Assembly: GCF_016862775.1 (NCBI RefSeq)
Contig: NZ_BONP01000009.1
Span: 62,001 to 126,000 of the forward strand
Reading direction: 5' to 3'
Length of the DNA: 64,000 nucleotides
From: Cellulomonas phragmiteti
GTDB lineage: Bacteria > Actinomycetota > Actinomycetes > Actinomycetales > Cellulomonadaceae
The position numbers were made by a program, and so were the translations under genes. Below are positions 1 through 64,000 of this stretch, piece after piece (position 1 is the first letter of the stretch; each line of letters starts with the position of its first letter). The notes below the pieces were generated by a model. It was not told the origin of the DNA. It did no database searches and worked only from the letters and a program-made list of their open reading frames with translations.

Positions 1-2976
1 CTGCTGGAGGCGCTCGTCGCCGCCGACGGCGCGCGCGGGCACGTCGTGTGCCTGGTCGACGAGGACGCCGGCGTGCCGCGCCGCTCCGTCGAGGCCGTCG
101 CCGGCGCCGCGCAGGACCGCGGCGTGCACCTGCTGTGGGTGGGGCGGGACGCCGCGCGCGTGCCGTCGGCGACCGACGTCCTGCTCGACCTCGACGCGGG
201 CCTGGTGCGCCGCCGCGACCGCGGCGGGGACGACGTCGTGGACGTCGTCGACGAGCTCGACCTGGCGGCGGCGTGGCACACCGCGCGCACGCTCACCGCG
301 TTCCGGGACGAGGCCGCGGTCGTCCCGCCCGACTCCGCGCTGCCCGGGTCGGTCCGGCTGCCGGACCTGGGCACGGACCTGCGCGACCCGGACGACGCGA
401 CGGCGGTCCTCGACCGGTGGGCCTCGTCGTCGGGACTGCGGGCGCAGCTCGGTGCGGGGGCGGACGGCGTCGTGACGATCGACCTGCGCGAGGACGGCCC
501 GCACGGTCTGGTCGCGGGCACCACGGGCTCCGGCAAGAGCGAGCTGCTGCAGACGCTGCTGTGCTCCCTGGCCACGAACAACCCGCCGACGCGCATCACG
601 TTCCTGCTCGTCGACTACAAGGGTGGGGCCGCGTTCCGCGAGTGCGCCGACCTGCCGCACACGGTCGGGTACATCACGGACCTGACGCCCGCGCTCGTGC
701 AGCGCGCCCTGGTGTCCCTGCGGGCCGAGCTCACGTGGCGCGAGCACCTGCTCGCCGAGCACGGCGCGAAGGACCTCGTCGCGCTCGAGCGGCTGCGCCC
801 CGACGTCGCGCCGCCCAGCATGCTCATCTGCGTGGACGAGTTCGCGGCCCTGCTCGGTGAGGTCCCGGAGTTCGTCGACGGCGTCGTGGACGTCGCCCAG
901 CGCGGGCGCTCCCTGGGCATGCACCTGCTGCTCGCGACGCAGCGTCCCGCGGGCGTCGTCACCCCGCAGATCAAGGCGAACACCGACCTGCGGATCGCGC
1001 TGCGGATGGCGTCGACGGACGACTCGACCGACGTCATCGAGGCGCCGGACGCCGCGACCCTGTCCCGCCGTACGCCCGGTCGCGCGTGGCTGCGGCGCAC
1101 CGGGCACGGCACGCGCGAGCTCGTGCAGGTCGCGTGGGTCGGTGCGCACGAGCCGGCTCTCGACGAGGCGACGGCGGTCCAGGTCCGCGCGTTCAGCGCG
1201 CGCAGCGACGCCGTGCCCACGGGCGCGACGGGTCGCGTCGACGAGCGCTCGGACCTCGAGCGCCTCGTCCTGACGGTCGGGGAGGCGTTCGCCCGTTCCG
1301 GTCTCGCCGCCCCCAAGCGGCCCTGGCTGCCGGCCCTGCCGGACGAGGTCCTGCTGGCCGGCGGTGAGCCCGGCGTGCTGCTCCTGGGTGCCGACGCGCA
1401 CGACGAGGCGGCCGTCCCGGGTGCTACCGACGACGTCCACACGTGCGTGCCCGCCCCCGGTGTCCTGCCGGTGGGTCTGGCGGACGTGCCGGGCGAGCAG
1501 ACCCAGCACCCGCTGCTCGTGGACTACGCGCGCGCCGGGCACCTGCTGGTGCACGGGGCCTCGGGCAGCGGCAAGACCGAGCTGCTGCGCACGGTCGCCG
1601 TCGCGGCGACGCTCGCGCACGACCTGGCACCCGCGCTCGTCTACGGCATCGACTCCGCGGGCGGCGGGCTGTCGGTGCTGGAGGCGCTGCCGTCCGTGGG
1701 GTCCGTCGTGGTCGAGCAGCAGCCCGAGCGCGTCACGCGGCTCGTCCGGATGCTGCACCGCACCCTCACCGACCGCAACGCGCTGCTGGCCCGGCACGGC
1801 GCCGCCGACGTCGAGGCCCTCGCCGCGACCGGCGTCGTGCTGCCGCGCGTGCACGTGCTCATCGACAACCTGCCGCAGCTCGTCGAGCACCTCGAGGGCG
1901 GCGGCCCGCTGCGCCGCGGGCACGTCGACCAGCTCGTCGCCGTGCTGCAGGACGGCCGCCGCTGCGGCGTGCACGTGACCGCCACGACCCCGCGGCGCAC
2001 CGGTCTGCCGTCGGCGCTCGCGGGCGCCTTCGGGCAGCGGCTCGTGCTGCGCATGACGTCGGTCGACGACTACCAGGTCCTCGGTGTGCCGCAGAGCGTG
2101 CTCGACGACCGCACCCCGCCCGGGCGCGGGCTGCTCGGTCGCACCGAGGTGCAGGTCGCGACCGTGGGCGGGGCGGGCACCCCGCGGCAGGGAGCGCTGC
2201 TGCGGGACGTCGCGGCGCGCGAGGCGGCCCGCTACGCCTCCCAGCCGCCCGTCACCGTGCCGGCCATGCCCACCCGCGTGCCCGTCGACCTGGTCCCCGC
2301 CCCCGAGCGTGACGACGTGTGCGTCGGTGTCGACGGTGACCTGGCCGCAGGCGTCGTGCTGCCGCTGCTGCCCGCGCCGCTGCTGGTGCTCGGGCGCGGC
2401 GGGTCGGGGCGCACGTCGTTCCTGCTCGGGCTCGCGCAGGCCGTCGGCCGCGCGGCGCAGCCCCCGCAGGCGGTGCACCTGCTGGGGCCGCGCGCCCGGG
2501 ACGCCGCCGGCGTCGACAGGGCGGTCAGCGACCCGGCCGCGGCCACGGCCCTGCTCGAGGAGCTGCTGGCCGGGGCGACGCCCGCCGACGACGCCTGGCG
2601 GGTGCTGCTCGTCGACGACGTGCACGAGTGGGAGCGCGGGTGGGAGCGCGGGGGCGACGACCGGCGCCTCGTCGAGCTGCTGGCCCGTGTCGTGGAGGAG
2701 GCACCCGCCCGCCGGGTCGCGGTCGTGCTGGCGGCCGACCCCGACGAGGCGCGCGCGCGGCAGCACGTCGCCGGCGCCGTGGCCGCGGCCCGCCGCGCCC
2801 GCCGGGCCGTGCTGCTGGGGCCCGAGATGGCCGACGGGTCGCTCGTCGGTGCCACCGTGCCGATGCACACGCACGAGCCCGCCACGGGCGTCGGCCGTGG
2901 CCTGCTGGTCAGCGCCGGGTCGGTCCGGGTCGTCCAGGTACTATCGCCGTCAGCCGACCGGGAGTCCGTCCGATGA
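1..2976 (+). CDS. FtsK/SpoIIIE (EccC-type) secretion ATPase, 5' truncated
   Basis: The reading frame is open to the left edge, so the N-terminus, possibly an FHA or membrane part, lies outside the window. Three P-loop modules are visible. The first (Walker A GTTGSGKSE near nt 515-540, Walker B VDEF near nt 830-845, then the FtsK-type ATQRP segment) looks fully catalytic. The second has a good Walker A (GASGSGKTE near nt 1555-1580) but LIDN at Walker B. The third has a weak P-loop (GRGGSGRT near nt 2390-2415) and LLVDD. Three modules are typical of EccC, the motor of type VII (ESX-like) secretion, rather than of the one-module FtsK. It overlaps the next gene by four bases (ATGA), so the two are translationally coupled. 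A WXG-like protein is encoded about 9 kb downstream. Family call is firm; the substrate is inferred. Confidence 0.85.
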   Translation: MLEALVAADGARGHVVCLVDEDAGVPRRSVEAVAGAAQDRGVHLLWVGRDAARVPSATDVLLDLDAGLVRRRDRGGDDVVDVVDELDLAAAWHTARTLTAFRDEAAVVPPDSALPGSVRLPDLGTDLRDPDDATAVLDRWASSSGLRAQLGAGADGVVTIDLREDGPHGLVAGTTGSGKSELLQTLLCSLATNNPPTRITFLLVDYKGGAAFRECADLPHTVGYITDLTPALVQRALVSLRAELTWREHLLAEHGAKDLVALERLRPDVAPPSMLICVDEFAALLGEVPEFVDGVVDVAQRGRSLGMHLLLATQRPAGVVTPQIKANTDLRIALRMASTDDSTDVIEAPDAATLSRRTPGRAWLRRTGHGTRELVQVAWVGAHEPALDEATAVQVRAFSARSDAVPTGATGRVDERSDLERLVLTVGEAFARSGLAAPKRPWLPALPDEVLLAGGEPGVLLLGADAHDEAAVPGATDDVHTCVPAPGVLPVGLADVPGEQTQHPLLVDYARAGHLLVHGASGSGKTELLRTVAVAATLAHDLAPALVYGIDSAGGGLSVLEALPSVGSVVVEQQPERVTRLVRMLHRTLTDRNALLARHGAADVEALAATGVVLPRVHVLIDNLPQLVEHLEGGGPLRRGHVDQLVAVLQDGRRCGVHVTATTPRRTGLPSALAGAFGQRLVLRMTSVDDYQVLGVPQSVLDDRTPPGRGLLGRTEVQVATVGGAGTPRQGALLRDVAAREAARYASQPPVTVPAMPTRVPVDLVPAPERDDVCVGVDGDLAAGVVLPLLPAPLLVLGRGGSGRTSFLLGLAQAVGRAAQPPQAVHLLGPRARDAAGVDRAVSDPAAATALLEELLAGATPADDAWRVLLVDDVHEWERGWERGGDDRRLVELLARVVEEAPARRVAVVLAADPDEARARQHVAGAVAAARRARRAVLLGPEMADGSLVGATVPMHTHEPATGVGRGLLVSAGSVRVVQVLSPSADRESVR

Positions 2977-5924
2977 ACCGATCGACCACGTCCTCCGGCC
3001 TCCTCGGCCGCCTGCTGGGCCGTCCTGGTGACCGCCAGCGCGGGTTCGCGGAGGCCGGCGTCGCCGTGACCGGTGCCGCGCTCGTGCTGGGCGCCGCGCT
3101 GGGGTCCGGCGTGGCCTCCACCGTCGTGACCATGTCCGACGGGGTGACCTGGTTGCCCGACGACGAGACCGGTCAGGTCGTGCAGATCAACCCGGGCACG
3201 GGACGCGCCGAGCGCCGCCTGCAGGTCGCGGGACCGGGCAGCGACCTGGCGATCAGCCAGCGCGACGGCCGGCTGGTCGTCACCGACGGCCGCACGGGCA
3301 CGATGACGAGCATCGACCTCGCCACGCTCATGGCCGGGGGGCAGCGCCGCTCCGACGAGCCCGCGCGCGTGCTCGTCGGCGGCGGCCTGGTGTACCTCGT
3401 GACGCCGTCCACCGGCGTCGTGCGCGCGGTCGACCCGCTGACGCTGCAGGACCTCGGGACGCCGCACCGCATGGCGACGCCCCTCGCCGACGCCGTCGTG
3501 GACGCCCGCGGCGCGGTGTGGGTCGTCACCACCTCCGGCGAGCTGCGCTCGGTGACGTGGCTGCCCGAGGAGGAGCGGTTCGAGGCCGGTCAGCCCCGCC
3601 CGGTCCGCGGCGCGGGGGCGGGCACACGCCTGCTGCCGCACGAGCGCGGGGTCACGGTCTTCGCACCCGACGGTGGTGCGGTCCTGCAGGTCGGCGTCGG
3701 CCGCGACCTGGCCGTGGCGGTGCCCGACCTGTCGGGGGAGGTGCTGCCCGCCGCGACCGCCCCGACCGACCTCGCACCGGCCGGCGTGCCCGGCCGCTCG
3801 GCGGTCGTCATGCTCGCCGGCGACCGCATCCTCGACGTGGGCGTCGGCGCGCTGGGCTGCGAGCGCCCCGGCCGGCCCGCGGTCTTCGCCGGGCTGGTGT
3901 ACGTGCCGTGCACCGGGGCGGGACGCGTCGTCGTCCTGCGCCCCGACGGCACCCGCGCCCGCCCCGACGTCACCGTCCCCGGCGGGCGCGACCCGCGCCT
4001 GCTGGTCGACGACGGCCGGCTCGTCGTGCACACCGAGGACGGCTCCCGCGCGGTCGTCGTCGAGTCCGACGGCACCACGCGGGTGGTCGACACCGGTCGC
4101 GCCGGTGCCGCCGTCCACGACCCGCGCGACGCCGGCTCGGCGCCGGTCGCCGCGCCCCCGCCGCCGCAGCGCCCCGACGCACCCGTCCCGCCGCCCGGCG
4201 CGCCGCAGGCGCCGTGGTCCGGTGGGTCCCCGCCCGACCCGACCGAGCCCGTCGGTCCCGTCGTCCCGCCGGTCGCGGTCCCGCCCGTGGGTGCCCCGCC
4301 CGTCGTCGACCCGACCGTCGACCCGACCGTGCCCGATCCCGAGCGCACGGACGCCCCGCGGCCGGGCACGCCGGGGGCACCGGTCACCCCGGGCACCCCG
4401 GGTGAGACGCCGACCGGGACCGCGCCGACCCCGGGCGTGCGGCCCACCACCACCCCCACGCCCAGCGCGTCACCGGCCCCCGCGCCCGTGGCACCCACCG
4501 GGGTCGCGGCGGCGCTGGGCGAGCAGCAGACCGACGGGCTCACCGACGTCACGGTGACCTGGCGCGCCTCGAGCCCGCGCCCCGACGCGTACGTCGTCCG
4601 GGCGTCGGTCGCCGGCCTGGCCCCCGTGGAGGTGGGCGGTGGCACGACGTCCGCGGTCGTCCGCGGCGTCGACTGCAACACCCGCCTGACGTTCACGGTC
4701 GAGGCCGTCGACGGCGGCGTGGCGTCGGCACCGGCGTCGAGCCCGTCGGTCCGCACGGGCAGCTGCGTCGGGCCGCTGCCGGTCGCGTCCGCGCCGACCG
4801 GCGTGACGGCCGCCGCGCACCCGGACGGCACGGTCACCGTCTCCTGGACGGCGCCGAGCAGCGGGGCGGACTCCTACCTCGTCGGGCCCGTGGGCGGGTC
4901 GACGACGACGACCGACGGGACCGCGACGTCCCTCGTGCTGCGCGACGTGCCCCCGGGCGCGGGCGTCCGGTTCGTCGTCCAGGCGGTCCTCGGGGCGACG
5001 TCCGCCGCGTCGCAGCCGTCCGCGGCGGTGACGGTCGCCGGCGTCCCGGGCGCCGTGACCGCGCTCGAGGCCTTCGACATCACGACCGCAGGCGAGCGGC
5101 ACTACCTGTCGATGCGCTGGGGCGCGGCCCCCGACAACGGGTCGCCCGTGTCGGAGTACGTCGTCGCGTACTCCGGCGGCGGGGTCAGCGGCCGGTTCAC
5201 GACGGGTGCGCAGTCCCAGCTCGTCGAGTTCAGCTGCGCCGGCACGCCCCTGTGCGCCCAGGGCGGCACCCTCACGGTCACCGTGACGGCACGCAACGGC
5301 GTGGGCGAGGGGCCGGGCGCCAGCTACGGGTACCAGGTCGGTGCGTACGTCCGCCCGCCCGCCGAGGGCGAGAGCGTCGTCTCGTGGGTGACGTACCGCT
5401 CCCCGGGGCTGAACGACCAGGAGATCCCCGCCGTCGCCCAGCTGGCGCCGCCGTCCTGGTGGGCCGAGCACGCCGGCGGCTGCACGCTGGTCGTGTCCGC
5501 CGACAGGACGACGACGCAGCCGATCGCGTGCTCGGCGACCGAGGTCTACCTCGGCTCGTTCCACGGCGGCACCACCGTCACCGTCAGCGTCCGCGCCGAG
5601 AACGTCGGCGGCCGCAGCGTGACCTCGGCGGCCGTGAGCGAGCGCATGCCGAACCGCAACGAGTTCGCCTACTGCGACCTGATGACCCGGATCTGCACCG
5701 ACCCCGTCAGCCTGCCCGGCGACCGCGACGTGGTCGTCGTGCCGATCCCGTGGGTGCCGCGGCTGCCGCACGGACCGGAGCGGCCGCCCCTGGCCGCCAC
5801 CGGGGTCGGGCTGCTGCTCGCGGCCGGCGCGCTGCACGCCGCGCGGCGCCGCTCCACCGAGGGCGCAGCCACCGCCACCCCGACCGTCCCGTCCCCGACC
5901 GCACCCGAGGAGCCCGCAGCATGA
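2973..5924 (+). CDS. Membrane-anchored propeller-like and fibronectin type III surface protein
   Basis: A 983-residue protein starting at the ATG inside the ATGA overlap with the ATPase. Residues about 28-52 are a hydrophobic signal/anchor. Residues about 56-390 hold repeated strand-rich units with a beta-propeller flavour (for example DGRLVVTDG, GLVYLVTP). A Pro/Thr-rich stalk (about 395-510) follows, then three to four fibronectin-III-like repeats with the APTGV starts usual for them. The C-terminus carries LAATG (940-944), a hydrophobic stretch and an RRR cluster, resembling a class E sortase signal (LAxTG), although 24 more residues follow the arginines. Its position between an EccC-like ATPase and MoxR suggests an extracellular part of the same secretion locus. 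No precise function can be assigned. Confidence 0.75.
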   Translation: MNRSTTSSGLLGRLLGRPGDRQRGFAEAGVAVTGAALVLGAALGSGVASTVVTMSDGVTWLPDDETGQVVQINPGTGRAERRLQVAGPGSDLAISQRDGRLVVTDGRTGTMTSIDLATLMAGGQRRSDEPARVLVGGGLVYLVTPSTGVVRAVDPLTLQDLGTPHRMATPLADAVVDARGAVWVVTTSGELRSVTWLPEEERFEAGQPRPVRGAGAGTRLLPHERGVTVFAPDGGAVLQVGVGRDLAVAVPDLSGEVLPAATAPTDLAPAGVPGRSAVVMLAGDRILDVGVGALGCERPGRPAVFAGLVYVPCTGAGRVVVLRPDGTRARPDVTVPGGRDPRLLVDDGRLVVHTEDGSRAVVVESDGTTRVVDTGRAGAAVHDPRDAGSAPVAAPPPPQRPDAPVPPPGAPQAPWSGGSPPDPTEPVGPVVPPVAVPPVGAPPVVDPTVDPTVPDPERTDAPRPGTPGAPVTPGTPGETPTGTAPTPGVRPTTTPTPSASPAPAPVAPTGVAAALGEQQTDGLTDVTVTWRASSPRPDAYVVRASVAGLAPVEVGGGTTSAVVRGVDCNTRLTFTVEAVDGGVASAPASSPSVRTGSCVGPLPVASAPTGVTAAAHPDGTVTVSWTAPSSGADSYLVGPVGGSTTTTDGTATSLVLRDVPPGAGVRFVVQAVLGATSAASQPSAAVTVAGVPGAVTALEAFDITTAGERHYLSMRWGAAPDNGSPVSEYVVAYSGGGVSGRFTTGAQSQLVEFSCAGTPLCAQGGTLTVTVTARNGVGEGPGASYGYQVGAYVRPPAEGESVVSWVTYRSPGLNDQEIPAVAQLAPPSWWAEHAGGCTLVVSADRTTTQPIACSATEVYLGSFHGGTTVTVSVRAENVGGRSVTSAAVSERMPNRNEFAYCDLMTRICTDPVSLPGDRDVVVVPIPWVPRLPHGPERPPLAATGVGLLLAAGALHAARRRSTEGAATATPTVPSPTAPEEPAA

Positions 5925-6892
5925 CCGACGACGCCGCGACCACCGTCGCCGAGTTCCGCGTGCTGCACGGGCGGGTGGTCGACGCGGTCGAGCACGCCGT
6001 GCACGGCAAGCGACCCGTGGTGGAGCTCGTGGTCGCCGCGATGTTCGCCGGCGGGCACGTGCTGCTCGAGGACGTGCCCGGCACCGGCAAGACCACGCTC
6101 GCGCGCGCCCTGGCGGCCGCGCTGGGCGGCACCTCGCGACGCATCCAGTTCACGCCGGACCTGCTGCCGGCCGACGTCACGGGCACGTCCGTGCTCGACC
6201 CGGACACCGGATCTGTGCGGTTCCGGCCCGGCCCGGTGTTCGCCCACGTCCTGCTCGCGGACGAGATCAACCGTGCCGCCGCCAAGACGCAGTCCGCGAT
6301 GCTCGAGGTCATGGCCGAGGGCACCGTCACGGCCGACGGGACCACGCACGCCGTGCCCGACCCGTTCCTCGTCGTCGCCACCCAGAACCCCGTGGACCTC
6401 GACGGCACGTACCGGCTCCCCGAGGCGCAGCTCGACCGCTTCCTGCTGCGGGTGCGCCTGGGCTACCCGGACCTGGAGCACGAGCTCGCGGTGCTGCACC
6501 CGGAGTCGTCCGCGGGCGACGTCGCGGCCGTGCCGACCGTGACCAGCCCCGCGGACGTCGCCCGGCTGGCGCGTGGGCTGCGGGCCGTGCACGTCGCCGA
6601 CCCCCTGCTGCGCTACGTGCGGGCGCTGGGCGAGGCCACGCGCACCGACGCGCGCACGCGCCTGGGTGCGAGCACGCGTGCGCTGCGGGCGCTCGTGGGC
6701 GCGGGGCAGGTGCAGGCCGCCGCCCAGGGCCGGCACTACGTGGTGCCCAGCGACGTGCAGGCGCTCGCGCACGCCGTGCTCGAGCACCGGCTCATCCTCA
6801 CGCGGGAGGCGCTGCTGGAGGGCGTCACGGCCGCCGACGTCGTCGCGGCGGCGGTCGACTCCGTCGACGTCCCGCGCCCTGCGGCCGTCTGA
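5921..6892 (+). CDS. MoxR-family AAA+ ATPase
   Basis: A 323-residue AAA+ chaperone-like ATPase. Walker A is GTGKTT (54-59), Walker B ends in the acidic pair DE (114-115) within LLADEINRA, and the sensor 1 segment reads ATQNP. MoxR proteins are thought to remodel or activate partner proteins, often a DUF58 or VWA protein encoded next door, and here DUF58 follows ten bases later. The ATG lies within the stop codon of the preceding gene (ATGA), so it belongs to the same operon. Length and motifs match the family well. Client and role in this locus are inferred only from position. Confidence 0.93.
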   Translation: MTDDAATTVAEFRVLHGRVVDAVEHAVHGKRPVVELVVAAMFAGGHVLLEDVPGTGKTTLARALAAALGGTSRRIQFTPDLLPADVTGTSVLDPDTGSVRFRPGPVFAHVLLADEINRAAAKTQSAMLEVMAEGTVTADGTTHAVPDPFLVVATQNPVDLDGTYRLPEAQLDRFLLRVRLGYPDLEHELAVLHPESSAGDVAAVPTVTSPADVARLARGLRAVHVADPLLRYVRALGEATRTDARTRLGASTRALRALVGAGQVQAAAQGRHYVVPSDVQALAHAVLEHRLILTREALLEGVTAADVVAAAVDSVDVPRPAAV

Positions 6893-6901
6893 GGCCCGCA
6901 C

Positions 6902-8089
6902 GTGTCCCGTCGTCTGCGGCCCACACCCCGGGGGACCGCGCTCGCGGTGCTCGGTGTGCTCGCGCTCGGCCTCGGCCTGCTCGCGCGCTACCCGGGCCTC
7001 GTCGCCGTCGGCGTCGCCGCGGTCGGGCTCGTCGTCGTGGCCGTCGTGTCCCTGCTGGTGCCCGTCCCGCTGGACGTGACCCACCGGCTGGTGCCCGGGC
7101 GCACGCCGCGGCTGGGCGCCGCGGCCGCGCACGTGGACCTGCGCAACGCCTCGCCCTGGCTGCCGCTGCTCGTCGCGGGCACGGACCACGTCGCCGGCCG
7201 GGACGTCGCGCTGCCGCCCACCCGCCTCGCGCCGCGGGGCAGCGGGGTGGTCGAGGTGCCCGTCCCCACGGACCGCCGCGGCCTGCTGCCCGTCGGCCCG
7301 TTCGTCCTCGAGCGACGTGCGCTGGCGGACCTCGTGCGCTCGCGCGAGCGCCGTGGCGGGTCGTCGACGCTGCAGGTCACGCCGCGGGTCCTGGCCGCCG
7401 CGGGCCCCCCGACCGGCCGCCGCCGGGGCCACGTCGGGGCGCAGGAGCGCGTGGAGCACGGTGGCACGGACCTCGTGGGCCTGCGCGAGTACGTGCCCGG
7501 CGACGACCTGCGGCGCGTGCACTGGGCGAGCACCGCGCGGCACGGCACCCCCATGGTGCGCGAGGACGCCGACCCCGCCGAGCCGCACCTGACCGTCCTG
7601 CTCGACGACCGGGCGGACGCCTACGTCGCCGGGGCGGCGGGTGACGGGTTCGAGGAGGCCGTCGACGTGGCGGCGTCGCTCGTGCACGCGTGCGCCGCGG
7701 TCGGTGTCCCCGTGCGCTGCGTGAGCGTGTCGGGGTCGCTCGACGTGGACGTCCCGGCCGGTGTCCCGGGCAGCGGGGAGCCGCTGCGAGCCGCCGCGTA
7801 CGCCGTCGACCGGCTCACCCTCGTCGCCGCGGGCGACCGTCCCCTGACGGACGCGGTCGCGGTCCCGCCGGGCGGCGGTCCGGTGGTCGACGTGCTCGCC
7901 GTCGTCACGGGGGCGGGCGCGCCCGTGCCCCCGCTGCTCCTGGCCGCCCGCGGGGCGGACACCGCCGCGCTGCTCGTGGTCGACCCCGCGCCGCGCCGGG
8001 CGCTCGGCGCGGCGGCGACCGCCACGGTGGTGCGCGGCCCGCGGGCCGAGGACCTGCTGCGGGGCTGGGACCTGGCGGTGGCGCCGTGA
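6902..8089 (+). CDS. DUF58 domain protein
   Basis: A 395-residue protein with two N-terminal membrane helices (about residues 12-50) and the DUF58 signature around residues 190-210 (LREYVPGDD followed by RRVHW). DUF58 proteins carry a VWA-like fold and are usually encoded with MoxR and a transglutaminase-like membrane protein, exactly the order seen here. The GTG start at 6902 follows the moxR stop by nine bases, with a GAGG that could serve for ribosome binding. Its stop codon overlaps the GTG of the next gene (GTGA), again indicating coupling. Confidence 0.92.
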   Translation: MSRRLRPTPRGTALAVLGVLALGLGLLARYPGLVAVGVAAVGLVVVAVVSLLVPVPLDVTHRLVPGRTPRLGAAAAHVDLRNASPWLPLLVAGTDHVAGRDVALPPTRLAPRGSGVVEVPVPTDRRGLLPVGPFVLERRALADLVRSRERRGGSSTLQVTPRVLAAAGPPTGRRRGHVGAQERVEHGGTDLVGLREYVPGDDLRRVHWASTARHGTPMVREDADPAEPHLTVLLDDRADAYVAGAAGDGFEEAVDVAASLVHACAAVGVPVRCVSVSGSLDVDVPAGVPGSGEPLRAAAYAVDRLTLVAAGDRPLTDAVAVPPGGGPVVDVLAVVTGAGAPVPPLLLAARGADTAALLVVDPAPRRALGAAATATVVRGPRAEDLLRGWDLAVAP

Positions 8090-10302
8090 GCCGCCGCGGG
8101 CCCGGTGCAGCACCGACCGCGTGGGCGGTCGCCCTGCTGCTCGTCGCGTGCCTGCCGCTCGCGGCGTCGTTCACGTCGCCCGTCGTGCTCGCACCGGTCG
8201 CCGCCGCCGTCGTGCTGCCGTTCGTCGTCGTCGTGCTCGCGCGGCGCCTGGCCGTGCCCGCATGGGCCACGGGTGCGGCGGGGGTCACGCTCGTGCTCCT
8301 CGTCGCGACGTCGCTCGCCCGCGCCGACGCCGGCGGCGTCCCCGACGTCGACCAGGCCGCCTGGCGCACCACCGGCGCCGCGCAGGTCCTCGGTCCGCTC
8401 GCGGACGCGGCCGCGCGCCTGCTCACCGCGCCGCGCCCCGCGGCACCCGCGCTCGCGGTGCCGGTCGTGGCGCTCGTCGCCGTCGTCGCGCTCGCCGTCG
8501 CGCTGGCGATGGGACGGCGTGCTCCGGCACGGGTCGCGCCGCTGGTCGGCGCGCTCGTGCTGTACGCGACGGGCCTGCTGCTGACGGCGGGTGCCGCCGA
8601 CCGCGGCCCCGTCGGCGTCGCGCTGGTCGCGCTCGCGGCCGCGGGCTGGTCGCTCCTCGACGGCGACGCCGTGGAGCGGCACCGGCAGGCTCCGCAGCTC
8701 GGGCAGGCGGCGCGCGCCCCGCGCGCACGCTGGCGGGCCGGCGGCGTGGCGGGCCTCGTCGTGGTGGCGCTCGTGGCCGCGGGCGGTGCGGCCGCCGCGG
8801 GTGCGGTGTCGGGTCCGGCCTTCGAGCCGCGCGAGCACGTGACGCCGCCCCGGCTGCCGGCCGACGCCGTGCACCCGCTCGCGGAGCTGTCGCGCTGGCA
8901 GACCGACGGCGACGCGACCGTGCTGCGCGTGAGCGGCACCCACCCCGGCTACCTCACGTGGGTGGCGCTGCCGGACTTCGACGGGGCCGGCTGGTACGCG
9001 GACCTCGACCTGCGCGCGCTGGGCACGGTCGTCGAGCCGTCGCTCGGCCCCGGCCGGGTGCGTGGCGAGGTCGACGTGGAGATCGAGCTGGTCGACCTCG
9101 CGGGCCCGGCGGGCTCGCCCGGCTCCTGGCTGCCCTCCGTGGGTGACGTGGTCGCCACGTCGGCCCCGGGTGCGCTCGTGGACGTCGACGCCGGGGTGCT
9201 CGCGGCACCCCCGACGCCGGACGGCCGCCTGCCCGCCGGCCTGACCTACCGGGTGCGCGGCGCGGTCGACCGGCCGCAGGCGGACGCCGTGGCGCGGGCG
9301 GGCGTGCCCGGCGGCCCCGAGGTGGGGCGGTACCTGCGCCTCGACGGGTTTCCCGGTGACCTGCGCAGCTACGCGCAGGGGGTCGTGGTCGACGCACGCA
9401 CGCGACTGGACCAGGCGACCGTGCTCGCGGACACCGTCCGTGGCGACCGCGAGCTCGCCGTGGACGCGGTGAGCGGGACGTCGTACGCCCGGTTGCGGGA
9501 GTTCCTGTTCGCCGACCGTGCCGCCGGCGGCCAGGTGGGGACCAGTGAGCAGTTCGCGGGCGCGTTCGCCGTGCTGGCCCGCGCGGTCGGCCTGCCGTCA
9601 CGGGTCGTCCTGGGCTTCGCGGTGCCCGGCGGTGCCGCGCAGGACGACGACGTCCCGCGGGACGTGCGCGGCGCGGACGTGCGCGCGTGGGCCGAGGTGT
9701 ACCTCGCGGGCAGCGGGTGGGTGCGGTTCGACCCGGCACCCGACGCGGTGACGGCCGCGGGTGTCGACGAGGGCACCCGCGAGCAGGACGCGGGGACCGA
9801 GGTGCAGGACGAGGTGCCCCTCGACGAGCCCGACGAGGACGTGCCGCCCGCCGACCCGGCCACCGACGAGCCGTCCGAGCCCGCGTCGGCCGTCAGCGGG
9901 GCCACCGTCGCGCTGGCCGTCGGGGCCGTGCTGGGCCTGGCGCTGGTGGCGGTGCTCGCCGCGCTGGCCGCGGCGCGCGCGCTGCGGCGGCGTCGGCTGC
10001 GGAGGGCAGGCGTCCTGGGGGCGTGGCAGCACGCGTCCGACGCGCTGCTGCTGCGCGAGGGACCGGCGGCCCCGGCCGCCACCGCGGACACCCTCGCGTC
10101 GCGCATGGCCGCCCTGAGCGGCGTGCCGGCCGGGTCGCTGGCCACCGCGGCGCAGGCCGTCGCCTTCGGAGGAGCGCCACGCCCGGCGGCCCCGGACGCG
10201 TGGCGCACGGCCGTCGAGGTCGAGCGGGGCCTGCGCGCGGGCGCGCCGCGGCGGCGGCGGCTCACCTGGTGGGCGGATCCGGCACCCCTGCGTCGCCGCT
10301 GA
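8086..10302 (+). CDS. TgpA-like membrane protein with a degenerate transglutaminase domain
   Basis: A 738-residue protein: several N-terminal membrane helices, a periplasmic or extracellular transglutaminase-like domain (about 390-560), an acidic linker, one more membrane helix (about 605-630) and a cytoplasmic tail. The family's catalytic Cys motif normally reads G-x-C-E-Q-F; here it is GTSEQF, with Ser at 487. The normal His (in H-A-W-x-E-V) is Arg533 in VRAWAEV. The Asp is kept (D549 in FDPAP). So two of the three catalytic residues are replaced and the enzyme is probably inactive, perhaps acting as a scaffold. It starts at a GTG within the DUF58 stop codon. The last gene of this operon, it converges on the kinase gene. 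Confidence 0.85.
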   Translation: MSRRGPGAAPTAWAVALLLVACLPLAASFTSPVVLAPVAAAVVLPFVVVVLARRLAVPAWATGAAGVTLVLLVATSLARADAGGVPDVDQAAWRTTGAAQVLGPLADAAARLLTAPRPAAPALAVPVVALVAVVALAVALAMGRRAPARVAPLVGALVLYATGLLLTAGAADRGPVGVALVALAAAGWSLLDGDAVERHRQAPQLGQAARAPRARWRAGGVAGLVVVALVAAGGAAAAGAVSGPAFEPREHVTPPRLPADAVHPLAELSRWQTDGDATVLRVSGTHPGYLTWVALPDFDGAGWYADLDLRALGTVVEPSLGPGRVRGEVDVEIELVDLAGPAGSPGSWLPSVGDVVATSAPGALVDVDAGVLAAPPTPDGRLPAGLTYRVRGAVDRPQADAVARAGVPGGPEVGRYLRLDGFPGDLRSYAQGVVVDARTRLDQATVLADTVRGDRELAVDAVSGTSYARLREFLFADRAAGGQVGTSEQFAGAFAVLARAVGLPSRVVLGFAVPGGAAQDDDVPRDVRGADVRAWAEVYLAGSGWVRFDPAPDAVTAAGVDEGTREQDAGTEVQDEVPLDEPDEDVPPADPATDEPSEPASAVSGATVALAVGAVLGLALVAVLAALAAARALRRRRLRRAGVLGAWQHASDALLLREGPAAPAATADTLASRMAALSGVPAGSLATAAQAVAFGGAPRPAAPDAWRTAVEVERGLRAGAPRRRRLTWWADPAPLRRR

Positions 10303-10308
10303 CGGCGC

Positions 10309-12000
10309 TCAGCGCTGGACGCAGCTCTCCTCGGACAGGCCGCGCCGGTCGGGGTCGTCGACGTCGATCGCGAGCACCCGGACGCACACGCGCGGTGCTG
10401 CGGGGTCCACGCCCTCGAGCGTGAGCTCCGTGACGCCCGCGCCGGCCTGCAGGAGCGCGGCCCGTGCCGGGTCGGCCGGGTAGGGGTCGACCACGACGAA
10501 GGTCGCGGTGCCCCCGCTGGGGTCGGTCCAGCTCACCTGCAGGCTGGTGCCGCGGTCGACCGTCACGACGTCGGTCGGGGTGATCGTCGGGTCGGACACC
10601 TCGGCCTGCACGGGGCCGGTCGGCTCGGGCAGCGGGCCCTCGTGCTCCGGCACGACGACCACCGTGGGATCGGGCGTCGGCGCCGCGGTGGGCTCCGCGA
10701 CCCGCGCCGCCGGGCCCCACAGCGTGACGGCGACGCCCACGGCGCTGCCGATGAGGACGGCGCCGCCCATGAACGCCGCCACCGGCACCCACGCGGGGCG
10801 TCGGCCGCGTGCGGGAGGGTCGGCCGGGTCGTCGTCGGGTTCGCCCGGCGCGGGGAGCGCGGCCGGGTGCAGGCCGGTGACCTCGTCGTCGACGGGTGCC
10901 GGCGACGGCGCGTCCAGCAGGAGCGAGAGCGCCGACGGGGCGAGGGCGTGGTCGTCCTCGGGCTGCACGGGCGGCAGCTCGACGCGCGGCAGCGCCGCGG
11001 ATGGAGCTGCGGACGGTGCCGCGGGTGCGGCCTCGGACGCGGCCGACGCGACGCCCGCCGCGACCACCGGCGTGCCCCGCACCGGCGTGTCCGGGGCGGG
11101 GTCGGGCGCGGGGGCCTCGGGGGACCACGAGCGGGTCTCGGTGGGCAGCGCGAGCAGGCCGGCGTGCACGTCCTCGGCGGTCGCGTACCGGTCCGCGCGC
11201 GCCGGGGCCAGGCAGCGGTCGACGAGCGTGAGCAGGGCCTCGGGCACGTCCGTGCGACGCACGTGGCGCCGCTCACCGGTGCGGACCCGGCGCAGGTACC
11301 CCAGCGCCGTGTCGTCGGCCGGGTCCGGGGCGGCGAAGGGGGCGCGTCCGTCGAGCAGGGTGAACAGCGTCGACCCCAGGGACCAGACGTCGTCGGTCAC
11401 GTCGGGCTCCAGCCCGTCGAGCACCTGCGGGGACGCGTGCCGGTAGCTGAACCGCTCGAGGGAGGCCGTGTGCCCGGCGTCGGCCATGCGCGCGATGCCG
11501 AAGTCGGTCAGCACGTACGACGTGGGCAGCAGCAGGACGTTCTGGGGCTTGACGTCGCGGTGCAGGACGCCGTGCGCGTGCGCGAACCGCAGCGCGTCGG
11601 CGACGGCCGTGCCCGCCGCGACGACCTCGGCGACCGGCAGCGGACCGTGGCTGCGCAGCCGGTCGTGCAGCGACCCGAGGTCGTGGAAGTCCATGACGAG
11701 GCACGGGTGTCCCTGGGCCGTGGTGGCCGTGTCGAGGACCGACACGACGTGCGGGTGCTGGCGCCCGAGGCGCACCGTGATCTCCAGCTCGCGCGCGAAC
11801 CGGGCGGTCGTCGCCGGGTCGGTCTCGAGGAGCACCTTGATCGCGACGTCGCGGTGCAGCGCCGCCTGCCGGGCCCGGTACACCACCGAGTCCCCGCCGC
11901 GCGCGACCTCGCGCACGTCCGTGTAGCCGGGCAGGCCGAGGTCGACCTCGGGCCGGGTCGTCCGCGCCGGTGCGGGCGCCCACAGCTCGTCGTCGTCCAT
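10309..12000 (-). CDS. Membrane Ser/Thr protein kinase (PASTA-less, FN3-like exterior)
   Basis: A 563-residue Hanks-type kinase. Visible landmarks: a modified glycine loop (RGGDSVVYRA, about 34-43), ATP-binding Lys55 in VAIK, HRD at 147-149 with KPQN, and DFG at 166-168. A disordered Ala/Pro-rich linker (about 290-400) leads to one membrane helix (404-428). The extracytoplasmic tail of about 135 residues resembles a single fibronectin-III-like domain, not PASTA repeats. The ATG at 12000 is followed directly by the kinase fold. It lies 52 bases downstream of the WXG-like gene on the same strand and converges on the EccC/MoxR operon, so regulation of that secretion locus is a reasonable inference. 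Confidence 0.92.
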   Translation of the reverse strand: MDDDELWAPAPARTTRPEVDLGLPGYTDVREVARGGDSVVYRARQAALHRDVAIKVLLETDPATTARFARELEITVRLGRQHPHVVSVLDTATTAQGHPCLVMDFHDLGSLHDRLRSHGPLPVAEVVAAGTAVADALRFAHAHGVLHRDVKPQNVLLLPTSYVLTDFGIARMADAGHTASLERFSYRHASPQVLDGLEPDVTDDVWSLGSTLFTLLDGRAPFAAPDPADDTALGYLRRVRTGERRHVRRTDVPEALLTLVDRCLAPARADRYATAEDVHAGLLALPTETRSWSPEAPAPDPAPDTPVRGTPVVAAGVASAASEAAPAAPSAAPSAALPRVELPPVQPEDDHALAPSALSLLLDAPSPAPVDDEVTGLHPAALPAPGEPDDDPADPPARGRRPAWVPVAAFMGGAVLIGSAVGVAVTLWGPAARVAEPTAAPTPDPTVVVVPEHEGPLPEPTGPVQAEVSDPTITPTDVVTVDRGTSLQVSWTDPSGGTATFVVVDPYPADPARAALLQAGAGVTELTLEGVDPAAPRVCVRVLAIDVDDPDRRGLSEESCVQR

Positions 12001-12052
12001 CGCTCCTCGGTCCCACCCCTCGTCGGACGCGTCCGGCGTCCCCGGCCCGAGA

Positions 12053-12994
12053 CTAGCGGCGCGGGTCCAGCGTGCCGTCGCCCGGTCCGGTGAGCGCGCG
12101 CCACAGCGACTGCGCCTGGATCCCGACCTCCTCGCCGGCGGTGACCAGCAGGGCACCCGGGGTGTTGAGCACGCCGGCGGCTCCGCCGAGCTCGAACGCC
12201 GGCTGCATGCGCTCGGTGAACCGTGCGTGGAAGTCGGTGCCCTGCATGGCCTCGTTGATCTCGGTGCCCGCCCAGGTGCCCGCGCTCCACGAGACGCCCA
12301 GGGCGGCGCTGCCCAGCCCCAGGCCGGGCACGAACCCCCCGGCCCCGAGCACCGCGGAGACGCCGTTGTCGACCATGCCGTGCAGGTCGCCCTCACCGTA
12401 GGCGCGGTAGGCGCCGTACGCGTCCGACACGACGCCGACCGCCGCCGCTCCCTGCAGCACGCCTCCCACGGCAGGCCCGATCTGGGCGTCCTGCATGATG
12501 CCGAACGCCTGGTCCAGCACGCGGTACGGCGTCGCGGTGGTGATGTTGCCCCACCTCGCGGCCGCGGCCGCCACCGCGCCGACGTCCGTGACGGTGGTGA
12601 CGTGGCCCAGGTGTCCCAGCGCCTGGCCGACGACGTCGTGCGCACGGTCGATCGCCGCGCGCAGCCCGTCCGTCGACGACGCGGTGCCGCTCACCGGGCC
12701 CGGGGCGGCGCCCGCACCCGTCCCCGCGGCGCTCGCGGCCTCCTGACCGTCCGCCTCGTCGAGCAGCCGCAGCGCGGCCTCCTGCATGCGCTGGGCGCAG
12801 ACCAGCAGCACCCGTGCGTGCAGGGTCGCCCACTCGTCGCGGGCCCGCACGGCGTCCTGGCCGTGCCACCGCAGGGTCTCGAGCGCCTCACCGGTGCGCC
12901 GGGCGCACGCGGTGAGCTCGCCCGCGGCCTCGTGCAGCGCGGCGGCCTGCCGGCGCAGGGCGGTGGTGTCGGCGCCGTGCAACGCGTCGGTCAT
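12053..12994 (-). CDS. WXG100-like N-terminal domain protein, putative type VII substrate
   Basis: A 313-residue protein. The first about 100 residues are predicted helical, rich in Ala, Arg and Glu, with W-H-G at 43-45 between two helices, which resembles the WXG turn of type VII secretion substrates. The C-terminal half (about 165-313) is rich in Gly, Ala and Val and has no fold I recognise. No signal peptide is seen, as expected for WXG proteins. The ATG at 12994 has a GAGGGG ribosome site six bases upstream; longer reading through the region above it lacks such support. It heads a two-gene unit with the kinase. Assignment rests on the WHG turn and context, not a strong sequence match. Confidence 0.6.
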   Translation of the reverse strand: MTDALHGADTTALRRQAAALHEAAGELTACARRTGEALETLRWHGQDAVRARDEWATLHARVLLVCAQRMQEAALRLLDEADGQEAASAAGTGAGAAPGPVSGTASSTDGLRAAIDRAHDVVGQALGHLGHVTTVTDVGAVAAAAARWGNITTATPYRVLDQAFGIMQDAQIGPAVGGVLQGAAAVGVVSDAYGAYRAYGEGDLHGMVDNGVSAVLGAGGFVPGLGLGSAALGVSWSAGTWAGTEINEAMQGTDFHARFTERMQPAFELGGAAGVLNTPGALLVTAGEEVGIQAQSLWRALTGPGDGTLDPRR

Positions 12995-13026
12995 GGTGGC
13001 CCCTCGTGCGTGGTGCTCGTCGTGGT

Positions 13027-13044
13027 GGGTGTCGGGTGACACCC
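13027..13044. repeat. Inverted repeat upstream of the WXG-like gene
   Basis: Seven-base arms GGGTGTC and GACACCC separated by GGGT, 33 bases upstream of the WXG-like start codon. It could be an operator or an mRNA hairpin for the WXG/kinase unit. The rest of the 201-base divergent gap shows nothing clear beyond the ribosome site of the glucosidase gene. Confidence 0.4.
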
Positions 13045-13195
13045 CGAGCGTGACCGAGGAGCGTCGGGCGCGTCGAGGGCGGGCGGGGTGGAAGGTTCCG
13101 GCGCGTCGGGGGTGCGACGCGCGGGGCGCCCGACGTGCGACGTCCCGGCGCGCGTGCGAGCGTCGGACGGTCCCCGAGGAAAGGACCTGCTCCCC

Positions 13196-14926
13196 ATGAC
13201 GTTCACCGTCGACGACGCCCCCTGGTGGACCGGCGCCGTGGTCTACCAGATCTACCCGCGGTCCTTCCAGGACTCCGACGGCGACGGCGTCGGCGACCTG
13301 CGCGGGGTCCTGCAGCGCGTGGACCACCTCGCCGAGCTCGGCGTGGACGTCGTGTGGTTCTCCCCGGTGTACCGCAGCCCGCAGGACGACAACGGGTACG
13401 ACATCTCCGACTACCAGGACGTCGACCCGCTGTTCGGCACCCTGGAGGACCTCGACGAGGTCGTGGCCGCGCTGCACGAGCGCGGCATCAAGGTGGTCAT
13501 GGACCTCGTCGTCAACCACACGAGCGACGAGCACCCGTGGTTCGTGGAGTCACGGTCGTCCGTGGACTCCCCGAAGCGCGACTGGTACTGGTGGCGGCCG
13601 GCGCGCGCGGGCATGACGGCCGGTGCGCCGGGCGCCGAGCCGACCAACTGGGCGTCGTTCTTCTCCGGCCCCGCCTGGCAGCTCGACGAGGCCACCGGCG
13701 AGTACTACCTGCACCTGTTCAGCCGCAAGCAGCCGGACCTCAACTGGGAGAACCCGCAGGTCCGGCAGGCCGTCTACGCGATGATGCGCTGGTGGCTCGA
13801 CCGGGGGGTCGACGGGTTCCGCATGGACGTCATCAACCTGATCTCCAAGGTCGTCGACGACGACGGGCACCTCGTCGACGGTCCGGTGACCAGCGGCGCG
13901 CTGGGCGACGGGTCGGGGCAGTACGTCAACGGCCCGCGGCTGCACGAGTTCCTCCAGGAGATGCACCACGAGGTCTTCGACGGGCGCCGTGACGGCCTGC
14001 TGCTGGTGGGGGAGACCCCGGGGGCGACGGTGGACGACGCGGTGCTGTTCACCGACCCGGGGCGCCGGGAGCTCGACATGGTGTTCACCTTCGAGCACGT
14101 CGGCCTCGACCACGGGCCGGGCGGCAAGTACGACCCGGTGCCGCTCGACCTGCGGGACCTCAAGGCCGTGCTCGGTCGCTGGCAGGCCGGCCTCGCCGGC
14201 ACGGGCTGGAACTCCCTCTACTGGGACAACCACGACCAGCCGCGCATCGTGTCGCGGTTCGGCGACGACGGCGAGCACCGCCGCGAGTCCGCCACGATGC
14301 TCGCGACCGTCCTGCACCTGCACCGCGGCACGCCGTACGTCTACCAGGGCGAGGAGCTCGGGATGACGAACGCGCACTTCACCTCGTTCGACGACTACCG
14401 CGACATCGAGGCTCTGCGGTACGCCGAGGAGGCGCGCGCCCTGGGCCACGTCGACGACGACCGCATCCTGGCCGGGCTGGCGGCCATGAGCCGCGACAAC
14501 GCGCGCACCCCGGTGCAGTGGGACGCCTCACCGCACGCCGGGTTCACCGCGGGCGAGCCGTGGCTGCCGGTGAACCCGAACCACCGGGACGTCAACGCCG
14601 AGGCGGAGCGCGCCGACCCCGCCTCGGTCTTCCACCACTACCGCCGGCTGATCGAGCTGCGGCACGAGGACGCGACCGTGCGGCTCGGTGACTTCACGAT
14701 GCTGCTGGCGGACCACCCGCACGTGTACGCGTTCACGCGCGAGCTCGCGGGCGACGCGCTCCTCGTCCTGGGCAACTTCACGGCGGAGCGCCAGGAGGTC
14801 GACGTCGACCCGTCGTGGGACGGCGCGGACGTCGTGCTGGGCAACCTGCCGGAGCCGGCGGTGCCGGCGGCCGGTCGTGTCCGGCTCGCGGGCTGGGAGG
14901 CCGTGGTGCTGCGACGCACGGCATAG
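13196..14926 (+). CDS. GH13 alpha-glucosidase (oligo-1,6-glucosidase type)
   Basis: A 576-residue cytoplasmic glycoside hydrolase with no signal peptide. It starts like the GH13 family (WWTGAVVYQIYPRSF) and contains region I (DLVVNHTS), the nucleophile Asp211 in GFRMDV, the acid/base Glu273 in VGET, and the transition-state Asp347 in NHDQPR. The QPDLNWENP segment is typical of oligo-1,6-glucosidase, trehalose-6-phosphate hydrolase and alpha-glucosidase subfamilies, which act on short alpha-linked glucose oligomers. The ATG at 13196 has an AGGAAAGGA ribosome site. No sugar transporter or regulator is adjacent, so the exact substrate is open. Confidence 0.92.
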   Translation: MTFTVDDAPWWTGAVVYQIYPRSFQDSDGDGVGDLRGVLQRVDHLAELGVDVVWFSPVYRSPQDDNGYDISDYQDVDPLFGTLEDLDEVVAALHERGIKVVMDLVVNHTSDEHPWFVESRSSVDSPKRDWYWWRPARAGMTAGAPGAEPTNWASFFSGPAWQLDEATGEYYLHLFSRKQPDLNWENPQVRQAVYAMMRWWLDRGVDGFRMDVINLISKVVDDDGHLVDGPVTSGALGDGSGQYVNGPRLHEFLQEMHHEVFDGRRDGLLLVGETPGATVDDAVLFTDPGRRELDMVFTFEHVGLDHGPGGKYDPVPLDLRDLKAVLGRWQAGLAGTGWNSLYWDNHDQPRIVSRFGDDGEHRRESATMLATVLHLHRGTPYVYQGEELGMTNAHFTSFDDYRDIEALRYAEEARALGHVDDDRILAGLAAMSRDNARTPVQWDASPHAGFTAGEPWLPVNPNHRDVNAEAERADPASVFHHYRRLIELRHEDATVRLGDFTMLLADHPHVYAFTRELAGDALLVLGNFTAERQEVDVDPSWDGADVVLGNLPEPAVPAAGRVRLAGWEAVVLRRTA

Positions 14927-14933
14927 TGCCCGC

Positions 14934-15515
14934 ATGGGCAAGGTCCACGAGCACATCGACGAGCGCATGCGCACCTGGTTGCTGGCGCAGCACGTGTTCT
15001 TCGTCGCGACAGCGCCGACCGGTCCCGACGGGCACGTGAACGTCTCGCCCAAGGGTGTCGGCGGCACGTTCGCGGTCCTCGACGAGCACACGGTCGCGTA
15101 CGTGGACCTCACGGCCTCGGGCTCGGAGACCATCGCCCACCTGCGCCAGAACGGCCGCATCACCCTGATGTTCTGCGCGTTCGACGGACCGCCCGACATC
15201 GTGCGCCTGCACGGCCGCGGGCGGTTCGTCACGCTGTACGACGACGGGTTCGAGGACCTGCTCACGCGCTTCGACGGCGGCGTGGACGAGGCGCGCGGCG
15301 CCCGCGCCGTCGTGGTGGTCGACGTCCAGCGCGTCTCGAGCTCGTGCGGGTACGGCGTCCCGCTCATGGAGCACCGGGGTGAGCGGGACCTGCTGCCGGC
15401 GTTCATGGCCCGCAAGGGCCCCGACGGCCGCGCCGCGTACCGACGGATGAAGAACCGCACGAGCATCGACGGGCTCCCCGGCTTCGACATGGACCCCGCG
15501 CCCCCGCAGGGGTGA
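14934..15515 (+). CDS. Pyridoxamine 5'-phosphate oxidase-family flavin-fold protein
   Basis: A 193-residue single-domain protein with the split-barrel opening of this family (FFVATAPTGPDGHVNVSPKG at about 22-41). Such proteins bind FMN, F420 or haem; this one lacks features that would identify it as PdxH itself, and a PdxH-like gene lies at 50824. The ATG at 14934 has no Shine-Dalgarno sequence but sits six bases after CATAGT, which would fit a leaderless transcript overlapping the glucosidase stop. Substrate unknown. Confidence 0.85.
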   Translation: MGKVHEHIDERMRTWLLAQHVFFVATAPTGPDGHVNVSPKGVGGTFAVLDEHTVAYVDLTASGSETIAHLRQNGRITLMFCAFDGPPDIVRLHGRGRFVTLYDDGFEDLLTRFDGGVDEARGARAVVVVDVQRVSSSCGYGVPLMEHRGERDLLPAFMARKGPDGRAAYRRMKNRTSIDGLPGFDMDPAPPQG

Positions 15516-15536
15516 CGCGGCGACGTCGGCGGGAGG

Positions 15537-16187
15537 TCAGTCGCGCTCGACGTCGACGACGACGCGCACCGGGTCGGCCAGCACGAGGACCCGGAAGCCG
15601 CGCGGCCCGTCGTCGACGCCGATGAAGGACTGGCTCATGCCCTCGAACGTCAGCGGACGCACGACGTGCTCGACGTCGCCGCCGTCGGGGCGCAGGTCCT
15701 GGGAGAACTCCTGCGGGCCGCCCTCCATCGGGTAGGTCGTGCCGATGAGGACGACCTGCAGGATCGCGTCGCCGTCGACCGGGCGCACCGCACCGCTCGG
15801 GTCCTCGACCGCCTGGTCGACGTAGCCCACGCGGTAGCCGGGCGTGCCCTCGCCGCCCGTGAGCTCGTAGACGACGCGGTCGTACCCGTCGTGCTCACCG
15901 GTGCGCACGTCGGTCACGACGTAGAACAGGCCGTCGCCCTCGGAGGTCGGCTCGGTGCCCGGTGCGCTGAAGGCACCGAGGTCGTCGGTGGGCTCGGCCG
16001 CCGCCGGCGCCGTGGGTGACGGCGAGTCCGCGGCCGTCGGGGTGGGCGACGCGGTCGCGGTCGGCGCGGGGGTGGGCGTCGTCGCCGACTCCTGCGGGGC
16101 ACCGCCGGCGCCGCCGCACGCGGCGAGGAGGAGCGCGAGCACCACTCCCGTGGTCGTCGTGCGCGCCCTGCGTGCCGTCGTGCCCAC
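15537..16187 (-). CDS. AMIN-like domain lipoprotein
   Basis: A 216-residue secreted lipoprotein. The signal peptide ends in a lipobox (LLAAC, lipidated Cys at 24), followed by a Thr/Pro/Ser-rich linker (about 30-70) and a compact domain beginning DGYDRVVYEL, which resembles the AMIN-like domains common in actinobacterial lipoproteins. AMIN domains bind cell-wall polymers in other bacteria; for this variant the role is not known. It starts at GTG 16187, chosen because it places the signal peptide at the N-terminus. It lies 80 bases downstream of the FAD oxidoreductase and could be on the same transcript. Confidence 0.75.
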   Translation of the reverse strand: MGTTARRARTTTTGVVLALLLAACGGAGGAPQESATTPTPAPTATASPTPTAADSPSPTAPAAAEPTDDLGAFSAPGTEPTSEGDGLFYVVTDVRTGEHDGYDRVVYELTGGEGTPGYRVGYVDQAVEDPSGAVRPVDGDAILQVVLIGTTYPMEGGPQEFSQDLRPDGGDVEHVVRPLTFEGMSQSFIGVDDGPRGFRVLVLADPVRVVVDVERD

Positions 16188-16267
16188 GGTCCACCGTCCT
16201 CGTCGTCGTCGCGGTGCGTCCTCCCCACCGTACGGCGCGCACCCCCTGCCGGCCCTGCGGCCCGGGC

Positions 16268-17302
16268 TCACCCGGCGAGTCGCTCGACCGCGGCCGCGAA
16301 CAGGGCGGGGGACCGACGAGCCACGGGGACCAGCGCCGGCCGCAGCGGGGAGCCCGCCCACGCCACGAGGGCCGACGTGAGGAGGCGGTAGTCGCGGGTC
16401 GCGGCCCACCACGCGCGCTCGTAGGCCGCCGGGTCGTCGAGCGTGGCGACGGCGGCCACGGCCTGGGCGAGGCCGACGCGCAGGCCCTCGCCGGTGAGGG
16501 CGTCGACGTACCCCGAGGCGTCGCCGACGAGCCGGACCGGCCCGAGCGCACGCCGCGTGCTGACCTGGCGCAGCGGGCCCGCCCCCCGGACGGGACCTGC
16601 GGTCGTGCCCTCGAGCCGGGCGGCGAGCTCGGGGAGCGCCGCGAGCGCGTCGTCCAGCGTGACCCCCCGGGGTCCGAGCAGCGCGATGCCGACGAGGTCG
16701 GGCGCGACGGGTGTCACGTAGACCTCCGCGACGGGTGACCAGTGGACCTCGACGAGGTCGGTCCACGGGGCCAGCGCGTGGTGCCGGCGCAGGCCGTAGC
16801 GGCGCCGGTCGGGCCCGCGGCGCGCACGCACGGGAGAGGGTCGGTCGAGCCCCAGGACGCGTCGGACCGTCGAGTGCAGCCCGTCGCACGCGAGCAGGTG
16901 ACGCGCGGTGATGCCGGCGACCTCGACGCCGGTCGGCGTCCTGCGCACGTCGTCGGCGCGCCCCGCGACCGTGACCGCGCCCAGGGCGGCGGCCCGCTCC
17001 CGCAGCGCGTCGTGCAGGACGGTCCGGCGCACGCCGCGCCCGGGTGCGCCGCGGAAGCGGTGGTCGACGTACCCGCCGGGGGAGCGGTAGCTGATGCCGG
17101 TGATCGGCTGCCCGACGGGGTCGACGTCCCACCCGCGCAGCAGCCGCAGCGCCCCGGGCATGAGGCCCTCGCCGCACGCCTTGTCGATCGTCCCGGCCCG
17201 CGGCTCGAGGACCACGACCTCGTGACCGCGCCGCCGCGCCTCGATCGCGGCGGCGAGCCCCACGGGCCCGCCCCCGACGACCAGCACGTCGGTGTCCGGC
17301 AC
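16268..17302 (-). CDS. FAD-dependent monooxygenase/oxidoreductase of the type III PKS operon
   Basis: A 344-residue flavoprotein. It opens with a Rossmann GxGxxG motif (VVGGGPVGLAAA, Gly10-Gly15), has the DG motif (CDGLHSTVRR) and ends with the second FAD motif VGDASGYVDALTGEG. The layout matches aromatic hydroxylases and geranylgeranyl-reductase-like proteins. It starts at a GTG ten bases after the methyltransferase stop. In Streptomyces griseus the srsABC operon pairs a type III PKS, a methyltransferase and a flavoprotein hydroxylase that turns alkylresorcinols into quinones; this gene occupies the srsC position. Role by analogy, not proven. Confidence 0.8.
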   Translation of the reverse strand: MPDTDVLVVGGGPVGLAAAIEARRRGHEVVVLEPRAGTIDKACGEGLMPGALRLLRGWDVDPVGQPITGISYRSPGGYVDHRFRGAPGRGVRRTVLHDALRERAAALGAVTVAGRADDVRRTPTGVEVAGITARHLLACDGLHSTVRRVLGLDRPSPVRARRGPDRRRYGLRRHHALAPWTDLVEVHWSPVAEVYVTPVAPDLVGIALLGPRGVTLDDALAALPELAARLEGTTAGPVRGAGPLRQVSTRRALGPVRLVGDASGYVDALTGEGLRVGLAQAVAAVATLDDPAAYERAWWAATRDYRLLTSALVAWAGSPLRPALVPVARRSPALFAAAVERLAG

Positions 17303-17312
17303 GGCGCGCGGC

Positions 17313-17837
17313 CTACGCCCGCCCGGACGCGGTCTGCAGGGCGCGCTCCTCGGCGGGGATGCGGAAGCGCAGCAGCAGCACGGCGTTGAGGACCGTGAAG
17401 ACGAGCGCGGTGACCCAGGCGGTGTGGACGAGCGGCAGCGCGATGCCCTCCACGACGACCGCGACGTAGTTCGGGTGGCGGAACCAGCGGTAGGGCCCGC
17501 GGTCCACGAGGGGCAGCCCGGGCACGACGACGACCCGGGTGTTCCAGCGCGGTCCGAGCGTCCCGATGCACCACCAGCGCAGCGCCTGGCTGGCCACGAC
17601 GAGCGCGAGCGCCGGCCACCCGAGCCACGGCAGGAAGGGGCGGTCGGCGACCAGCACCTCGACGACGCACGCCACGAGCAGCGCGGTGTGCAGGAGCACC
17701 ATGGCGGGGAAGTGGCCGCGTCCGCTCTCGACGCCGCCGCGCTCGAACGACCAGCGGGCGTTGCGGGCGGAGACGACGAGCTCGGCGAGGCGCTCGACGG
17801 CGGTGAGTCCGACGACGGTCAGGTAGAGGGGGATCAT
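17313..17837 (-). CDS. Isoprenylcysteine carboxyl methyltransferase-family protein
   Basis: A 174-residue integral membrane methyltransferase with four to five helices and the family's C-terminal signature RHPNY (120-124) followed by a hydrophobic segment and an RIPAEE motif near the end. In bacteria, members encoded beside type III polyketide synthases O-methylate alkylpyrones or alkylresorcinols (SrsB in Streptomyces, BpsB in Bacillus). The ATG at 17837 comes four bases after the PKS stop, and the next gene follows ten bases later, so all three are one operon. Confidence 0.88.
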   Translation of the reverse strand: MIPLYLTVVGLTAVERLAELVVSARNARWSFERGGVESGRGHFPAMVLLHTALLVACVVEVLVADRPFLPWLGWPALALVVASQALRWWCIGTLGPRWNTRVVVVPGLPLVDRGPYRWFRHPNYVAVVVEGIALPLVHTAWVTALVFTVLNAVLLLRFRIPAEERALQTASGRA

Positions 17838-17841
17838 GGCC

Positions 17842-18918
17842 TCAGCCTGCCGTGGGCCAGTGCAGGAGCACCATCTCCGCGCTGACCCCGGGGCCGAACG
17901 CCAGCAGCACCCCCGGCGAGCCGGCGGGCACCCCGGCGCGCTGCGTGCGGTCGAGCACGTCGAGGACGGACGCCGAGGACAGGTTGCCCACCGCGGCCAG
18001 CGACGCCCGGCTCGCGTCGAGCGACCCGGCCGGCAGGGCCAGCGACTCCTCGACCGCGTCGAGGATCCGCGGTCCGCCGGCGTGCACGACCCACCGGCCC
18101 ACGTCACCGGTCTTCAGGCCGTGCGCGGCGAGGAGCCCCTCGACGTCGGCGGGGAGCTCGGCGCGCACGACGTCGGGCAGCCGGGCGGACAGCACGATGC
18201 GGAACCCGGACGCGCCGACCTGCCACCCCAGGTCGCCCGCGGTCCCCGGGTACAGCCTGCTGCGGGTGGCCACCACCTGGGGGCCCGTCGCACCCGCGGC
18301 GGCGGGGTGCGCGTCGCCGACGAGCACCGCGACCGCGGCACCGTCGCCGAAGAGCCCGCTGGCGACCATGGCGGCCGGGTCGACGTCGCCGTGCTGCAGC
18401 GTCAGCGAGCACAGCTCGAGGCAGACGAGCAGCGCCGTGTCGTGCGGGTGGCCCGTGAGGTAGTCGTGCACGCGGGCCAGGCCCGCGGCGCCCCCCGCGC
18501 AGCCGAGGCCGAAGGAGGGCAGCCGCTTGACGTCGCTGCGCAGCCCGAGACGCTCGACGAGCGCGGCGTCGACCGACGGCGCGCCGATCCCGGTGACCGA
18601 CGTGAACAGGACGAGGTCGACCTCCTGCGGGTCGGTGCCCGCCCGCGTGAGCGCCTCACGTGCGGCGCGGGCGGCGAGGTCGGTGCCGATCGTCAGGTGC
18701 AGGTCGTTCGCCCGCCCGAAGTCCCGGACCCCCGCGTACTCCTCGGGCGCGAGCGCGAGGTGCCGGGTGGTCACCCCGCTGTTGCGGTGCAGGCGGCGCA
18801 GCATCGTCGCGGCCCGCTCGTCGTCGCCCGCGACGAGGGGGACCACGACCTCGGTGATGGCGCTCTGGTCGTACGGCAGCCCCGGGAACACGGGGGCGAC
18901 GGCCAGGACGCGTGACAT
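17842..18918 (-). CDS. Type III polyketide synthase
   Basis: A 358-residue chalcone/stilbene synthase-like enzyme. The catalytic triad is visible as Cys140 (GLGCAGG), His279 (VVHAGG) and Asn312 (GNLSSAS). Length and the GFG-like loop (LLAFGPGVSAE) near the C-terminus are normal. Bacterial members of this type condense a fatty acyl-CoA starter with malonyl-CoA to make alkylresorcinols or alkylpyrones. It heads the PKS, methyltransferase, FAD enzyme operon and is divergent from a UbiA prenyltransferase 55 bases away. Starter unit and product cannot be read from sequence. ATG at 18918 lacks a ribosome site and sits six bases after CACGAT on its own strand. Confidence 0.93.
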   Translation of the reverse strand: MSRVLAVAPVFPGLPYDQSAITEVVVPLVAGDDERAATMLRRLHRNSGVTTRHLALAPEEYAGVRDFGRANDLHLTIGTDLAARAAREALTRAGTDPQEVDLVLFTSVTGIGAPSVDAALVERLGLRSDVKRLPSFGLGCAGGAAGLARVHDYLTGHPHDTALLVCLELCSLTLQHGDVDPAAMVASGLFGDGAAVAVLVGDAHPAAAGATGPQVVATRSRLYPGTAGDLGWQVGASGFRIVLSARLPDVVRAELPADVEGLLAAHGLKTGDVGRWVVHAGGPRILDAVEESLALPAGSLDASRASLAAVGNLSSASVLDVLDRTQRAGVPAGSPGVLLAFGPGVSAEMVLLHWPTAG

Positions 18919-18961
18919 GCCGGAATCGTGCCACGCGGTCCCCCGGACGGCGCGGGGAGGC

Positions 18962-18967
18962 TACGGT
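18962..18967 (+). promoter_or_regulatory. -10 hexamer of a leaderless promoter for the UbiA gene
   Basis: TACGGT ends six bases before the GTG of the prenyltransferase gene, with no Shine-Dalgarno sequence between. In the 55-base gap a back-to-back element for the PKS operon fits on the other strand, so the cluster may be co-regulated from one short region. Confidence 0.5.
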
Positions 18968-18973
18968 CGCCTC

Positions 18974-19864
18974 GTGCCCGACCCCTCCGGACCGACCACG
19001 CCGCGCGGCGGCCCTGCCACCGCGACCGCGCCGGCCCGGGTGGCCGCGCTCGCGCGCGCCTCGCACCTCGGGCCGACGGTGGTGGTGACGGGGCTGTGCA
19101 CCGCGCTCGCGGTCGGCGTGGGTGCGCCGCCGCCCACCGTGCTGCTGGTGCTGGGGGTCGTCCTGGCGGGTCAGCTGTCGATCGGGTGGTCGAACGACTG
19201 GCTGGACGCCGCGCGCGACCGCGCCGTCGGGCGCGCGGACAAGCCCGTGGTGAGCGGAGGCGTCACCCCCGCCACGCTGCGGACGGCGGCGCTGGTCGCG
19301 CTGGTGATGAGCGTCCTGCTGTCCCTGCCGGCAGGCCCGGCCGCCGTCCTCGCGCACGGCACGGCCGTCGCCATGGGGTGGGCCTACAACCTCGGTCTCA
19401 AGGCCACGGTGGCGTCGTGGGTGCCGTACGCGGTCGCCTTCGGGCTGTTCCCGGCGTTCGTGGTGCTGGCGCTGCCGGGGTCCGCGCTGCCGGCCGGCTG
19501 GCTCGTGGCCGTGGGTGCGCTGCTCGGCGTGGGTGCCCACCTCGCCAACGTCCTGCCCGACCTGGAGGACGATGCCGCCACGGGCGTGCGCGGGCTCCCG
19601 CACCGGCTGGGGCGCCGGCGCACCGGCGTGCTGGCGCCCGCCGTCCTGGCGGTCGCCGTCGTCGTCGCGGTGGTGGGACCCCCGGGCGAGCCCGGGGCGG
19701 CGCCGCTCGCCGTGGGCGTCCTGGCCGTGGTGCTCGCGGCCACCGGAGGGGTGGCCGGCGTCGTCCGGGCACGGAGCCGGCTGCCGTTCACGCTGGCGAT
19801 GGCCGTGGCGGCGCTGTGCGTCCTGGTGCTCGTCTCGGGTGGGGCCGACGGCGCCGTGACCTGA
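18974..19864 (+). CDS. UbiA-family prenyltransferase
   Basis: A 296-residue integral membrane protein with about eight to nine helices. The first Asp-rich motif is N74-D75-x-x-D78-x-x-x-D82 (within SNDWLDAARD) and the second is around D196-D200 (NVLPDLEDD), the two magnesium-diphosphate sites of UbiA enzymes. These attach isoprenoid chains to aromatic or quinone acceptors. It is encoded divergently from a type III PKS operon that could supply a phenolic acceptor. It might also belong to general quinone or lipid metabolism; no menaquinone genes are nearby in this window. Confidence 0.85.
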   Translation: MPDPSGPTTPRGGPATATAPARVAALARASHLGPTVVVTGLCTALAVGVGAPPPTVLLVLGVVLAGQLSIGWSNDWLDAARDRAVGRADKPVVSGGVTPATLRTAALVALVMSVLLSLPAGPAAVLAHGTAVAMGWAYNLGLKATVASWVPYAVAFGLFPAFVVLALPGSALPAGWLVAVGALLGVGAHLANVLPDLEDDAATGVRGLPHRLGRRRTGVLAPAVLAVAVVVAVVGPPGEPGAAPLAVGVLAVVLAATGGVAGVVRARSRLPFTLAMAVAALCVLVLVSGGADGAVT

Positions 19865-19900
19865 GGCGCCTCTTCCATCTGCTGGACACGTGAACCGACA

Positions 19901-19909
19901 TGTGAGACG
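19901..19909 (+). promoter_or_regulatory. TGTGAGACG motif upstream of the ilv leader
   Basis: The nine-base sequence TGTGAGACG lies 45 bases upstream of the ilv -10 hexamer and recurs upstream of leuB (24399). Shared presence before two branched-chain amino acid units suggests a common regulator such as an IclR-type LtbR/NdgR protein, which in other actinobacteria controls leu genes. The regulator identity is inferred. Confidence 0.4.
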
Positions 19910-19945
19910 GCCGAGGGGGGAAGTGACATCGCCCGGGCACAGGCG

Positions 19946-19951
19946 TAGGGT
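19946..19951 (+). promoter_or_regulatory. -10 hexamer of the ilv leader promoter
   Basis: TAGGGT ends seven bases before the GTG at 19959, which would start the leader peptide on a leaderless transcript. Confidence 0.5.
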
Positions 19952-19958
19952 GGCCGAC

Positions 19959-20000
19959 GTGCAGATGATCCTCGTAGTACTTCCTGAGCGCGCCGGCTGA
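19959..20000 (+). CDS. ilvBNC leader peptide (attenuator)
   Basis: A short ORF reading V(M)[12 protein letters not shown], 13 codons plus stop (or 11 codons from the ATG at 19965). Ile-Leu-Val-Val-Leu in a row is the hallmark of a branched-chain amino acid attenuation leader. It has no Shine-Dalgarno site but follows TAGGGT at the leaderless distance. It is followed by a terminator (20034-20075) and by ilvB. Ribosome stalling at these codons when Ile, Leu or Val is scarce would be expected to prevent terminator formation. Within the leader, GAGCGCGC (19986-19993) can pair with GCGCGCTC (20027-20034), a candidate alternative hairpin. Confidence 0.85.
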
Positions 20001-20033
20001 CGCCACCCGCACAGGTCGCTCGTCGCGCGCGCT

Positions 20034-20075
20034 CGCCCCTCGTCCAGCCCGGTGCCCGGGTCGAGGGGCTTTTTC
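20034..20075 (+). terminator. ilv attenuator terminator
   Basis: Seven-base arms CCCCTCG (20036-20042) and CGAGGGG (20062-20068), with CCCGG/CCGGG pairing inside the loop, followed by CTTTTTC. This is a rho-independent terminator between the leader peptide and ilvB. The rest of the gap to ilvB holds its ribosome site (AGGAG). Confidence 0.85.
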
Positions 20076-20149
20076 GTGCCCGGCGTCCGCCCGGCGCGGC
20101 CCTCCGCACCGGACGACCACCACCCGCACTCGACCCGCAGGAGACGACG

Positions 20150-22018
20150 ATGGTCCAGGGTCCCCATCCCGCACCCCCGCGCACGGTCGTGCGCCCCGTG
20201 CGCCCGACCGCCGACGGGCTGCCCCGTCCCGCTGAGGAGCCCGCCGAGGCGCAGCGACGCGTCGGGCCCGAGCAGGTCACCGGCGCGCAGTCGATCGTCC
20301 GGTCGCTGGAGGAGGCGGGCGTCGAGGTCGTCTTCGGGATCCCGGGCGGCGCGATCCTGCCCACGTACGACCCCCTCATGGACTCCTCGCGCGTGCGGCA
20401 CATCCTCGTGCGGCACGAGCAGGGCGGCGGTCACGCGGCGGCGGGCTACGCGTACGCGTCGGGCAAGGTCGGCGTGACCATGGCGACGTCGGGTCCGGGT
20501 GCGACCAACCTCGTGACGGCCATCGCCGACGCCAACATGGACTCGGTGCCGATGGTCGCGATCACCGGCCAGGTCGGCGCGTCGATGATCGGCACGGACG
20601 CGTTCCAGGAGGCCGACATCGTCGGCATCACCCTGCCCGTCACCAAGCACAACTACCTCGTGACGGACCCGGACGACATCCCGCGCACGATCGCGGAGGC
20701 GTTCCACATCGCGTCCACGGGCCGCCCCGGCCCGGTCCTGGTCGACATCGCGAAGTCCGCGATGCAGGCGCGGACGACGTTCGCCTGGCCGCAGGACATC
20801 GCGCTGCCCGGCTACCACCCGGTGACCAAGCCGCACGCCAAGCAGATCCGCGAGGCCGCACGCCTCATCGCCACCTCGCGCCGACCCGTGCTGTACGTCG
20901 GCGGCGGGGTCGTCCGGTCCGGGGCGTCCGACCTGCTGCGCCGGCTCACCGACGCGTCCGGCGCGCCCGTGGTCACCACCCTCATGGCCCGGGGGGCGCT
21001 GCCCGACTCCCACCCGCAGAACCTCGGCATGCCCGGCATGCACGGCACCGTGGCAGCCGTCGCGGCGCTGCAGAAGGCCGACCTCGTCGTGGCCCTCGGC
21101 GCACGCTTCGACGACCGCGTGACGGGCCTGCTGTCCTCGTTCGCCCCGCACGCGACCGTCGTGCACGCCGACATCGACCCGGCGGAGATCGGCAAGAACA
21201 AGCGCGCCGACGTGCCGATCGTCGGCGACCTGCGCGAGGTCATCGCCGACCTGCTGCCCGAGCTGGAGCGCGAGCACGGCCAGCACGGCAAGCCCGACCT
21301 CGAGGCGTGGTGGCGGCAGCTCGACGCCTGGCGCGAGACCTTCCCGCTGGGGTTCGACGAGCCGTCGGACGGCCACCTGGCCCCGCAGCACGTCATCTCG
21401 CGCATCGGGGAGATCTCCGGCCCGGAGTCGATCTTCGTCTCGGGCGTCGGCCAGCACCAGATGTGGGCGGCGCAGTTCATCAAGTACGAGCGCCCCGGCG
21501 CCTGGGTGAACTCCGGCGGGCTGGGCACCATGGGCTTCTCGGTGCCCGCCGCGATGGGCGCCAAGGTCGGGGACCCCGAGCGCACGGTGTGGGCCATCGA
21601 CGGTGACGGCTGCTTCCAGATGACCAACCAGGAGCTCGCCACCTGCACGATCAACGAGATCCCGATCAAGGTCGCCGTCATCAACAACAGCTCGCTCGGC
21701 ATGGTCCGCCAGTGGCAGACCCTGTTCTACGAGTCGCGCTACTCCAACACGGACCTGCACACGGGGCACGGGACCGCGCGCGTCCCCGACTTCGTCAAGC
21801 TCGCCGACGCGTACGGCGCGGTGGGCCTGCGGTGCGAGACCAAGGCGGACGTGGACGCCACCATCAAGCGGGCGATGGAGATCGACGACCGGCCCGTGGT
21901 GGTCGACTTCACGGTGTCGCGCGACGCGATGGTGTGGCCGATGGTGGCCGCCGGCGTCAGCAACGACGCCATCCAGTACGCGCGCGGCATCAGCCCCGCG
22001 TGGGACCGCGAGGACTGA
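20150..22018 (+). CDS. ilvB: Acetolactate synthase, large (catalytic) subunit
   Basis: A 622-residue thiamine diphosphate enzyme making 2-acetolactate or 2-aceto-2-hydroxybutyrate, the first common step to Val, Leu and Ile. The catalytic Glu90 lies in VRHEQGGGH; the ThDP/Mg site begins GDGCFQM near residue 484 and ends with VINN. The N-terminal about 40 residues are a Pro/Arg-rich extension of the sort seen in actinobacterial IlvB. The ATG at 20150 has AGGAGACGACG upstream. It is first in ilvBNC and sits behind a leader-peptide attenuator, so expression should rise when branched-chain amino acids run low. Confidence 0.97.
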
Positions 22019-22034
22019 GGAAGGAAGCCGAGCC

Positions 22035-23653
<1,619 letters not shown>

Positions 23654-23668
23654 CCCGCACCACCCGCA

Positions 23669-23710
23669 CGCGAGAGAGCGATCCGGCCCCGGCCGGATCG
23701 CTCTCTCGCG
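23669..23710. terminator. Long perfect hairpin after ilvC
   Basis: An inverted repeat with 19 to 20 perfect base pairs (arms CGCGAGAGAGCGATCCGGCC and its complement) and almost no loop, 15 bases after the ilvC stop. There is no T run on the plus strand, so it may act as a terminator without a U tract or as a 3' end stabiliser. Being palindromic it would form in either direction. Confidence 0.7.
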
Positions 23711-23843
23711 CGGTCCTGGGGGGGACCGGGGTGCGGCGGAGCGGGGTTCGGGGGAGGATCGCCGCGCAGCCCCGGACGGGCGCGGTCCTCCACGGTCGCG
23801 GCCCGCGGCGGGGTGGACGTCCGGACGACGACGAGGGGTGACC

Positions 23844-24392
23844 ATGACCGAGCAGCCGACGGCACGTGCCGAGGCCGGTACGCAGGACACGCGCATCGCC
23901 GACTTCTGGGACGCGGCGCGCGGGCACCTGGGGTGGGGCAAGCTCGACGCCGTCCTGGGCGAGTCCGTGACCGGGGCGGTCGCGCCCCCGGCGTGGTCCT
24001 TCGGGGACGACGCCCGGCTGGCCGACGAGCTGCTGGCGCTGGTCCTGGCCGGCCGCAAGACGGGCACGTCGACGGCGCTCGCGGAGTTCACGGCGACGGG
24101 GGAGCCGCTGCCGCGGGTCGGCGACGTCTCCATCGTGCTGGACTCGACGGGGGACCCCCGCGCGCTGCTGCGCACGACCGAGGTCGCGGTGGTCCCGTTC
24201 GACCAGGTCGACGCGGGGCACGCGGCGGCGGAGGGGGAGGACGACCTCTCGCTCGCGTCGTGGCGGCGGGAGCACGAGGTGTACTGGCGCCGGGTGCTGG
24301 GCGACGAGGGGTTCTCCTCGACGATGGACGTCGTGACGGAGCGCTTCGAGCTCGTGTACCCCGTGGAGGGACCGGCACCCGCGGTCAACTGA
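23844..24392 (+). CDS. ASCH domain protein
   Basis: A 182-residue protein with the AGRKTGTSTAL core (about 71-81) and the following PRVGDVSIVLDSTG strand that mark ASCH domains, a PUA-like fold proposed to bind RNA. The ATG at 23844 has GAGGGG six bases upstream; a GTG two codons earlier is less well placed. It lies alone between ilvC and leuB with no link to amino acid synthesis that I can see. Function unknown. Confidence 0.8.
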   Translation: MTEQPTARAEAGTQDTRIADFWDAARGHLGWGKLDAVLGESVTGAVAPPAWSFGDDARLADELLALVLAGRKTGTSTALAEFTATGEPLPRVGDVSIVLDSTGDPRALLRTTEVAVVPFDQVDAGHAAAEGEDDLSLASWRREHEVYWRRVLGDEGFSSTMDVVTERFELVYPVEGPAPAVN

Positions 24393-24398
24393 CCGCAG

Positions 24399-24407
24399 TG
24401 TGAGACG
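24399..24407 (+). promoter_or_regulatory. TGTGAGACG motif upstream of leuB
   Basis: The same nine bases as at 19901, here 26 bases before the leuB -10 hexamer. Candidate operator for a branched-chain amino acid regulator. Confidence 0.4.
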
Positions 24408-24433
24408 TTGATTTCGAGGCGTGGACACGGGGC

Positions 24434-24439
24434 TACGCT
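24434..24439 (+). promoter_or_regulatory. -10 hexamer of the leaderless leuB promoter
   Basis: TACGCT ends six bases before the leuB ATG; no Shine-Dalgarno sequence is present. Confidence 0.55.
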
Positions 24440-24445
24440 GCCCCC

Positions 24446-25510
24446 ATGGCTGACACGACCCCGTCCTCCCACCTGAACCTGGCCGTCGTGGCCGGCGACG
24501 GCATCGGGACGGAGGTCGTCGAGCAGGGGCTCCTGGTGCTCGAGCAGGCGCTGCGCGGCACCGGCACGACGGTGCGGACCACCGACTTCGACCTGGGGGC
24601 GCGCCGCTGGCACGCGACGGGCGAGACGCTCACCGACGACGACCTCGCGGCCATCCGCACGCACGACGCGATCCTCCTCGGGGCGATCGGGGACCCCGGG
24701 GTGCCCTCGGGCGTCCTGGAGCGCGGGCTGCTGCTCAAGCTGCGCTTCGCGCTCGACCACTACGTCAACCTGCGGCCCAGCCGGCTGTACCCCGGCGTGA
24801 CGGGCCCGCTCGCCGCCCCCGGTGAGGTCGACTTCGTCGTCGTCCGTGAGGGGACCGAGGGTCCGTACGTCGGCAACGGCGGCGCCATCCGCGTCGGCAC
24901 GCCGCACGAGGTGGCCAACGAGGTCAGCGTGAACACCGCCTTCGGTGTCGAGCGGGTCGTGCGCGACGCGTTCGCCCGCGCCGCGGCCCGCCCCCGCCGC
25001 CAGCTCACGCTGGTGCACAAGCACAACGTGCTCGTGCACGCCGGGCACCTGTGGCGCCGCACGGTGGAGGCCGTCAACGCCGAGTTCCCCGACGTGACGG
25101 TGGACTACCTGCACGTCGACGCGGCCACGATCTTCCTGGTGACGAACCCGTCGCGCTTCGACGTGATCGTGACGGACAACCTCTTCGGTGACATCCTCAC
25201 GGACCTGGCGGCGGCCATCACCGGCGGCATCGGCCTGGCGGCCTCCGCGAACATCAACCCCGACCGCACGGCGCCGAGCATGTTCGAGCCGGTGCACGGC
25301 TCCGCGCCCGACATCGCGGGTCAGGGCAAGGCCGACCCCACCGCCACGGTGCTGTCGGTCGCGATGCTGCTCGACCACGTCGGCCTGCCCGGCGCGGCGC
25401 GCACGGTCGAGGCGGCGGTCGCAGCCGACCTCGCCGAGCGCGGCGCCGCCGAGCGAGTACGGTCGACGGCCGAGGTGGGCAAGGACCTCGCCGCCCGCGT
25501 CGCCGGCTGA
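24446..25510 (+). CDS. leuB: 3-isopropylmalate dehydrogenase
   Basis: A 354-residue decarboxylating dehydrogenase that oxidises 3-isopropylmalate with NAD in leucine synthesis (the same fold can also serve on the citramalate route). The N-terminal [11 protein letters not shown], the substrate-binding [13 protein letters not shown] and the metal-binding [14 protein letters not shown] are all present. The ATG at 24446 appears to be leaderless. ilvE follows 131 bases later, a spacing that allows either readthrough or its own promoter. leuA, leuC and leuD are not in the window. Confidence 0.95.
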
Positions 25511-25641
25511 CCCCCTCGGGGGCCCTCCGCCGGCAGCGGCGCGCACGACGCGTCCGTCGGTCCGCAGGCTCCTGCCTGCACCTGTCCACCCGGCCGTCCG
25601 CACCGGTACCGTCGACGTCGACCCTGGTGAAAGGCCCCCCG

Positions 25642-26748
25642 ATGAGCACCGTGACGACCCCTTCGTCCGAGACCTTCCAGATCCACCCCAGCGACACCCC
25701 CGCGCCGGTCGCCGAGCGCGAGGCCGCCCTGGCCGCGCCGCAGTTCGGCGTCGTCTTCACGGACCACATGGCGCGCGTGTCCTGGACGCACGCCGACGGG
25801 TGGACCGACCGGCGCGTCGAGAAGTACGGCCCGCTGCAGCTCGACCCCGCGACCGCCGTGCTGCACTACGCGCAGGAGATCTTCGAGGGCCTCAAGGCGT
25901 ACCGGCACCCCGACGGCTCCGTGTGGTCGTTCCGTCCGGAGGCCAACGCGGCACGCTTCGCGCGGTCGGCCCGCAGGCTCGCGCTGCCCGAGCTCCCCGA
26001 GGCCGACTTCCTCGGGGCCATCACGGCGCTCGTCGGCATCGACAGCGCGTGGGTGCCGACGGGCGACGAGACCAGCCTGTACCTGCGGCCGTTCATGTAC
26101 GCCTCGGAGCGGTTCCTCGGGGTGCGCGCCTCGCGCGAGGCGGAGTTCCTCGTCATCGCCTCGCCCGTCGGCCCGTACTTCCCCGGCGGGGTCAAGCCGG
26201 TGTCGATCTGGGTGTCGCGGGAGTACCACCGCGCCGGCGCCGGAGGCACGGGCGCCGCCAAGTGCGGCGGCAACTACGCCGCGAGCCTGCTCCCGCAGCA
26301 GGAGGCCGCGGCGCAGGGCTTCGAGCAGGTGTGCTTCCTCGACGACCGGACGGGCACGCAGCTCGAGGAGCTCGGCGGCATGAACATCGTCGTGGTCAAC
26401 GCCGACGGCTCGGTGGTGACGCCCGCCGTGTCGGGCACCATCCTCGAGGGCGTGACGCGCTCGTCCATCCTCACGCTGCTCGCCCAGGCCGGGCACGAGG
26501 TCTCGGAGCGGCCCGTGCTGCTGGACGAGCTGCGGGCGGGACTCGCGGACGGCAGCGTCACCGAGGTGTTCGCGTGCGGGACGGCCGCCGTCATGACGCC
26601 CATCGGACGGCTCGCGAGCGACGACTTCGACCTCGTCGTGGGCGACGGGACGGCCGGGCCCGTCACGACGCGCATCCGGGCCCAGCTGACGGACATCCAG
26701 TACGGGCGTGCGAGCGACCCGCACGGGTGGATGCACCGGCTCGTCTGA
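25642..26748 (+). CDS. ilvE: Branched-chain amino acid aminotransferase
   Basis: A 368-residue fold-type IV PLP enzyme that performs the last step to Val, Leu and Ile with glutamate as amino donor. The PLP lysine is K207 in AAKCGGNYAAS, and the LEELGGMN segment and the EVFACGTAAV segment match the family. The ATG at 25642 has a GAAAGG ribosome site seven bases upstream; an in-frame GTG five codons earlier has none. A perfect 36-base palindrome follows the gene. Confidence 0.96.
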   Translation: MSTVTTPSSETFQIHPSDTPAPVAEREAALAAPQFGVVFTDHMARVSWTHADGWTDRRVEKYGPLQLDPATAVLHYAQEIFEGLKAYRHPDGSVWSFRPEANAARFARSARRLALPELPEADFLGAITALVGIDSAWVPTGDETSLYLRPFMYASERFLGVRASREAEFLVIASPVGPYFPGGVKPVSIWVSREYHRAGAGGTGAAKCGGNYAASLLPQQEAAAQGFEQVCFLDDRTGTQLEELGGMNIVVVNADGSVVTPAVSGTILEGVTRSSILTLLAQAGHEVSERPVLLDELRAGLADGSVTEVFACGTAAVMTPIGRLASDDFDLVVGDGTAGPVTTRIRAQLTDIQYGRASDPHGWMHRLV

Positions 26749-26762
26749 CGGCCGACGCAGCA

Positions 26763-26798
26763 GCAGGGGTGCGCACCCGCGCGGGTGCGCACCCCTGC
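26763..26798. terminator. Bidirectional hairpin between ilvE and the convergent membrane gene
   Basis: A perfect 36-base palindrome (arms start GCAGGGGTGCGCACCC). It sits in the 63-base gap between two convergent genes, where a two-way terminator is expected. There is no T run. Confidence 0.75.
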
Positions 26799-26811
26799 GC
26801 GTCGTGCGTCG

Positions 26812-27363
26812 TCACACCGCGACGCGCCGCACCGTCCAGCCGAGCACGCCCGTCAGCAGCGACCACACCGCGACGCCGATGAGCAGGTTGACGACGCCCG
26901 ACGCGATGGCCGACCCGGCCTGCGCCGTCCACGTCAGCGGCAGGAGCGTCGCCACCACCGTGGCCAGGGCGAGGATCCAGCCGAAGAAGGCCCGCGGTCG
27001 CGGAGTCGTCAGGACCAGCAGCTGCAGCAGGGCACCGGCGGCCACCGCGACGAGGATCCCGCCGAGGATGTAGGAGGCCATCGCGGACCCGACGCCGAAC
27101 GGGTCCCGGAAGACCAGGTCGATCCGGAGGATCTGCTCGAGGACGATGACGCCGACCACGCCCACGAGCGCCGCCACGAGCGCCGTGGCCGCGGCACCCG
27201 CCCAGAACCTGCCCGTCTCGACGGTGAGGCGGGTCTCGCGCCGAGGTGCCGCGGGCACCGCGGCGGGCACCGGTGCCGGTGGGGGGACCGGGGCGGCCGG
27301 GGGGACCGTCTCGTACCTGCGGGTCGGCTCGTCCTGCGGCCGGCCGGAGGTGGGGATCGACAT
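26812..27363 (-). CDS. Four-helix membrane protein, DUF6069-like
   Basis: A 183-residue protein: a polar Pro-rich N-terminus (about 1-50) followed by four hydrophobic segments (about 60-82, 98-120, 130-148, 155-175). The pattern is like the actinobacterial DUF6069 proteins, but I base that on topology, not on a clear motif. The ATG at 27363 has AGGAG seven bases upstream. It is divergent from the cimA leader, sharing a 185-base gap. Function unknown. Confidence 0.65.
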   Translation of the reverse strand: MSIPTSGRPQDEPTRRYETVPPAAPVPPPAPVPAAVPAAPRRETRLTVETGRFWAGAAATALVAALVGVVGVIVLEQILRIDLVFRDPFGVGSAMASYILGGILVAVAAGALLQLLVLTTPRPRAFFGWILALATVVATLLPLTWTAQAGSAIASGVVNLLIGVAVWSLLTGVLGWTVRRVAV

Positions 27364-27536
27364 CGTCGGCTCCTGTCTCGCACGGGACGTCGGGGCGCGC
27401 TGAGGCGTGACGTCGCAGCACACGGTAGCGACCGGGTGACCGATCGGCACCGGTTGGTCCCGGTCTGCGGGGTCCTGGCCCGCCCGAACCACTCGTCCGC
27501 ATGATGGACGCGCCGTCCTCGGGGCCGTCGGTGTGC

Positions 27537-27542
27537 CACCAT
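27537..27542 (+). promoter_or_regulatory. Candidate -10 hexamer before the cimA leader peptide
   Basis: CACCAT ends six bases before the GTG at 27549, the same spacing as at other apparently leaderless starts in this window. The hexamer itself is a weak match. Confidence 0.3.
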
Positions 27543-27548
27543 CGCGGT

Positions 27549-27578
27549 GTGACCCGCTTCACGCTCATCATCGTGTAG
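27549..27578 (+). CDS. cimA leader peptide (attenuator)
   Basis: A nine-codon ORF reading V(M)TRFTLIIV then TAG. Leu-Ile-Ile-Val directly before the stop is what a branched-chain amino acid sensing leader would contain. The stop codon overlaps the first base of a perfect ten-base-pair hairpin, and a rho-independent terminator follows before cimA. The arrangement is that of classical attenuation. I know of no described attenuator for cimA, so this is inferred from sequence alone. Confidence 0.75.
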   Translation: MTRFTLIIV

Positions 27579-27603
27579 CGCGTCGGCCGACCAGCCGACG
27601 CGC
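27578..27603 (+). promoter_or_regulatory. Hairpin between the cimA leader peptide and terminator
   Basis: Perfect arms GCGCGTCGGC (27578-27587) and GCCGACGCGC (27594-27603) around CGACCA. It begins within the leader stop codon, so a ribosome at or near the stop would melt it. It may be the pause or anti-antiterminator hairpin of the attenuator. Confidence 0.7.
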
Positions 27604-27604
27604 A

Positions 27605-27633
27605 GACCTCCCGTACCCCCGGGGGGTCTTTTT
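27605..27633 (+). terminator. cimA attenuator terminator
   Basis: Arms GACCTCCC (27605-27612) and GGGGGGTC (27621-27628) pair over eight positions with one G-T wobble, followed by TTTTT. It lies upstream of cimA by 130 bases, so it must be regulated rather than an end-of-operon terminator. Confidence 0.8.
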
Positions 27634-27763
27634 GTTGGTCCAGACGTCCGAGGGCACCACCCCCGCCCGCAGGACACGTCGACGAGGCACCGGCACCACC
27701 CCCGCCGGACGCATCCGCTGCCGCCCCGCCGACGCACGCCCGCACCGCCCCGAGGAGCCTTCC

Positions 27764-29413
27764 GTGACCGAGCCCACGGCACCCACGTCGACCACCGCGG
27801 TCGCGTCGTCGCTGTTCCACGTCTACGACACCACCCTGCGCGACGGCGCCCAGCAGGAGGGCATCAACCTGTCGGTCGCCGACAAGCTGACGATCGCCCC
27901 GATGCTCGACGAGCTGGGCGTGGGATTCATCGAGGGCGGCTGGCCCGGCGCCGTCCCGAAGGACACGGAGTTCTTCAAGCGGGCGGCCAAGGAGCTGGAC
28001 CTGCGCCACGCCGAGCTGGCGGCGTTCGGCGCGACCCGCAAGGTGGGGGTGCGTGCGAGCGACGACCCGCAGGTGCGCGCCCTGCTCGACGCGGAGGCTC
28101 CCGTCGTCACGCTCGTCGCCAAGTTCGACGTGCGGCACGTCGAGCGCGCGCTGCGCACCACCCCCGACGAGGGCCTGGCGATGATCGCGGACACGGTCGC
28201 GTTCCTGCGCCGGGAGGGACGGCGCGTGTTCGTCGACGCCGAGCACTTCTTCGACGGGTACCGGTACGACGCGGACTTCGCGCGTCGCGCGACGGTCACC
28301 GCGTTCGAGGCGGGCGCCGAGGTCGTCGCGCTGTGCGACACCAACGGCGGCATGCTCCCCGACTGGGTGCGGGAGGTCGTCCAGGAGGTGCGTGAGGTCG
28401 CCGGGCCCGACGCCCCCCTCGGCATGCACGCCCACAACGACTCGGGCTGCGCGGTGGCCAACACGCTGGCGGCGGTCGAGGCCGGCTGCACGCACGTGCA
28501 GGGCACGGTCAACGGGTACGGCGAGCGCACCGGCAACGCCGACCTGCTGTCCGTCGTCGCGAACCTCGAGCTCAAGCTGGGCCGGCGTGTCCTCGCCCGC
28601 TCCGACGACGCACCGGGTGGCATGGCCGAGCTCACGCGGATCGCGCACGCCATCAGCGAGATCACCAACATCTCGCCCTTCGCCCGCCAGCCGTACGTCG
28701 GTGCGAGCGCCTTCGCCCACAAGGCCGGGATCCACGCGTCGGCGATCAAGGTCGACCCCGACCTGTACCAGCACACCGACCCGCAGCTCGTCGGCAACGA
28801 CATGCGCATGCTGGTCTCCGACATGGCGGGCCGGGCCTCGATCGAGCTCAAGGGCCGCCAGCTGGGCATCGACCTCGCCGCGCACCCGGACGTCCTGTCG
28901 CGCGTCACGCACCGCGTCAAGGACGCCGAGGCCAACGGCTACACGTACGAGGCGGCCGACGCGTCGTTCGAGCTGCTGCTCGTCGAGGAGCTCGACGGGT
29001 CGCGCCCGGCGTACTTCCGCGTCGAGTCGTGGCGCACGATCGTCGAGCGCAACGGGGGCCGCGGGACGCCCGCGACGGCGGAGGCGACCGTCAAGCTGCA
29101 CGCCGGCGGCGAGCGCATCGTCAGCACCGGTGAGGGCAACGGGCCCGTCAACGCGCTCGACCACGCGCTGCGCGCCGCGCTCTCGCGCGTGTACCCCGAG
29201 CTCGAGGCCTTCGAGCTCATCGACTTCAAGGTCCGGATCCTCGACCAGATGCAGGGGACCGACGCGGTGACCCGCGTGCTCATCGAGAGCACCGACGGCC
29301 AGACGTCGTGGAGCACCGTCGGCGTGGGGCCCAACCTCATCGAGGCGTCGTGGGAGGCTCTCACCGACTCGGCGATCTGGGGGCTGCGTCATCACGGGGT
29401 CCCGCCCCGCTGA
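27764..29413 (+). CDS. cimA: Citramalate synthase
   Basis: A 549-residue enzyme of the isopropylmalate/homocitrate synthase family that joins pyruvate and acetyl-CoA to citramalate, giving isoleucine without threonine. The N-terminal barrel has DTTLRDGAQQEG (Arg26-Asp27) and the metal-binding HAHND (His222, His224). The NGYGERTGNADL loop and a C-terminal regulatory LeuA-dimer-like domain (about 420-545) follow. The QQEG and GGWPGAVPKD segments favour CimA over LeuA. The GTG at 27764 has CGAGGAG upstream. A Leu/Ile/Val leader and terminator precede it. Confidence 0.93.
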   Translation: MTEPTAPTSTTAVASSLFHVYDTTLRDGAQQEGINLSVADKLTIAPMLDELGVGFIEGGWPGAVPKDTEFFKRAAKELDLRHAELAAFGATRKVGVRASDDPQVRALLDAEAPVVTLVAKFDVRHVERALRTTPDEGLAMIADTVAFLRREGRRVFVDAEHFFDGYRYDADFARRATVTAFEAGAEVVALCDTNGGMLPDWVREVVQEVREVAGPDAPLGMHAHNDSGCAVANTLAAVEAGCTHVQGTVNGYGERTGNADLLSVVANLELKLGRRVLARSDDAPGGMAELTRIAHAISEITNISPFARQPYVGASAFAHKAGIHASAIKVDPDLYQHTDPQLVGNDMRMLVSDMAGRASIELKGRQLGIDLAAHPDVLSRVTHRVKDAEANGYTYEAADASFELLLVEELDGSRPAYFRVESWRTIVERNGGRGTPATAEATVKLHAGGERIVSTGEGNGPVNALDHALRAALSRVYPELEAFELIDFKVRILDQMQGTDAVTRVLIESTDGQTSWSTVGVGPNLIEASWEALTDSAIWGLRHHGVPPR

Positions 29414-29506
29414 GCCCGACCCGCCCGCGGGTCGTCGCGCAGGGGGCGCGCGCACGGCCTAGCCTCGGGGATGGCACCGAGGCCCGAGCACACGGAAGGA
29501 GCCTGC

Positions 29507-30415
29507 GTGGCCGGCACCGCCCCCGATCCCTCCGACGTCCCGAGGACGCCCGGCGACGCGCCCACGCAGGACGACTTCTCGTCGCAGCGGGCGCCCGAGC
29601 CCGCGCGCGGGCGGTGGTGGCTGGTCCTCCTGATCGTCCTCGCGCTGGTGGCCGTCCTCGTGTGGCGGCCGTGGCAGGCCGACGAGCCGGCGCCCGTGCC
29701 GACACCCGAGGTCACCGCGACCCCGACGCCCACCCCCTCGCCCAGCGTCACGCCCTCACCCAGCCCGACGCCGAGCCCCGTGCCGCCGCCGGGTGCCGAC
29801 GCCGTGTTCGACCCCACGACCGCGGCCACCCTCTTCGCCACCGTCGCGGACCTGGAGGGCGCGGTCCCCGGTGCGTCCGGCGGGGTGACGCGCGGGCTCG
29901 AGCCCGGCACACGCCCCTGGGGGCTGCCGGAGGGGGCCGGCATCGAACCGGCGTCGTGCACCGCGGCGGTCACGATCGTCTCCGCGCCGCCCGCCCACCA
30001 CGACGCGACCTCCTGGCAGAACGACGAGCTCACCTTCGAGCAGGACGTCGTGCTGCTGCTCGACGCCGCCGCCGCCCGCGCCGCCTTCCGCGCGCTGGTG
30101 ACGACCGTCGACGAGTGCCCGCAGTACGCCCAGGTGGTGCCCGGCGCGGACGGTGCGCGCTGGACCGCGGAGCCGGCGCTGGAGGGGCAGGGGGTGTTCC
30201 CGGCGATCGTCCACGACGTCACCGCGCAGGTCGAGGGGGACACGTTCCAGCAGACCACCGGTCACGTGCTCGTGGGCAACGCGATCCTCACGTGGACCGC
30301 CACCGCGCTCGCCGCGGAGGACCGGGCCGAGGCGCGGGTGCTCCTGGGCCCTCCCGCCGACCTCAGCCAGATGGTCGAGCGTCGCGCGCTGGCCGCCGTG
30401 CGGGGGCTCGGATGA
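29507..30415 (+). CDS. Membrane-anchored extracytoplasmic protein, PknH sensor-like
   Basis: A 302-residue protein with a short cytoplasmic N-terminus, one membrane helix (about 36-55), a Thr/Pro/Ser-rich stalk (about 62-100) and an extracytoplasmic domain of about 200 residues with two spaced Cys (in EPASCTAA and VDECPQY). The size and Cys pattern recall the PknH C-terminal sensor domain, here without a kinase. I chose GTG 29507 because of a strong GGAAGGAG site; an ATG at 29471 sits five bases after TAGCCT and would be an alternative leaderless start, adding 12 residues. Confidence 0.6.
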   Translation: MAGTAPDPSDVPRTPGDAPTQDDFSSQRAPEPARGRWWLVLLIVLALVAVLVWRPWQADEPAPVPTPEVTATPTPTPSPSVTPSPSPTPSPVPPPGADAVFDPTTAATLFATVADLEGAVPGASGGVTRGLEPGTRPWGLPEGAGIEPASCTAAVTIVSAPPAHHDATSWQNDELTFEQDVVLLLDAAAARAAFRALVTTVDECPQYAQVVPGADGARWTAEPALEGQGVFPAIVHDVTAQVEGDTFQQTTGHVLVGNAILTWTATALAAEDRAEARVLLGPPADLSQMVERRALAAVRGLG

Positions 30416-30427
30416 GCGGACGCGGCC

Positions 30428-30433
30428 TAGGGT
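30428..30433 (+). promoter_or_regulatory. -10 hexamer of the lplA promoter
   Basis: TAGGGT ends six bases before the GTG of the lipoate ligase gene, with no ribosome site between: a likely leaderless transcript. Confidence 0.55.
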
Positions 30434-30439
30434 GGTCGG

Positions 30440-31516
30440 GTGCACGGTGAGTACAAGGTCCCCGGTGGCAAGCTCGTGGTCGTCGACCTGGAGGTCCGCG
30501 ACGGTCTGCTGAGCGACGTGAGCCTGTCGGGGGACTTCTTCCTCGAGCCGGACGAGGCGCTCGACGTGCTGTCCGGCGCGCTCGACGGCGTGCCCCGGGA
30601 CGCCGGTGTCGCCCAGCTGGTCCACGTGCTCGACGACGCCCTGCGGCTCGCGCTCGACCAGGGGCGCCTGCCCGGGCCGGTCGCCATGGTCGGGTTCGAC
30701 GTGCGCGCCGTCGCCCTCGCGGTCCGGCGCGCCCTCGGCCTGTCCACGGCGTGGGCGGACCACGAGTTCGCGCTGCTGCGGTCGGCCCCGATGACGCCGG
30801 CGATGCACGTCGCCCTCGACCAGGTGCTCACCGAGGAGCTCGACGCGGGCCGCCGCGGTCCCACGCTGCGGTTCTGGGAGTGGGAGGAGCCCGCCGTCGT
30901 CATCGGGTCGTTCCAGTCGCTGCGCAACGAGGTCGACCTCGAGGCCGCCGAGCAGCACGGCGTGACGGTGGTGCGGCGGATCTCCGGTGGCGGGGCGATG
31001 TTCATGGAGGCCGGCAACTGCATCACGTTCTCCCTGGTCGTGCCGGGGTCGCTGGTCGACGGGATGTCGTTCGAGGACTCGTACGCGTTCCTCAACGCGT
31101 GGGTGCTCGGCGCGCTCGCGGACGTCGGGGTCACCGCGACGACGAGCGGGCTGAACGACATCTCCTCCGCGGCGGGCAAGCTCGCCGGGTCCGCGCAGAA
31201 GCGCCTGGCCGGCGGTGCCGTGCTGCACCACGTGACCATGGCGTACGACATCGACGCCGACAAGATGCTGCAGGTGCTGCGGATCGGCCGCGAGAAGCTG
31301 TCCGACAAGGGCACCCGCTCGGCCAACAAGCGCGTCGACCCCGTGCGCTCGCAGACCCACCTGCCGCGCGCCGAGGTCGTCGACGCGTTCGTCGCGCACT
31401 TCCGGTCCCGGTACCGGACCGTCGACGACGAGCTGCGGCCCGCCGAGGTCGAGCGGGCCCGCGAGCTCGTGGCGACCCGCTTCAGCGACCCGGCGTGGAC
31501 CGCGCGCGTCCCGTGA
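30440..31516 (+). CDS. lplA: Lipoate-protein ligase with N-terminal accessory domain
   Basis: A 358-residue enzyme that attaches lipoate to E2 and H proteins of 2-oxoacid dehydrogenases and glycine cleavage. The catalytic domain (about 105-330) has RRISGGGAMF for lipoyl-AMP binding and the Lys of AAGKLAGSAQKR. The first about 75 residues (HGEYKVPGGKLVVVDLEV) resemble the small accessory domain that in E. coli LplA is at the C-terminus, so domain order is reversed. Octanoyltransferase or biotin ligase-like roles are possible for the fold, but the motifs favour LplA. Confidence 0.85.
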   Translation: MHGEYKVPGGKLVVVDLEVRDGLLSDVSLSGDFFLEPDEALDVLSGALDGVPRDAGVAQLVHVLDDALRLALDQGRLPGPVAMVGFDVRAVALAVRRALGLSTAWADHEFALLRSAPMTPAMHVALDQVLTEELDAGRRGPTLRFWEWEEPAVVIGSFQSLRNEVDLEAAEQHGVTVVRRISGGGAMFMEAGNCITFSLVVPGSLVDGMSFEDSYAFLNAWVLGALADVGVTATTSGLNDISSAAGKLAGSAQKRLAGGAVLHHVTMAYDIDADKMLQVLRIGREKLSDKGTRSANKRVDPVRSQTHLPRAEVVDAFVAHFRSRYRTVDDELRPAEVERARELVATRFSDPAWTARVP

Positions 31517-31525
31517 CCCCGGGTC

Positions 31526-31879
31526 TCAGACCGGCCAGGTCAGCACCACGGCGAGCGCCGCGAGGCCCAGGAGGACCGACGCCCCGGCGCACGCGGTGAC
31601 GAGGCGGCCCCCCGGGTCGCGTCCCACGGTGAGGGCCTCGGCGGAGGTGAGCGCCCACCGCCGCCGACCGTGCACACCGAGCCGGCGGCGGCGTGCAGCG
31701 CGCAGCAGGACCACGGCCAGGAGCGTCCCCACGACGCTCACGCCCCACGCGGCGGACCCCCACGTCTCGGCCAGGAGCCGCCCGGCGGCGGCCGAGCCCG
31801 CGACGAGCCCGAGCGCGGTGCGACGCCACGCCAGGGCCGTGCGCTCGGCCGCGAGGGACGGGTGCGCCGGGCCGCTCAC
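31526..31879 (-). CDS. DUF202 membrane protein, second of a pair
   Basis: A 117-residue protein with three hydrophobic segments and the DUF202 opening LAAERTALAWRRTALGL. Its GTG start overlaps the stop of the other DUF202 gene (GTGA), so they are translated in tandem and probably form a hetero-oligomer. DUF202 (YidH-like) proteins have no established function. Confidence 0.82.
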   Translation of the reverse strand: MSGPAHPSLAAERTALAWRRTALGLVAGSAAAGRLLAETWGSAAWGVSVVGTLLAVVLLRAARRRRLGVHGRRRWALTSAEALTVGRDPGGRLVTACAGASVLLGLAALAVVLTWPV

Positions 31880-32256
31880 GCGCGCAGCAGGCCGAGCAGG
31901 ACCAGGACGCCGGCGACGCCCACGCCGCCGACCAGCAGGCCGAACCCGACGGGCGCCGGCAGCGGTCGGCTCAGGCGCATCGCACGCTCCGCGCGGGACC
32001 ACCCCCACCACGCCGCGGCCGGTGCGAGCGTCCCCAGGGCGATGAGGACGACGGCGGCCGCGAGCCGCAGGCCCGGCTCGACGGGCAGGTCGAGCGCCTC
32101 GAGCGCGACGCCGGCCGCGAGCAGCGCCAGGCCGGTGCGCGCCCACGCGAGGAACGTGCGCTCGTTGGCGAGCGAGAACCGCGCGTCGGGCTCGCTGCCC
32201 ACGCCGTACACCCACCGCGGGAAGCGCCCGTCCGGTGCGCGCTGCTCGGTCTCCAT
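31876..32256 (-). CDS. DUF202 (YidH-like) membrane protein, first of a pair
   Basis: A 126-residue protein with the DUF202 signature ANERTFLAWARTGLALLA and three membrane helices. It differs from its downstream partner in sequence but shares the ERTxLAW motif, consistent with an old duplication. The ATG at 32256 sits six bases after GAGGAT. Function unknown. Confidence 0.85.
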   Translation of the reverse strand: METEQRAPDGRFPRWVYGVGSEPDARFSLANERTFLAWARTGLALLAAGVALEALDLPVEPGLRLAAAVVLIALGTLAPAAAWWGWSRAERAMRLSRPLPAPVGFGLLVGGVGVAGVLVLLGLLRA

Positions 32257-32297
32257 GCCCCCATCCTCGCAACCCGCGGGCAGGGACGCGGCCGGGC

Positions 32298-33053
32298 TCA
32301 CCGGTGCGGGCCCTCCTGGGGTGGCCGCTCACCGAACACGGCCGTGCCCAGGCGCACCACCGTGGCGCCCTCGGCCACTGCCGCCTCGAGGTCCCCGCTC
32401 ATCCCCATGGACAGGCCCCGGGCATCCGCCGTGCCGGGGGCGCCGCTGCCCACGACCTCGTCGCGGACGTCCCGCAGGCGCGCGAACCCGGCGCGCACGA
32501 CGGCGGTGTCGTCGCTGCGGGCGCCCACCGTCATGAACCCGACGAGCCGCAGGCCGGGCAGCGCCGCGACCCGCACCCCGAGGTCGGCGGCGACGTCGGG
32601 GGACGCGCCGTGCTTGGTCGGCTCGCCCGACACGTTGACCTGGACCCAGACGTCGAGGGGCACGTCGCGCTCGCGGACCCGGTCGGAGAGTCGCTGCGCG
32701 AGGGCGTCGTCGGCGACGGACTGCACCGCCGACGCCCACCGCAGCGCCGCGTTGACCTTGTTCGACTGCAGCGGCCCGATGACGTGCCACGTCGGCCCGA
32801 GGTCGACGAGGGCCGGTGCCTTCGCGACGAGCTCCTGGACGCGGTTCTCGCCCAGCAGGACCGGTGCCGTGCCCGAGCCGGCGGCGCGGGCTCCCGCGTC
32901 GGCGAGCAGCGCGGCGCGGACGGTCGCGACGTCCATCGTCTTCGACGCGAGCAGCACCCGGACCTCGTCGGTGCGCCGCCCCGTCGCGGTGCACGCCGCC
33001 GCGACCCGCTCGTGCACCTGCGCCAGGCGGCGCGTCACGTCCTCGCTGCTCAC
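32298..33053 (-). CDS. YggS/PLPBP-family pyridoxal phosphate-binding protein
   Basis: A 251-residue single-barrel PLP protein. The PLP lysine is K38 in LLASKTMDV; GENRVQE, WHVIGPLQSNK and LSMGMSGDLEAAV are the family signatures. Members regulate vitamin B6 and amino acid balance rather than catalyse a known reaction. The GTG at 33053 is preceded by TACCGT eight bases upstream on its strand. The usual neighbours (ftsZ, sepF) are absent, so this is a stand-alone copy. Confidence 0.92.
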   Translation of the reverse strand: MSSEDVTRRLAQVHERVAAACTATGRRTDEVRVLLASKTMDVATVRAALLADAGARAAGSGTAPVLLGENRVQELVAKAPALVDLGPTWHVIGPLQSNKVNAALRWASAVQSVADDALAQRLSDRVRERDVPLDVWVQVNVSGEPTKHGASPDVAADLGVRVAALPGLRLVGFMTVGARSDDTAVVRAGFARLRDVRDEVVGSGAPGTADARGLSMGMSGDLEAAVAEGATVVRLGTAVFGERPPQEGPHR

Positions 33054-33173
33054 GAGGCCTGACGGTACCGGCCGGTGGCCGCGGTCGCCCGCACCCGCGG
33101 GGTGCGGGCGAAACGGCCGCCACACCCGGCCCCCGTGTGGCGGACCGGGGTGGGACGGTCGCATGCTGGCGGG

Positions 33174-33725
33174 GTGGAGGACTGCACGGGACGGCTGCTC
33201 GTCGCGACGCCAGGGCTGCGCGACCGCAGCTTCCGGCGTGCCGTCGTGCTGGTCCTGGAGCACACCGCGGCGGGCGCGCTCGGCGTCGTCCTCGACCGGC
33301 CGCTGGAGGTCGACGCCCGGCACGTCCTGCCGCAGTGGCAGGCCCACCTGAGCACGCCGGGGCGGCTGTTCCAGGGCGGGCCCGTGGCGCGCGACACCGC
33401 GCTGGCGCTCGCCGACCTCCCTGACGCGGACGCCCCGCCCGGCGTGCGTCCGCTGACCGGCCGGCTCGGCGTCGTCGACCTCGACGCCCCGCCCGCCCTG
33501 GTGGTCGACGCGGTGCGCGCGCTACGTGTGTTCATCGGGTACGCGGGGTGGTCGGCCGGCCAGCTCGACGACGAGGTCGACGCGGGCGGCTGGTTCGTCG
33601 TCGACCTCGAGCCGGGCGACGTGTTCAGCTCCGACCCCCGTGGGTTGTGGCGGCGCGTCCTGCGCCGCCAGCCGGGGGACCTCGCCCTGCTGTCGACGGC
33701 CCCGGAGGACGCGTCGCTGAACTGA
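33174..33725 (+). CDS. YqgE/AlgH-family protein
   Basis: A 183-residue protein of the UPF0301 family, with GRLLVATPGL near the start and the signature GYAGWSAGQLDDEV followed by GWFV. The biochemical role is not known. The GTG at 33174 has no ribosome site but lies six bases after CATGCT. Confidence 0.9.
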   Translation: MEDCTGRLLVATPGLRDRSFRRAVVLVLEHTAAGALGVVLDRPLEVDARHVLPQWQAHLSTPGRLFQGGPVARDTALALADLPDADAPPGVRPLTGRLGVVDLDAPPALVVDAVRALRVFIGYAGWSAGQLDDEVDAGGWFVVDLEPGDVFSSDPRGLWRRVLRRQPGDLALLSTAPEDASLN

Positions 33726-33799
33726 GCGTCGGCCGGGTGGGGGACGGATCGGGGGGATCCCGGATGCCGGCGGGCGGGGCGGGGTGGCAGAGTCGTCGC

Positions 33800-34198
33800 G
33801 TGAAGACCCTGCTGAACGTCATCTGGCTCGTGCTCGCCGGCGCCTGGCTCGCGCTGGGCTACGTGCTCGCGGGCATCGTCTGCTGCGCGCTGATCGTCAC
33901 GATCCCGTTCGGCATCGCGTCGTTCCGGATCGCGAGCTACGTGCTCTGGCCGTTCGGGCGCACCGTCGTCGAGAAGCCGACGGCCGGCGCCATGTCGACC
34001 ATCGGCAACGTGATCTGGGTGCTCGTCGCCGGCATCTGGCTCGCGATCGGGCACGTGACGACGGCGATCCCGCTCTTCGTGTCGATCATCGGCATCCCGC
34101 TGGGCATCGCGAACCTCAAGCTCATCCCGGTGTCCCTGGTGCCGCTGGGCAAGGAGATCGTGCCGACGGACCGCGCGTTCGCGGCCTACGGGCGCTGA
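33800..34198 (+). CDS. YccF domain membrane protein
   Basis: A 132-residue membrane protein consisting of two tandem copies of a short hydrophobic unit (each with N-V-I-W and a following I-P-x-G-I segment), the YccF architecture. The GTG at 33800 follows CAGAGT by six bases. No function is established. Confidence 0.88.
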   Translation: MKTLLNVIWLVLAGAWLALGYVLAGIVCCALIVTIPFGIASFRIASYVLWPFGRTVVEKPTAGAMSTIGNVIWVLVAGIWLAIGHVTTAIPLFVSIIGIPLGIANLKLIPVSLVPLGKEIVPTDRAFAAYGR

Positions 34199-34233
34199 CG
34201 CCTGCGGCCGCTGACGCCCGGCGTCGCGCAGCG

Positions 34234-34734
34234 TCAGTCGCGGGCCACGTCCGCGACGACGGCGTCGGTGAGCCGCACGAGGTCGTCGGGGGAGAGCTCG
34301 ACGTCCAGGCCGCGCCGGCCGCCGGAGACGAGCACGGTGTCGAACAACCACACCGTCTCGTCGACGACGGTGCGCAACGCGGTGCGCTGCCCCAGGGGCG
34401 AGATGCCGCCGAGGACGTAGCCGGTCGCCCGCTGCGCCGCGTGCGGCTCCGCCATCGTGCCGCGCTTGCCCCCGACGGCTGCCGCGAGGGCCTTGAGGTC
34501 CAGGCGCCCGGTCACGGGGACGACGGCGACGGTGAGCACGCCGTCGACGTCGGCGACGAGGGTCTTGAAGACCTGCTCCGGGGGGACGCCGAGCAGGTGG
34601 GCGGCCTCCAGGCCGTAGCCGAGGTCGCTCGCCGGGTCGTGCTCGTACGTCCGGGCCGTGTGCGGGACCCCGGCCTCGGCGAGCGCGACGAGCGCGGGGG
34701 TGCCGGTGCCGGTCCGGGCGTCCTTCCTGGCCAC
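34234..34734 (-). CDS. YbaK/EbsC-type Cys-tRNA(Pro) deacylase
   Basis: A 166-residue editing-domain protein. The YbaK signature VFKTLVADVDG with its conserved Lys, and GYVLGGISPLGQR, are present. YbaK removes Cys wrongly loaded on tRNA-Pro. The GTG at 34734 is preceded on its own strand by TACCCT (34741-34746) with six bases between, again suggesting a leaderless message. Confidence 0.9.
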   Translation of the reverse strand: MARKDARTGTGTPALVALAEAGVPHTARTYEHDPASDLGYGLEAAHLLGVPPEQVFKTLVADVDGVLTVAVVPVTGRLDLKALAAAVGGKRGTMAEPHAAQRATGYVLGGISPLGQRTALRTVVDETVWLFDTVLVSGGRRGLDVELSPDDLVRLTDAVVADVARD

Positions 34735-34751
34735 GGGACCAGGGTAGGGCG

Positions 34752-35357
34752 TCAGAGCGCGGTGCCCACCAGGACGCCGACCCCGTAGGTCACGGCCATC
34801 GCGAGCGATCCGCCGAGCACGTTGCGGAGCACCGAGCGGGCGTGCGACGCCCCGGTGAAGCGTGACGACGTCCACCCGGTCAGGACGAGCGCGAGCAGGA
34901 CGGCGCCGAACGTCGCCGGGACGCGCGCGGCCGTGGTCCACGGCGCCAGCACGACGAGGAGCGGGATGAGCGCCCCCGCGGTGAACGCCAGCATGGAGGC
35001 CAGCGCGGCGTGCCAGGGGTTGGTGAAGTCGTGGTCGACGTCGTTGATGGGCCGGCCGGACGCGGCGGCGACGCGCTCGGCGTCCCGCTGGCTGCTGACG
35101 GACACGTACTCGCCCGATGCCATCGACAGGGCGCCCGCGACGAGGGCCGCGCCGCCGGCCAGGGCGATCGTCGACGTCGACGCGGCGGCTCCCGCGACCC
35201 CCACCACGGTCGCCGCGACGGACACGATGCCGTCGTTCGCCCCGAGGACGCCCGCGCGCAGCCAGTTCAGCCCGGCGTTCGACGCGGCAGCGGCCGGTCC
35301 GGGCGTGCGGTGCAGCAGCGCACCGAGCCCGCCGGGTCGCGTGGTGGTCGTGGTCAT
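34752..35357 (-). CDS. VIT/CCC1-family transporter lacking the metal-binding segment
   Basis: A 201-residue membrane protein of the vacuolar iron transporter family: LRAGVLGANDGIVS opens helix 1 and SMASGEYVSVSSQRDAER ends helix 2. In typical members about 60 residues of a Glu-rich cytoplasmic helical bundle follow before helix 3. Here only about 15 residues separate RDAER from DFTNPWHAA, so the metal-binding module is essentially gone. Three further helices complete the protein. Iron or manganese export is the usual role, but the loss makes the substrate uncertain. The ATG at 35357 is well placed before the family core. Confidence 0.82.
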   Translation of the reverse strand: MTTTTTRPGGLGALLHRTPGPAAAASNAGLNWLRAGVLGANDGIVSVAATVVGVAGAAASTSTIALAGGAALVAGALSMASGEYVSVSSQRDAERVAAASGRPINDVDHDFTNPWHAALASMLAFTAGALIPLLVVLAPWTTAARVPATFGAVLLALVLTGWTSSRFTGASHARSVLRNVLGGSLAMAVTYGVGVLVGTAL

Positions 35358-35450
35358 GGCTCCACGGTAGGCCTGCCCGCCGGGTGCTGTCATCGCAGGA
35401 AAGGCTGCCCTGACCTGCGCAGACGCAGGCCTGCCTCACCTGTCGACGGG

Positions 35451-38054
35451 TCAGAGAGGGCCGGCGTCCAGGACGCGCAGGCGGACCTCGCCGGCCTCGT
35501 CGGACGCCACGAGGTCGACGAGGGCGTCGATGCGCCAGTCGTGGTCGCCCGCCGGGTCGTCGAGCACCTGGCGGACGTGCCACGTGCCCGCGGCGGGGCC
35601 GTGCGCGACCGCCGCCGTGCCGGGGGTCACCTGGAACAGCGCCGGGCCGCGCGCGGAGGCGCCCGTGCCCATCTCGTCGTGGTCGTCGAAGTACGGCTCG
35701 ATCGCGTCGGCCCAGCGGTCGGCCGTCCAGGCCTCGCCGTCGCCGTCCACGTCGCCCAGGGCGGCGAGCGCCCCCCACCGCTCGCGCGCGGCGAGCTCGA
35801 CCCGGCGGAACATCGCGCCGCGCACGAGCGCGCGGAACACCCGCGGGTCGGCCGTGACGGGCGGCGGGGGAGCGTCCCCGGTCTCCGCGTCGGCGACGGC
35901 CTCGAGCGCCGCCGCCGGGTCGGCGAGGCGCTCCCACTCGTCGAGCAGGCTCGAGTCGGTGCGCCGCACCAGGTCGCCGAGCCACGCGACGAGCTCCTCG
36001 AGCTCCTCGGTGCGGCGGTCCTCGGGCACCGTGCGGCGCAGCGCGCGGTACGCGTCGGCGAGGTAGCGCAGCAGGACGCCCTCGGTGCGGTCCAGCGAGT
36101 AGAGCCGGACGTACTCGGCGAACGTCGCCGCTCGCTCGTGCATCTCGCGGACCACGGACTTGGGGGACAGCGCCAGGTCGGCCACCCAGGGGTTGGTGCG
36201 CCGGTACGTCGCGAACGTGGCCTCGAGCAGCTCGGCCAGCGGGCGCGGGTACGTGACGTCCTCGAGCAGCGCCATGCGCTCGTCGTACTCCAGGCCCTCG
36301 GACTTCATCGCGGCCACGGCCTCGCCGCGCGCCTTGTTCTCCTGCGCGGCGAGCACCTGACGGGGGTCGTCGAGCGTGGCCTCGATGACGGAGACGACGT
36401 CGTGCGCGTACCCCGGGTCGGCCGGGTCGAGCAGGTCGAGCGCGGCGTACGCGAACGGGGACAGCGCCTGGTCGAGCGCGAAGTTGAACGGCAGGTCCGC
36501 GACCAGCTGCACGGTCCGGCGGCGCCCGCCCGGAGCCGCCGGGTCGTCGACCCACGGGCGCTCGACGACGCCGCCCGCACGCAGCGAGCGGTACACGTCG
36601 ACCGCGCGCCGGACGTGCCGCGCGCGGGCGCTGTCCGGCTCGTGGTTGTCGGTCAGCAGGTGCGTCATGACGGCGACGGGGTCGCCGCGTCCGTCCCGCC
36701 CGCGCTGCAGCACGTGCAGGACCATCGCGTGCGACACCTGGAAGCTCGACGTCAGCGGCTCGGGCGGCGCGTCCCGCAGGCGCTCGTACGTCTTGTCGGT
36801 CCAGTTGACGTGCCCCGACGGCGCCTGCTTGCGGACGATCTTCTTCTGCTTGCGCGGGTCGTCCCCGGCCTTGGCCAGCGCCCGGCGGTTCTCGACGACG
36901 TGGTCGGGCGCCTGCACGACGACCTCGCCGACGGTGTCGAACCCGGCGCGCCCGGCGCGGCCGGCGATCTGGTGGAACTCGCGCGCAGACAGGTGCCGCA
37001 TGCGCACGCCGTCGTACTTCACCAGGCTCGTCAGGACGACCGTGCGGATCGGCACGTTGATGCCGACGCCGAGGGTGTCGGTGCCGCACACCACCGGCAG
37101 CAGGCCGCGCTGCGTGAGCCGCTCGACGACGCGCCGGTACTTGGGCAGCATGCCGGCGTGGTGCACGCCCACGCCGTGGCGCAGCAGCCGCGAGAGGGTC
37201 GTGCCGAAGCCGGGGCCGAACCGGAAGCCACCGAGCTCCGCGGCGATCGCGTCGCGCTGCTCGCGGCTCGCCAGCGGGGTCGACATCAGGGTCTGGGCCC
37301 GCTCGACGGCCTCCTTCTGCGTGAAGTGCACGACGTAGACGGGGGCGCGGCGGGTCGTCACGAGCTCGTCGAGCAGCTCGTGCAGGGGCTCGACGGAGTA
37401 GGAGAAGGTCAGGGGCACGGGCCGCTCGGCGTTGGCGACGACGGCCACGTCGCGGCCCGAGCGGCGGGTCAGGTCCTCGACGAAGAAGCTGACATCGCCG
37501 AGGGTGGCGGACATCAGCAGGAACTGCGTGCGCGTCAGCTCGAGCAGGGGCACCTGCCACGCCCAGCCGCGCTGCGGGTCGGCGTAGTAGTGGAACTCGT
37601 CCATGACGACCAGGCCGACGTCCGCGTCGGGCCCGTCGCGCAGCGCCTGGTTGGCGAGGATCTCCGACGTGCAGCACACGATCGGTGCGTCGGAGTTGAT
37701 CGCGGAGTCGCCGGTGACCATGCCGACGTTGGCGGACCCGAAGACGTCGACCAGGGCGAAGAACTTCTCGCTGACCAGGGCCTTGATAGGCGCGGTGTAG
37801 TACGAGCGACGGCCCTGCGCGAGGGCGACGGCGTGCGCGGCCACGCCCGCGAGCGACTTGCCCGACCCCGTCGGCGTCGACAGGATCACGTGCGAGCCCG
37901 TGAGGAGCTCGAGCAGGGCCTCCTCCTGGTGCGGGTACAGCGTCAGGCCCTGGTCGCCGGCCCAGGTCGAGAACACCTCGTAGAGGGCGTCGGGGTCGTG
38001 CGCGGCGTCACCGGTGGGCAGGCGGTCGGTCAGGGTGGTGGCGTCGGTCGGCAC
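35451..38054 (-). CDS. DEAD/DEAH-box RNA helicase with DUF3516 domain
   Basis: An 867-residue superfamily 2 helicase. Q-motif-like start (LTLYPHQEEALLEL), Walker A (STPTGSGKS, about 59-67), DEFH box, SAT motif (MSATLGD), and the C-terminal helicase motifs GTDTLGVGINVP and QIAGRAGRAG are all present. The remainder is the DUF3516 region seen in actinobacterial proteins related to Ski2/HelY helicases. Role probably in RNA processing or decay; the target is not known. GTG at 38054 lies six bases after GAGGAT. Confidence 0.92.
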   Translation of the reverse strand: MPTDATTLTDRLPTGDAAHDPDALYEVFSTWAGDQGLTLYPHQEEALLELLTGSHVILSTPTGSGKSLAGVAAHAVALAQGRRSYYTAPIKALVSEKFFALVDVFGSANVGMVTGDSAINSDAPIVCCTSEILANQALRDGPDADVGLVVMDEFHYYADPQRGWAWQVPLLELTRTQFLLMSATLGDVSFFVEDLTRRSGRDVAVVANAERPVPLTFSYSVEPLHELLDELVTTRRAPVYVVHFTQKEAVERAQTLMSTPLASREQRDAIAAELGGFRFGPGFGTTLSRLLRHGVGVHHAGMLPKYRRVVERLTQRGLLPVVCGTDTLGVGINVPIRTVVLTSLVKYDGVRMRHLSAREFHQIAGRAGRAGFDTVGEVVVQAPDHVVENRRALAKAGDDPRKQKKIVRKQAPSGHVNWTDKTYERLRDAPPEPLTSSFQVSHAMVLHVLQRGRDGRGDPVAVMTHLLTDNHEPDSARARHVRRAVDVYRSLRAGGVVERPWVDDPAAPGGRRRTVQLVADLPFNFALDQALSPFAYAALDLLDPADPGYAHDVVSVIEATLDDPRQVLAAQENKARGEAVAAMKSEGLEYDERMALLEDVTYPRPLAELLEATFATYRRTNPWVADLALSPKSVVREMHERAATFAEYVRLYSLDRTEGVLLRYLADAYRALRRTVPEDRRTEELEELVAWLGDLVRRTDSSLLDEWERLADPAAALEAVADAETGDAPPPPVTADPRVFRALVRGAMFRRVELAARERWGALAALGDVDGDGEAWTADRWADAIEPYFDDHDEMGTGASARGPALFQVTPGTAAVAHGPAAGTWHVRQVLDDPAGDHDWRIDALVDLVASDEAGEVRLRVLDAGPL

Positions 38055-38126
38055 CGGGCGATCCTCGCACGGTCGCGGCGTGCCCTCACGGTGTGGCGGT
38101 GCCGCCGTCGGCCGGGTGGCGGTCGG

Positions 38127-38957
38127 TCAGGTCGCGTCCCACAGCAGGCGGTAGAAGGCGATCCGGTCGGCGTCGGGCTCGACGCCGTAGGCGTCGTAGA
38201 CGTGGTGCTCGTACCCCGGCCCGTAGTTCCACACGGTGCTCCAGGCCGCGATCGCCAGGTCGGCCCAGCGGTCGGCGACGCCGAGCCGGCCCAGGTCGAC
38301 GTGGGCGGCCCAGCGCCCGTCGTCCCCGATGAGCGTGTTCGGGGCGCACGCGTCGGCGTGGCACACGACGAGCCGGTCCACCGGCGGCACGTCGCGCAGG
38401 CGCGCGCGGGCCTCGTCGACGGTGAGGTCCCGGTGCTCCGGCGACCACGACGCAGGGGTGTCGCCGGCGTCGAGGTGCTCCATCGCCGTCGCCACGCGGG
38501 ACGTCACCGACCAGTCGAACGGGCACTCGCCAACGGGCAGGGCGTCGTGCAGGGCCCGCAGCCCGGTGCCGATCGCCGTCGCCGCCTCGACCGGCCGGTC
38601 GACCCACGGCGGGACCACCGCGCTGCGGGCCCGGATCGCCGCGGTGACCAGCCACGTGCCGTCCTCGTCGGCGCCCAGGTCCAGGACCTCGGGGACGCGG
38701 GTGAACGCCGACGCCCAGGTCAGCCGGGTGGCCTCCGCGGCGAGGTCCACCTGCGTGACACCGGCCGGCGTCCACTTGACGTAGCGGGAGGTGCCGAGGC
38801 GGAAGGTCGTGCCGCCGGCCTCGTTGACCCACACGGGATCGACCGCGTCGCCGTCGGCCAGCCGCTCGACGGCGACCGGCACGGGCACGGGCCCTGAGGG
38901 GATCTCGCGGAAGATGCGGGCCCCGGTCGGCGGCAGGGCGGCGTGCTCGGGTGGCAT
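38127..38957 (-). CDS. Aminoglycoside 3'-phosphotransferase-like kinase
   Basis: A 276-residue APH-fold kinase. It has an ATP-binding Lys (K61 in YVKW), the Brenner-type HAD catalytic motif (His200-Ala201-Asp202) with Asn207, the metal Asp221, and DLGRLGVADRWADLA, which closely follows the APH(3') consensus. The usual Gly after the motif His is Ala here. Such chromosomal homologues may or may not confer kanamycin-type resistance. No mobile element is adjacent and base composition does not differ visibly from the neighbours, so recent transfer is unlikely. Confidence 0.82.
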   Translation of the reverse strand: MPPEHAALPPTGARIFREIPSGPVPVPVAVERLADGDAVDPVWVNEAGGTTFRLGTSRYVKWTPAGVTQVDLAAEATRLTWASAFTRVPEVLDLGADEDGTWLVTAAIRARSAVVPPWVDRPVEAATAIGTGLRALHDALPVGECPFDWSVTSRVATAMEHLDAGDTPASWSPEHRDLTVDEARARLRDVPPVDRLVVCHADACAPNTLIGDDGRWAAHVDLGRLGVADRWADLAIAAWSTVWNYGPGYEHHVYDAYGVEPDADRIAFYRLLWDAT

Positions 38958-38989
38958 CCGCCGATCCTGCCACCTGCCGCGCCCGGTCC

Positions 38990-40309
38990 TCAGATCCCGA
39001 GGACGGCCTTGGCGATCGAGAAGTACACGATGAGGCCCGTCGTGTCGACGAACGTGGAGATGAAGGGGGCCGACACGATCGCGGGGTCGATCCCGACGCG
39101 CTTGGCGAGCAGCGGCACGCTCGACCCTACGGTGGTCGCCAGCGTGCAGACGGCCACCACGGTCAGTGCCAGCACGACGCCGATCTGCGGCCCGGCGACC
39201 AGGATCGCCGGCCCCACACCGACGACCGCGAGCGTGATGCCCAGCAGCAGGCCGGTGAGCATCTCGCGTCCGACGACGCGCGCGACGTCGCCCGTGCGCA
39301 CGTCGCCGACCGCGCTCGCGCGCACCACGGTGGTCGCGGCCTGCGATCCGGCGTTGCCGCCCGTGCCGATGAGCAGGGGCACGAACAGCGCGAGCGCGAC
39401 GACCTGGGCGAGCTCGTCCTCGAAGTAGGACTGCACGCCGACGGTGAGCGACGCCGCGACGATGAGCATGAGGAGCCACACCACGCGCGAGCGCACGAGT
39501 CCGAGCACCGAGACGGACAGGTACGGCCGCCGCAGGGGCTCGGTGCCACCGGTGCGGGCGGAGTCCTCGTCGTCCTCGGCCTCCAGGACGCGCATGGCGT
39601 CGTCGACCGTGAGCACGCCGACGAGGCGGTCCTCCCCGTCGACGACGGGCACGCCGACGAACCCGCCGTCGCGCACCACGTTGGCGGCGTCCTCGGCGTC
39701 GTCGGTGGCGTGCACGGTCGTGGCGGGCGAGGTCATGACGTCCTCGACGGGCGTGGCCGGGTCGGACAGCACGAGCCGGCGCAGCGAGACCACGCCCTCG
39801 ACGCGCAGCCCGTCGCCGACGACCGGGACGAGGTAGACCGTCTCGGCGTCCTCGCCGGCCGCGCGCACCCGGTCGATCGTCGCGCCCACCGTGGTGCCGA
39901 CGTGCACGGCCACCACCTCGGGCGACATGCGGCGGCCGGCGGAGCCCTCCGGGTAGCCGAGCAGGGAGGCCGTCGCGACCCGCTCGTCGGGTGCGAGGGC
40001 GGCCAGCAGGCGCCGGGCGACGCCGGCGGGGACCTCGTCGAGCAGTGCGGCGCGGTCGTCGGGGTCGAGCGCGCCGAAGATCGAGGCGGCCTCCCCCTGG
40101 AGCGAGGCGACGAGCTCGGCCTGCAGGGCGGGGTCGAGGTCCTCGAAGACCTCGACGGCACGCCCCTTGTCCAGGAGCCGGAACGCGACGGCCCGACCGG
40201 TGGGCGCGAGGCGGCCCAGCTCGTGGACCACGTCGGGGACGTCGAGCGCGGCCAGCCGTGCGCGCTGCTCCTGCAGGTCGATCGAGTCGACGGGACCGGG
40301 TGGGCTCAC
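38990..40309 (-). CDS. mgtE: MgtE-family magnesium transporter
   Basis: A 439-residue protein with an N-terminal MgtE_N helical domain (about 10-125), two CBS domains (about 130-255) and five C-terminal membrane helices (about 280-439), including the pore signature GTGGNAGSQAAT. It imports Mg2+ and the cytosolic domains gate by magnesium level. The GTG at 40309 follows an AGGAGCC site. I saw no M-box riboswitch in the 156-base divergent gap. Confidence 0.94.
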   Translation of the reverse strand: MSPPGPVDSIDLQEQRARLAALDVPDVVHELGRLAPTGRAVAFRLLDKGRAVEVFEDLDPALQAELVASLQGEAASIFGALDPDDRAALLDEVPAGVARRLLAALAPDERVATASLLGYPEGSAGRRMSPEVVAVHVGTTVGATIDRVRAAGEDAETVYLVPVVGDGLRVEGVVSLRRLVLSDPATPVEDVMTSPATTVHATDDAEDAANVVRDGGFVGVPVVDGEDRLVGVLTVDDAMRVLEAEDDEDSARTGGTEPLRRPYLSVSVLGLVRSRVVWLLMLIVAASLTVGVQSYFEDELAQVVALALFVPLLIGTGGNAGSQAATTVVRASAVGDVRTGDVARVVGREMLTGLLLGITLAVVGVGPAILVAGPQIGVVLALTVVAVCTLATTVGSSVPLLAKRVGIDPAIVSAPFISTFVDTTGLIVYFSIAKAVLGI

Positions 40310-40430
40310 GGTGGCTCCTGGTGTCGGTCGTCGTCCGCTGGGGCGGGGGCCGTCCGGCAGCCTAGGCGAGTCACCCGTGAGCGTGCGCGCCGTCCCGGCC
40401 CGCGGAGTCCCGCGGCGGGACCCTACGCCC

Positions 40431-40458
40431 GCGTAACCTACGCGCCCGTAGGTTACGC
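40431..40458. promoter_or_regulatory. 28-base perfect palindromic operator
   Basis: Twelve-base arms GCGTAACCTACG and CGTAGGTTACGC separated by CGCC. The right arm overlaps the presumed -10 hexamer of the acyl-CoA synthetase gene, so a bound repressor would block transcription. Length and symmetry fit a TetR-family operator. No TetR gene is nearby, so the regulator would act from elsewhere. Confidence 0.7.
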
Positions 40459-40459
40459 T
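40454..40459 (+). promoter_or_regulatory. -10 hexamer of the acyl-CoA synthetase promoter
   Basis: TACGCT ends six bases before the GTG and overlaps the palindrome; no ribosome site is present. Confidence 0.5.
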
Positions 40460-40465
40460 CGAGTA

Positions 40466-42172
40466 GTGAACAACCCCGCCGTCGGACCCGACGAGCCCCG
40501 TGACCTGCCGGCGGCCTGGCCGCACGGCGTCCCCCGCGACATCGAGATCCCCGACGAGCCGCTGACGGCCACGCTGGACCGCGCCGTGCGCGACCACGCA
40601 GACCGCGTCGCCGTCGACTTCCTCGGCCGGGCGACCACCCACGCCGAGCTCGGCGCGCAGGTCGAGCGCGGCACGCGGGTGCTGCACGACCTGGGCGTCC
40701 GCGCCGGTGACCGCGTCGCCCTCGTGCTGCCCAACTGCACCGCGCACGTCGTCGCGTTCTGGTCCGCGCTGCGGCTCGGTGCCGTCGTCGTCGAGCACAA
40801 CCCGACGTACACCGCGGACGAGCTCGCGCACCAGCTGGCCGACTCCGGGGCGACCGTCGCGCTCGTCTGGGAGCAGGCCGTGCCGCGCGTGCTCGCCGGG
40901 CGCGAGCGCACCGACCTGCGGCACGTCGTCGCCGTCGACCTCTCGGCGGACCTGCCGCGGACGTCCCGCTGGGCGCTGCGGCTGCCGGTCCCCGCCGCGC
41001 GCGCGACCCGTGCCGCGATGCGCGGGCCCGTCCCGGCCGACGTCCCGCACTGGCACCGCCTGCTCGCGGCCGCTGCCCCGCTCGTGCCACCCACCGCCCC
41101 GCAGGCCGCGGACGTGGCCCTCCTGCAGTACACCGGCGGGACCACCGGCACACCCAAGGCCGCCGTGCTGACCCACCGCAACCTCGTCGCCAACGCCCTG
41201 CAGGGCCAGACGTGGACGCAGGCCACCCCCGGCACCGAGGTCGTCTACGGCGTCCTGCCCTTCTTCCACGCCTTCGGCCTCACGCTGTGCCTCGCGTACT
41301 CCGTGCGGATCGCGGCGACGCTCGTCGTGCTGCCCTCGTTCGACCCGGCGCGCGTGCTCGCCGCGCAGCGCCGCCGCCCCGGGACCTTCCTGCCCGCGGT
41401 GCCACCGATGCTCGACCGGCTGGCGGCGGCGGCCGAGGAGACGGGTGCCGACCTCACGTCCTTCCGCTACTCGATCAGCGGCGCCATGGCCCTGCCGCGC
41501 GCGACGGCCGAGCGCTGGGAGCGCGTCACCGGCGGCCTGGTCTCCGAGGGCTACGGCATGACCGAGACGTCACCCGTCGCCCTCGGCAACCCCCTGAGCC
41601 CGGACCGCCGGCCCGGCGCGCTCGGCCTGCCGTTCCCCTCGACGCGCATCCGCGTCGTCGACCAGGAGGACCCCACGCGGGACGTCGCGGTGGGTGAGCA
41701 GGGCGAGCTGCTGATCTCGGGGCCGCAGGTCTTCCAGGGGTACTGGAAGCGGCCGGAGGAGACCGCGCACCAGCTGCTCGACGGCGGCTGGCTGCGGACC
41801 GGGGACGTCGTGCGCGTCGACGACGACGGCATGGTCGTCCTCGTCGACCGCATGAAGGAGATGATCGTCACCGGCGGCTTCAAGGTGTACCCCTCGCAGG
41901 TCGAGGACCACCTGCGCGGCATGCCCGGCGTGCGGGACGTCGCCGTGGTCGGCGAGCCCGCCGGCGACATGGGGGAGCGCGTCGTCGCCGCCGTCGTGCT
42001 CGACGAGGGGGCGCTCGGCGTCGACCTCGCCGCCGTGAAGGCGTGGTGCGAGACGCGCCTGGCACGGTACGCGGTGCCGCGTCGCCTCGTCGTGCTGGCG
42101 GACCTGCCGCGCTCGCAGGTCGGCAAGGTGCTGCGGCGCGTCGTGCGGGACAAGGTGACGACGTCCGACTGA
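40466..42172 (+). CDS. Long-chain fatty-acid-CoA ligase (AMP-binding)
   Basis: A 568-residue acyl-adenylate-forming enzyme. The P-loop-like motif YTGGTTGTPKAA, the A5 motif GYGMTET, the A7 hinge TGDVVR and A8 segment VDRMKEMIVTGGFKVYP, and the C-terminal catalytic Lys in SQVGKVLRR are intact. It activates fatty acids for degradation or lipid synthesis. The GTG at 40466 directly follows the palindromic operator. It is a single-gene unit, divergent from mgtE. Confidence 0.93.
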   Translation: MNNPAVGPDEPRDLPAAWPHGVPRDIEIPDEPLTATLDRAVRDHADRVAVDFLGRATTHAELGAQVERGTRVLHDLGVRAGDRVALVLPNCTAHVVAFWSALRLGAVVVEHNPTYTADELAHQLADSGATVALVWEQAVPRVLAGRERTDLRHVVAVDLSADLPRTSRWALRLPVPAARATRAAMRGPVPADVPHWHRLLAAAAPLVPPTAPQAADVALLQYTGGTTGTPKAAVLTHRNLVANALQGQTWTQATPGTEVVYGVLPFFHAFGLTLCLAYSVRIAATLVVLPSFDPARVLAAQRRRPGTFLPAVPPMLDRLAAAAEETGADLTSFRYSISGAMALPRATAERWERVTGGLVSEGYGMTETSPVALGNPLSPDRRPGALGLPFPSTRIRVVDQEDPTRDVAVGEQGELLISGPQVFQGYWKRPEETAHQLLDGGWLRTGDVVRVDDDGMVVLVDRMKEMIVTGGFKVYPSQVEDHLRGMPGVRDVAVVGEPAGDMGERVVAAVVLDEGALGVDLAAVKAWCETRLARYAVPRRLVVLADLPRSQVGKVLRRVVRDKVTTSD

Positions 42173-42212
42173 CCTGGACCAGCACCCCTGGACCAGCGCG
42201 CCGTCCAGGGGC

Positions 42213-42218
42213 TACCGT
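42213..42218 (+). promoter_or_regulatory. -10 hexamer of the toxin-antitoxin promoter
   Basis: TACCGT ends six bases before the antitoxin ATG. No ribosome site is present. Confidence 0.5.
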
Positions 42219-42224
42219 CGCGGC

Positions 42225-42443
42225 ATGACGACCATGAACGTGCAGGACGCCAAGGCGCACCTGTCCGACCTCGTCGCGCGTGCCGAGCGTGGTGAGGACG
42301 TCGTGATCGCACGCGCCGGACGCCCCGCGGTACGGCTCGTCCCGGTCACGACGAGCCCACGCGTCTTCGGCACGATGCACCTCATCGTGCCCGACACCTT
42401 CTTCGAGCCGCTGCCGCAGGACGAGCTGGCGGCGTGGGAGTGA
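42225..42443 (+). CDS. Phd/YefM-family antitoxin
   Basis: A 72-residue protein. The N-terminal half (NVQDAKAHLSDLVARAERGEDVVIARAG) is the Phd/YefM DNA-binding fold, and the tail (about 45-72, ending [10 protein letters not shown]) is the expected toxin-neutralising region. Its stop overlaps the toxin start (GTGA), giving tight coupling. Family members repress their own promoter. Confidence 0.92.
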   Translation: MTTMNVQDAKAHLSDLVARAERGEDVVIARAGRPAVRLVPVTTSPRVFGTMHLIVPDTFFEPLPQDELAAWE

Positions 42444-42832
42444 GTGCGTACCTCCTCGACACCCACGTCCTGCTCTGGTTGCTCGGCGAACCGCGCCGCG
42501 TGCCCCGCGACGTGCAGGACCGCCTCGCGGACCCCGAGATCGACCTGCTCGTCTCGGCGGTGTCGGCGCTCGAGATCGCCACGAAGCACCGGCTCGGCAG
42601 GCTCGACGCCGGCGACCTCGTCGACGGGTGGGGGCACCGGGTGGCGGAGATCGGCGCCACCGAGCTCGCAGTGACCGCGGAGCACGCCCTGCTCGGTGGC
42701 CGGCTCGAGTGGGCCCACCGCGACCCGTTCGACCGGCTGCTCGTGGCGCAGTCGGTCGTCGAGAACGCGCGGCTCGTGACGCAGGACGCGGCGATCACCG
42801 GGTTCGGGCGCGCGCCGGTCCTCACGTGGTGA
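42440..42832 (+). CDS. PIN-domain (VapC-type) ribonuclease toxin
   Basis: A 130-residue PIN nuclease with the acidic residues D7, E45, D95/D98 and D116 in place ([34 protein letters not shown]). Such toxins cut tRNA or rRNA when the antitoxin is lost. I chose the GTG at 42440 because of the four-base overlap with the antitoxin stop; a GTG two codons earlier is also in frame. Confidence 0.93.
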
Positions 42833-42842
42833 GCGCGCCACG

Positions 42843-42848
42843 TACCGT
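42843..42848 (+). promoter_or_regulatory. -10 hexamer of the rnhA promoter
   Basis: TACCGT ends six bases before the GTG at 42855 and supports that start over the GTG at 42849. Confidence 0.5.
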
Positions 42849-42854
42849 GTGCGC

Positions 42855-43322
42855 GTGAGCGAGACCGACGACCTGGCCCTGGTGGAGATGTGGACCGACG
42901 GCGCCTGCAAGGGCAACCCCGGCGTCGGGGGGTGGGGTGCCTGGATGCGCTTCGGCGACCAGGAGAAGGAGCTCTGGGGCGGCGAGGCCGCGACGACCAA
43001 CAACCGCATGGAGCTCACGGCCGTCATCGAGGGCCTGCGTGCTCTCAAGCGGCCCTGCCGCGTGACGCTGCACGTCGACTCGACGTACGTCATGAACGGG
43101 CTGACGAAGTGGCTCCCGAACTGGAAGCGCAAGGGCTGGCTCACGGGTGACAAGAAGCCCGTGAAGAACAAGGAGCTGTGGGAGGCGCTCGACGCCGAGG
43201 TGCAGCGCCACCACGTGACCTGGGTCTGGGTGAAGGGCCACGCCGGCGACCCCGGCAACGAGCGGGCGGACGCGCTCGCGAACCGGGGCGTCGACGACGT
43301 GCGGGCGGGCGCCGGTCGCTGA
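42855..43322 (+). CDS. rnhA: Ribonuclease HI
   Basis: A 155-residue enzyme degrading RNA in RNA-DNA hybrids. The four catalytic acids D15, E53, D75 and D139 and the His129 loop match the E. coli enzyme with a constant shift of five residues, and the basic protrusion ([10 protein letters not shown]) is present. Start chosen at GTG 42855 because a -10 hexamer lies six bases upstream. Confidence 0.95.
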
Positions 43323-43355
43323 CCGGCCGGTGCCCGCCCGGGCCGTCGTCCGGCG

Positions 43356-44552
43356 TCAGGTCGCGACGGGCGTCCACCGCGCGTCGTCGGCCGCCGAGCG
43401 CTCCACCGCGTCGAGCACCTGCTGCACCTGCAGGCCGTCGGCGAACGTCGGCGCCGGGTGCGTGCCGGCCGCGATCGCCTCGACGAGGTCGACCACCTGG
43501 TGGGTGAACGCGTGCTCGTACCCCAGGCCGTGGCCGGTGGGCCACCAGCTGCCGGTGTACGGGTGCTCGGGCTCGGTCACGTACACGCGCCGGAAGCCCT
43601 GCAGGCCCGCAGGGTCGTGCGCGTCGTAGACGTGCAGGACGTTCATGTCCTCGAAGTCGAACGCGAGCGACCCGTCAGTGCCGTTGATCTCGACGCGGAT
43701 CGCGTTGCGCCGGCCGAGGGCGAACCGGGTCGCCTCGAAGATCGCGAGCCCGCCGCCGGACAGCCGTGACGTGAACACCGCGGCGTCGTCGACCGTCACC
43801 GGGCCCGTCGCCCCGCCGGCGTCGCCGACGCCGGACAGGCCGCCGAACGACGACGCCACGGGCCGCTCCTCGACGAACGTCGCGAGCTGCGCCGAGACCC
43901 CCGTGAGGTGCTCGCCGGTGATGTGCTGCACGAGGTCGATGACGTGCGCGCCGATGTCCCCGAGCGACCCCGAGCCTGCCACGGCCTTGTCGAGCCGCCA
44001 TGACAGCGGGGTCGCGGGGTCCGAGAGCCAGTCCTGCAGGTACAGGCCGCGCGCGTGCCGCACCGTCCCGATGCGCCCCTCGGCGACGAGCCGGCGCGCC
44101 AGCGCGATCGCCGGGACGCGACGGTAGGAGTAGCCGACCATGGCGACCTGGTCGGGGGCGGCCTGTGCCGCCGCGACCATGGCCTGCGCCTCGGCGACCG
44201 AGTTGGCCAGCGGCTTCTCGCACAGCACGTGCTTGCCGGCCTGCAGCGCCGCGATCGCGATCTCGGCGTGCGTGTCGCCCGGGGTGCAGATGTCGATCAG
44301 GTCGACGTCCTCGCGGCCGAGCAGCTCGCGCCAGTCGGTCGTCGAGGAGCGCCACCCCAGGCGGTCCGCGGCGGTGGCCGTGCGCTGCGCGTCGCGGCCG
44401 GCGACGACCGCCAGGTCCGGCGTCAGCGGTAGGTCGAAGAACCGGGGCGCGGTCTGCCACGCGTGCGAGTGGGCCAGGCCCATGAACGCGTGGCCGATCA
44501 TGCCGACGCCGAGACGCCCGGTGCCGAGGCGCTGTGCGGGGGTACGGACCAT
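43356..44552 (-). CDS. Gfo/Idh/MocA-family oxidoreductase (second of the pair)
   Basis: A 398-residue NAD(P)-dependent oxidoreductase: N-terminal Rossmann domain starting LGVGMIGHAFMG, the family Lys in CEKPLANS, and a C-terminal sheet domain with the GDIGAHVIDL motif containing the catalytic-type His. Such enzymes oxidise sugars or their derivatives, often at carbon 3. The ATG follows the stop of the previous gene after one base. It ends the ThuA/Gfo/Gfo operon. Confidence 0.92.
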   Translation of the reverse strand: MVRTPAQRLGTGRLGVGMIGHAFMGLAHSHAWQTAPRFFDLPLTPDLAVVAGRDAQRTATAADRLGWRSSTTDWRELLGREDVDLIDICTPGDTHAEIAIAALQAGKHVLCEKPLANSVAEAQAMVAAAQAAPDQVAMVGYSYRRVPAIALARRLVAEGRIGTVRHARGLYLQDWLSDPATPLSWRLDKAVAGSGSLGDIGAHVIDLVQHITGEHLTGVSAQLATFVEERPVASSFGGLSGVGDAGGATGPVTVDDAAVFTSRLSGGGLAIFEATRFALGRRNAIRVEINGTDGSLAFDFEDMNVLHVYDAHDPAGLQGFRRVYVTEPEHPYTGSWWPTGHGLGYEHAFTHQVVDLVEAIAAGTHPAPTFADGLQVQQVLDAVERSAADDARWTPVAT

Positions 44553-44553
44553 G

Positions 44554-45651
44554 TCAGGCCTCCGGTCGGGACGCGAGGTCGGTGAGCGGCACGAGCGGCG
44601 GGACGTCGCACGTGCTCGCGACCTCCAGCCTGGCGCCCGCGTCGGCGGCGCGCAGCACGGTCTCCATCGTGTCGAGCACGTGCAGCGCGACGTCCGCCGA
44701 CGCGCGCGTGGTGCGGCGGTCGGCGCTGCGGGCGGCATCGACGAGGCCGGCGCCGCGCCCGGCACCGGCGTACCCGGCCGACGGGGGCAGCGTGCGCCAC
44801 TCGTCGCCGCGCGCGTGCACCTGCACGTCGCCGTCGAACCGGTTGGGGTCGGGGACCAGCAGCGAGCCCTGCTCGCCGTGGATCTCCAGCGGGCGGGCGA
44901 GGGACGCGGGGGCGTCGAAGCTCATGAGGAGCGTCGTGACCGCGCCCGACGCGTGCTCGACGAGCGCCGTGACGTGCGTCGCGACGTCCACCGGCACCTG
45001 CTCCCCGGCGCGCGGGCCCTGCCCGATCGTGCGGTGCGCGCGTGGCCGGGTCGCCACGCCCTGCACCGCCGTGACGGGCCCGAGCAGGTGGACGAGGGCC
45101 GTCAGGTAGTACGGGCCCATGTCGAGCAGCGGGCCGCCGCCGGGGGCGTAGTAGAAGTCCGGGTGCGGGTGCCAGGACTCGTGGCCGCCGGAGGCCATCG
45201 TGGCGGTCGCGGCGACCGGGCGCCCGATCGCACCGGACTCGACGGCCGCGCGGGCCGTCTGCACGCCCGTGCCGAGCACGGTGTCCGGTGCGCCGCCGAC
45301 CGAGACGCCGGCCGCCGTGGCGGCGTCGACGACGCGGCGCGCCTGGGCGACCGTCGCGCACAGCGGCTTCTCGTTGTAGACCGACCGGCCGTGGGCGATC
45401 GCGGCCAGCGCGACCTCCTCGTGCGCGCCGGGCGTCGTGAGGTCGAGCACCCACTCGACGCCGTCGTGCGCCAGCAGGTCCGGCAGGTCGAGGACGGGCA
45501 CGTCGTGGCGCCGGCCGGCGTCCTCGGCCCGGGTGCGGTCGAGGTCCGCGACGGCGACGATCTCGAGCTCGTCCGTGCCCGCGGCGGTCGTCAGGTAGGC
45601 GTTCGAGATGACGCCGCACCCGACGACGCCGACCCTCAGCGGCTCGCCCAC
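44554..45651 (-). CDS. Gfo/Idh/MocA-family oxidoreductase (first of the pair)
   Basis: A 365-residue paralogue: Rossmann start LRVGVVGCGVISNAYL, NEKPLC with the catalytic Lys, and GPLLDMGPYYL in place of the usual DxGxH, so the common His is Tyr here. The GTG at 45651 is chosen because it starts the Rossmann fold; it overlaps the ThuA gene by 16 bases. Two different members in one operon suggest two steps on one sugar, for example oxidation and reduction. Confidence 0.9.
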   Translation of the reverse strand: MGEPLRVGVVGCGVISNAYLTTAAGTDELEIVAVADLDRTRAEDAGRRHDVPVLDLPDLLAHDGVEWVLDLTTPGAHEEVALAAIAHGRSVYNEKPLCATVAQARRVVDAATAAGVSVGGAPDTVLGTGVQTARAAVESGAIGRPVAATATMASGGHESWHPHPDFYYAPGGGPLLDMGPYYLTALVHLLGPVTAVQGVATRPRAHRTIGQGPRAGEQVPVDVATHVTALVEHASGAVTTLLMSFDAPASLARPLEIHGEQGSLLVPDPNRFDGDVQVHARGDEWRTLPPSAGYAGAGRGAGLVDAARSADRRTTRASADVALHVLDTMETVLRAADAGARLEVASTCDVPPLVPLTDLASRPEA

Positions 45652-46322
45652 ACCATGCTCCGCTCGATCATCGTGCGCACGCTGGGGTGCTCGAGGACGT
45701 CCAGGCTGTGGCCGGGCGTCACGACGCAGATGCGCCCGGCGCCCCACTGCCGCGTCCACACGGCGGGGACGGTCAGCTCACGGTGCCACGGGTGCCACTC
45801 CGGGGCGGGGTGCGTCGTGGTGGCCAGGACGTCGCACAGGCCGTCGGTCAGCACCCAGTACTGCTCGGTCGTCAGCTCGAACGACGCGATCCCGGCGGTG
45901 ACGGGGTGGGCCGCGGCCTCCGGGAGCATGTCGACCGTGTAGGGCAGGTAGTTGTCGGACTGGTCGCCGTGGCACTCGTCGGGGTGCTGGGACGGGTGGG
46001 TGGCGAACTGCCCGCCGATCAGCTGCAGGTAGTCGGAGCTGTTGCGGAACGAGTCGGCGATGCCGCCGTGCCAGCCGACCAGGCCGGTGCCGGCCCGGAC
46101 GGCGTCACGCAGGCCCGCGACGGCGGCCCCGGAGGCCTCGCCCATCGTGTAGCACTGCACGACCAGGTCGACGTCGGCCATCGCGGGTTCCGCGTAGACC
46201 TCGGGGGTGTCGACGACGCGGACGGTGAAGCCCGACGCCTCGAGATGGGGGAGGAACATGTCCGTCGCGGCGACGGGCGCGTGCCCGTCCCAGCCGCCCC
46301 GGACGACCAGAGCCTGCTTCAC
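45636..46322 (-). CDS. ThuA-like domain protein (trehalose utilisation type)
   Basis: A 228-residue class I glutamine amidotransferase-like protein of the ThuA family, with GLVGWHGGIADSF and NYLPYTVD segments typical of it. In rhizobia ThuA and the Gfo/Idh protein ThuB act on 3-keto sugars from trehalose and related disaccharides. The GTG at 46322 has GAGAGG six bases upstream. It is first in the operon, 30 bases downstream of a palindromic LacI-type operator. Confidence 0.88.
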   Translation of the reverse strand: MKQALVVRGGWDGHAPVAATDMFLPHLEASGFTVRVVDTPEVYAEPAMADVDLVVQCYTMGEASGAAVAGLRDAVRAGTGLVGWHGGIADSFRNSSDYLQLIGGQFATHPSQHPDECHGDQSDNYLPYTVDMLPEAAAHPVTAGIASFELTTEQYWVLTDGLCDVLATTTHPAPEWHPWHRELTVPAVWTRQWGAGRICVVTPGHSLDVLEHPSVRTMIERSMVWASR

Positions 46323-46351
46323 GTGGGGCCTCTCGAAGGGTCTCGCATCGG

Positions 46352-46369
46352 TGAGAGATCGATCTCTCA
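46352..46369. promoter_or_regulatory. LacI-type operator upstream of the ThuA operon
   Basis: A perfect 18-base palindrome TGAGAGATCGATCTCTCA with a central CG, the symmetry of LacI-family sites. A closely matching copy lies before the GH127 gene (47456). Confidence 0.8.
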
Positions 46370-46404
46370 GGACGCTACCCCGAGCGCGCGCGGATCGCCA
46401 GGGG

Positions 46405-47418
46405 TCAGACGGACTCGCGTGTCGTCAGCGTGGTCGGGAGCAGCACGTGCTGCGGGGCCGCCCCCGGGTCGCGCAGCACGTCGAGCACCAGCTCGGCGGC
46501 GCGCGCCCCCAGCTCGCGCAGCGGCTGGCGCACCGACGTCAGCGGGGGGTCGCAGGTCTCGGCCACCACGGTGTCGTCGAAGCCGACGACCGACACGTCC
46601 TCCGGGACCCGCCGCCCGCCGGCCGCGAGCACGCGCAGCGCGCCGAGCGCCATGAGGTCCGAGCCGGCGAACAGCCCGTCGACCGCGGGGTCGCGGCGCA
46701 GCACCGACGCCGCCGCCGACGCGCCCGACGACATCGAGAACGAGCCGTGCACCACCGGGCCGGGGTGCACGTCCCACGCCGCGAGCTCGTCGCGGAAGCC
46801 GCGCGTGCGCTCGTCGGCCGGCGCGTAGCCCGACGGGCCGGCGATCGTCGCGACACGACGCCGCCCGGCCTCCAGCAGCGCGCGCGCGGCGAGCCGCCCC
46901 CCACCGTAGTTGTCGCTGTCCACCGAGGTCAGCGCGTCGTCCATGGCCGCTCGTGGCCGACCGACGAAGACCACCGGCAGCGGCAGGTCGCCGAGCTCGG
47001 TGAAGAGCGGCTCGGACTCACGCTGCAGCACCACGACCGCCGCGTCGACGTGCCCGGAGGTGAGGTGGCGCAGCAGCGGCGCCCGGTCGCGCGCGTCGTC
47101 CAGCAGGAGCACCGGCTGCACGGACCGCGCGAACAGCACGGCGGTCGCACCGCGCAGCGGCGCCCCCACGAACGGCCCGCCCTGCCCCTCGAGCTCGCTG
47201 CTGGGGGCGACCAGCGCGACCGATCCCGTCGCGCCGCTGCGCAGGGCCCGCGCCGCGGTGTTGGTGCGGTAGTCCAGGTCGGCAGCGGCGTCGCGGACGC
47301 GCCGCGCGAGCGCGGCGTCGACGCTGGGCAGCCCGGCCAGGGCGCGCGAGGCCGTCGCGCGCGAGACCCCGGCGGCGCGCGCGACGTCGAGCAGCGTGGG
47401 TCGCGCGGTCGGGCTCAT
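46405..47418 (-). CDS. LacI-family transcriptional regulator
   Basis: A 337-residue regulator. The N-terminal helix-turn-helix (TLLDVARAAGVSRATASRAL) and hinge are followed by a periplasmic-binding-protein-like sensor domain that would bind a sugar ligand. It lies between its two presumed target units: 35 bases before its end is the operator of the ThuA operon, and an operator sits in the 94-base gap between its own start and GH127. It therefore probably represses both and itself. Confidence 0.93.
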   Translation of the reverse strand: MSPTARPTLLDVARAAGVSRATASRALAGLPSVDAALARRVRDAAADLDYRTNTAARALRSGATGSVALVAPSSELEGQGGPFVGAPLRGATAVLFARSVQPVLLLDDARDRAPLLRHLTSGHVDAAVVVLQRESEPLFTELGDLPLPVVFVGRPRAAMDDALTSVDSDNYGGGRLAARALLEAGRRRVATIAGPSGYAPADERTRGFRDELAAWDVHPGPVVHGSFSMSSGASAAASVLRRDPAVDGLFAGSDLMALGALRVLAAGGRRVPEDVSVVGFDDTVVAETCDPPLTSVRQPLRELGARAAELVLDVLRDPGAAPQHVLLPTTLTTRESV

Positions 47419-47455
47419 GGAGGCATGGTGCCACGGCGGGTGGCCGGCACGTCGG

Positions 47456-47473
47456 TGGGAAATCGATCTCTGG
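47456..47473. promoter_or_regulatory. LacI-type operator between lacI-like gene and GH127
   Basis: TGGGAAATCGATCTCTGG matches the palindrome at 46352 at 14 of 18 positions and keeps the central ATCGAT. It lies 28 bases upstream of the GH127 -10 hexamer (CAGGGT, 47501-47506). Confidence 0.7.
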
Positions 47474-47512
47474 CAGGTGACGGAACCCGGTGCGGGATGC
47501 CAGGGTGGTGGG

Positions 47513-49798
47513 GTGAGCACCGTCGCCCCCACCCCGCCTGTCGCCGCACCCGACGCGGCCGCACCCTTCGGCCTCGCCGCCGTGCGACTCACCGACGGGC
47601 CGTTCGCCGCGGCGCAGCGCACCGCCCGGGAGTACCTGCTCGGCCTGCGGCCCGACAGGCTCCTCGCGCCGTTCCGGCGCGAGGCCGGGCTGCCCGCGGT
47701 CGCCGAGCCGTACGGCAGCTGGGAGTCCATCGGCCTGGACGGGCACGTCGGCGGGCACGCGCTGTCGGCGGTGGCGCTGCAGTGGGCCGCGACGGGGGAC
47801 GAGCGTGCCGCCGACCTGGCGCGGGCGCTCGTCGACGGGCTCGTGACCTGCCAGGACGCGCTGGGGACCGGGTACGTCGGGGGAGTGCCGGGCGGCGTCG
47901 CGCTCTGGGAGTCCGTCGCGGCCGGTGGTGCGCAGGCCGGCACGTTCGACCTCGGTGGCGCGTGGGTGCCCTGGTACAACGTCCACAAGACGTACGCCGG
48001 GCTGATCGACGCCGCGAGGTACGCACCGGCGGACGTCGCCGCCCGGGCGCGGGACGCGGCCGTGCGGCTGGGGGACTGGGGTGTCGCGCTGTCGGACCGT
48101 CTCGACGACGACGCGTTCGCACGCATGCTCCGGACCGAGTTCGGCGGGATGTGCGAGGCGTACGGCGACCTCGCGGACCTCACCGGCGACCCGCGGTACG
48201 CGGCCCTCGCCCGGCGCTTCGCGGACGAGACCCTCCTCGCGCCCCTGCGCGAGGGGCGCGACGCCCTCGACGGGCTGCACGCCAACACGCAGGTCGCCAA
48301 GGTCGTCGGCTGGCCCGGGATCGGTGAGGTGGGCGCCGCCGCGGCGTTCGTGCGGACCGTCCTGGACCACCGGACGCTGGCGTTCGGGGGCAACTCCGTC
48401 TCCGAGCACTTCACGCCCGACGCCGCGGCGCACGTCACGCACCGCGAGGGCCCCGAGTCGTGCAACACCGCCAACATGCTCGAGGTCGAACGGCGCCTGT
48501 ACGCGGCCACCGGCGACGTCACCCTGCTCGACGCGGCCGAGCGGCAGCTGGTCGACCACGTGCTGTCCGCGCAGCACCCCGCGGGCGGGTTCGTGTACTT
48601 CACCCCCGCGCGGCCGGGGCACTACCGCGTGTACTCGACGCGGGACGCGTGCATGTGGTGCTGCGTGGGCACGGCGCTGGAGACGTACGCGCGCCTCGGG
48701 GAGCTCGCGTACGCGCACGCGGGCGACGGCCTGCTGGTGAACCTGCCGGTGCCCTCGACCCTGCACTGGGCCGAGCGCGGCGTGCGCGTCCGGCTCGCCT
48801 CGACGTACCCGACGCCCGGCCCCGTGACCGACGTCGCGCTGACCGTGGACGTCGACGCCCCGACCGACCTCGCCGTGCACGTGCGCCGCCCTGCGTGGGC
48901 ACTCGACGAGGTCGTCCTCACCGTCGACGGGGTCGTGGTGCCACCCGTCGCCGAGCGTGCCGGCTACACCACCGTGCGCCGCACGTGGCGCGGCGGCGAG
49001 ACGCTCGCGTGGCGCCTCGTCGCCGGCCCGGCCGTGGAGCGGCTGCCCGGCGACGACGGCTGGGTCGCGCTGCGCTGGGGCCCGGCGGTCCTCGCGGCCC
49101 GGGGGGACACCGACGACCTCGTCGGGCTGCGGGCCGACGACTCGCGCATGGGCCACGTCGCGCACGGCCCGCTGCGCCCCCTGGCCGACGCCCCGCTGCT
49201 CGTCGGGTCGGACGACGCCCTCGCGGCGGCGCTGCGGCCGCGCGACGACGGCACGTTCGTGCTCGACCGCGCACCCGACGCCCCGGTCGTCCTCGAGCCC
49301 TTCCACGGGCTGCACGACGCCCGGTACACGCTGTACTTCCCGGTCGTCCCGGACGCGGCGCACGTCGGTGCGCGCCGCGCCGCCCTCGCCGCCCTCGACG
49401 ACGAGCAGCTCGGCCTCGCGGCCCGCACCGTCGACGCCGTCGCGTGCGGTGAGCAGCAGCCGGAGACCGACCACCACTACGCAGGGGCCGACACGTGGAC
49501 GGGCGCCGTCGACGGCCGGCACTGGCGCGCGACCCGCGACAGGTTCTCCTACCGGCTGACCGACCCCGACGGCCGTGGCGCGGTGCTGCGGATCACGTAC
49601 CTGGCCCGGCCGGGGCGCGCCCGGGTGCTGTGGGGCGGCGAGGAGGTGGGGCGCCTGGACGTCGGCAGCGCCGACGGTGGGCTGCGGTCCGTGGACCTGG
49701 CCGTGACGTCCGGGTCGCACGAGGTCGTCGTGCTCGCCGACGGCGACCCCACACCGCCCGTCGTCGCCGTCCGGCTCCTCACCGGCCCGCCCGCCTGA
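47513..49798 (+). CDS. GH127-family glycosidase (beta-L-arabinofuranosidase type)
   Basis: A 761-residue DUF1680 protein. Family members are zinc- and cysteine-dependent retaining enzymes; the metal/catalytic residues match as Glu315 and Cys317 (GPESCNT) and Cys383-Cys384 (WCCVGT). The N-terminal (alpha/alpha)6 barrel spans about 20-430 and beta-sandwich domains follow. No signal peptide, so it would act inside the cell on imported oligosaccharides. The GTG at 47513 follows CAGGGT by six bases. Linkage to the LacI operator ties it to ThuA and the oxidoreductases. Substrate beyond L-arabinofuranosides cannot be excluded. Confidence 0.9.
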   Translation: MSTVAPTPPVAAPDAAAPFGLAAVRLTDGPFAAAQRTAREYLLGLRPDRLLAPFRREAGLPAVAEPYGSWESIGLDGHVGGHALSAVALQWAATGDERAADLARALVDGLVTCQDALGTGYVGGVPGGVALWESVAAGGAQAGTFDLGGAWVPWYNVHKTYAGLIDAARYAPADVAARARDAAVRLGDWGVALSDRLDDDAFARMLRTEFGGMCEAYGDLADLTGDPRYAALARRFADETLLAPLREGRDALDGLHANTQVAKVVGWPGIGEVGAAAAFVRTVLDHRTLAFGGNSVSEHFTPDAAAHVTHREGPESCNTANMLEVERRLYAATGDVTLLDAAERQLVDHVLSAQHPAGGFVYFTPARPGHYRVYSTRDACMWCCVGTALETYARLGELAYAHAGDGLLVNLPVPSTLHWAERGVRVRLASTYPTPGPVTDVALTVDVDAPTDLAVHVRRPAWALDEVVLTVDGVVVPPVAERAGYTTVRRTWRGGETLAWRLVAGPAVERLPGDDGWVALRWGPAVLAARGDTDDLVGLRADDSRMGHVAHGPLRPLADAPLLVGSDDALAAALRPRDDGTFVLDRAPDAPVVLEPFHGLHDARYTLYFPVVPDAAHVGARRAALAALDDEQLGLAARTVDAVACGEQQPETDHHYAGADTWTGAVDGRHWRATRDRFSYRLTDPDGRGAVLRITYLARPGRARVLWGGEEVGRLDVGSADGGLRSVDLAVTSGSHEVVVLADGDPTPPVVAVRLLTGPPA

Positions 49799-49852
49799 CG
49801 GCGCGCGTCGCAGGTGCGCGCTCAGCAGCGCCGCCCGCACCGGTCGAACGCC

Positions 49853-50764
49853 CTACCCGGTCGGTGGTCGCTCGGTGGCCCCGATGACCGCGAGGAGCCG
49901 GTGGCGGAGCGTGGTGCTGCGCGCGGCGAACTCGCGCTGGCGGCGGACGTACGCGGCCTTGCCGTCCGGCGTCTCGATCGCGATCGGGTCCAGGCCGTAC
50001 GACGTCACGTCGTAGGGGCTCGCGCGCATGTCGGTGGTGCGGATCTCGCGCGCGAGGGTGAAGCAGTCGAGCAGCAGGTCGCCGGGGACCAGCGGGCCCA
50101 GCTTGAGCGCCCACTTGTACACGTCCATGTTCGCGTGCAGGCACCCCGGTTGCTCCATCGCGGTCTGCGTCGCGCGCGTCGGCGTCACGGTGTTGCGGCC
50201 GACGGCCTCGGGGGTGAAGAAGCGGAACGCGTCGATGTGCGTGCAGCGGATGCGGTGCGCCTCGACGACGGCGTCCGTGCCGGCGCTGCCGAGCCGCAGG
50301 GGGAGCGGGTGCCGGTGCTCGTCGGGGCGCTCGCGGTAGACCATCGCCCACTCGTGCAGCCCGAAGCAGCTGGTCGCGGCGGGCCGCGAGGCCGTCGCGG
50401 CGAGCAGCCCGGCGATGAACCGCACCGCCTCGCCACGGGCGGCGAGGAACGCCTCGACGTCCAGGCCGACCGTGCCGTCGTCGGCCGTGGCGTACCACTT
50501 CCACCCGGCGTGCGGTGCCGGACCGTCGGCGCCGGCCGCCAGCGCTATGCCTGCTCCGGGGTGCCAGCGTCGCAGCTGCGCGGGCGACGCCGGGTAGTAC
50601 TCGAAGAGGAAGTCCTCGATCGCGTGCCGCTCGTGCCGCGACCGGCGCGCCCGGTGCCCGGCGGTCAGCCGGTCGGCGTGCTCCGCGTGCGCGGCGGCAC
50701 GCGCCGACCACGTGGCCGCGTCGAGCACGGTCACGGTCACGGTCGCGGCGGGCGGGGTAGGCAC
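49853..50764 (-). CDS. Conserved actinobacterial protein of unknown function
   Basis: A 303-residue soluble protein. It opens with VTVLDAATWSARAAAHAEH and has conserved-looking blocks such as HAIEDFLFEYYPASPAQLRRWHPG and FGLHEWAMVYR. Homologues are sometimes labelled 3-methyladenine DNA glycosylase, but I see no helix-hairpin-helix or catalytic motif supporting that. The GTG at 50764 is preceded by TACCCT with six bases between on its strand (50771-50776), which decides the start over an upstream GTG at 50803. Confidence 0.7.
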   Translation of the reverse strand: MPTPPAATVTVTVLDAATWSARAAAHAEHADRLTAGHRARRSRHERHAIEDFLFEYYPASPAQLRRWHPGAGIALAAGADGPAPHAGWKWYATADDGTVGLDVEAFLAARGEAVRFIAGLLAATASRPAATSCFGLHEWAMVYRERPDEHRHPLPLRLGSAGTDAVVEAHRIRCTHIDAFRFFTPEAVGRNTVTPTRATQTAMEQPGCLHANMDVYKWALKLGPLVPGDLLLDCFTLAREIRTTDMRASPYDVTSYGLDPIAIETPDGKAAYVRRQREFAARSTTLRHRLLAVIGATERPPTG

Positions 50765-50823
50765 CGTCCCAGGGTAGGTCGCGGCCGGTTGCCCGGTCGG
50801 CACCGGCGGGGCAGGGTGACGAC

Positions 50824-51468
50824 GTGCGCCAGCTGCTGCGGTCCCTGCCTGCCCTGTCCGGGACGGCTCCCGCGTTCGACCCCGAGGCCGCGCCCGACGA
50901 CCCGCTCGAGCTGTTCTCGGCCTGGTTCGCGACCGCCGTCGAGCACCGCGTGCCCGAGCCGCACGCCGCGACGCTGGCCACCGCCGACGCCGACGGGCGC
51001 CCCTCGGCGCGCGTCCTGGTCCTCAAGGACGTCGGACCGGACGGGTTCGCGTTCGCGACGGACGCCCGCAGCGCCAAGGCGTCCGACCTGGCGGCGAACC
51101 CGAGGGCGGCGCTGGGGTTCTGGTGGCAGCCGGTCCTGCGGCAGGTGCGGGTCGAGGGGACCGCGCGGCACCTCGGCGTCGAGGCGTCGGCGGACGACTA
51201 CCTCGCCCGCTCCCCGGCGTCCCGCGCCGCCGCGGCGGGCGTGCGGCCGGGGGAGCCGCTGACCTCGGTCGACGAGCTGCGTGCCGCGATGAGCGACGCA
51301 CGCGCCCGCATCGACGCGGACCCCGCGTTCGTGCTGCCGTCGTGGCAGGCGTGGCTCGTGGTGCCCGACGTCCTGGAGTTCTGGCAGGGCAGCCCCGACC
51401 GCGCGCACGTCCGGCTCGTCTACCGGCGTGACGCAGACCGCTGGTCCCACGGCCTGGTCTGGCCGTGA
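50824..51468 (+). CDS. Pyridoxamine 5'-phosphate oxidase-like protein
   Basis: A 214-residue FMN-dependent oxidase-type protein. It has the PdxH-like order: RVLVLKDVGPDGFAFATDA, a SAKASDLAANPRAALGFWW strand, and a C-terminal segment VLEFWQGSPDRAH. These match pyridoxine/pyridoxamine phosphate oxidase, which makes PLP. The extreme C-terminus (HGLVWP) departs from the usual R-L-x-P, so a related role is possible. The GTG lies six bases after CAGGGT. Confidence 0.82.
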   Translation: MRQLLRSLPALSGTAPAFDPEAAPDDPLELFSAWFATAVEHRVPEPHAATLATADADGRPSARVLVLKDVGPDGFAFATDARSAKASDLAANPRAALGFWWQPVLRQVRVEGTARHLGVEASADDYLARSPASRAAAAGVRPGEPLTSVDELRAAMSDARARIDADPAFVLPSWQAWLVVPDVLEFWQGSPDRAHVRLVYRRDADRWSHGLVWP

Positions 51469-51502
51469 CGAGGACCACGGTGAGGGCGGGTTCCGCCGGT
51501 GC

Positions 51503-51508
51503 TAGGGT
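51503..51508 (+). promoter_or_regulatory. -10 hexamer of the cystine importer leader
   Basis: TAGGGT ends seven bases before the ATG at 51516, placing the transcription start at or near that codon. Confidence 0.55.
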
Positions 51509-51515
51509 CGCCCGC

Positions 51516-51575
51516 ATGACCACGGCCCCGCGCACCGCGCCCGCTGCCGCGTGTCGTCGTTGTCGCTGTCGCTGA
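51516..51575 (+). CDS. Cys/Arg-rich leader peptide
   Basis: A 19-residue ORF, MTTAPRTAPAAACRRCRCR then TGA. Three of the last seven codons are Cys, and four are Arg. It is apparently leaderless and lies 150 bases upstream of an amino acid ABC importer operon. Leaderless short ORFs rich in Cys codons act as cysteine-responsive attenuators in mycobacteria, so the same role is proposed. No T-run terminator follows; two small GC hairpins (51594-51609 and 51614-51632) lie downstream, so the mechanism could be translational or Rho-dependent. Confidence 0.75.
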   Translation: MTTAPRTAPAAACRRCRCR

Positions 51576-51593
51576 GGCCCGCCTCGCCAGCCC

Positions 51594-51632
51594 GGACCGT
51601 CCGCGGTCCCACCGTGACCGCTCGGCGGTCGC
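51594..51632 (+). promoter_or_regulatory. Paired hairpins between the Cys leader and the importer
   Basis: GGACCG/CGGTCC (51594-51609) with a TCCG loop, then GACCG/CGGTC (51616-51630) with a CTCGG loop. The two share the GACCG/CGGTC arms, so they could swap partners. That would suit a leader-controlled switch, but no function is shown. Confidence 0.4.
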
Positions 51633-51725
51633 CACCCTGACGCCCTCGCGTCGCCCCTCCCGCACCACCCTCCGGTCCCGTCCGGGCGTCGACACGTCGA
51701 CACCACCGCTCCGAAAGGCACCCCC

Positions 51726-52511
51726 ATGCTCCGCACGTCCCGTCGTCTGCTCGCCGTCCCCGTGCTGCTCGCCGTGGGTGTGCTGGCCGCGTGCTCGTCC
51801 GCCGACGAGACGCCCGTGGGCGAGAGCACGTCCGCTGTCGACGTGCTGCGCGTCGGCACCGAGGGCACGTACTCGCCCTTCAGCTTCCACGACGCCGCGG
51901 GCGACCTGACGGGCTACGACGTGGCGGTCATCACCGCGGTCGCCGAGGAGCTCGGGCTCGAGGTCGAGTTCTCCGAGACCTCGTGGGACTCGATCTTCGC
52001 GGGCCTGGAGGCGGAGCGGTACGACGTCGTCGCAAACCAGGTGACGATCAACGACGAGCGGCTCGCGCGGTACGACTTCACCGAGCCGTACACCGTGTCC
52101 ACCGGTGTCGCCGTGGTCGCGGCGGACGACGACACGGTCACCTCCCTCGCGGACGTCGAGGGCCTCACGGCGGCGCAGTCCGCGACGTCGAACTGGTCGC
52201 AGGTCGCCACCGAGGCCGGCGCGCGGGTCGAGGCCGTCGAGGGCTTCACGCAGGCCGTCGCACTGCTCACGCAGGGGCGCATCGACGTGACGTTCAACGA
52301 CGACCTCGCGGTGCTCGACTACCTCCAGCAGTCGGGGGACACGTCGGTCAAGATCGCGTTCGAGACCGGGGACACCGTCGAGCAGGCCTTCGCCCTGCGC
52401 AAGGGCTCGGAGCTCACCGCACGGATCGACGAGGCGCTCGCGGCGCTGCGCGCCGACGGCCGCCTCGCCGCCCTCTCGGAGAAGTGGTTCGGCGAGGACG
52501 TCTCGCAGTGA
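51726..52511 (+). CDS. Cystine/amino acid ABC transporter substrate-binding lipoprotein
   Basis: A 261-residue family 3 solute-binding protein. The signal peptide ends in a lipobox (GVLAAC, Cys23). The core has LRVGTEGTYSPFSFHD, the cystine-binding-type segment NQVTINDERLARYDF with TEPYTVSTG, and YLQQSG near the hinge. These resemble TcyA/TcyJ/FliY cystine binders more than glutamine binders. The ATG at 51726 has GAAAGG upstream. The Cys-rich leader upstream supports cystine as substrate; direct proof is lacking. Confidence 0.88.
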   Translation: MLRTSRRLLAVPVLLAVGVLAACSSADETPVGESTSAVDVLRVGTEGTYSPFSFHDAAGDLTGYDVAVITAVAEELGLEVEFSETSWDSIFAGLEAERYDVVANQVTINDERLARYDFTEPYTVSTGVAVVAADDDTVTSLADVEGLTAAQSATSNWSQVATEAGARVEAVEGFTQAVALLTQGRIDVTFNDDLAVLDYLQQSGDTSVKIAFETGDTVEQAFALRKGSELTARIDEALAALRADGRLAALSEKWFGEDVSQ

Positions 52512-52533
52512 GCGCCGGGGACCGGGCCGCCGC

Positions 52534-53202
52534 GTGACGGCCGACACCTGGGACCTCGTCGCGTCGTCGATCGGTCCGCTGCTGTCCGGTGCCGTGCGCG
52601 GCACGATCCCGCTGACGCTGATCTCGTTCGTCATCGGGCTCGTGCTCGCGCTCGTCGTCGCGCTGGCACGCCTGTCGCGGCGGCGCGTCGTGTCCGGGCT
52701 GGCGCGGGCGTACATCTCGCTGATCCGCGGCACGCCGCTGCTCGTGCAGCTGTTCATCATCTTCTACGCGCTGCCGTCGCTCGGGCTCGTCATCGACCCG
52801 TTCCCGTCGGCCGTCGTGGCCTTCTCGCTGAACGTCGGCGGGTACGCGGCCGAGACGATCCGCGCGGCGATCCTGTCGGTGCCCAAGGGGCAGTGGGAGG
52901 CCGCGGCGACCATCGGGCTCGACCACACGCTCACGCTGCGGCGCGTCGTGCTGCCGCAGGCCCTGCGCGTCGCGGTCCCGCCGCTGTCCAACACCTTCAT
53001 CTCGCTGGTCAAGGACACGTCCCTGGCCTCGACGATCATGGTGACCGAGCTGCTGCGCAAGGCGCAGGAGATCGCGGCGCCCACCTACGAGTTCATGACG
53101 CTGTACGTGCTGGCCGCGGTGATCTACTGGCTCATCTGCCTCGTGCTCTCGGCCGGCCAGTCGCGGCTCGAGCGCCGGCTCGACCGGTTCGTGGCGCACT
53201 GA
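52534..53202 (+). CDS. Amino acid (cystine-type) ABC transporter permease
   Basis: A 222-residue polar amino acid permease with five membrane helices and the EAA loop that docks the ATPase (EAAATIGLDHTLTLRRVVLPQA). The FIISLVKDTSLAS segment (here FISLVKDTSLAST) is characteristic of the HisM/GlnP family. The GTG at 52534 is 22 bases after the binding-protein gene; both are one operon. Confidence 0.92.
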   Translation: MTADTWDLVASSIGPLLSGAVRGTIPLTLISFVIGLVLALVVALARLSRRRVVSGLARAYISLIRGTPLLVQLFIIFYALPSLGLVIDPFPSAVVAFSLNVGGYAAETIRAAILSVPKGQWEAAATIGLDHTLTLRRVVLPQALRVAVPPLSNTFISLVKDTSLASTIMVTELLRKAQEIAAPTYEFMTLYVLAAVIYWLICLVLSAGQSRLERRLDRFVAH

Positions 53203-53215
53203 CGTGGGAGACGCG

Positions 53216-54013
53216 ATGACGAGTGACGCGACGACCGGCGACGCGACGTCGCCCGACGCCGGACGCCCGCTGGTCGAGGTCCACGGCCTGACCAAGTCCT
53301 TCGGGGACCTGCACGTGCTGCGCGGCATCGACCTGAGCGTCGACCGCGGCAGCGTGACCGTGCTCATCGGCCCGTCCGGGTCCGGCAAGACGACGCTCCT
53401 GCGCTGCCTCAACTCCCTCGAGGTGCCCGAGGCCGGCACCGTGCGCGTCGACGACGTCGAGCTGGACCTGGCCCGTCGTCCCACGCGTGGCGAGCTCAAG
53501 CGGCTGCGCGCGACGTCCGGGATGGTCTTCCAGTCCCACCAGCTGTTCCCGCACCGCACGGCCCTGCAGAACGTCACCGAGGGCCCCGTCTTCGCACAGC
53601 GCCGACCGGTCGCGCAGGCGACGGCCGAGGCGACGGCGCTGCTCGCCAAGGTCGGGCTCGCGGACAAGGCCGACGCCTACCCGCACGAGCTCTCGGGCGG
53701 TCAGCAGCAGCGCGTCGGCATCGCCCGCGCGCTCGCGCTGCGGCCGCGGCTGCTGCTGTTCGATGAGCCCACCTCGGCGCTGGACCCCGAGACGGTGGGC
53801 GAGGTGCTCGCCGTCATGCGGGACCTCGCCGCCGAGGGGTGGACGATGGTGGTCGTCACGCACGAGATCCGGTTCGCCCGGCAGGTGGCCGACCACGTCG
53901 TGTTCATGGACGACGGCGTCGTGGTCGAGGAGGGCCGGCCGGACGACGTGCTGGGCGACCCGCGCCAGGAGCGCACACGGCGCTTCCTGCAGCGCATCCT
54001 CGACCCGCTCTGA
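53216..54013 (+). CDS. Amino acid (cystine-type) ABC transporter ATP-binding protein
   Basis: A 265-residue ABC ATPase. Walker A GPSGSGKTT, Q-loop VFQSHQLF, signature LSGGQQQR, Walker B LLLFDEPTSALD and H-loop VVTHE are complete. The best start is ATG 53216, with GGGAG six bases upstream; a GTG four codons earlier is weaker. The first about 17 residues are a polar Asp/Thr-rich extension. Confidence 0.94.
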   Translation: MTSDATTGDATSPDAGRPLVEVHGLTKSFGDLHVLRGIDLSVDRGSVTVLIGPSGSGKTTLLRCLNSLEVPEAGTVRVDDVELDLARRPTRGELKRLRATSGMVFQSHQLFPHRTALQNVTEGPVFAQRRPVAQATAEATALLAKVGLADKADAYPHELSGGQQQRVGIARALALRPRLLLFDEPTSALDPETVGEVLAVMRDLAAEGWTMVVVTHEIRFARQVADHVVFMDDGVVVEEGRPDDVLGDPRQERTRRFLQRILDPL

Positions 54014-54020
54014 CGGGGGC

Positions 54021-55109
54021 TCAGCCGGGGCCGGGCGCCTGCCCGTTGCCGGGCGTCCCGCCGGCCGGTCGCCGTGCGGGCAGCTCGTCCGGTGCGACGT
54101 CCGCGGCGCGCACCGACACCACGTGCAGGACCAGCTCCAGCGGCCCGCGTCCGAGCGTCGCGTGCCACAGCCAGCACAGCGCGACCGTGACGAGCAGGAA
54201 CCCGACCAGGCCACCGGCCGTCGGCTGCCACACGACCTGGTCCCCGAGCAGAGCGATGGCCAGCAGCTGGCCGGAGTAGGCCGTCAGCGCGAGCGCACCC
54301 GTCGCGGAGACCGGCGCCAGCGCCCGCGGCCACCGCACGCCGAGCGCCAGGCAGCCCGCCAGCACGAGCAGGCACGTGCCGGTGTTCCCGGCGACCTCGA
54401 AGAAGGTCGACGCGTGCGGCTCGGCCGTCGTCAGCTCGGTCACGCGGCCCAGCACCAGCCGCGCGGCCCACGCCCCGCCGTGCCCGACGACCACGAGCAC
54501 GGCGCCCCAGCCGGCCAGCGCCGCGTGCGTGCGGGCCGCCCGCAGGTCGCTGCGGCCCACCGCGAGGCCGACCAGGACGTACGCGATCCACACGACGGCC
54601 GGGTAGTAGGACCCGACGAGGACGGAGAGCAGGTCGAGCGGCCGCTCGTCGGCGACCTGGAGGTGCGCGACGGCCAGCTGACGCACGACGGGCCCGACGA
54701 GCGCGACGCCGGCGGCCACGGCGACCAGCACCCACCGTGGCCAGCGCAGCGCGACGACGGCGGCGGCGAAGAGCGCGGCGTACACCACGAGGATCACCAC
54801 GACGGGCGTCCCGAGCAGGACGAGCGCGGTGCCCACCGCGACCAGCAGCGCGGCCCGGACGAGGATCCGCAGCCGGGCCTGGACCAGGCGGGTGCCGTCG
54901 ACCGGGTCGGCGCCGCCCGACAGCAGCGCCAGCCCGACACCGGCCAGCAGCACGAACAGGGCGGAGGGCCGCCCGTCGGCGAGCTGTGACCAGCCTCCCG
55001 GCGGGAAGGCGCGCTCCGCGTCCCGCGGGCCCACGTGCGCGACGACCATGCCGAGCACGGCGATCCCACGGGCGGTGTCCACCCCGACGATGCGTCGCAC
55101 CCTCGGCAT
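54021..55109 (-). CDS. Multi-pass membrane protein, DUF418/heparan acetyltransferase-like
   Basis: A 362-residue protein with about ten hydrophobic segments and the family's N-terminal signature RRIVGVDTARGIAVLGMVVAHV. The related heparan-alpha-glucosaminide N-acetyltransferase domain proteins transfer acyl groups across the membrane; DUF418 relatives end with a conserved block not clearly seen here. Start at ATG 55109. It converges on the importer operon with only seven bases between. Substrate unknown. Confidence 0.75.
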   Translation of the reverse strand: MPRVRRIVGVDTARGIAVLGMVVAHVGPRDAERAFPPGGWSQLADGRPSALFVLLAGVGLALLSGGADPVDGTRLVQARLRILVRAALLVAVGTALVLLGTPVVVILVVYAALFAAAVVALRWPRWVLVAVAAGVALVGPVVRQLAVAHLQVADERPLDLLSVLVGSYYPAVVWIAYVLVGLAVGRSDLRAARTHAALAGWGAVLVVVGHGGAWAARLVLGRVTELTTAEPHASTFFEVAGNTGTCLLVLAGCLALGVRWPRALAPVSATGALALTAYSGQLLAIALLGDQVVWQPTAGGLVGFLLVTVALCWLWHATLGRGPLELVLHVVSVRAADVAPDELPARRPAGGTPGNGQAPGPG

Positions 55110-55206
55110 GCTAGGTCCTCGGCCTGGGACGACGTCCCAGGACACACCCTTCTCAGGATGTGACCTCATGCGTCCCGGCTGGTGGTCAGACGGCGAGCCC
55201 CGCGCC

Positions 55207-55212
55207 TACAGT
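55207..55212 (+). promoter_or_regulatory. -10 hexamer before the methyltransferase gene
   Basis: TACAGT ends five bases before the GTG at 55218. No ribosome site. Confidence 0.5.
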
Positions 55213-55217
55213 GCCGT

Positions 55218-56036
55218 GTGACCACGCGGACCCACGACGTCTACACGCACGGCCACCACGAGAGCGTGCTGCGCTCGCACCGGTGGCGCACGGCGGAGAA
55301 CTCCGCCGGGTACCTGCTGCCCGCCCTCGCGCCGGGCCAGCGGCTGCTCGACGTCGGGTGCGGGCCGGGCACCGTCACCGTCGACCTCGCGTCGCGGGTC
55401 GCCCCGGGCGAGGTCATGGGCGTCGACCGCTCGGCGGCGGTCCTGGCGGCCGCCTCCGAGCACGCGGCCGAGAAGGGCGCCACCAACGTGCGCTTCACCG
55501 TCGGCGACGCGTACGCGCTGGAGTTCGACGACGACACGTTCGACGTGGTCCACGCGCACCAGGTGCTGCAGCACCTCACGGACCCCGTCGCCGCGCTGCG
55601 CGAGATGCGCCGCGTCACCCGTCCCGGCGGTGTCGTCGCCGTCCGGGACGCCGACTACGCCGGCATGACGTGGTACCCCGCCCACCCCGGCCTCGACGAG
55701 TGGCAGGAGCTCTACCACGAGGTCACGCAGGCCAACGGCGCGGAGGCCGACGCGGGCCGGCGCCTGCTGTCCTGGGTGCGGCAGGCCGGCTTCGACCCCG
55801 CGGGCGTCGCCCCGGGCGCGGGCGTCTGGTGCTACGCGACCCCCGAGGACCGCACCTGGTGGTCGAGCCTGTGGGCCGACCGCTGCGTGACCTCGGACTT
55901 CGCCGTCCAGGCGATGGACCACAAGCTCGCCGACGAGGTCGCCCTCGAGCTGCTCGCCGACGCGTGGCGCGAGTGGGGCACGTCGCCCGACGGCTGGTTC
56001 CTCGTGCCGCACGGCGAGGTGCTGGCCCGCGCCTGA
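55218..56036 (+). CDS. Class I SAM-dependent methyltransferase
   Basis: A 272-residue methyltransferase with the SAM-binding loop LLDVGCGPGTVTVDLA (about 43-58), acidic motif GVDRS and a VVHAHQVLQHL post-II block, as in the UbiE/COQ5-like group. The C-terminal half has many Trp residues (WYPAHPG, WWSSLW) that may shape the substrate pocket. The leaderless-type start at GTG 55218 is favoured over an ATG 12 codons upstream. Substrate unknown. Confidence 0.88.
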   Translation: MTTRTHDVYTHGHHESVLRSHRWRTAENSAGYLLPALAPGQRLLDVGCGPGTVTVDLASRVAPGEVMGVDRSAAVLAAASEHAAEKGATNVRFTVGDAYALEFDDDTFDVVHAHQVLQHLTDPVAALREMRRVTRPGGVVAVRDADYAGMTWYPAHPGLDEWQELYHEVTQANGAEADAGRRLLSWVRQAGFDPAGVAPGAGVWCYATPEDRTWWSSLWADRCVTSDFAVQAMDHKLADEVALELLADAWREWGTSPDGWFLVPHGEVLARA

Positions 56037-56052
56037 CGCCGCCGCAGGGACC

Positions 56053-56058
56053 TAGGCT
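56053..56058 (+). promoter_or_regulatory. -10 hexamer before the FAH-family gene
   Basis: TAGGCT ends six bases before the GTG at 56065. No ribosome site. Confidence 0.55.
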
Positions 56059-56064
56059 GGTCCC

Positions 56065-56853
56065 GTGCGCATCGCCAGGTTCACCAACGGTTCCGACCCC
56101 CGCTACGCGCTCGTCGAGGGCGAGCCCGGCCACGAGGAGCTCGTCGTCATCAGCGGCGACCCGATCTACACGCCGGTGCAGCCCACGGGCGAGCGGGTCC
56201 GGCTCGACGACGACGGCGTCCGGCTGCTCGCCCCCGTCATCCCGCGGTCCAAGGTCGTCGGCGTGGGCCGCAACTACGCCGCGCACGCCGCCGAGCACGG
56301 CAACGCCGTCCCCACGTCGCCGCTGCTGTTCCTCAAGCCCAACACGTCCGTGATCGGCCCGGACGACCCGATCGTGCTGCCCGACTGGACCGAGCACGTC
56401 GAGCACGAGGCCGAGCTGGCCGTCGTCATCGGCAAGGTCACCAAGGACGTGCCCCCGGAGCGTGCCCTGCACCACGTCTTCGGGTACACGGTCGCCAACG
56501 ACGTGACGGCCCGCGACATCCAGCGCTCCGACGACCAGTGGACGCGGGCCAAGGGCTTCGACTCGTCCTGCCCGATCGGGCCGTGGATCGTCCCGGGCCT
56601 CGACGTCGACGACCTCGCGGTCACCGCCCGCGTCAACGGTGCGACCCGCCAGGACGGCCGCACGTCGCAGATGGTGTTCGACGTCGCCTACCTCGTGTCG
56701 TACGTCTCGGAGGTCTTCACGCTGCTGCCCGGCGACGTCATCCTCACCGGCACGCCCGCCGGTGTGGGACGCCTGGAGCACCGCGACGTCGTCGAGGTCG
56801 AGGTCGAGGAGATCGGGGTCCTGCGCAACCCCGTGCTGCGCCGCACGCCGTAG
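56065..56853 (+). CDS. Fumarylacetoacetate hydrolase-family protein
   Basis: A 262-residue metal-dependent hydrolase/decarboxylase of the FAH fold. The core GVGRNYAAHAAEHG, metal-binding HEAELAVVIG (Glu pair) and Asp in NDVTARDIQ are present, and GTPAGVG closes the site. Actinobacterial members often act as acylpyruvases or oxaloacetate decarboxylases; no aromatic degradation genes are near, so the substrate is uncertain. Confidence 0.92.
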   Translation: MRIARFTNGSDPRYALVEGEPGHEELVVISGDPIYTPVQPTGERVRLDDDGVRLLAPVIPRSKVVGVGRNYAAHAAEHGNAVPTSPLLFLKPNTSVIGPDDPIVLPDWTEHVEHEAELAVVIGKVTKDVPPERALHHVFGYTVANDVTARDIQRSDDQWTRAKGFDSSCPIGPWIVPGLDVDDLAVTARVNGATRQDGRTSQMVFDVAYLVSYVSEVFTLLPGDVILTGTPAGVGRLEHRDVVEVEVEEIGVLRNPVLRRTP

Positions 56854-56919
56854 CCCTGGCCCCACCCCGGGCCGTACCCCTACGCTCGGCCGCACGGGAC
56901 CGGCGGACGGGGGCGCGGC

Positions 56920-58377
56920 ATGGACCTGCAGGTGGGGATCGACTGGCTCACGGACGCGCTGTACTCGTACTGGCTGGTCTACGTGCTGCTGGGCGCGGGC
57001 CTGTGGTTCACGGTGCGCACCGGTGTCGTCCAGGTCCGGCTCTTCCCGGCGATGCTGCGGCAGATCGCGTCGTCACGGTCCGACGCGGCCGGCGGCATCT
57101 CCTCGTTCCAGGCGTTCACGGTGGGCCTGGCCTCCCGCGTCGGCACGGGCAACATCGCCGGCGTCGCCGTCGCCCTGACGCTGGGCGGACCGGGCGCGAT
57201 CTTCTGGATGTGGGTGGTCGCCGCCGTCGGCATGGCGACGGCCCTGGTGGAGGCGACCCTGGCGCAGGTCTTCAAGGTGCGCGCCGAGGACGGCTCGTAC
57301 CGCGGCGGACCGGCCTACTACATCCAGCGCGGACTCGGCTCCTACCGGTGGGGCGCGGTGTTCGCGGTCCTGCTGGTCTTCACGTTCGGGTTCGCCTTCA
57401 ACATGGTGCAGGCCAACACCATCGCGGACACGTTGTCCTCCAGCCACGAGGTCCCCGTCGCGTGGAGCGCCGTGGTCCTCATGATCGTCGCCGCGCCCGT
57501 GCTGTACGGGGGAGTGCGCCGCGTGGCCCGGGTCGCCGAGGCCGTGCTGCCGCTCATGGCCGGGGCGTACCTGCTGCTGGCGCTCGTCATCGTCGTGCTC
57601 AACCTGGGGGCGCTGCCCGACGTGCTCAGCCAGATCGTGCGCGGCGCGTTCGGCCTGGACACCGCGCTGGCCGGGACAGCGGGGGGCGTCCTGGCCGCCC
57701 TGCTCAACGGCACCAAGCGCGGGCTGTTCTCCAACGAGGCCGGGATGGGCTCGGCGCCCAACACCGCAGCGACGGCCACGGTGTCGCACCCGGTCAAGCA
57801 GGGGCTGGTCCAGTCCCTCGGCGTGTTCGTCGACACGATGCTGGTGTGCTCCGCGACGGCGTTCATCGTCCTGTCGGCCGGGCCCGACGTGTACGTGCCG
57901 GGCGAGACGGGCGCCACCGCGGGCGCCGCGCTGACGTCGCAGGCGGTCGCGCACGAGCTCGGCGCCTGGACCACGTACCCGATGACGGTGCTGGTCTTCA
58001 CGTTCGCGTTCAGCTCGGTGCTCGGCAACTACTCCTACGCGGAGATCAACCTCACCTACCTGGGGATCCGGGGGCGGGCGCTGACGGCGCTGCGCACCCT
58101 GGTGCTGGCGTCCGTCGGTGTCGGCTCGCTGCTCGAGCTCACCACGGTGTGGGCGGTCGCGGACATCGCGATGGCGCTGATGGCCACCGTCAACCTCGTC
58201 GCGATCGTCCTGCTCTCCCGGTGGGCGCTGGGTGCGCTGGCCGACTACGGGGCGACCCGACGCGCCGGTACCGACGACCGGTTCGTGGGGCACGGCAACC
58301 CGCACCTGCCGGCCGACGTGCCCGGTGACGTGTGGGCGGCGGGCGTGCGGGACGGCGAGCCCGTCGGCGCCGCCTGA
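56920..58377 (+). CDS. Sodium:alanine/amino acid symporter (AGCS family)
   Basis: A 485-residue transporter with about eleven membrane helices and the AGCS signature ([13 protein letters not shown], and [15 protein letters not shown]). It uses a sodium gradient to import Ala or Gly. A -10-like TACGCT (56881-56886) lies about 34 bases upstream, so this gene has a short untranslated leader rather than a leaderless start. Its exact amino acid is not predictable. Confidence 0.93.
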
Positions 58378-58396
58378 CGGCCGCGGGGCTGCCCGC

Positions 58397-59185
58397 TCAC
58401 GCCGGCGTCAGGTCCGCGCCCGGGGGCGTGCCGGTGACGCCCTCGGCGCCCAGGTCCCGGACCTCGTCGCGCAGCAGGCTCATGCGGGCGTCGAGCTCTG
58501 CCGCGGTCGTGGCGGCCTGCTGCAGCTCGGTGCGCAGGTGCGCGGGCACGTCGCCGCGGTACTTGTAGGACAGCTTGTGCTCGACGCTCGCCCAGAAGTC
58601 CATGGCGATCGTGCGGATCTGCACCTCGACGGGCACGTGCTCGGTGCGGTCGGACAGGAACACCGGGATCCGCACGATGAGGTGCAGCGACCGGTAGCCG
58701 TTGGCCTTGGGCTCGGCGATGTAGTCCTTGCGGCGCACGACCTCGACGTCGGGCTGCGAGGACAGCATGTCCGCCACCCAGTAGGCGTCGGAGACGAAGC
58801 TGCAGGTGATCCGGATGCCGGCGATGTCGAGGACCCGGTCGCGGATCGTCGCGGGATCGGCGGCGCAGCCGTAGCGTGCGGTCTTCTCCAGGATCGAGTC
58901 GATCGACTTCAGGCGCGAGCTCACGTGCTCGATCGGGTTGTGGTCGTGCGTCTGACGGAACTCGCCGCGCAGGATGCGGATCTTGGTGAGCATCTCCTCG
59001 ATGCCGAACTCGTAGCCCATCCGGAACCGCGCGAGCTCGCGCTGCGCGTCGCGGACCTGGACCAGGGCGTCGTCGTCCACGACCGGCTCCAGCCCGGCGA
59101 CGACGCGCGCGCGGACGGCGTGCGCGAGCGCCGCGCCCGGGGGAGGAGGGTCGACCACCTGCTCGGGCGTGGTGCCACGTTCCAT
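58397..59185 (-). CDS. Small alarmone synthetase (RelA/SpoT-like nucleotidyltransferase)
   Basis: A 262-residue single-domain (p)ppGpp synthetase. The synthetase motifs are clear: [38 protein letters not shown] and [19 protein letters not shown]. There is no HD hydrolase, TGS or ACT domain, so it resembles RelQ-type proteins that make the alarmone in response to stress at the gene level. It is convergent with the AGCS gene and divergent from gltX. Confidence 0.92.
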
Positions 59186-59272
59186 GTCACCCCCAACGAC
59201 GGCGCACGGGGCAACGTTCCGTGCTGGGTAGGCTGGCGGCGATCCCGCCCCCTGCCAGACCCGAGGTGTCCT

Positions 59273-60784
59273 GTGCCCGCCAGCAGCCCCGTGCGCGTCC
59301 GTTTCTGCCCGTCACCGACGGGCACGCCCCACGTCGGGCTCATCCGCACCGCGCTGTTCAACTGGGCGTACGCGCGGCACGTCGGCGGCACGTTCGTCTT
59401 CCGCATCGAGGACACCGACGCGGCCCGCGACTCCCAGGAGTCGTACGAGCAGCTGCTCGACGCGCTGCGCTGGCTCGGGATGGACTGGGACGAGGGCGTC
59501 GAGGTCGGTGGCCCGCACGAGCCGTACCGGCAGTCGCAGCGCATGGACCTGTACCGCGACGTCGTGGCCCGTCTGCTCGCCGGCGGGTACGCCTACGAGT
59601 CGTTCTCGACGCCCGAGGAGGTCGAGGCGCGGCACCGCGCCGCCGGGCGCGACCCCAAGCTCGGGTACGACGGGTTCGACCGCGACCTCACCGACGAGCA
59701 GAAGGCGGCCTTCCGCGCCGAGGGCCGCGAGGCCGTGATCCGCGTGCGCATGCCCGACGAGGACGTGACGTTCACCGACGTCGTGCGCGGCGAGATCACC
59801 TTCAAGGCCGGGTCGGTGCCCGACTACGTCATCGTCCGCGGCAACGGCCAGCCGCTGTACACCCTGGTCAACCCCGTCGACGACGCGCTCATGGGCATCA
59901 CGCACGTGCTGCGCGGCGAGGACCTGCTGTCCTCCACCCCCCGCCAGGTCGTCCTGTACCGCGCGCTGCTGGAGCTGGGCGTCGCGAGCGTGGTGCCGCA
60001 GTTCGGCCACCTGCCGTACGTCATGGGCGAGGGCAACAAGAAGCTCTCCAAGCGGGACCCCGAGTCCAACCTCTTCCTGCACCGCGACCGCGGCTTCACG
60101 CCCGAGGGCCTGCTCAACTACCTCGCGCTGCTCGGCTGGTCGATCGCCCCGGACCGGGACGTGTTCACGATGGCCGAGATGGTCGAGGCGTTCGACGTCG
60201 CCGACGTCAACCCGAACCCCGCGCGGTTCGACCTCAAGAAGGCCGAGGCGATCAACGGCGCGCACGTGCGCCAGCTCGCGCCGGACGACTTCCGCGGCCG
60301 CCTCGTGCCGTACCTGCACGCGGCGGGCCTGGTCCCGGCGGACTCCTACGCCGACCTCTCGCCCGCGCACCGCGCCCTGCTCGACGCCGGCGCCCCGCTC
60401 GTCCAGGAGCGCATGACGCTGCTCGGCGAGGCGGTCGGCATGCTGGGCTTCCTGTTCGTCGCCGACGACGCGCTCGAGGTCGCCGACGACGCGCGCGGTG
60501 CCCTGCGCCCCGAGGCGGCCGACGTGCTCGACCGTGCCGCGCAGGTGCTGGGCGGCATCCCGGGCGACGCGTTCACGACGGACGCGACGCAGACCGCGCT
60601 CGCGGCCGCCCTCGTCGAGCCCGTCGAGGCCGGCGGCCTGGGCATCAAGCCGCGGTTCGCGTACACGCCGCTGCGGGTCGCGCTGACGGGCCGCCGTGTG
60701 TCGCCGCCGCTGTTCGAGTCCATGGAGATCCTCGGCAAGGACGCGACCCTGGTGCGGATCGCCGCACTGCGCGCGACCCTGTGA
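59273..60784 (+). CDS. gltX: Glutamyl-tRNA synthetase
   Basis: A 503-residue class I synthetase. The HIGH-type site reads [17 protein letters not shown], and KLSKRD is the KMSKS counterpart. The N-terminal [11 protein letters not shown] is typical. The C-terminal anticodon-binding domain (about 330-503) is complete. The GTG at 59273 gives the normal N-terminus; TAGGCT at 59228 is a candidate -10, leaving about 35 bases of leader with a CGAGG ribosome site. Confidence 0.97.
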
Positions 60785-61506
60785 CGGCGGTCGACGGGGT
60801 CCTGTTCGACATCGACGACACGCTCGTCGACACGCGCGCGGCGTTCCGCGTCGCGCTCGCGGCGGTCCTCGACCGGTACGCGCCGGGCGCCGACGTCGAC
60901 GCGGCGCTCGCGCTGTGGCGCGCCGACCCCGGCGGGCACTACCGCGCGTACACGCGCGGGGAGCGCACGTTCCGCGAGCAGCGCATGACGCGCGCCAACG
61001 AGCTGCACGCGGCGCTCGGTGGGCCGGTGCTCGACGACGCCGCCTACGACGCGTGGGACGCGGTGTTCGACGACGCGTTCGCCTCGGGGTGGACCGCCCA
61101 CGCGGACGCCGACCGGGCGCTGGCCCGGCTGCTCGACGCCGGGATCCGCATCGGCGCGCTGACGAACGCGCGGCACGCCTACCAGACGGCCAAGCTGGAC
61201 CGCGCGGGCCTGGGCACGCGCCTCGAGGTCCTCGTCGGCGTCGACACCCTCGGCTACGGCAAGCCCGACCCGCGCGTGTTCCTCGAGGCGTGCCGACGCC
61301 TGGGCACCGCACCGGAGCGCACGGCGTACGTCGGCGACGAGCTCGACGTCGACGCGGTCGCGGCGCGGGAGGCGGGCCTGGTCGGCGTCTGGCTGGACCG
61401 CCCGGGGCCGCGCCGCGTCCCGGTGACCGACGCCGAGGTCGCGGCGGCCGGCGTGCTCGTCATCCGCACGCTCGACGACCTCGCCGGCATCCTCGACCTG
61501 ACGTAG
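60781..61506 (+). CDS. HAD-family hydrolase (phosphatase)
   Basis: A 241-residue phosphatase-fold protein with DIDDT (nucleophile Asp10, Asp12), the motif II Thr in LTNARH, motif III Lys in GYGKPDP and motif IV GDELDVD. Its GTG lies inside the gltX stop (GTGA), so they are co-translated. Homologues downstream of gltX are common in Micrococcales. Substrate unknown. Confidence 0.92.
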
Positions 61507-61548
61507 CCGCTCGGCCCCCGCACCACGACGCGTCGACTCGGTGGTGGG

Positions 61549-62310
61549 TCAGCGGCGACGTGCCGTGTACACGCGCGTGACGTAGGGGACAGGCACCCGG
61601 TCGAGCCCGGCGAGGTCCGGGTGCGTCGTGACCAGCGTCCGCACCCGGTCCAGCAGCGCCTCGCGCTCGTCGGGCGGCAGGACCAGCGCGTACGAGCGGG
61701 TGCCGGCCAGGCGCACGAGGTCCTCGGGAGCCAGGGCGTGCTCCCACCGCACGTCGGTGCGCAGCACGTCGGTGAACCCGTCACCGACCGTGGGGTGCGT
61801 GCCGCGTGCGAGCTGCGGCCCGGCGGCCTCGTGCAGCAGCGTGCCGTACGCCGCCACCCACGGCACGTCCTCGTCGCGGTCGTTCCACACGATCCCGAGG
61901 GTGCCGCCCGGACGCAGCACGCGGGCGACCTCGGCGGCCGCCGCCGGTTCGTCGAACCAGTGCCACGCCTGCGCGACCGTCACGGCGTCCACGGACGCGT
62001 CGGGCAGCGGGATCCGCTCGGCCGTGCCCGCGTGCACCTCGACCTGCGGGAGACGCGCGGCGAGCTGCTCGCGCATGCCCTCGGCGGGCTCGACGGCCAC
62101 CACCTGCAGCCCGCGGGCCACGAGCGACGCGGTGAGCTTGCCGGTGCCGGCGGCCAGGTCCAGGACGTCGTGGGCCCGCGCCGGGACCAGCAGGTCGACC
62201 GCCGCGGGCGGGTAGCCGGGGCGGACGGCGTCGTACTCGTCGGCGTGGTGCGTGAACGACGCCGCGTGCTCCGCGTGCCGACGCTCGGGCCCCTCGCCCG
62301 GCGTGCTCAC
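61549..62310 (-). CDS. Class I SAM-dependent methyltransferase
   Basis: A 253-residue methyltransferase with motif I VLDLAAGTGKLTASL (about 45-59), VAVEPAEGMREQL and the AQAWHWFD post-II segment often seen in the UbiE-like group. It starts at a GTG overlapping the hisN stop (GTGA). The substrate cannot be told. Confidence 0.9.
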   Translation of the reverse strand: MSTPGEGPERRHAEHAASFTHHADEYDAVRPGYPPAAVDLLVPARAHDVLDLAAGTGKLTASLVARGLQVVAVEPAEGMREQLAARLPQVEVHAGTAERIPLPDASVDAVTVAQAWHWFDEPAAAAEVARVLRPGGTLGIVWNDRDEDVPWVAAYGTLLHEAAGPQLARGTHPTVGDGFTDVLRTDVRWEHALAPEDLVRLAGTRSYALVLPPDEREALLDRVRTLVTTHPDLAGLDRVPVPYVTRVYTARRR

Positions 62311-63089
62311 CGGCCGCCCAGCACGGCCAGCACCTCGTCGTGCAGCAGGCCGTTGGTGACCACGGCGTTGCCGCCGTGCGGGCCGTCGACCCCGGCCAGC
62401 GACGTGAACCTGCCGCCCGCCTCGGTGACGACGGGCACGAGCGCGGCCATGTCGTACAGCTCGAGCTCCGGCTCCGCGGCCACGTCCACCGCGCCCTCCG
62501 CGACGAGCACGTACGACCAGAAGTCGCCGTAGGCGCGGGTGCGCCACACCCGGCGGCCCAGGTCGAGGAACGGGTCGAGCCGCCCGTGCGCCTCCCACTC
62601 CGACAGGTCGGAGTACGACAGCGACGCGTCCTCCAGACGCTCGACGCCGGACACGCGCAGCCGGCTCGCCGCGGCGAGCGACTTGCCGGTGAACGCACCT
62701 GTGCCCTTGGCGGCCCACCACCGGCGCCCGAGCGCCGGCGCGCTGACCACGCCGAGCACGACCTCGTCGCCGTCCATCAGCGCCAGCAGCGTCGCCCACA
62801 CCGGGACCCCGCGGACGAAGTTCTTGGTGCCGTCGATCGGGTCGACGACCCACCGGCGCGGACCGTGCCCCGTGTCCGAGCGCTCCTCGCCGTGCACGGC
62901 GTCGCGCGGGCGTGCTCGCCCGAGCTGTGAGCGCACCAGGTCCTCGGCGGCGCGGTCGGCGTCGGTCACCGGGGTCAGGTCCGGCTTGGTCTCGACCTGC
63001 AGGTCCTGCGCCTTGAACCGGGACATCGTCAGGGCGTCGACCGTGTCGGCGACGACGTGCGCCAGCCGGAGGTCGTCGTCGTAGGCCAT
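62307..63089 (-). CDS. hisN: Histidinol-phosphatase, inositol monophosphatase family
   Basis: A 260-residue Mg-dependent phosphatase. The metal-binding residues lie in GEERSDTG and DPIDGTKNFVRGVP, and the C-terminal ELYDMAALVPVVTEAGG motif is present. The TKNFVRGVP form after the DG motif is typical of HisN rather than inositol monophosphatase. The ATG at 63089 has AGGAGCC upstream. It lies next to rsgA, an order common in actinobacteria. Confidence 0.9.
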   Translation of the reverse strand: MAYDDDLRLAHVVADTVDALTMSRFKAQDLQVETKPDLTPVTDADRAAEDLVRSQLGRARPRDAVHGEERSDTGHGPRRWVVDPIDGTKNFVRGVPVWATLLALMDGDEVVLGVVSAPALGRRWWAAKGTGAFTGKSLAAASRLRVSGVERLEDASLSYSDLSEWEAHGRLDPFLDLGRRVWRTRAYGDFWSYVLVAEGAVDVAAEPELELYDMAALVPVVTEAGGRFTSLAGVDGPHGGNAVVTNGLLHDEVLAVLGGR

Positions 63090-63173
63090 GGGGCTCCTCA
63101 CTACCGGTGCGGTTGCCGTCCACCGTCCTCGGCGGGCGGCCCGCGGCGTCAACCTACCGAAGGACCGGCGCGA

Positions 63174-64000
63174 TCACCGGCCGCGCGCGCCGTCGCCGTC
63201 TCCGTCGTCCTCGACACCCAGACGGCTGACCAGGAGGCGACGGAACGAGTCGAGCCGCGCAGCCCGTGCCGCACGCGTGACGTCGTCCGGCGCCGCGGCG
63301 ACCCACTCGTCGAGCGTGCAGTCGGGGGAGTCGGCCAGGTGCGTGCACCCGCGCGGGCACTCACGGGCGACGTCGTCGAGGTCCGCGAACGCCCCGAGCA
63401 GGTGGGCGGGGTCGACGTGCGCGAGCCCGAACGACCGCACGCCCGGGGTGTCGATGACCCAGGTCGGGGCGGTCGTCCCGTGGACCTCGAGGGCGATCGC
63501 CGACGACGAGGTGTGCCGCCCGCGGCCGGTGACGTCGTTGACGACGCCCACGGCGCGCCGCGCGTCGGGTACCAGGGCGTTCACCAGGGTCGACTTGCCG
63601 ACGCCCGAGTGCCCCACCAGCACGGACACCGCGCCCGTCAGGACGTCGCGCAGCGCGTCGAGGCCCTCGATGGTGCGCTCACCCGTCGCGGGGTCCGTGC
63701 CGCGCCGGGTCACCACGACGTCGACGCCGATCGGTGCGTACATCGCGGTCAGCTCGCCGGCGTCCGCGAGGTCGCCCTTGGTCAGGGCGAGCAGCACCTC
63801 CATGCCCGCGTCGTACGCCGCGGCCACGCACCGGTCGATCATCCGCGTGCGCGGCTCGGGATCGGCCAGCGCGGTGACCACCACGAGCCGGTCGGCGTTG
63901 GCGACGATGATGCGCTCGACCGGGTCGGTGTCGTCCGCGGTGCGCCGCAGGACGGTCCGGCGCTCACCGATGCGCACGATCCGGGCGAGCGACCCGTCGG
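63174..64000 (-). CDS. rsgA: Ribosome small subunit GTPase RsgA, 5' truncated by the window end
   Basis: A circularly permuted GTPase: TKGDL (G4), then GHSGVGKST (G1), DTPGVRSF (G3), and a C-terminal zinc-binding segment with the Cys/His pattern of CPRGCTH and SPDC. The frame stays open to the right edge, and upstream residues (DGSLARIV before RIGERR) read as an RsgA OB-fold, so the true start is beyond the window. It aids late 30S maturation. Confidence 0.95.
   Translation of the reverse strand, partial: DGSLARIVRIGERRTVLRRTADDTDPVERIIVANADRLVVVTALADPEPRTRMIDRCVAAAYDAGMEVLLALTKGDLADAGELTAMYAPIGVDVVVTRRGTDPATGERTIEGLDALRDVLTGAVSVLVGHSGVGKSTLVNALVPDARRAVGVVNDVTGRGRHTSSSAIALEVHGTTAPTWVIDTPGVRSFGLAHVDPAHLLGAFADLDDVARECPRGCTHLADSPDCTLDEWVAAAPDDVTRAARAARLDSFRRLLVSRLGVEDDGDGDGARGR

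What the first reader, a model, noticed from the sequence alone, without database searches (positions are those of the whole stretch)
51503..51725. Cys/Arg-rich leaderless ORF upstream of a cystine-type ABC importer
A 19-residue ORF ending CRRCRCR starts seven bases after TAGGGT and precedes the importer operon by 150 bases. Hairpins with shared GACCG/CGGTC arms lie between. Poly-Cys leaderless ORFs are described cysteine attenuators in mycobacteria; the mixed Cys/Arg ending and the absence of a T-run terminator make this one different.
Basis: partly seen in the sequence, partly recalled or inferred. Interest (0 to 1): 0.7.

Follow-up and report, generated by a model that had tools for sequence, protein, structure and literature searches.

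The report
Cysteine-sensing leader of cystine importer
A tiny cysteine-rich reading frame just ahead of a cystine-type uptake operon is kept in related bacteria and is very probably a cysteine gauge that turns the operon up when cysteine runs low, a known kind of switch found here at a new gene.

Summary
In detail: TAGGGT lies 7 bases before ATG 51516, and the ORF MTTAPRTAPAAACRRCRCR* ends 150 bases before a family-3 importer operon whose proteins match cystine-transporter models best, though below curated cut-offs. The genus is Cellulomonas. A Cys/Arg-tailed short ORF precedes the importer in 21 of 24 Cellulomonas loci (28 of 4000 random windows). The -10 box, Cys tail and Shine-Dalgarno are conserved; the 137-nt spacer is not. 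Cys codons in these leaders are TGT in 51 of 64, against 4.7% in this genome's genes. Similar Cys leaders precede a sulfite-reductase and a sulfonate-type operon of the same genome. Best reading: a cysteine-responsive leader-peptide attenuator of the actinobacterial kind predicted in 2005 and validated in mycobacteria in 2020, at a new gene. Shine-Dalgarno sequestration was not found in silico; the spacer is extremely C-rich and G-poor, so Rho-dependent termination is my preferred, unproven output step (about even odds). There are no expression data.

The parts
51503..51508 (+). -10 hexamer TAGGGT, preceded by TGC (extended -10 type)
   Evidence: in 10 aligned close orthologues the -10 plus its spacer has mean pairwise identity 0.87
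51516..51575 (+). leader ORF MTTAPRTAPAAACRRCRCR*, start probably at or next to the transcription start (leaderless)
   Evidence: Cys/Arg-tailed ORF in 21 of 24 orthologue loci
51552..51572 (+). Cys/Arg tail, codons TGT CGT CGT TGT CGC TGT CGC
   Evidence: codons; identity 0.91 (tail plus stop) in 10 orthologues against 0.51 for the spacer
51576..51712 (+). spacer without a conserved ORF, C-rich and G-poor (C 53%, G 26%), candidate Rho-utilisation region
51594..51609 (+). hairpin 1, GGACCG/CGGTCC
   Evidence: different stems in relatives; weak z-scores
51614..51632 (+). hairpin 2, GTGACCGC/GCGGTCGC
   Evidence: weak z-scores
51713..51718 (+). Shine-Dalgarno GAAAGG of the importer operon, invariant in 10 of 10
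51726..52511 (+). family-3 substrate-binding protein, cystine type (261 aa)
   Evidence: PF00497; best NCBIfam PRK11260 cystine, 182.9 bits against cut-off 312; best PDB sequence 2yln/3zsf, E 1.9e-60
52534..53202 (+). amino-acid ABC permease, best NCBIfam cystine permease PRK15100, 262 bits against cut-off 300
53204..54013 (+). ABC ATPase, best NCBIfam TcyN, 330.3 bits against cut-off 406

Best explanation
It is a leaderless, cysteine-responsive leader peptide that attenuates the cystine importer operon. RNA polymerase starts at or beside ATG 51516 and a ribosome begins at once. With ample Cys-tRNA it runs quickly through the tail and leaves at the TGA, exposing a naked C-rich, G-poor spacer; transcription then tends to stop before the importer genes, most likely through Rho. 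With little Cys-tRNA the ribosome slows or stalls on the rare TGT Cys codons, the RNA behind the polymerase is remodelled, and the importer is made. Shown by sequence: the ORF, its conservation, the TGT bias, the skewed spacer, the lack of an intrinsic terminator, and further Cys leaders before sulfur operons. Inferred: transcription start, translation, stalling, the direction of response, Rho as effector (about 0.5), and how a stalled ribosome keeps Rho off. The confidence given is for a Cys-responsive attenuator, not for Rho.
For: Conservation: 21 of 24 Cellulomonas loci have a Cys/Arg-tailed ORF (28 of 4000 random windows; 2 of 73 non-Cellulomonas relatives). Among 30 loci tested by tblastn (L002-L031; L011 and L030 lack upstream sequence) the pdxH-like neighbour is found only beside the close loci, yet the leader is there without it. 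Identity: -10 0.87, ORF body 0.76, Cys tail 0.91, spacer 0.51, SD 1.00 in 10 orthologues. Cys codons 51 TGT: 13 TGC in 19 leaders, genome genes 48:965, all-frame TGT share 19.5%. Other Cys leaders: sulfite reductase operon 26 of 30 loci fetched; sulfonate-type operon 3 of 3 close loci, own included, and 0 of 27 distant flavin reductases. C-over-G skew of the spacer in the 0.03-0.8% tail of genome windows in 10 of 10; rho gene present; no terminator.
Against: No transcript start, ribosome profile or expression datum exists here. TANNNT 6-7 nt before the start was found for 12 of the 21 leaders only. L017, L019 and L024 of the 24 and the further named Cellulomonas locus L032 have no such ORF; non-Cellulomonas relatives mostly lack it (2 of 73). 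The stalled ribosome would not itself cover the spacer, so the link from stalling to Rho is not explained by anatomy. The skew test set the best 100-nt window of each spacer against single genome windows, which favours the claim. Models NF042933/NF042934 do not match: the 36-residue extended frame and nine Cellulomonas leaders gave no such hit; the 19-residue ORF is too short to scan. The codon counts come from related sequences, so nominal P values overstate certainty.
Confidence: 0.86

Rival explanations
1. Translation attenuation as described for M. smegmatis: the leader mRNA folds so that the importer Shine-Dalgarno is hidden, and a ribosome stalled on the Cys codons frees it.
For: Precedent for Cys leaders, cited as translation attenuation; SD strictly conserved in 10 of 10.
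Against: SD unpaired probability stays at 0.37-0.64 and shifts by at most about 0.13 between free, stop-paused and stalled states in 10 orthologues; leader or spacer pairing with the SD region is no better than shuffled, z -1.87 to 1.25. Folding models of a GC-rich 250-nt RNA are rough.
Confidence: 0.28
2. Classical attenuation with an intrinsic terminator and anti-terminator built from the two hairpins.
For: Two adjacent hairpins with cross-pairing arms in this genome.
Against: No T-run site; arms differ among relatives; stems only slightly better than shuffles.
Confidence: 0.06
3. The peptide itself acts, for instance as a CxxCxC metal binder or redox peptide.
For: CRRCRC resembles a metal-binding motif (from recall).
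Against: Cys number and spacing vary between orthologues while Cys-richness near the stop stays; the rare codon TGT is favoured, which suits a codon sensor; what the sulfur-operon leaders share is Cys codons.
Confidence: 0.04
4. Sensor of arginine, or of cysteine and arginine together.
For: Arg is abundant in the tail and CGT is enriched there, 28 of 94 Arg codons against 8.2% in genes.
Against: The operon matches cystine transporters best; sulfite-reductase leaders share the Cys but not the Arg wealth.
Confidence: 0.06
5. Chance ORF without function.
For: Cys-rich short ORFs do arise in this GC-rich DNA: 15 of 1898 with three or more Cys in the last nine under a relaxed box, and 11 places in 464 kb with no promoter filter.
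Against: Conservation in 21 of 24 loci against 0.7% of random windows.
Confidence: 0.01

Closest known systems
Polycysteine-encoding leaderless short ORFs of mycobacteria (Canestrari et al. 2020, PMC8764745; paper not held, known from citing papers, and from recall)
   Same: Leaderless-type short ORF with Cys codons, before cysteine/sulfur operons, several per genome.
   Different: Here single Cys alternate with Arg instead of contiguous Cys codons, the target is a cystine-type importer, the genus is Cellulomonas, and SD sequestration was not found in silico.
Predicted Cys leaders of Mycobacterium, Propionibacterium acnes and Bifidobacterium longum (Seliverstov et al. 2005, PMC1262725, passages)
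   Same: Runs of Cys codons near the stop, no conserved terminator, pyrimidine motifs suggested as Rho sites.
   Different: Those precede cys operons and cbs; here an importer, with a C-over-G skew in 10 of 10 orthologues (the 2005 motifs were said not to be conserved).
metL leader before metNIQ in Streptomyces lividans, MSTTSDRTPATEATTTPGARCMCRRMCAF (PMC8079986, passages)
   Same: Leaderless leader with a mixed Cys/Arg tail before an ABC importer of a sulfur amino acid; no typical Rho-independent terminator.
   Different: Contains Met as well and was read by its authors as rich in methionine and threonine; another importer.
NCBIfam NF042933 leader_Ms5788A and NF042934 cis_reg_atten
   Same: Short actinobacterial leader with Cys near the end; 20 TGT of 42 Cys codons in the 11 leaders counted out of 16 matches.
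   Different: The Cellulomonas leaders scanned match neither model and lack the RRxVDLCR core seen.

Membership tests
Actinobacterial leaderless Cys-rich leader-peptide attenuators (the kind) | Short ORF with Cys codons clustered near its stop, upstream of a sulfur/cysteine operon | tested here: met
   21 of 24 loci; substrate assignment is by best model only
Actinobacterial leaderless Cys-rich leader-peptide attenuators (the kind) | Leaderless initiation | tested here: inconclusive
   -10 hexamer 7 nt before ATG, conserved; TANNNT in 12 of 21 leaders; no transcript start data
Actinobacterial leaderless Cys-rich leader-peptide attenuators (the kind) | Conservation of the ORF and its Cys codons | tested here: met
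   within Cellulomonas only
Actinobacterial leaderless Cys-rich leader-peptide attenuators (the kind) | Several such leaders per genome before sulfur operons | tested here: met
   importer, sulfite reductase operon, sulfonate-type operon
Actinobacterial leaderless Cys-rich leader-peptide attenuators (the kind) | Expression responds to cysteine through the leader | not testable with these tools
   needs reporter work
Polycysteine subtype of Canestrari et al. | Contiguous Cys codons | tested here: not met
   CRRCRCR in the window; CC or CCC only in some relatives
Polycysteine subtype of Canestrari et al. | Sequestration of the downstream ribosome-binding site relieved by stalling | tested here: inconclusive
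   not seen in silico; not tested in cells
NCBIfam NF042933 leader_Ms5788A | Match to the model | tested here: not met
   no match in the extended frame or in nine Cellulomonas leaders; no match in G000 at E 0.001
Classical terminator-type attenuator | GC hairpin followed by a T-run | tested here: not met
Rho-dependent attenuator | C-rich, G-poor region between leader and gene, rho gene present | tested here: met
Rho-dependent attenuator | Termination in the spacer that needs Rho | not testable with these tools
   needs bicyclomycin or in vitro transcription
Known Rfam riboswitch or T-box | Match to a family | tested here: not met
   only a sub-threshold miRNA hit inside the ATPase gene in 48000-56000

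The most novel reading that the evidence does not exclude
Cellulomonas runs a cysteine regulon made of separate leader ORFs tuned with the rare Cys codon TGT to amplify Cys-tRNA sensing, and at the importer the output is Rho-dependent termination in a C-over-G spacer, not RBS sequestration as in M. smegmatis: the same sensor coupled to a different effector.
Probability: 0.35. Interest if true: 0.55.

Novelty: new member of a known kind. Interest (0 to 1): 0.4.

Why it matters
It extends leader-based cysteine control from mycobacteria to Cellulomonas and to cystine-type uptake, and shows that tails with single Cys residues separated by Arg can be as conserved as Cys tracts. The TGT bias (80% against 4.7%) could serve as a simple test for real Cys leaders in GC-rich genomes, where annotation tends to miss ORFs of 19 codons. 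It also poses a clear question: Rho termination or a hidden ribosome-binding site as the output of Cys leaders.

Tried and rejected
Intrinsic terminator attenuation: no T-run site. Riboswitch or T-box: nothing in Rfam but a sub-threshold miRNA hit inside the ATPase gene. SD sequestration by folding with ribosome masks and by duplex energies: no signal. RNAalifold consensus: 19 pairs, 3 with a both-sided change, covariation term -0.8, weak. The loose own-genome pattern TGYYGNYGNYGNTGA gave 132 hits and was uninformative. The 36-codon GTG-start extension of the ORF (51465) was rejected: no upstream in-frame start sits at a shared position in 10 close orthologues, and L003 has an in-frame stop 12 nt upstream of its ATG; 9 of 10 do have some upstream in-frame GTG or ATG, so the extension is unlikely, not excluded. 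A weak match of one relative's leader to a TOMM-toxin model (E 0.004, under its cut-off) was dismissed as Cys-rich noise. One search missed leaders because loci on the minus strand are not turned; repeated correctly. Non-Cellulomonas importer relatives, which include Bacillota, show no consistent leader (2 of 73). The 27 distant flavin-reductase loci are a weak control, as several lie inside long open frames.

Literature limits: Canestrari 2020 (PMC8764745) and PMC10122055 are not held. Three searches combining Cellulomonas, cystine or Cys codons with leader peptide listed no report of this leader: one search found 0 papers, searches found 53 and 51, of which I saw the first 12 each; only open-licence papers are searched.

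Full report
Observation. The sequence is as described: TAGGGT 51503-51508, seven bases, ATG 51516, an ORF of 19 codons ending CRRCRCR with TGA ending at 51575, then 150 bases to the ATG of a substrate-binding protein at 51726. The operon is binding protein (51726-52511), permease (52534-53202) and ATPase (53204-54013). All three match cystine transporter models best among NCBIfam (182.9, 262 and 330.3 bits) but stay below the curated cut-offs of 312, 300 and 406. The best solved relative of the binding protein by sequence is 2yln/3zsf, E 1.9e-60, well ahead of the next at 1.8e-40; that this entry is a Neisseria L-cystine receptor is recalled, the table names only an amino-acid binding protein. 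Upstream, a PdxH-like gene ends at 51468.

Organism. The six named contigs closest to the binding protein are Cellulomonas. The genus search over 81 genomes found 24 with the binding protein at E 1e-40 or better (25 loci).

Conservation. 24 of the 25 genus loci have upstream sequence (L011 starts at a contig end); 21 of those 24 carry, within 500 nt, an ORF of 15-40 residues with at least two Cys and three Arg in the last nine residues. The same test is met by 28 of 4000 random 500-nt windows of this genome, by 1 of 94 regions upstream of SD-preceded ORFs, and by 2 of 73 non-Cellulomonas relatives of the importer, Bacillota among them. The genus loci without it are L017, L019 and L024; a further Cellulomonas locus from the named collection, L032, also has none, while L027, L028, L029 and L031, which are re-finds of species already counted, have it. 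Examples: MTTAPSTALAAACRRCRCR, MTTTPRATCAATCRRHSCRCCR, MTTTSRDALVVACRGCRCCR, MTTTPGELLTAACRPCRRCR, and more distant ...APAACCCRPRR and MTSAPVHHATTVACRRCCRR. TANNNT 6-7 nt before the start was found for 12 of the 21. In ten close orthologues the mean pairwise identity is 0.87 for the -10 and its spacer, 0.76 for the ORF body, 0.91 for the Cys tail with the stop, 0.51 for the region after the stop, and 1.00 for the Shine-Dalgarno GAAAGG. The PdxH-like neighbour is found by tblastn only beside the close loci (L002-L010, L012 and their re-finds, of L002-L031 tested), so the leader stays with the importer where that neighbour is missing.

Other leaders in the same genome. I scanned 864 kb (40 stretches plus the window). 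With the strict box, 15 leaderless-like short ORFs were found; 2 of 15 have two or more Cys in the last nine residues: this one and MTPSTPLARTAPSPRDAALPARCCRGVLRSCR at L114:7861. The latter precedes a flavin reductase, an NMT1-type binding protein and, further on, a luciferase-like monooxygenase, a sulfonate-scavenging type of operon by gene content (inference). Its leader is present in 3 of 3 close loci, own included, and in 0 of 27 loci of distant flavin reductases, a weak control because several of those lie inside long open frames. A third, GTG-started leader, MSLPGNRDMCRCCRAAAVPCACCPRNR (L119, minus strand, 18802), precedes a sulfite reductase gene (PF01077) with a CysD gene further on. 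A Cys-rich ORF (three or more Cys in the last twelve residues, within 420 nt) was found in 26 of the 30 genus loci fetched, own included, which were the best 30 of 42 matching genomes among 60 searched; L185, L186, L206 and L207 lack it. Against over-reading: without any promoter filter, 464 kb hold 11 places with three or more Cys in the last nine residues, and only this one and the sulfite-reductase leader were seen to precede sulfur genes; I looked at the surroundings of seven of the other nine, and none looked like a sulfur operon by eye. What the three sulfur-operon leaders share is Cys codons near the stop, not Arg.

Rare codon. In this genome TGT makes up 48 of 1013 Cys codons (4.7%) in 305 long ORFs chosen by codon-position GC content; in all frames TGT is 19.5% of TGT plus TGC. 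In 19 importer leaders (of the 21, two loci with duplicate leaders left out) TGT is 51 of 64; in 26 sulfite-reductase leaders 73 of 177; in 11 of 16 matches to the known Ms5788A leader model from other actinobacteria 20 of 42, where flanking genes gave 3 TGT to 23 TGC. The leaders are related, so nominal P values (4e-47 for the first) should not be taken literally, but the excess over the all-frame share is large. Slow decoding of a rare codon would sharpen a Cys-tRNA sensor (inference). A base-level constraint on the RNA is not excluded, because TGT in the importer tails is mostly followed by C.

Output step. There is no T-run terminator-like site. Folding the leader with no ribosome, with one at the stop, or with one on a Cys codon leaves the Shine-Dalgarno about equally accessible in the ten orthologues, and pairing of leader or spacer with the Shine-Dalgarno region is no better than shuffled. 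The spacer is unusual in base content: C 48-57%, G 25-31%, and its best 100-nt window lies in the top 0.03-0.8% of genome windows for C minus G in 10 of 10 orthologues (a best-of-many window was compared with single windows, which favours the claim). The spacers after the other leaders lean the same way (0.16-0.30 for three sulfonate-type loci, mean 0.15, range 0.06-0.23, for 26 sulfite-reductase loci). A rho gene is present. C-over-G stretches are the usual mark of Rho loading regions (established knowledge), and Rho was proposed, as a weak prediction, for actinobacterial Cys leaders in 2005 (PMC1262725, passages). I therefore prefer Rho-dependent attenuation, at about even odds. The weak point is that a stalled ribosome does not itself cover the spacer. 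The E. coli toiL case, where Rho termination follows from repressed translation, shows that translational and Rho control can be combined (PMC12121999, passages).

Known or new. [quoted passage not shown] acnes and of cbs in B. longum in 2005, and leaderless polycysteine ORFs were shown to be Cys-responsive in M. smegmatis in 2020 (cited in PMC9031893, PMC9094748 and PMC13236596: passages and one Discussion part read; the paper itself is not held). A leaderless leader ending RCMCRRMCAF was reported before metNIQ in S. lividans (PMC8079986, passages), so a mixed Cys/Arg tail before an importer of a sulfur amino acid is not unheard of. NCBIfam already holds actinobacterial leader models. They were not matched by the extended frame of this ORF or by nine Cellulomonas leaders, seven of them importer leaders; the 19-residue ORF itself is below the scan's minimum length. 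A Pseudonocardia ORF before a homologous importer comes close to NF042934, 26.1 bits against 27. Three targeted searches listed no description of this leader (0, 12 of 53 and 12 of 51 papers seen as listings). I file it as a new member of a known kind, with the importer target, the alternating Cys/Arg tail, the TGT bias and the C-over-G spacer as its own traits.

Noticed in passing
L119 (G000:C7) 18802, minus strand; orthologues L178-L184, L187-L205: GTG- or ATG-started ORF with two Cys clusters upstream of the sulfite reductase gene, in 26 of 30 Cellulomonas loci; the last Cys codon is TGT in all 26.
   Followed up: partly
L114 (G000:C4) about 7820-7955; L209, L210: The Cys leader before a sulfonate-type operon has an unusually AT-rich promoter kept in three loci (GTTGATnA...CTACGGT), which may carry an activator site.
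   Followed up: no
L003, L004, L005, L008, L010, spacer after the leader: A block GGTGGCAC...CCGTGGTGCTCTC shared by these five lies in the otherwise variable spacer; no function assigned.
   Followed up: no
L036, about 293 nt upstream of the importer match: In Pseudonocardia a homologous importer is preceded by an ORF containing SRRHVDLCRTHAALCRC, close to NCBIfam leader models NF042934 and NF042933 but under their cut-offs.
   Followed up: partly
literature: PMC8079986, metL of S. lividans: The published metL leader (RCMCRRMCAF tail before metNIQ) was read as rich in methionine and threonine; its Cys content suggests it may sense cysteine as well.
   Followed up: no
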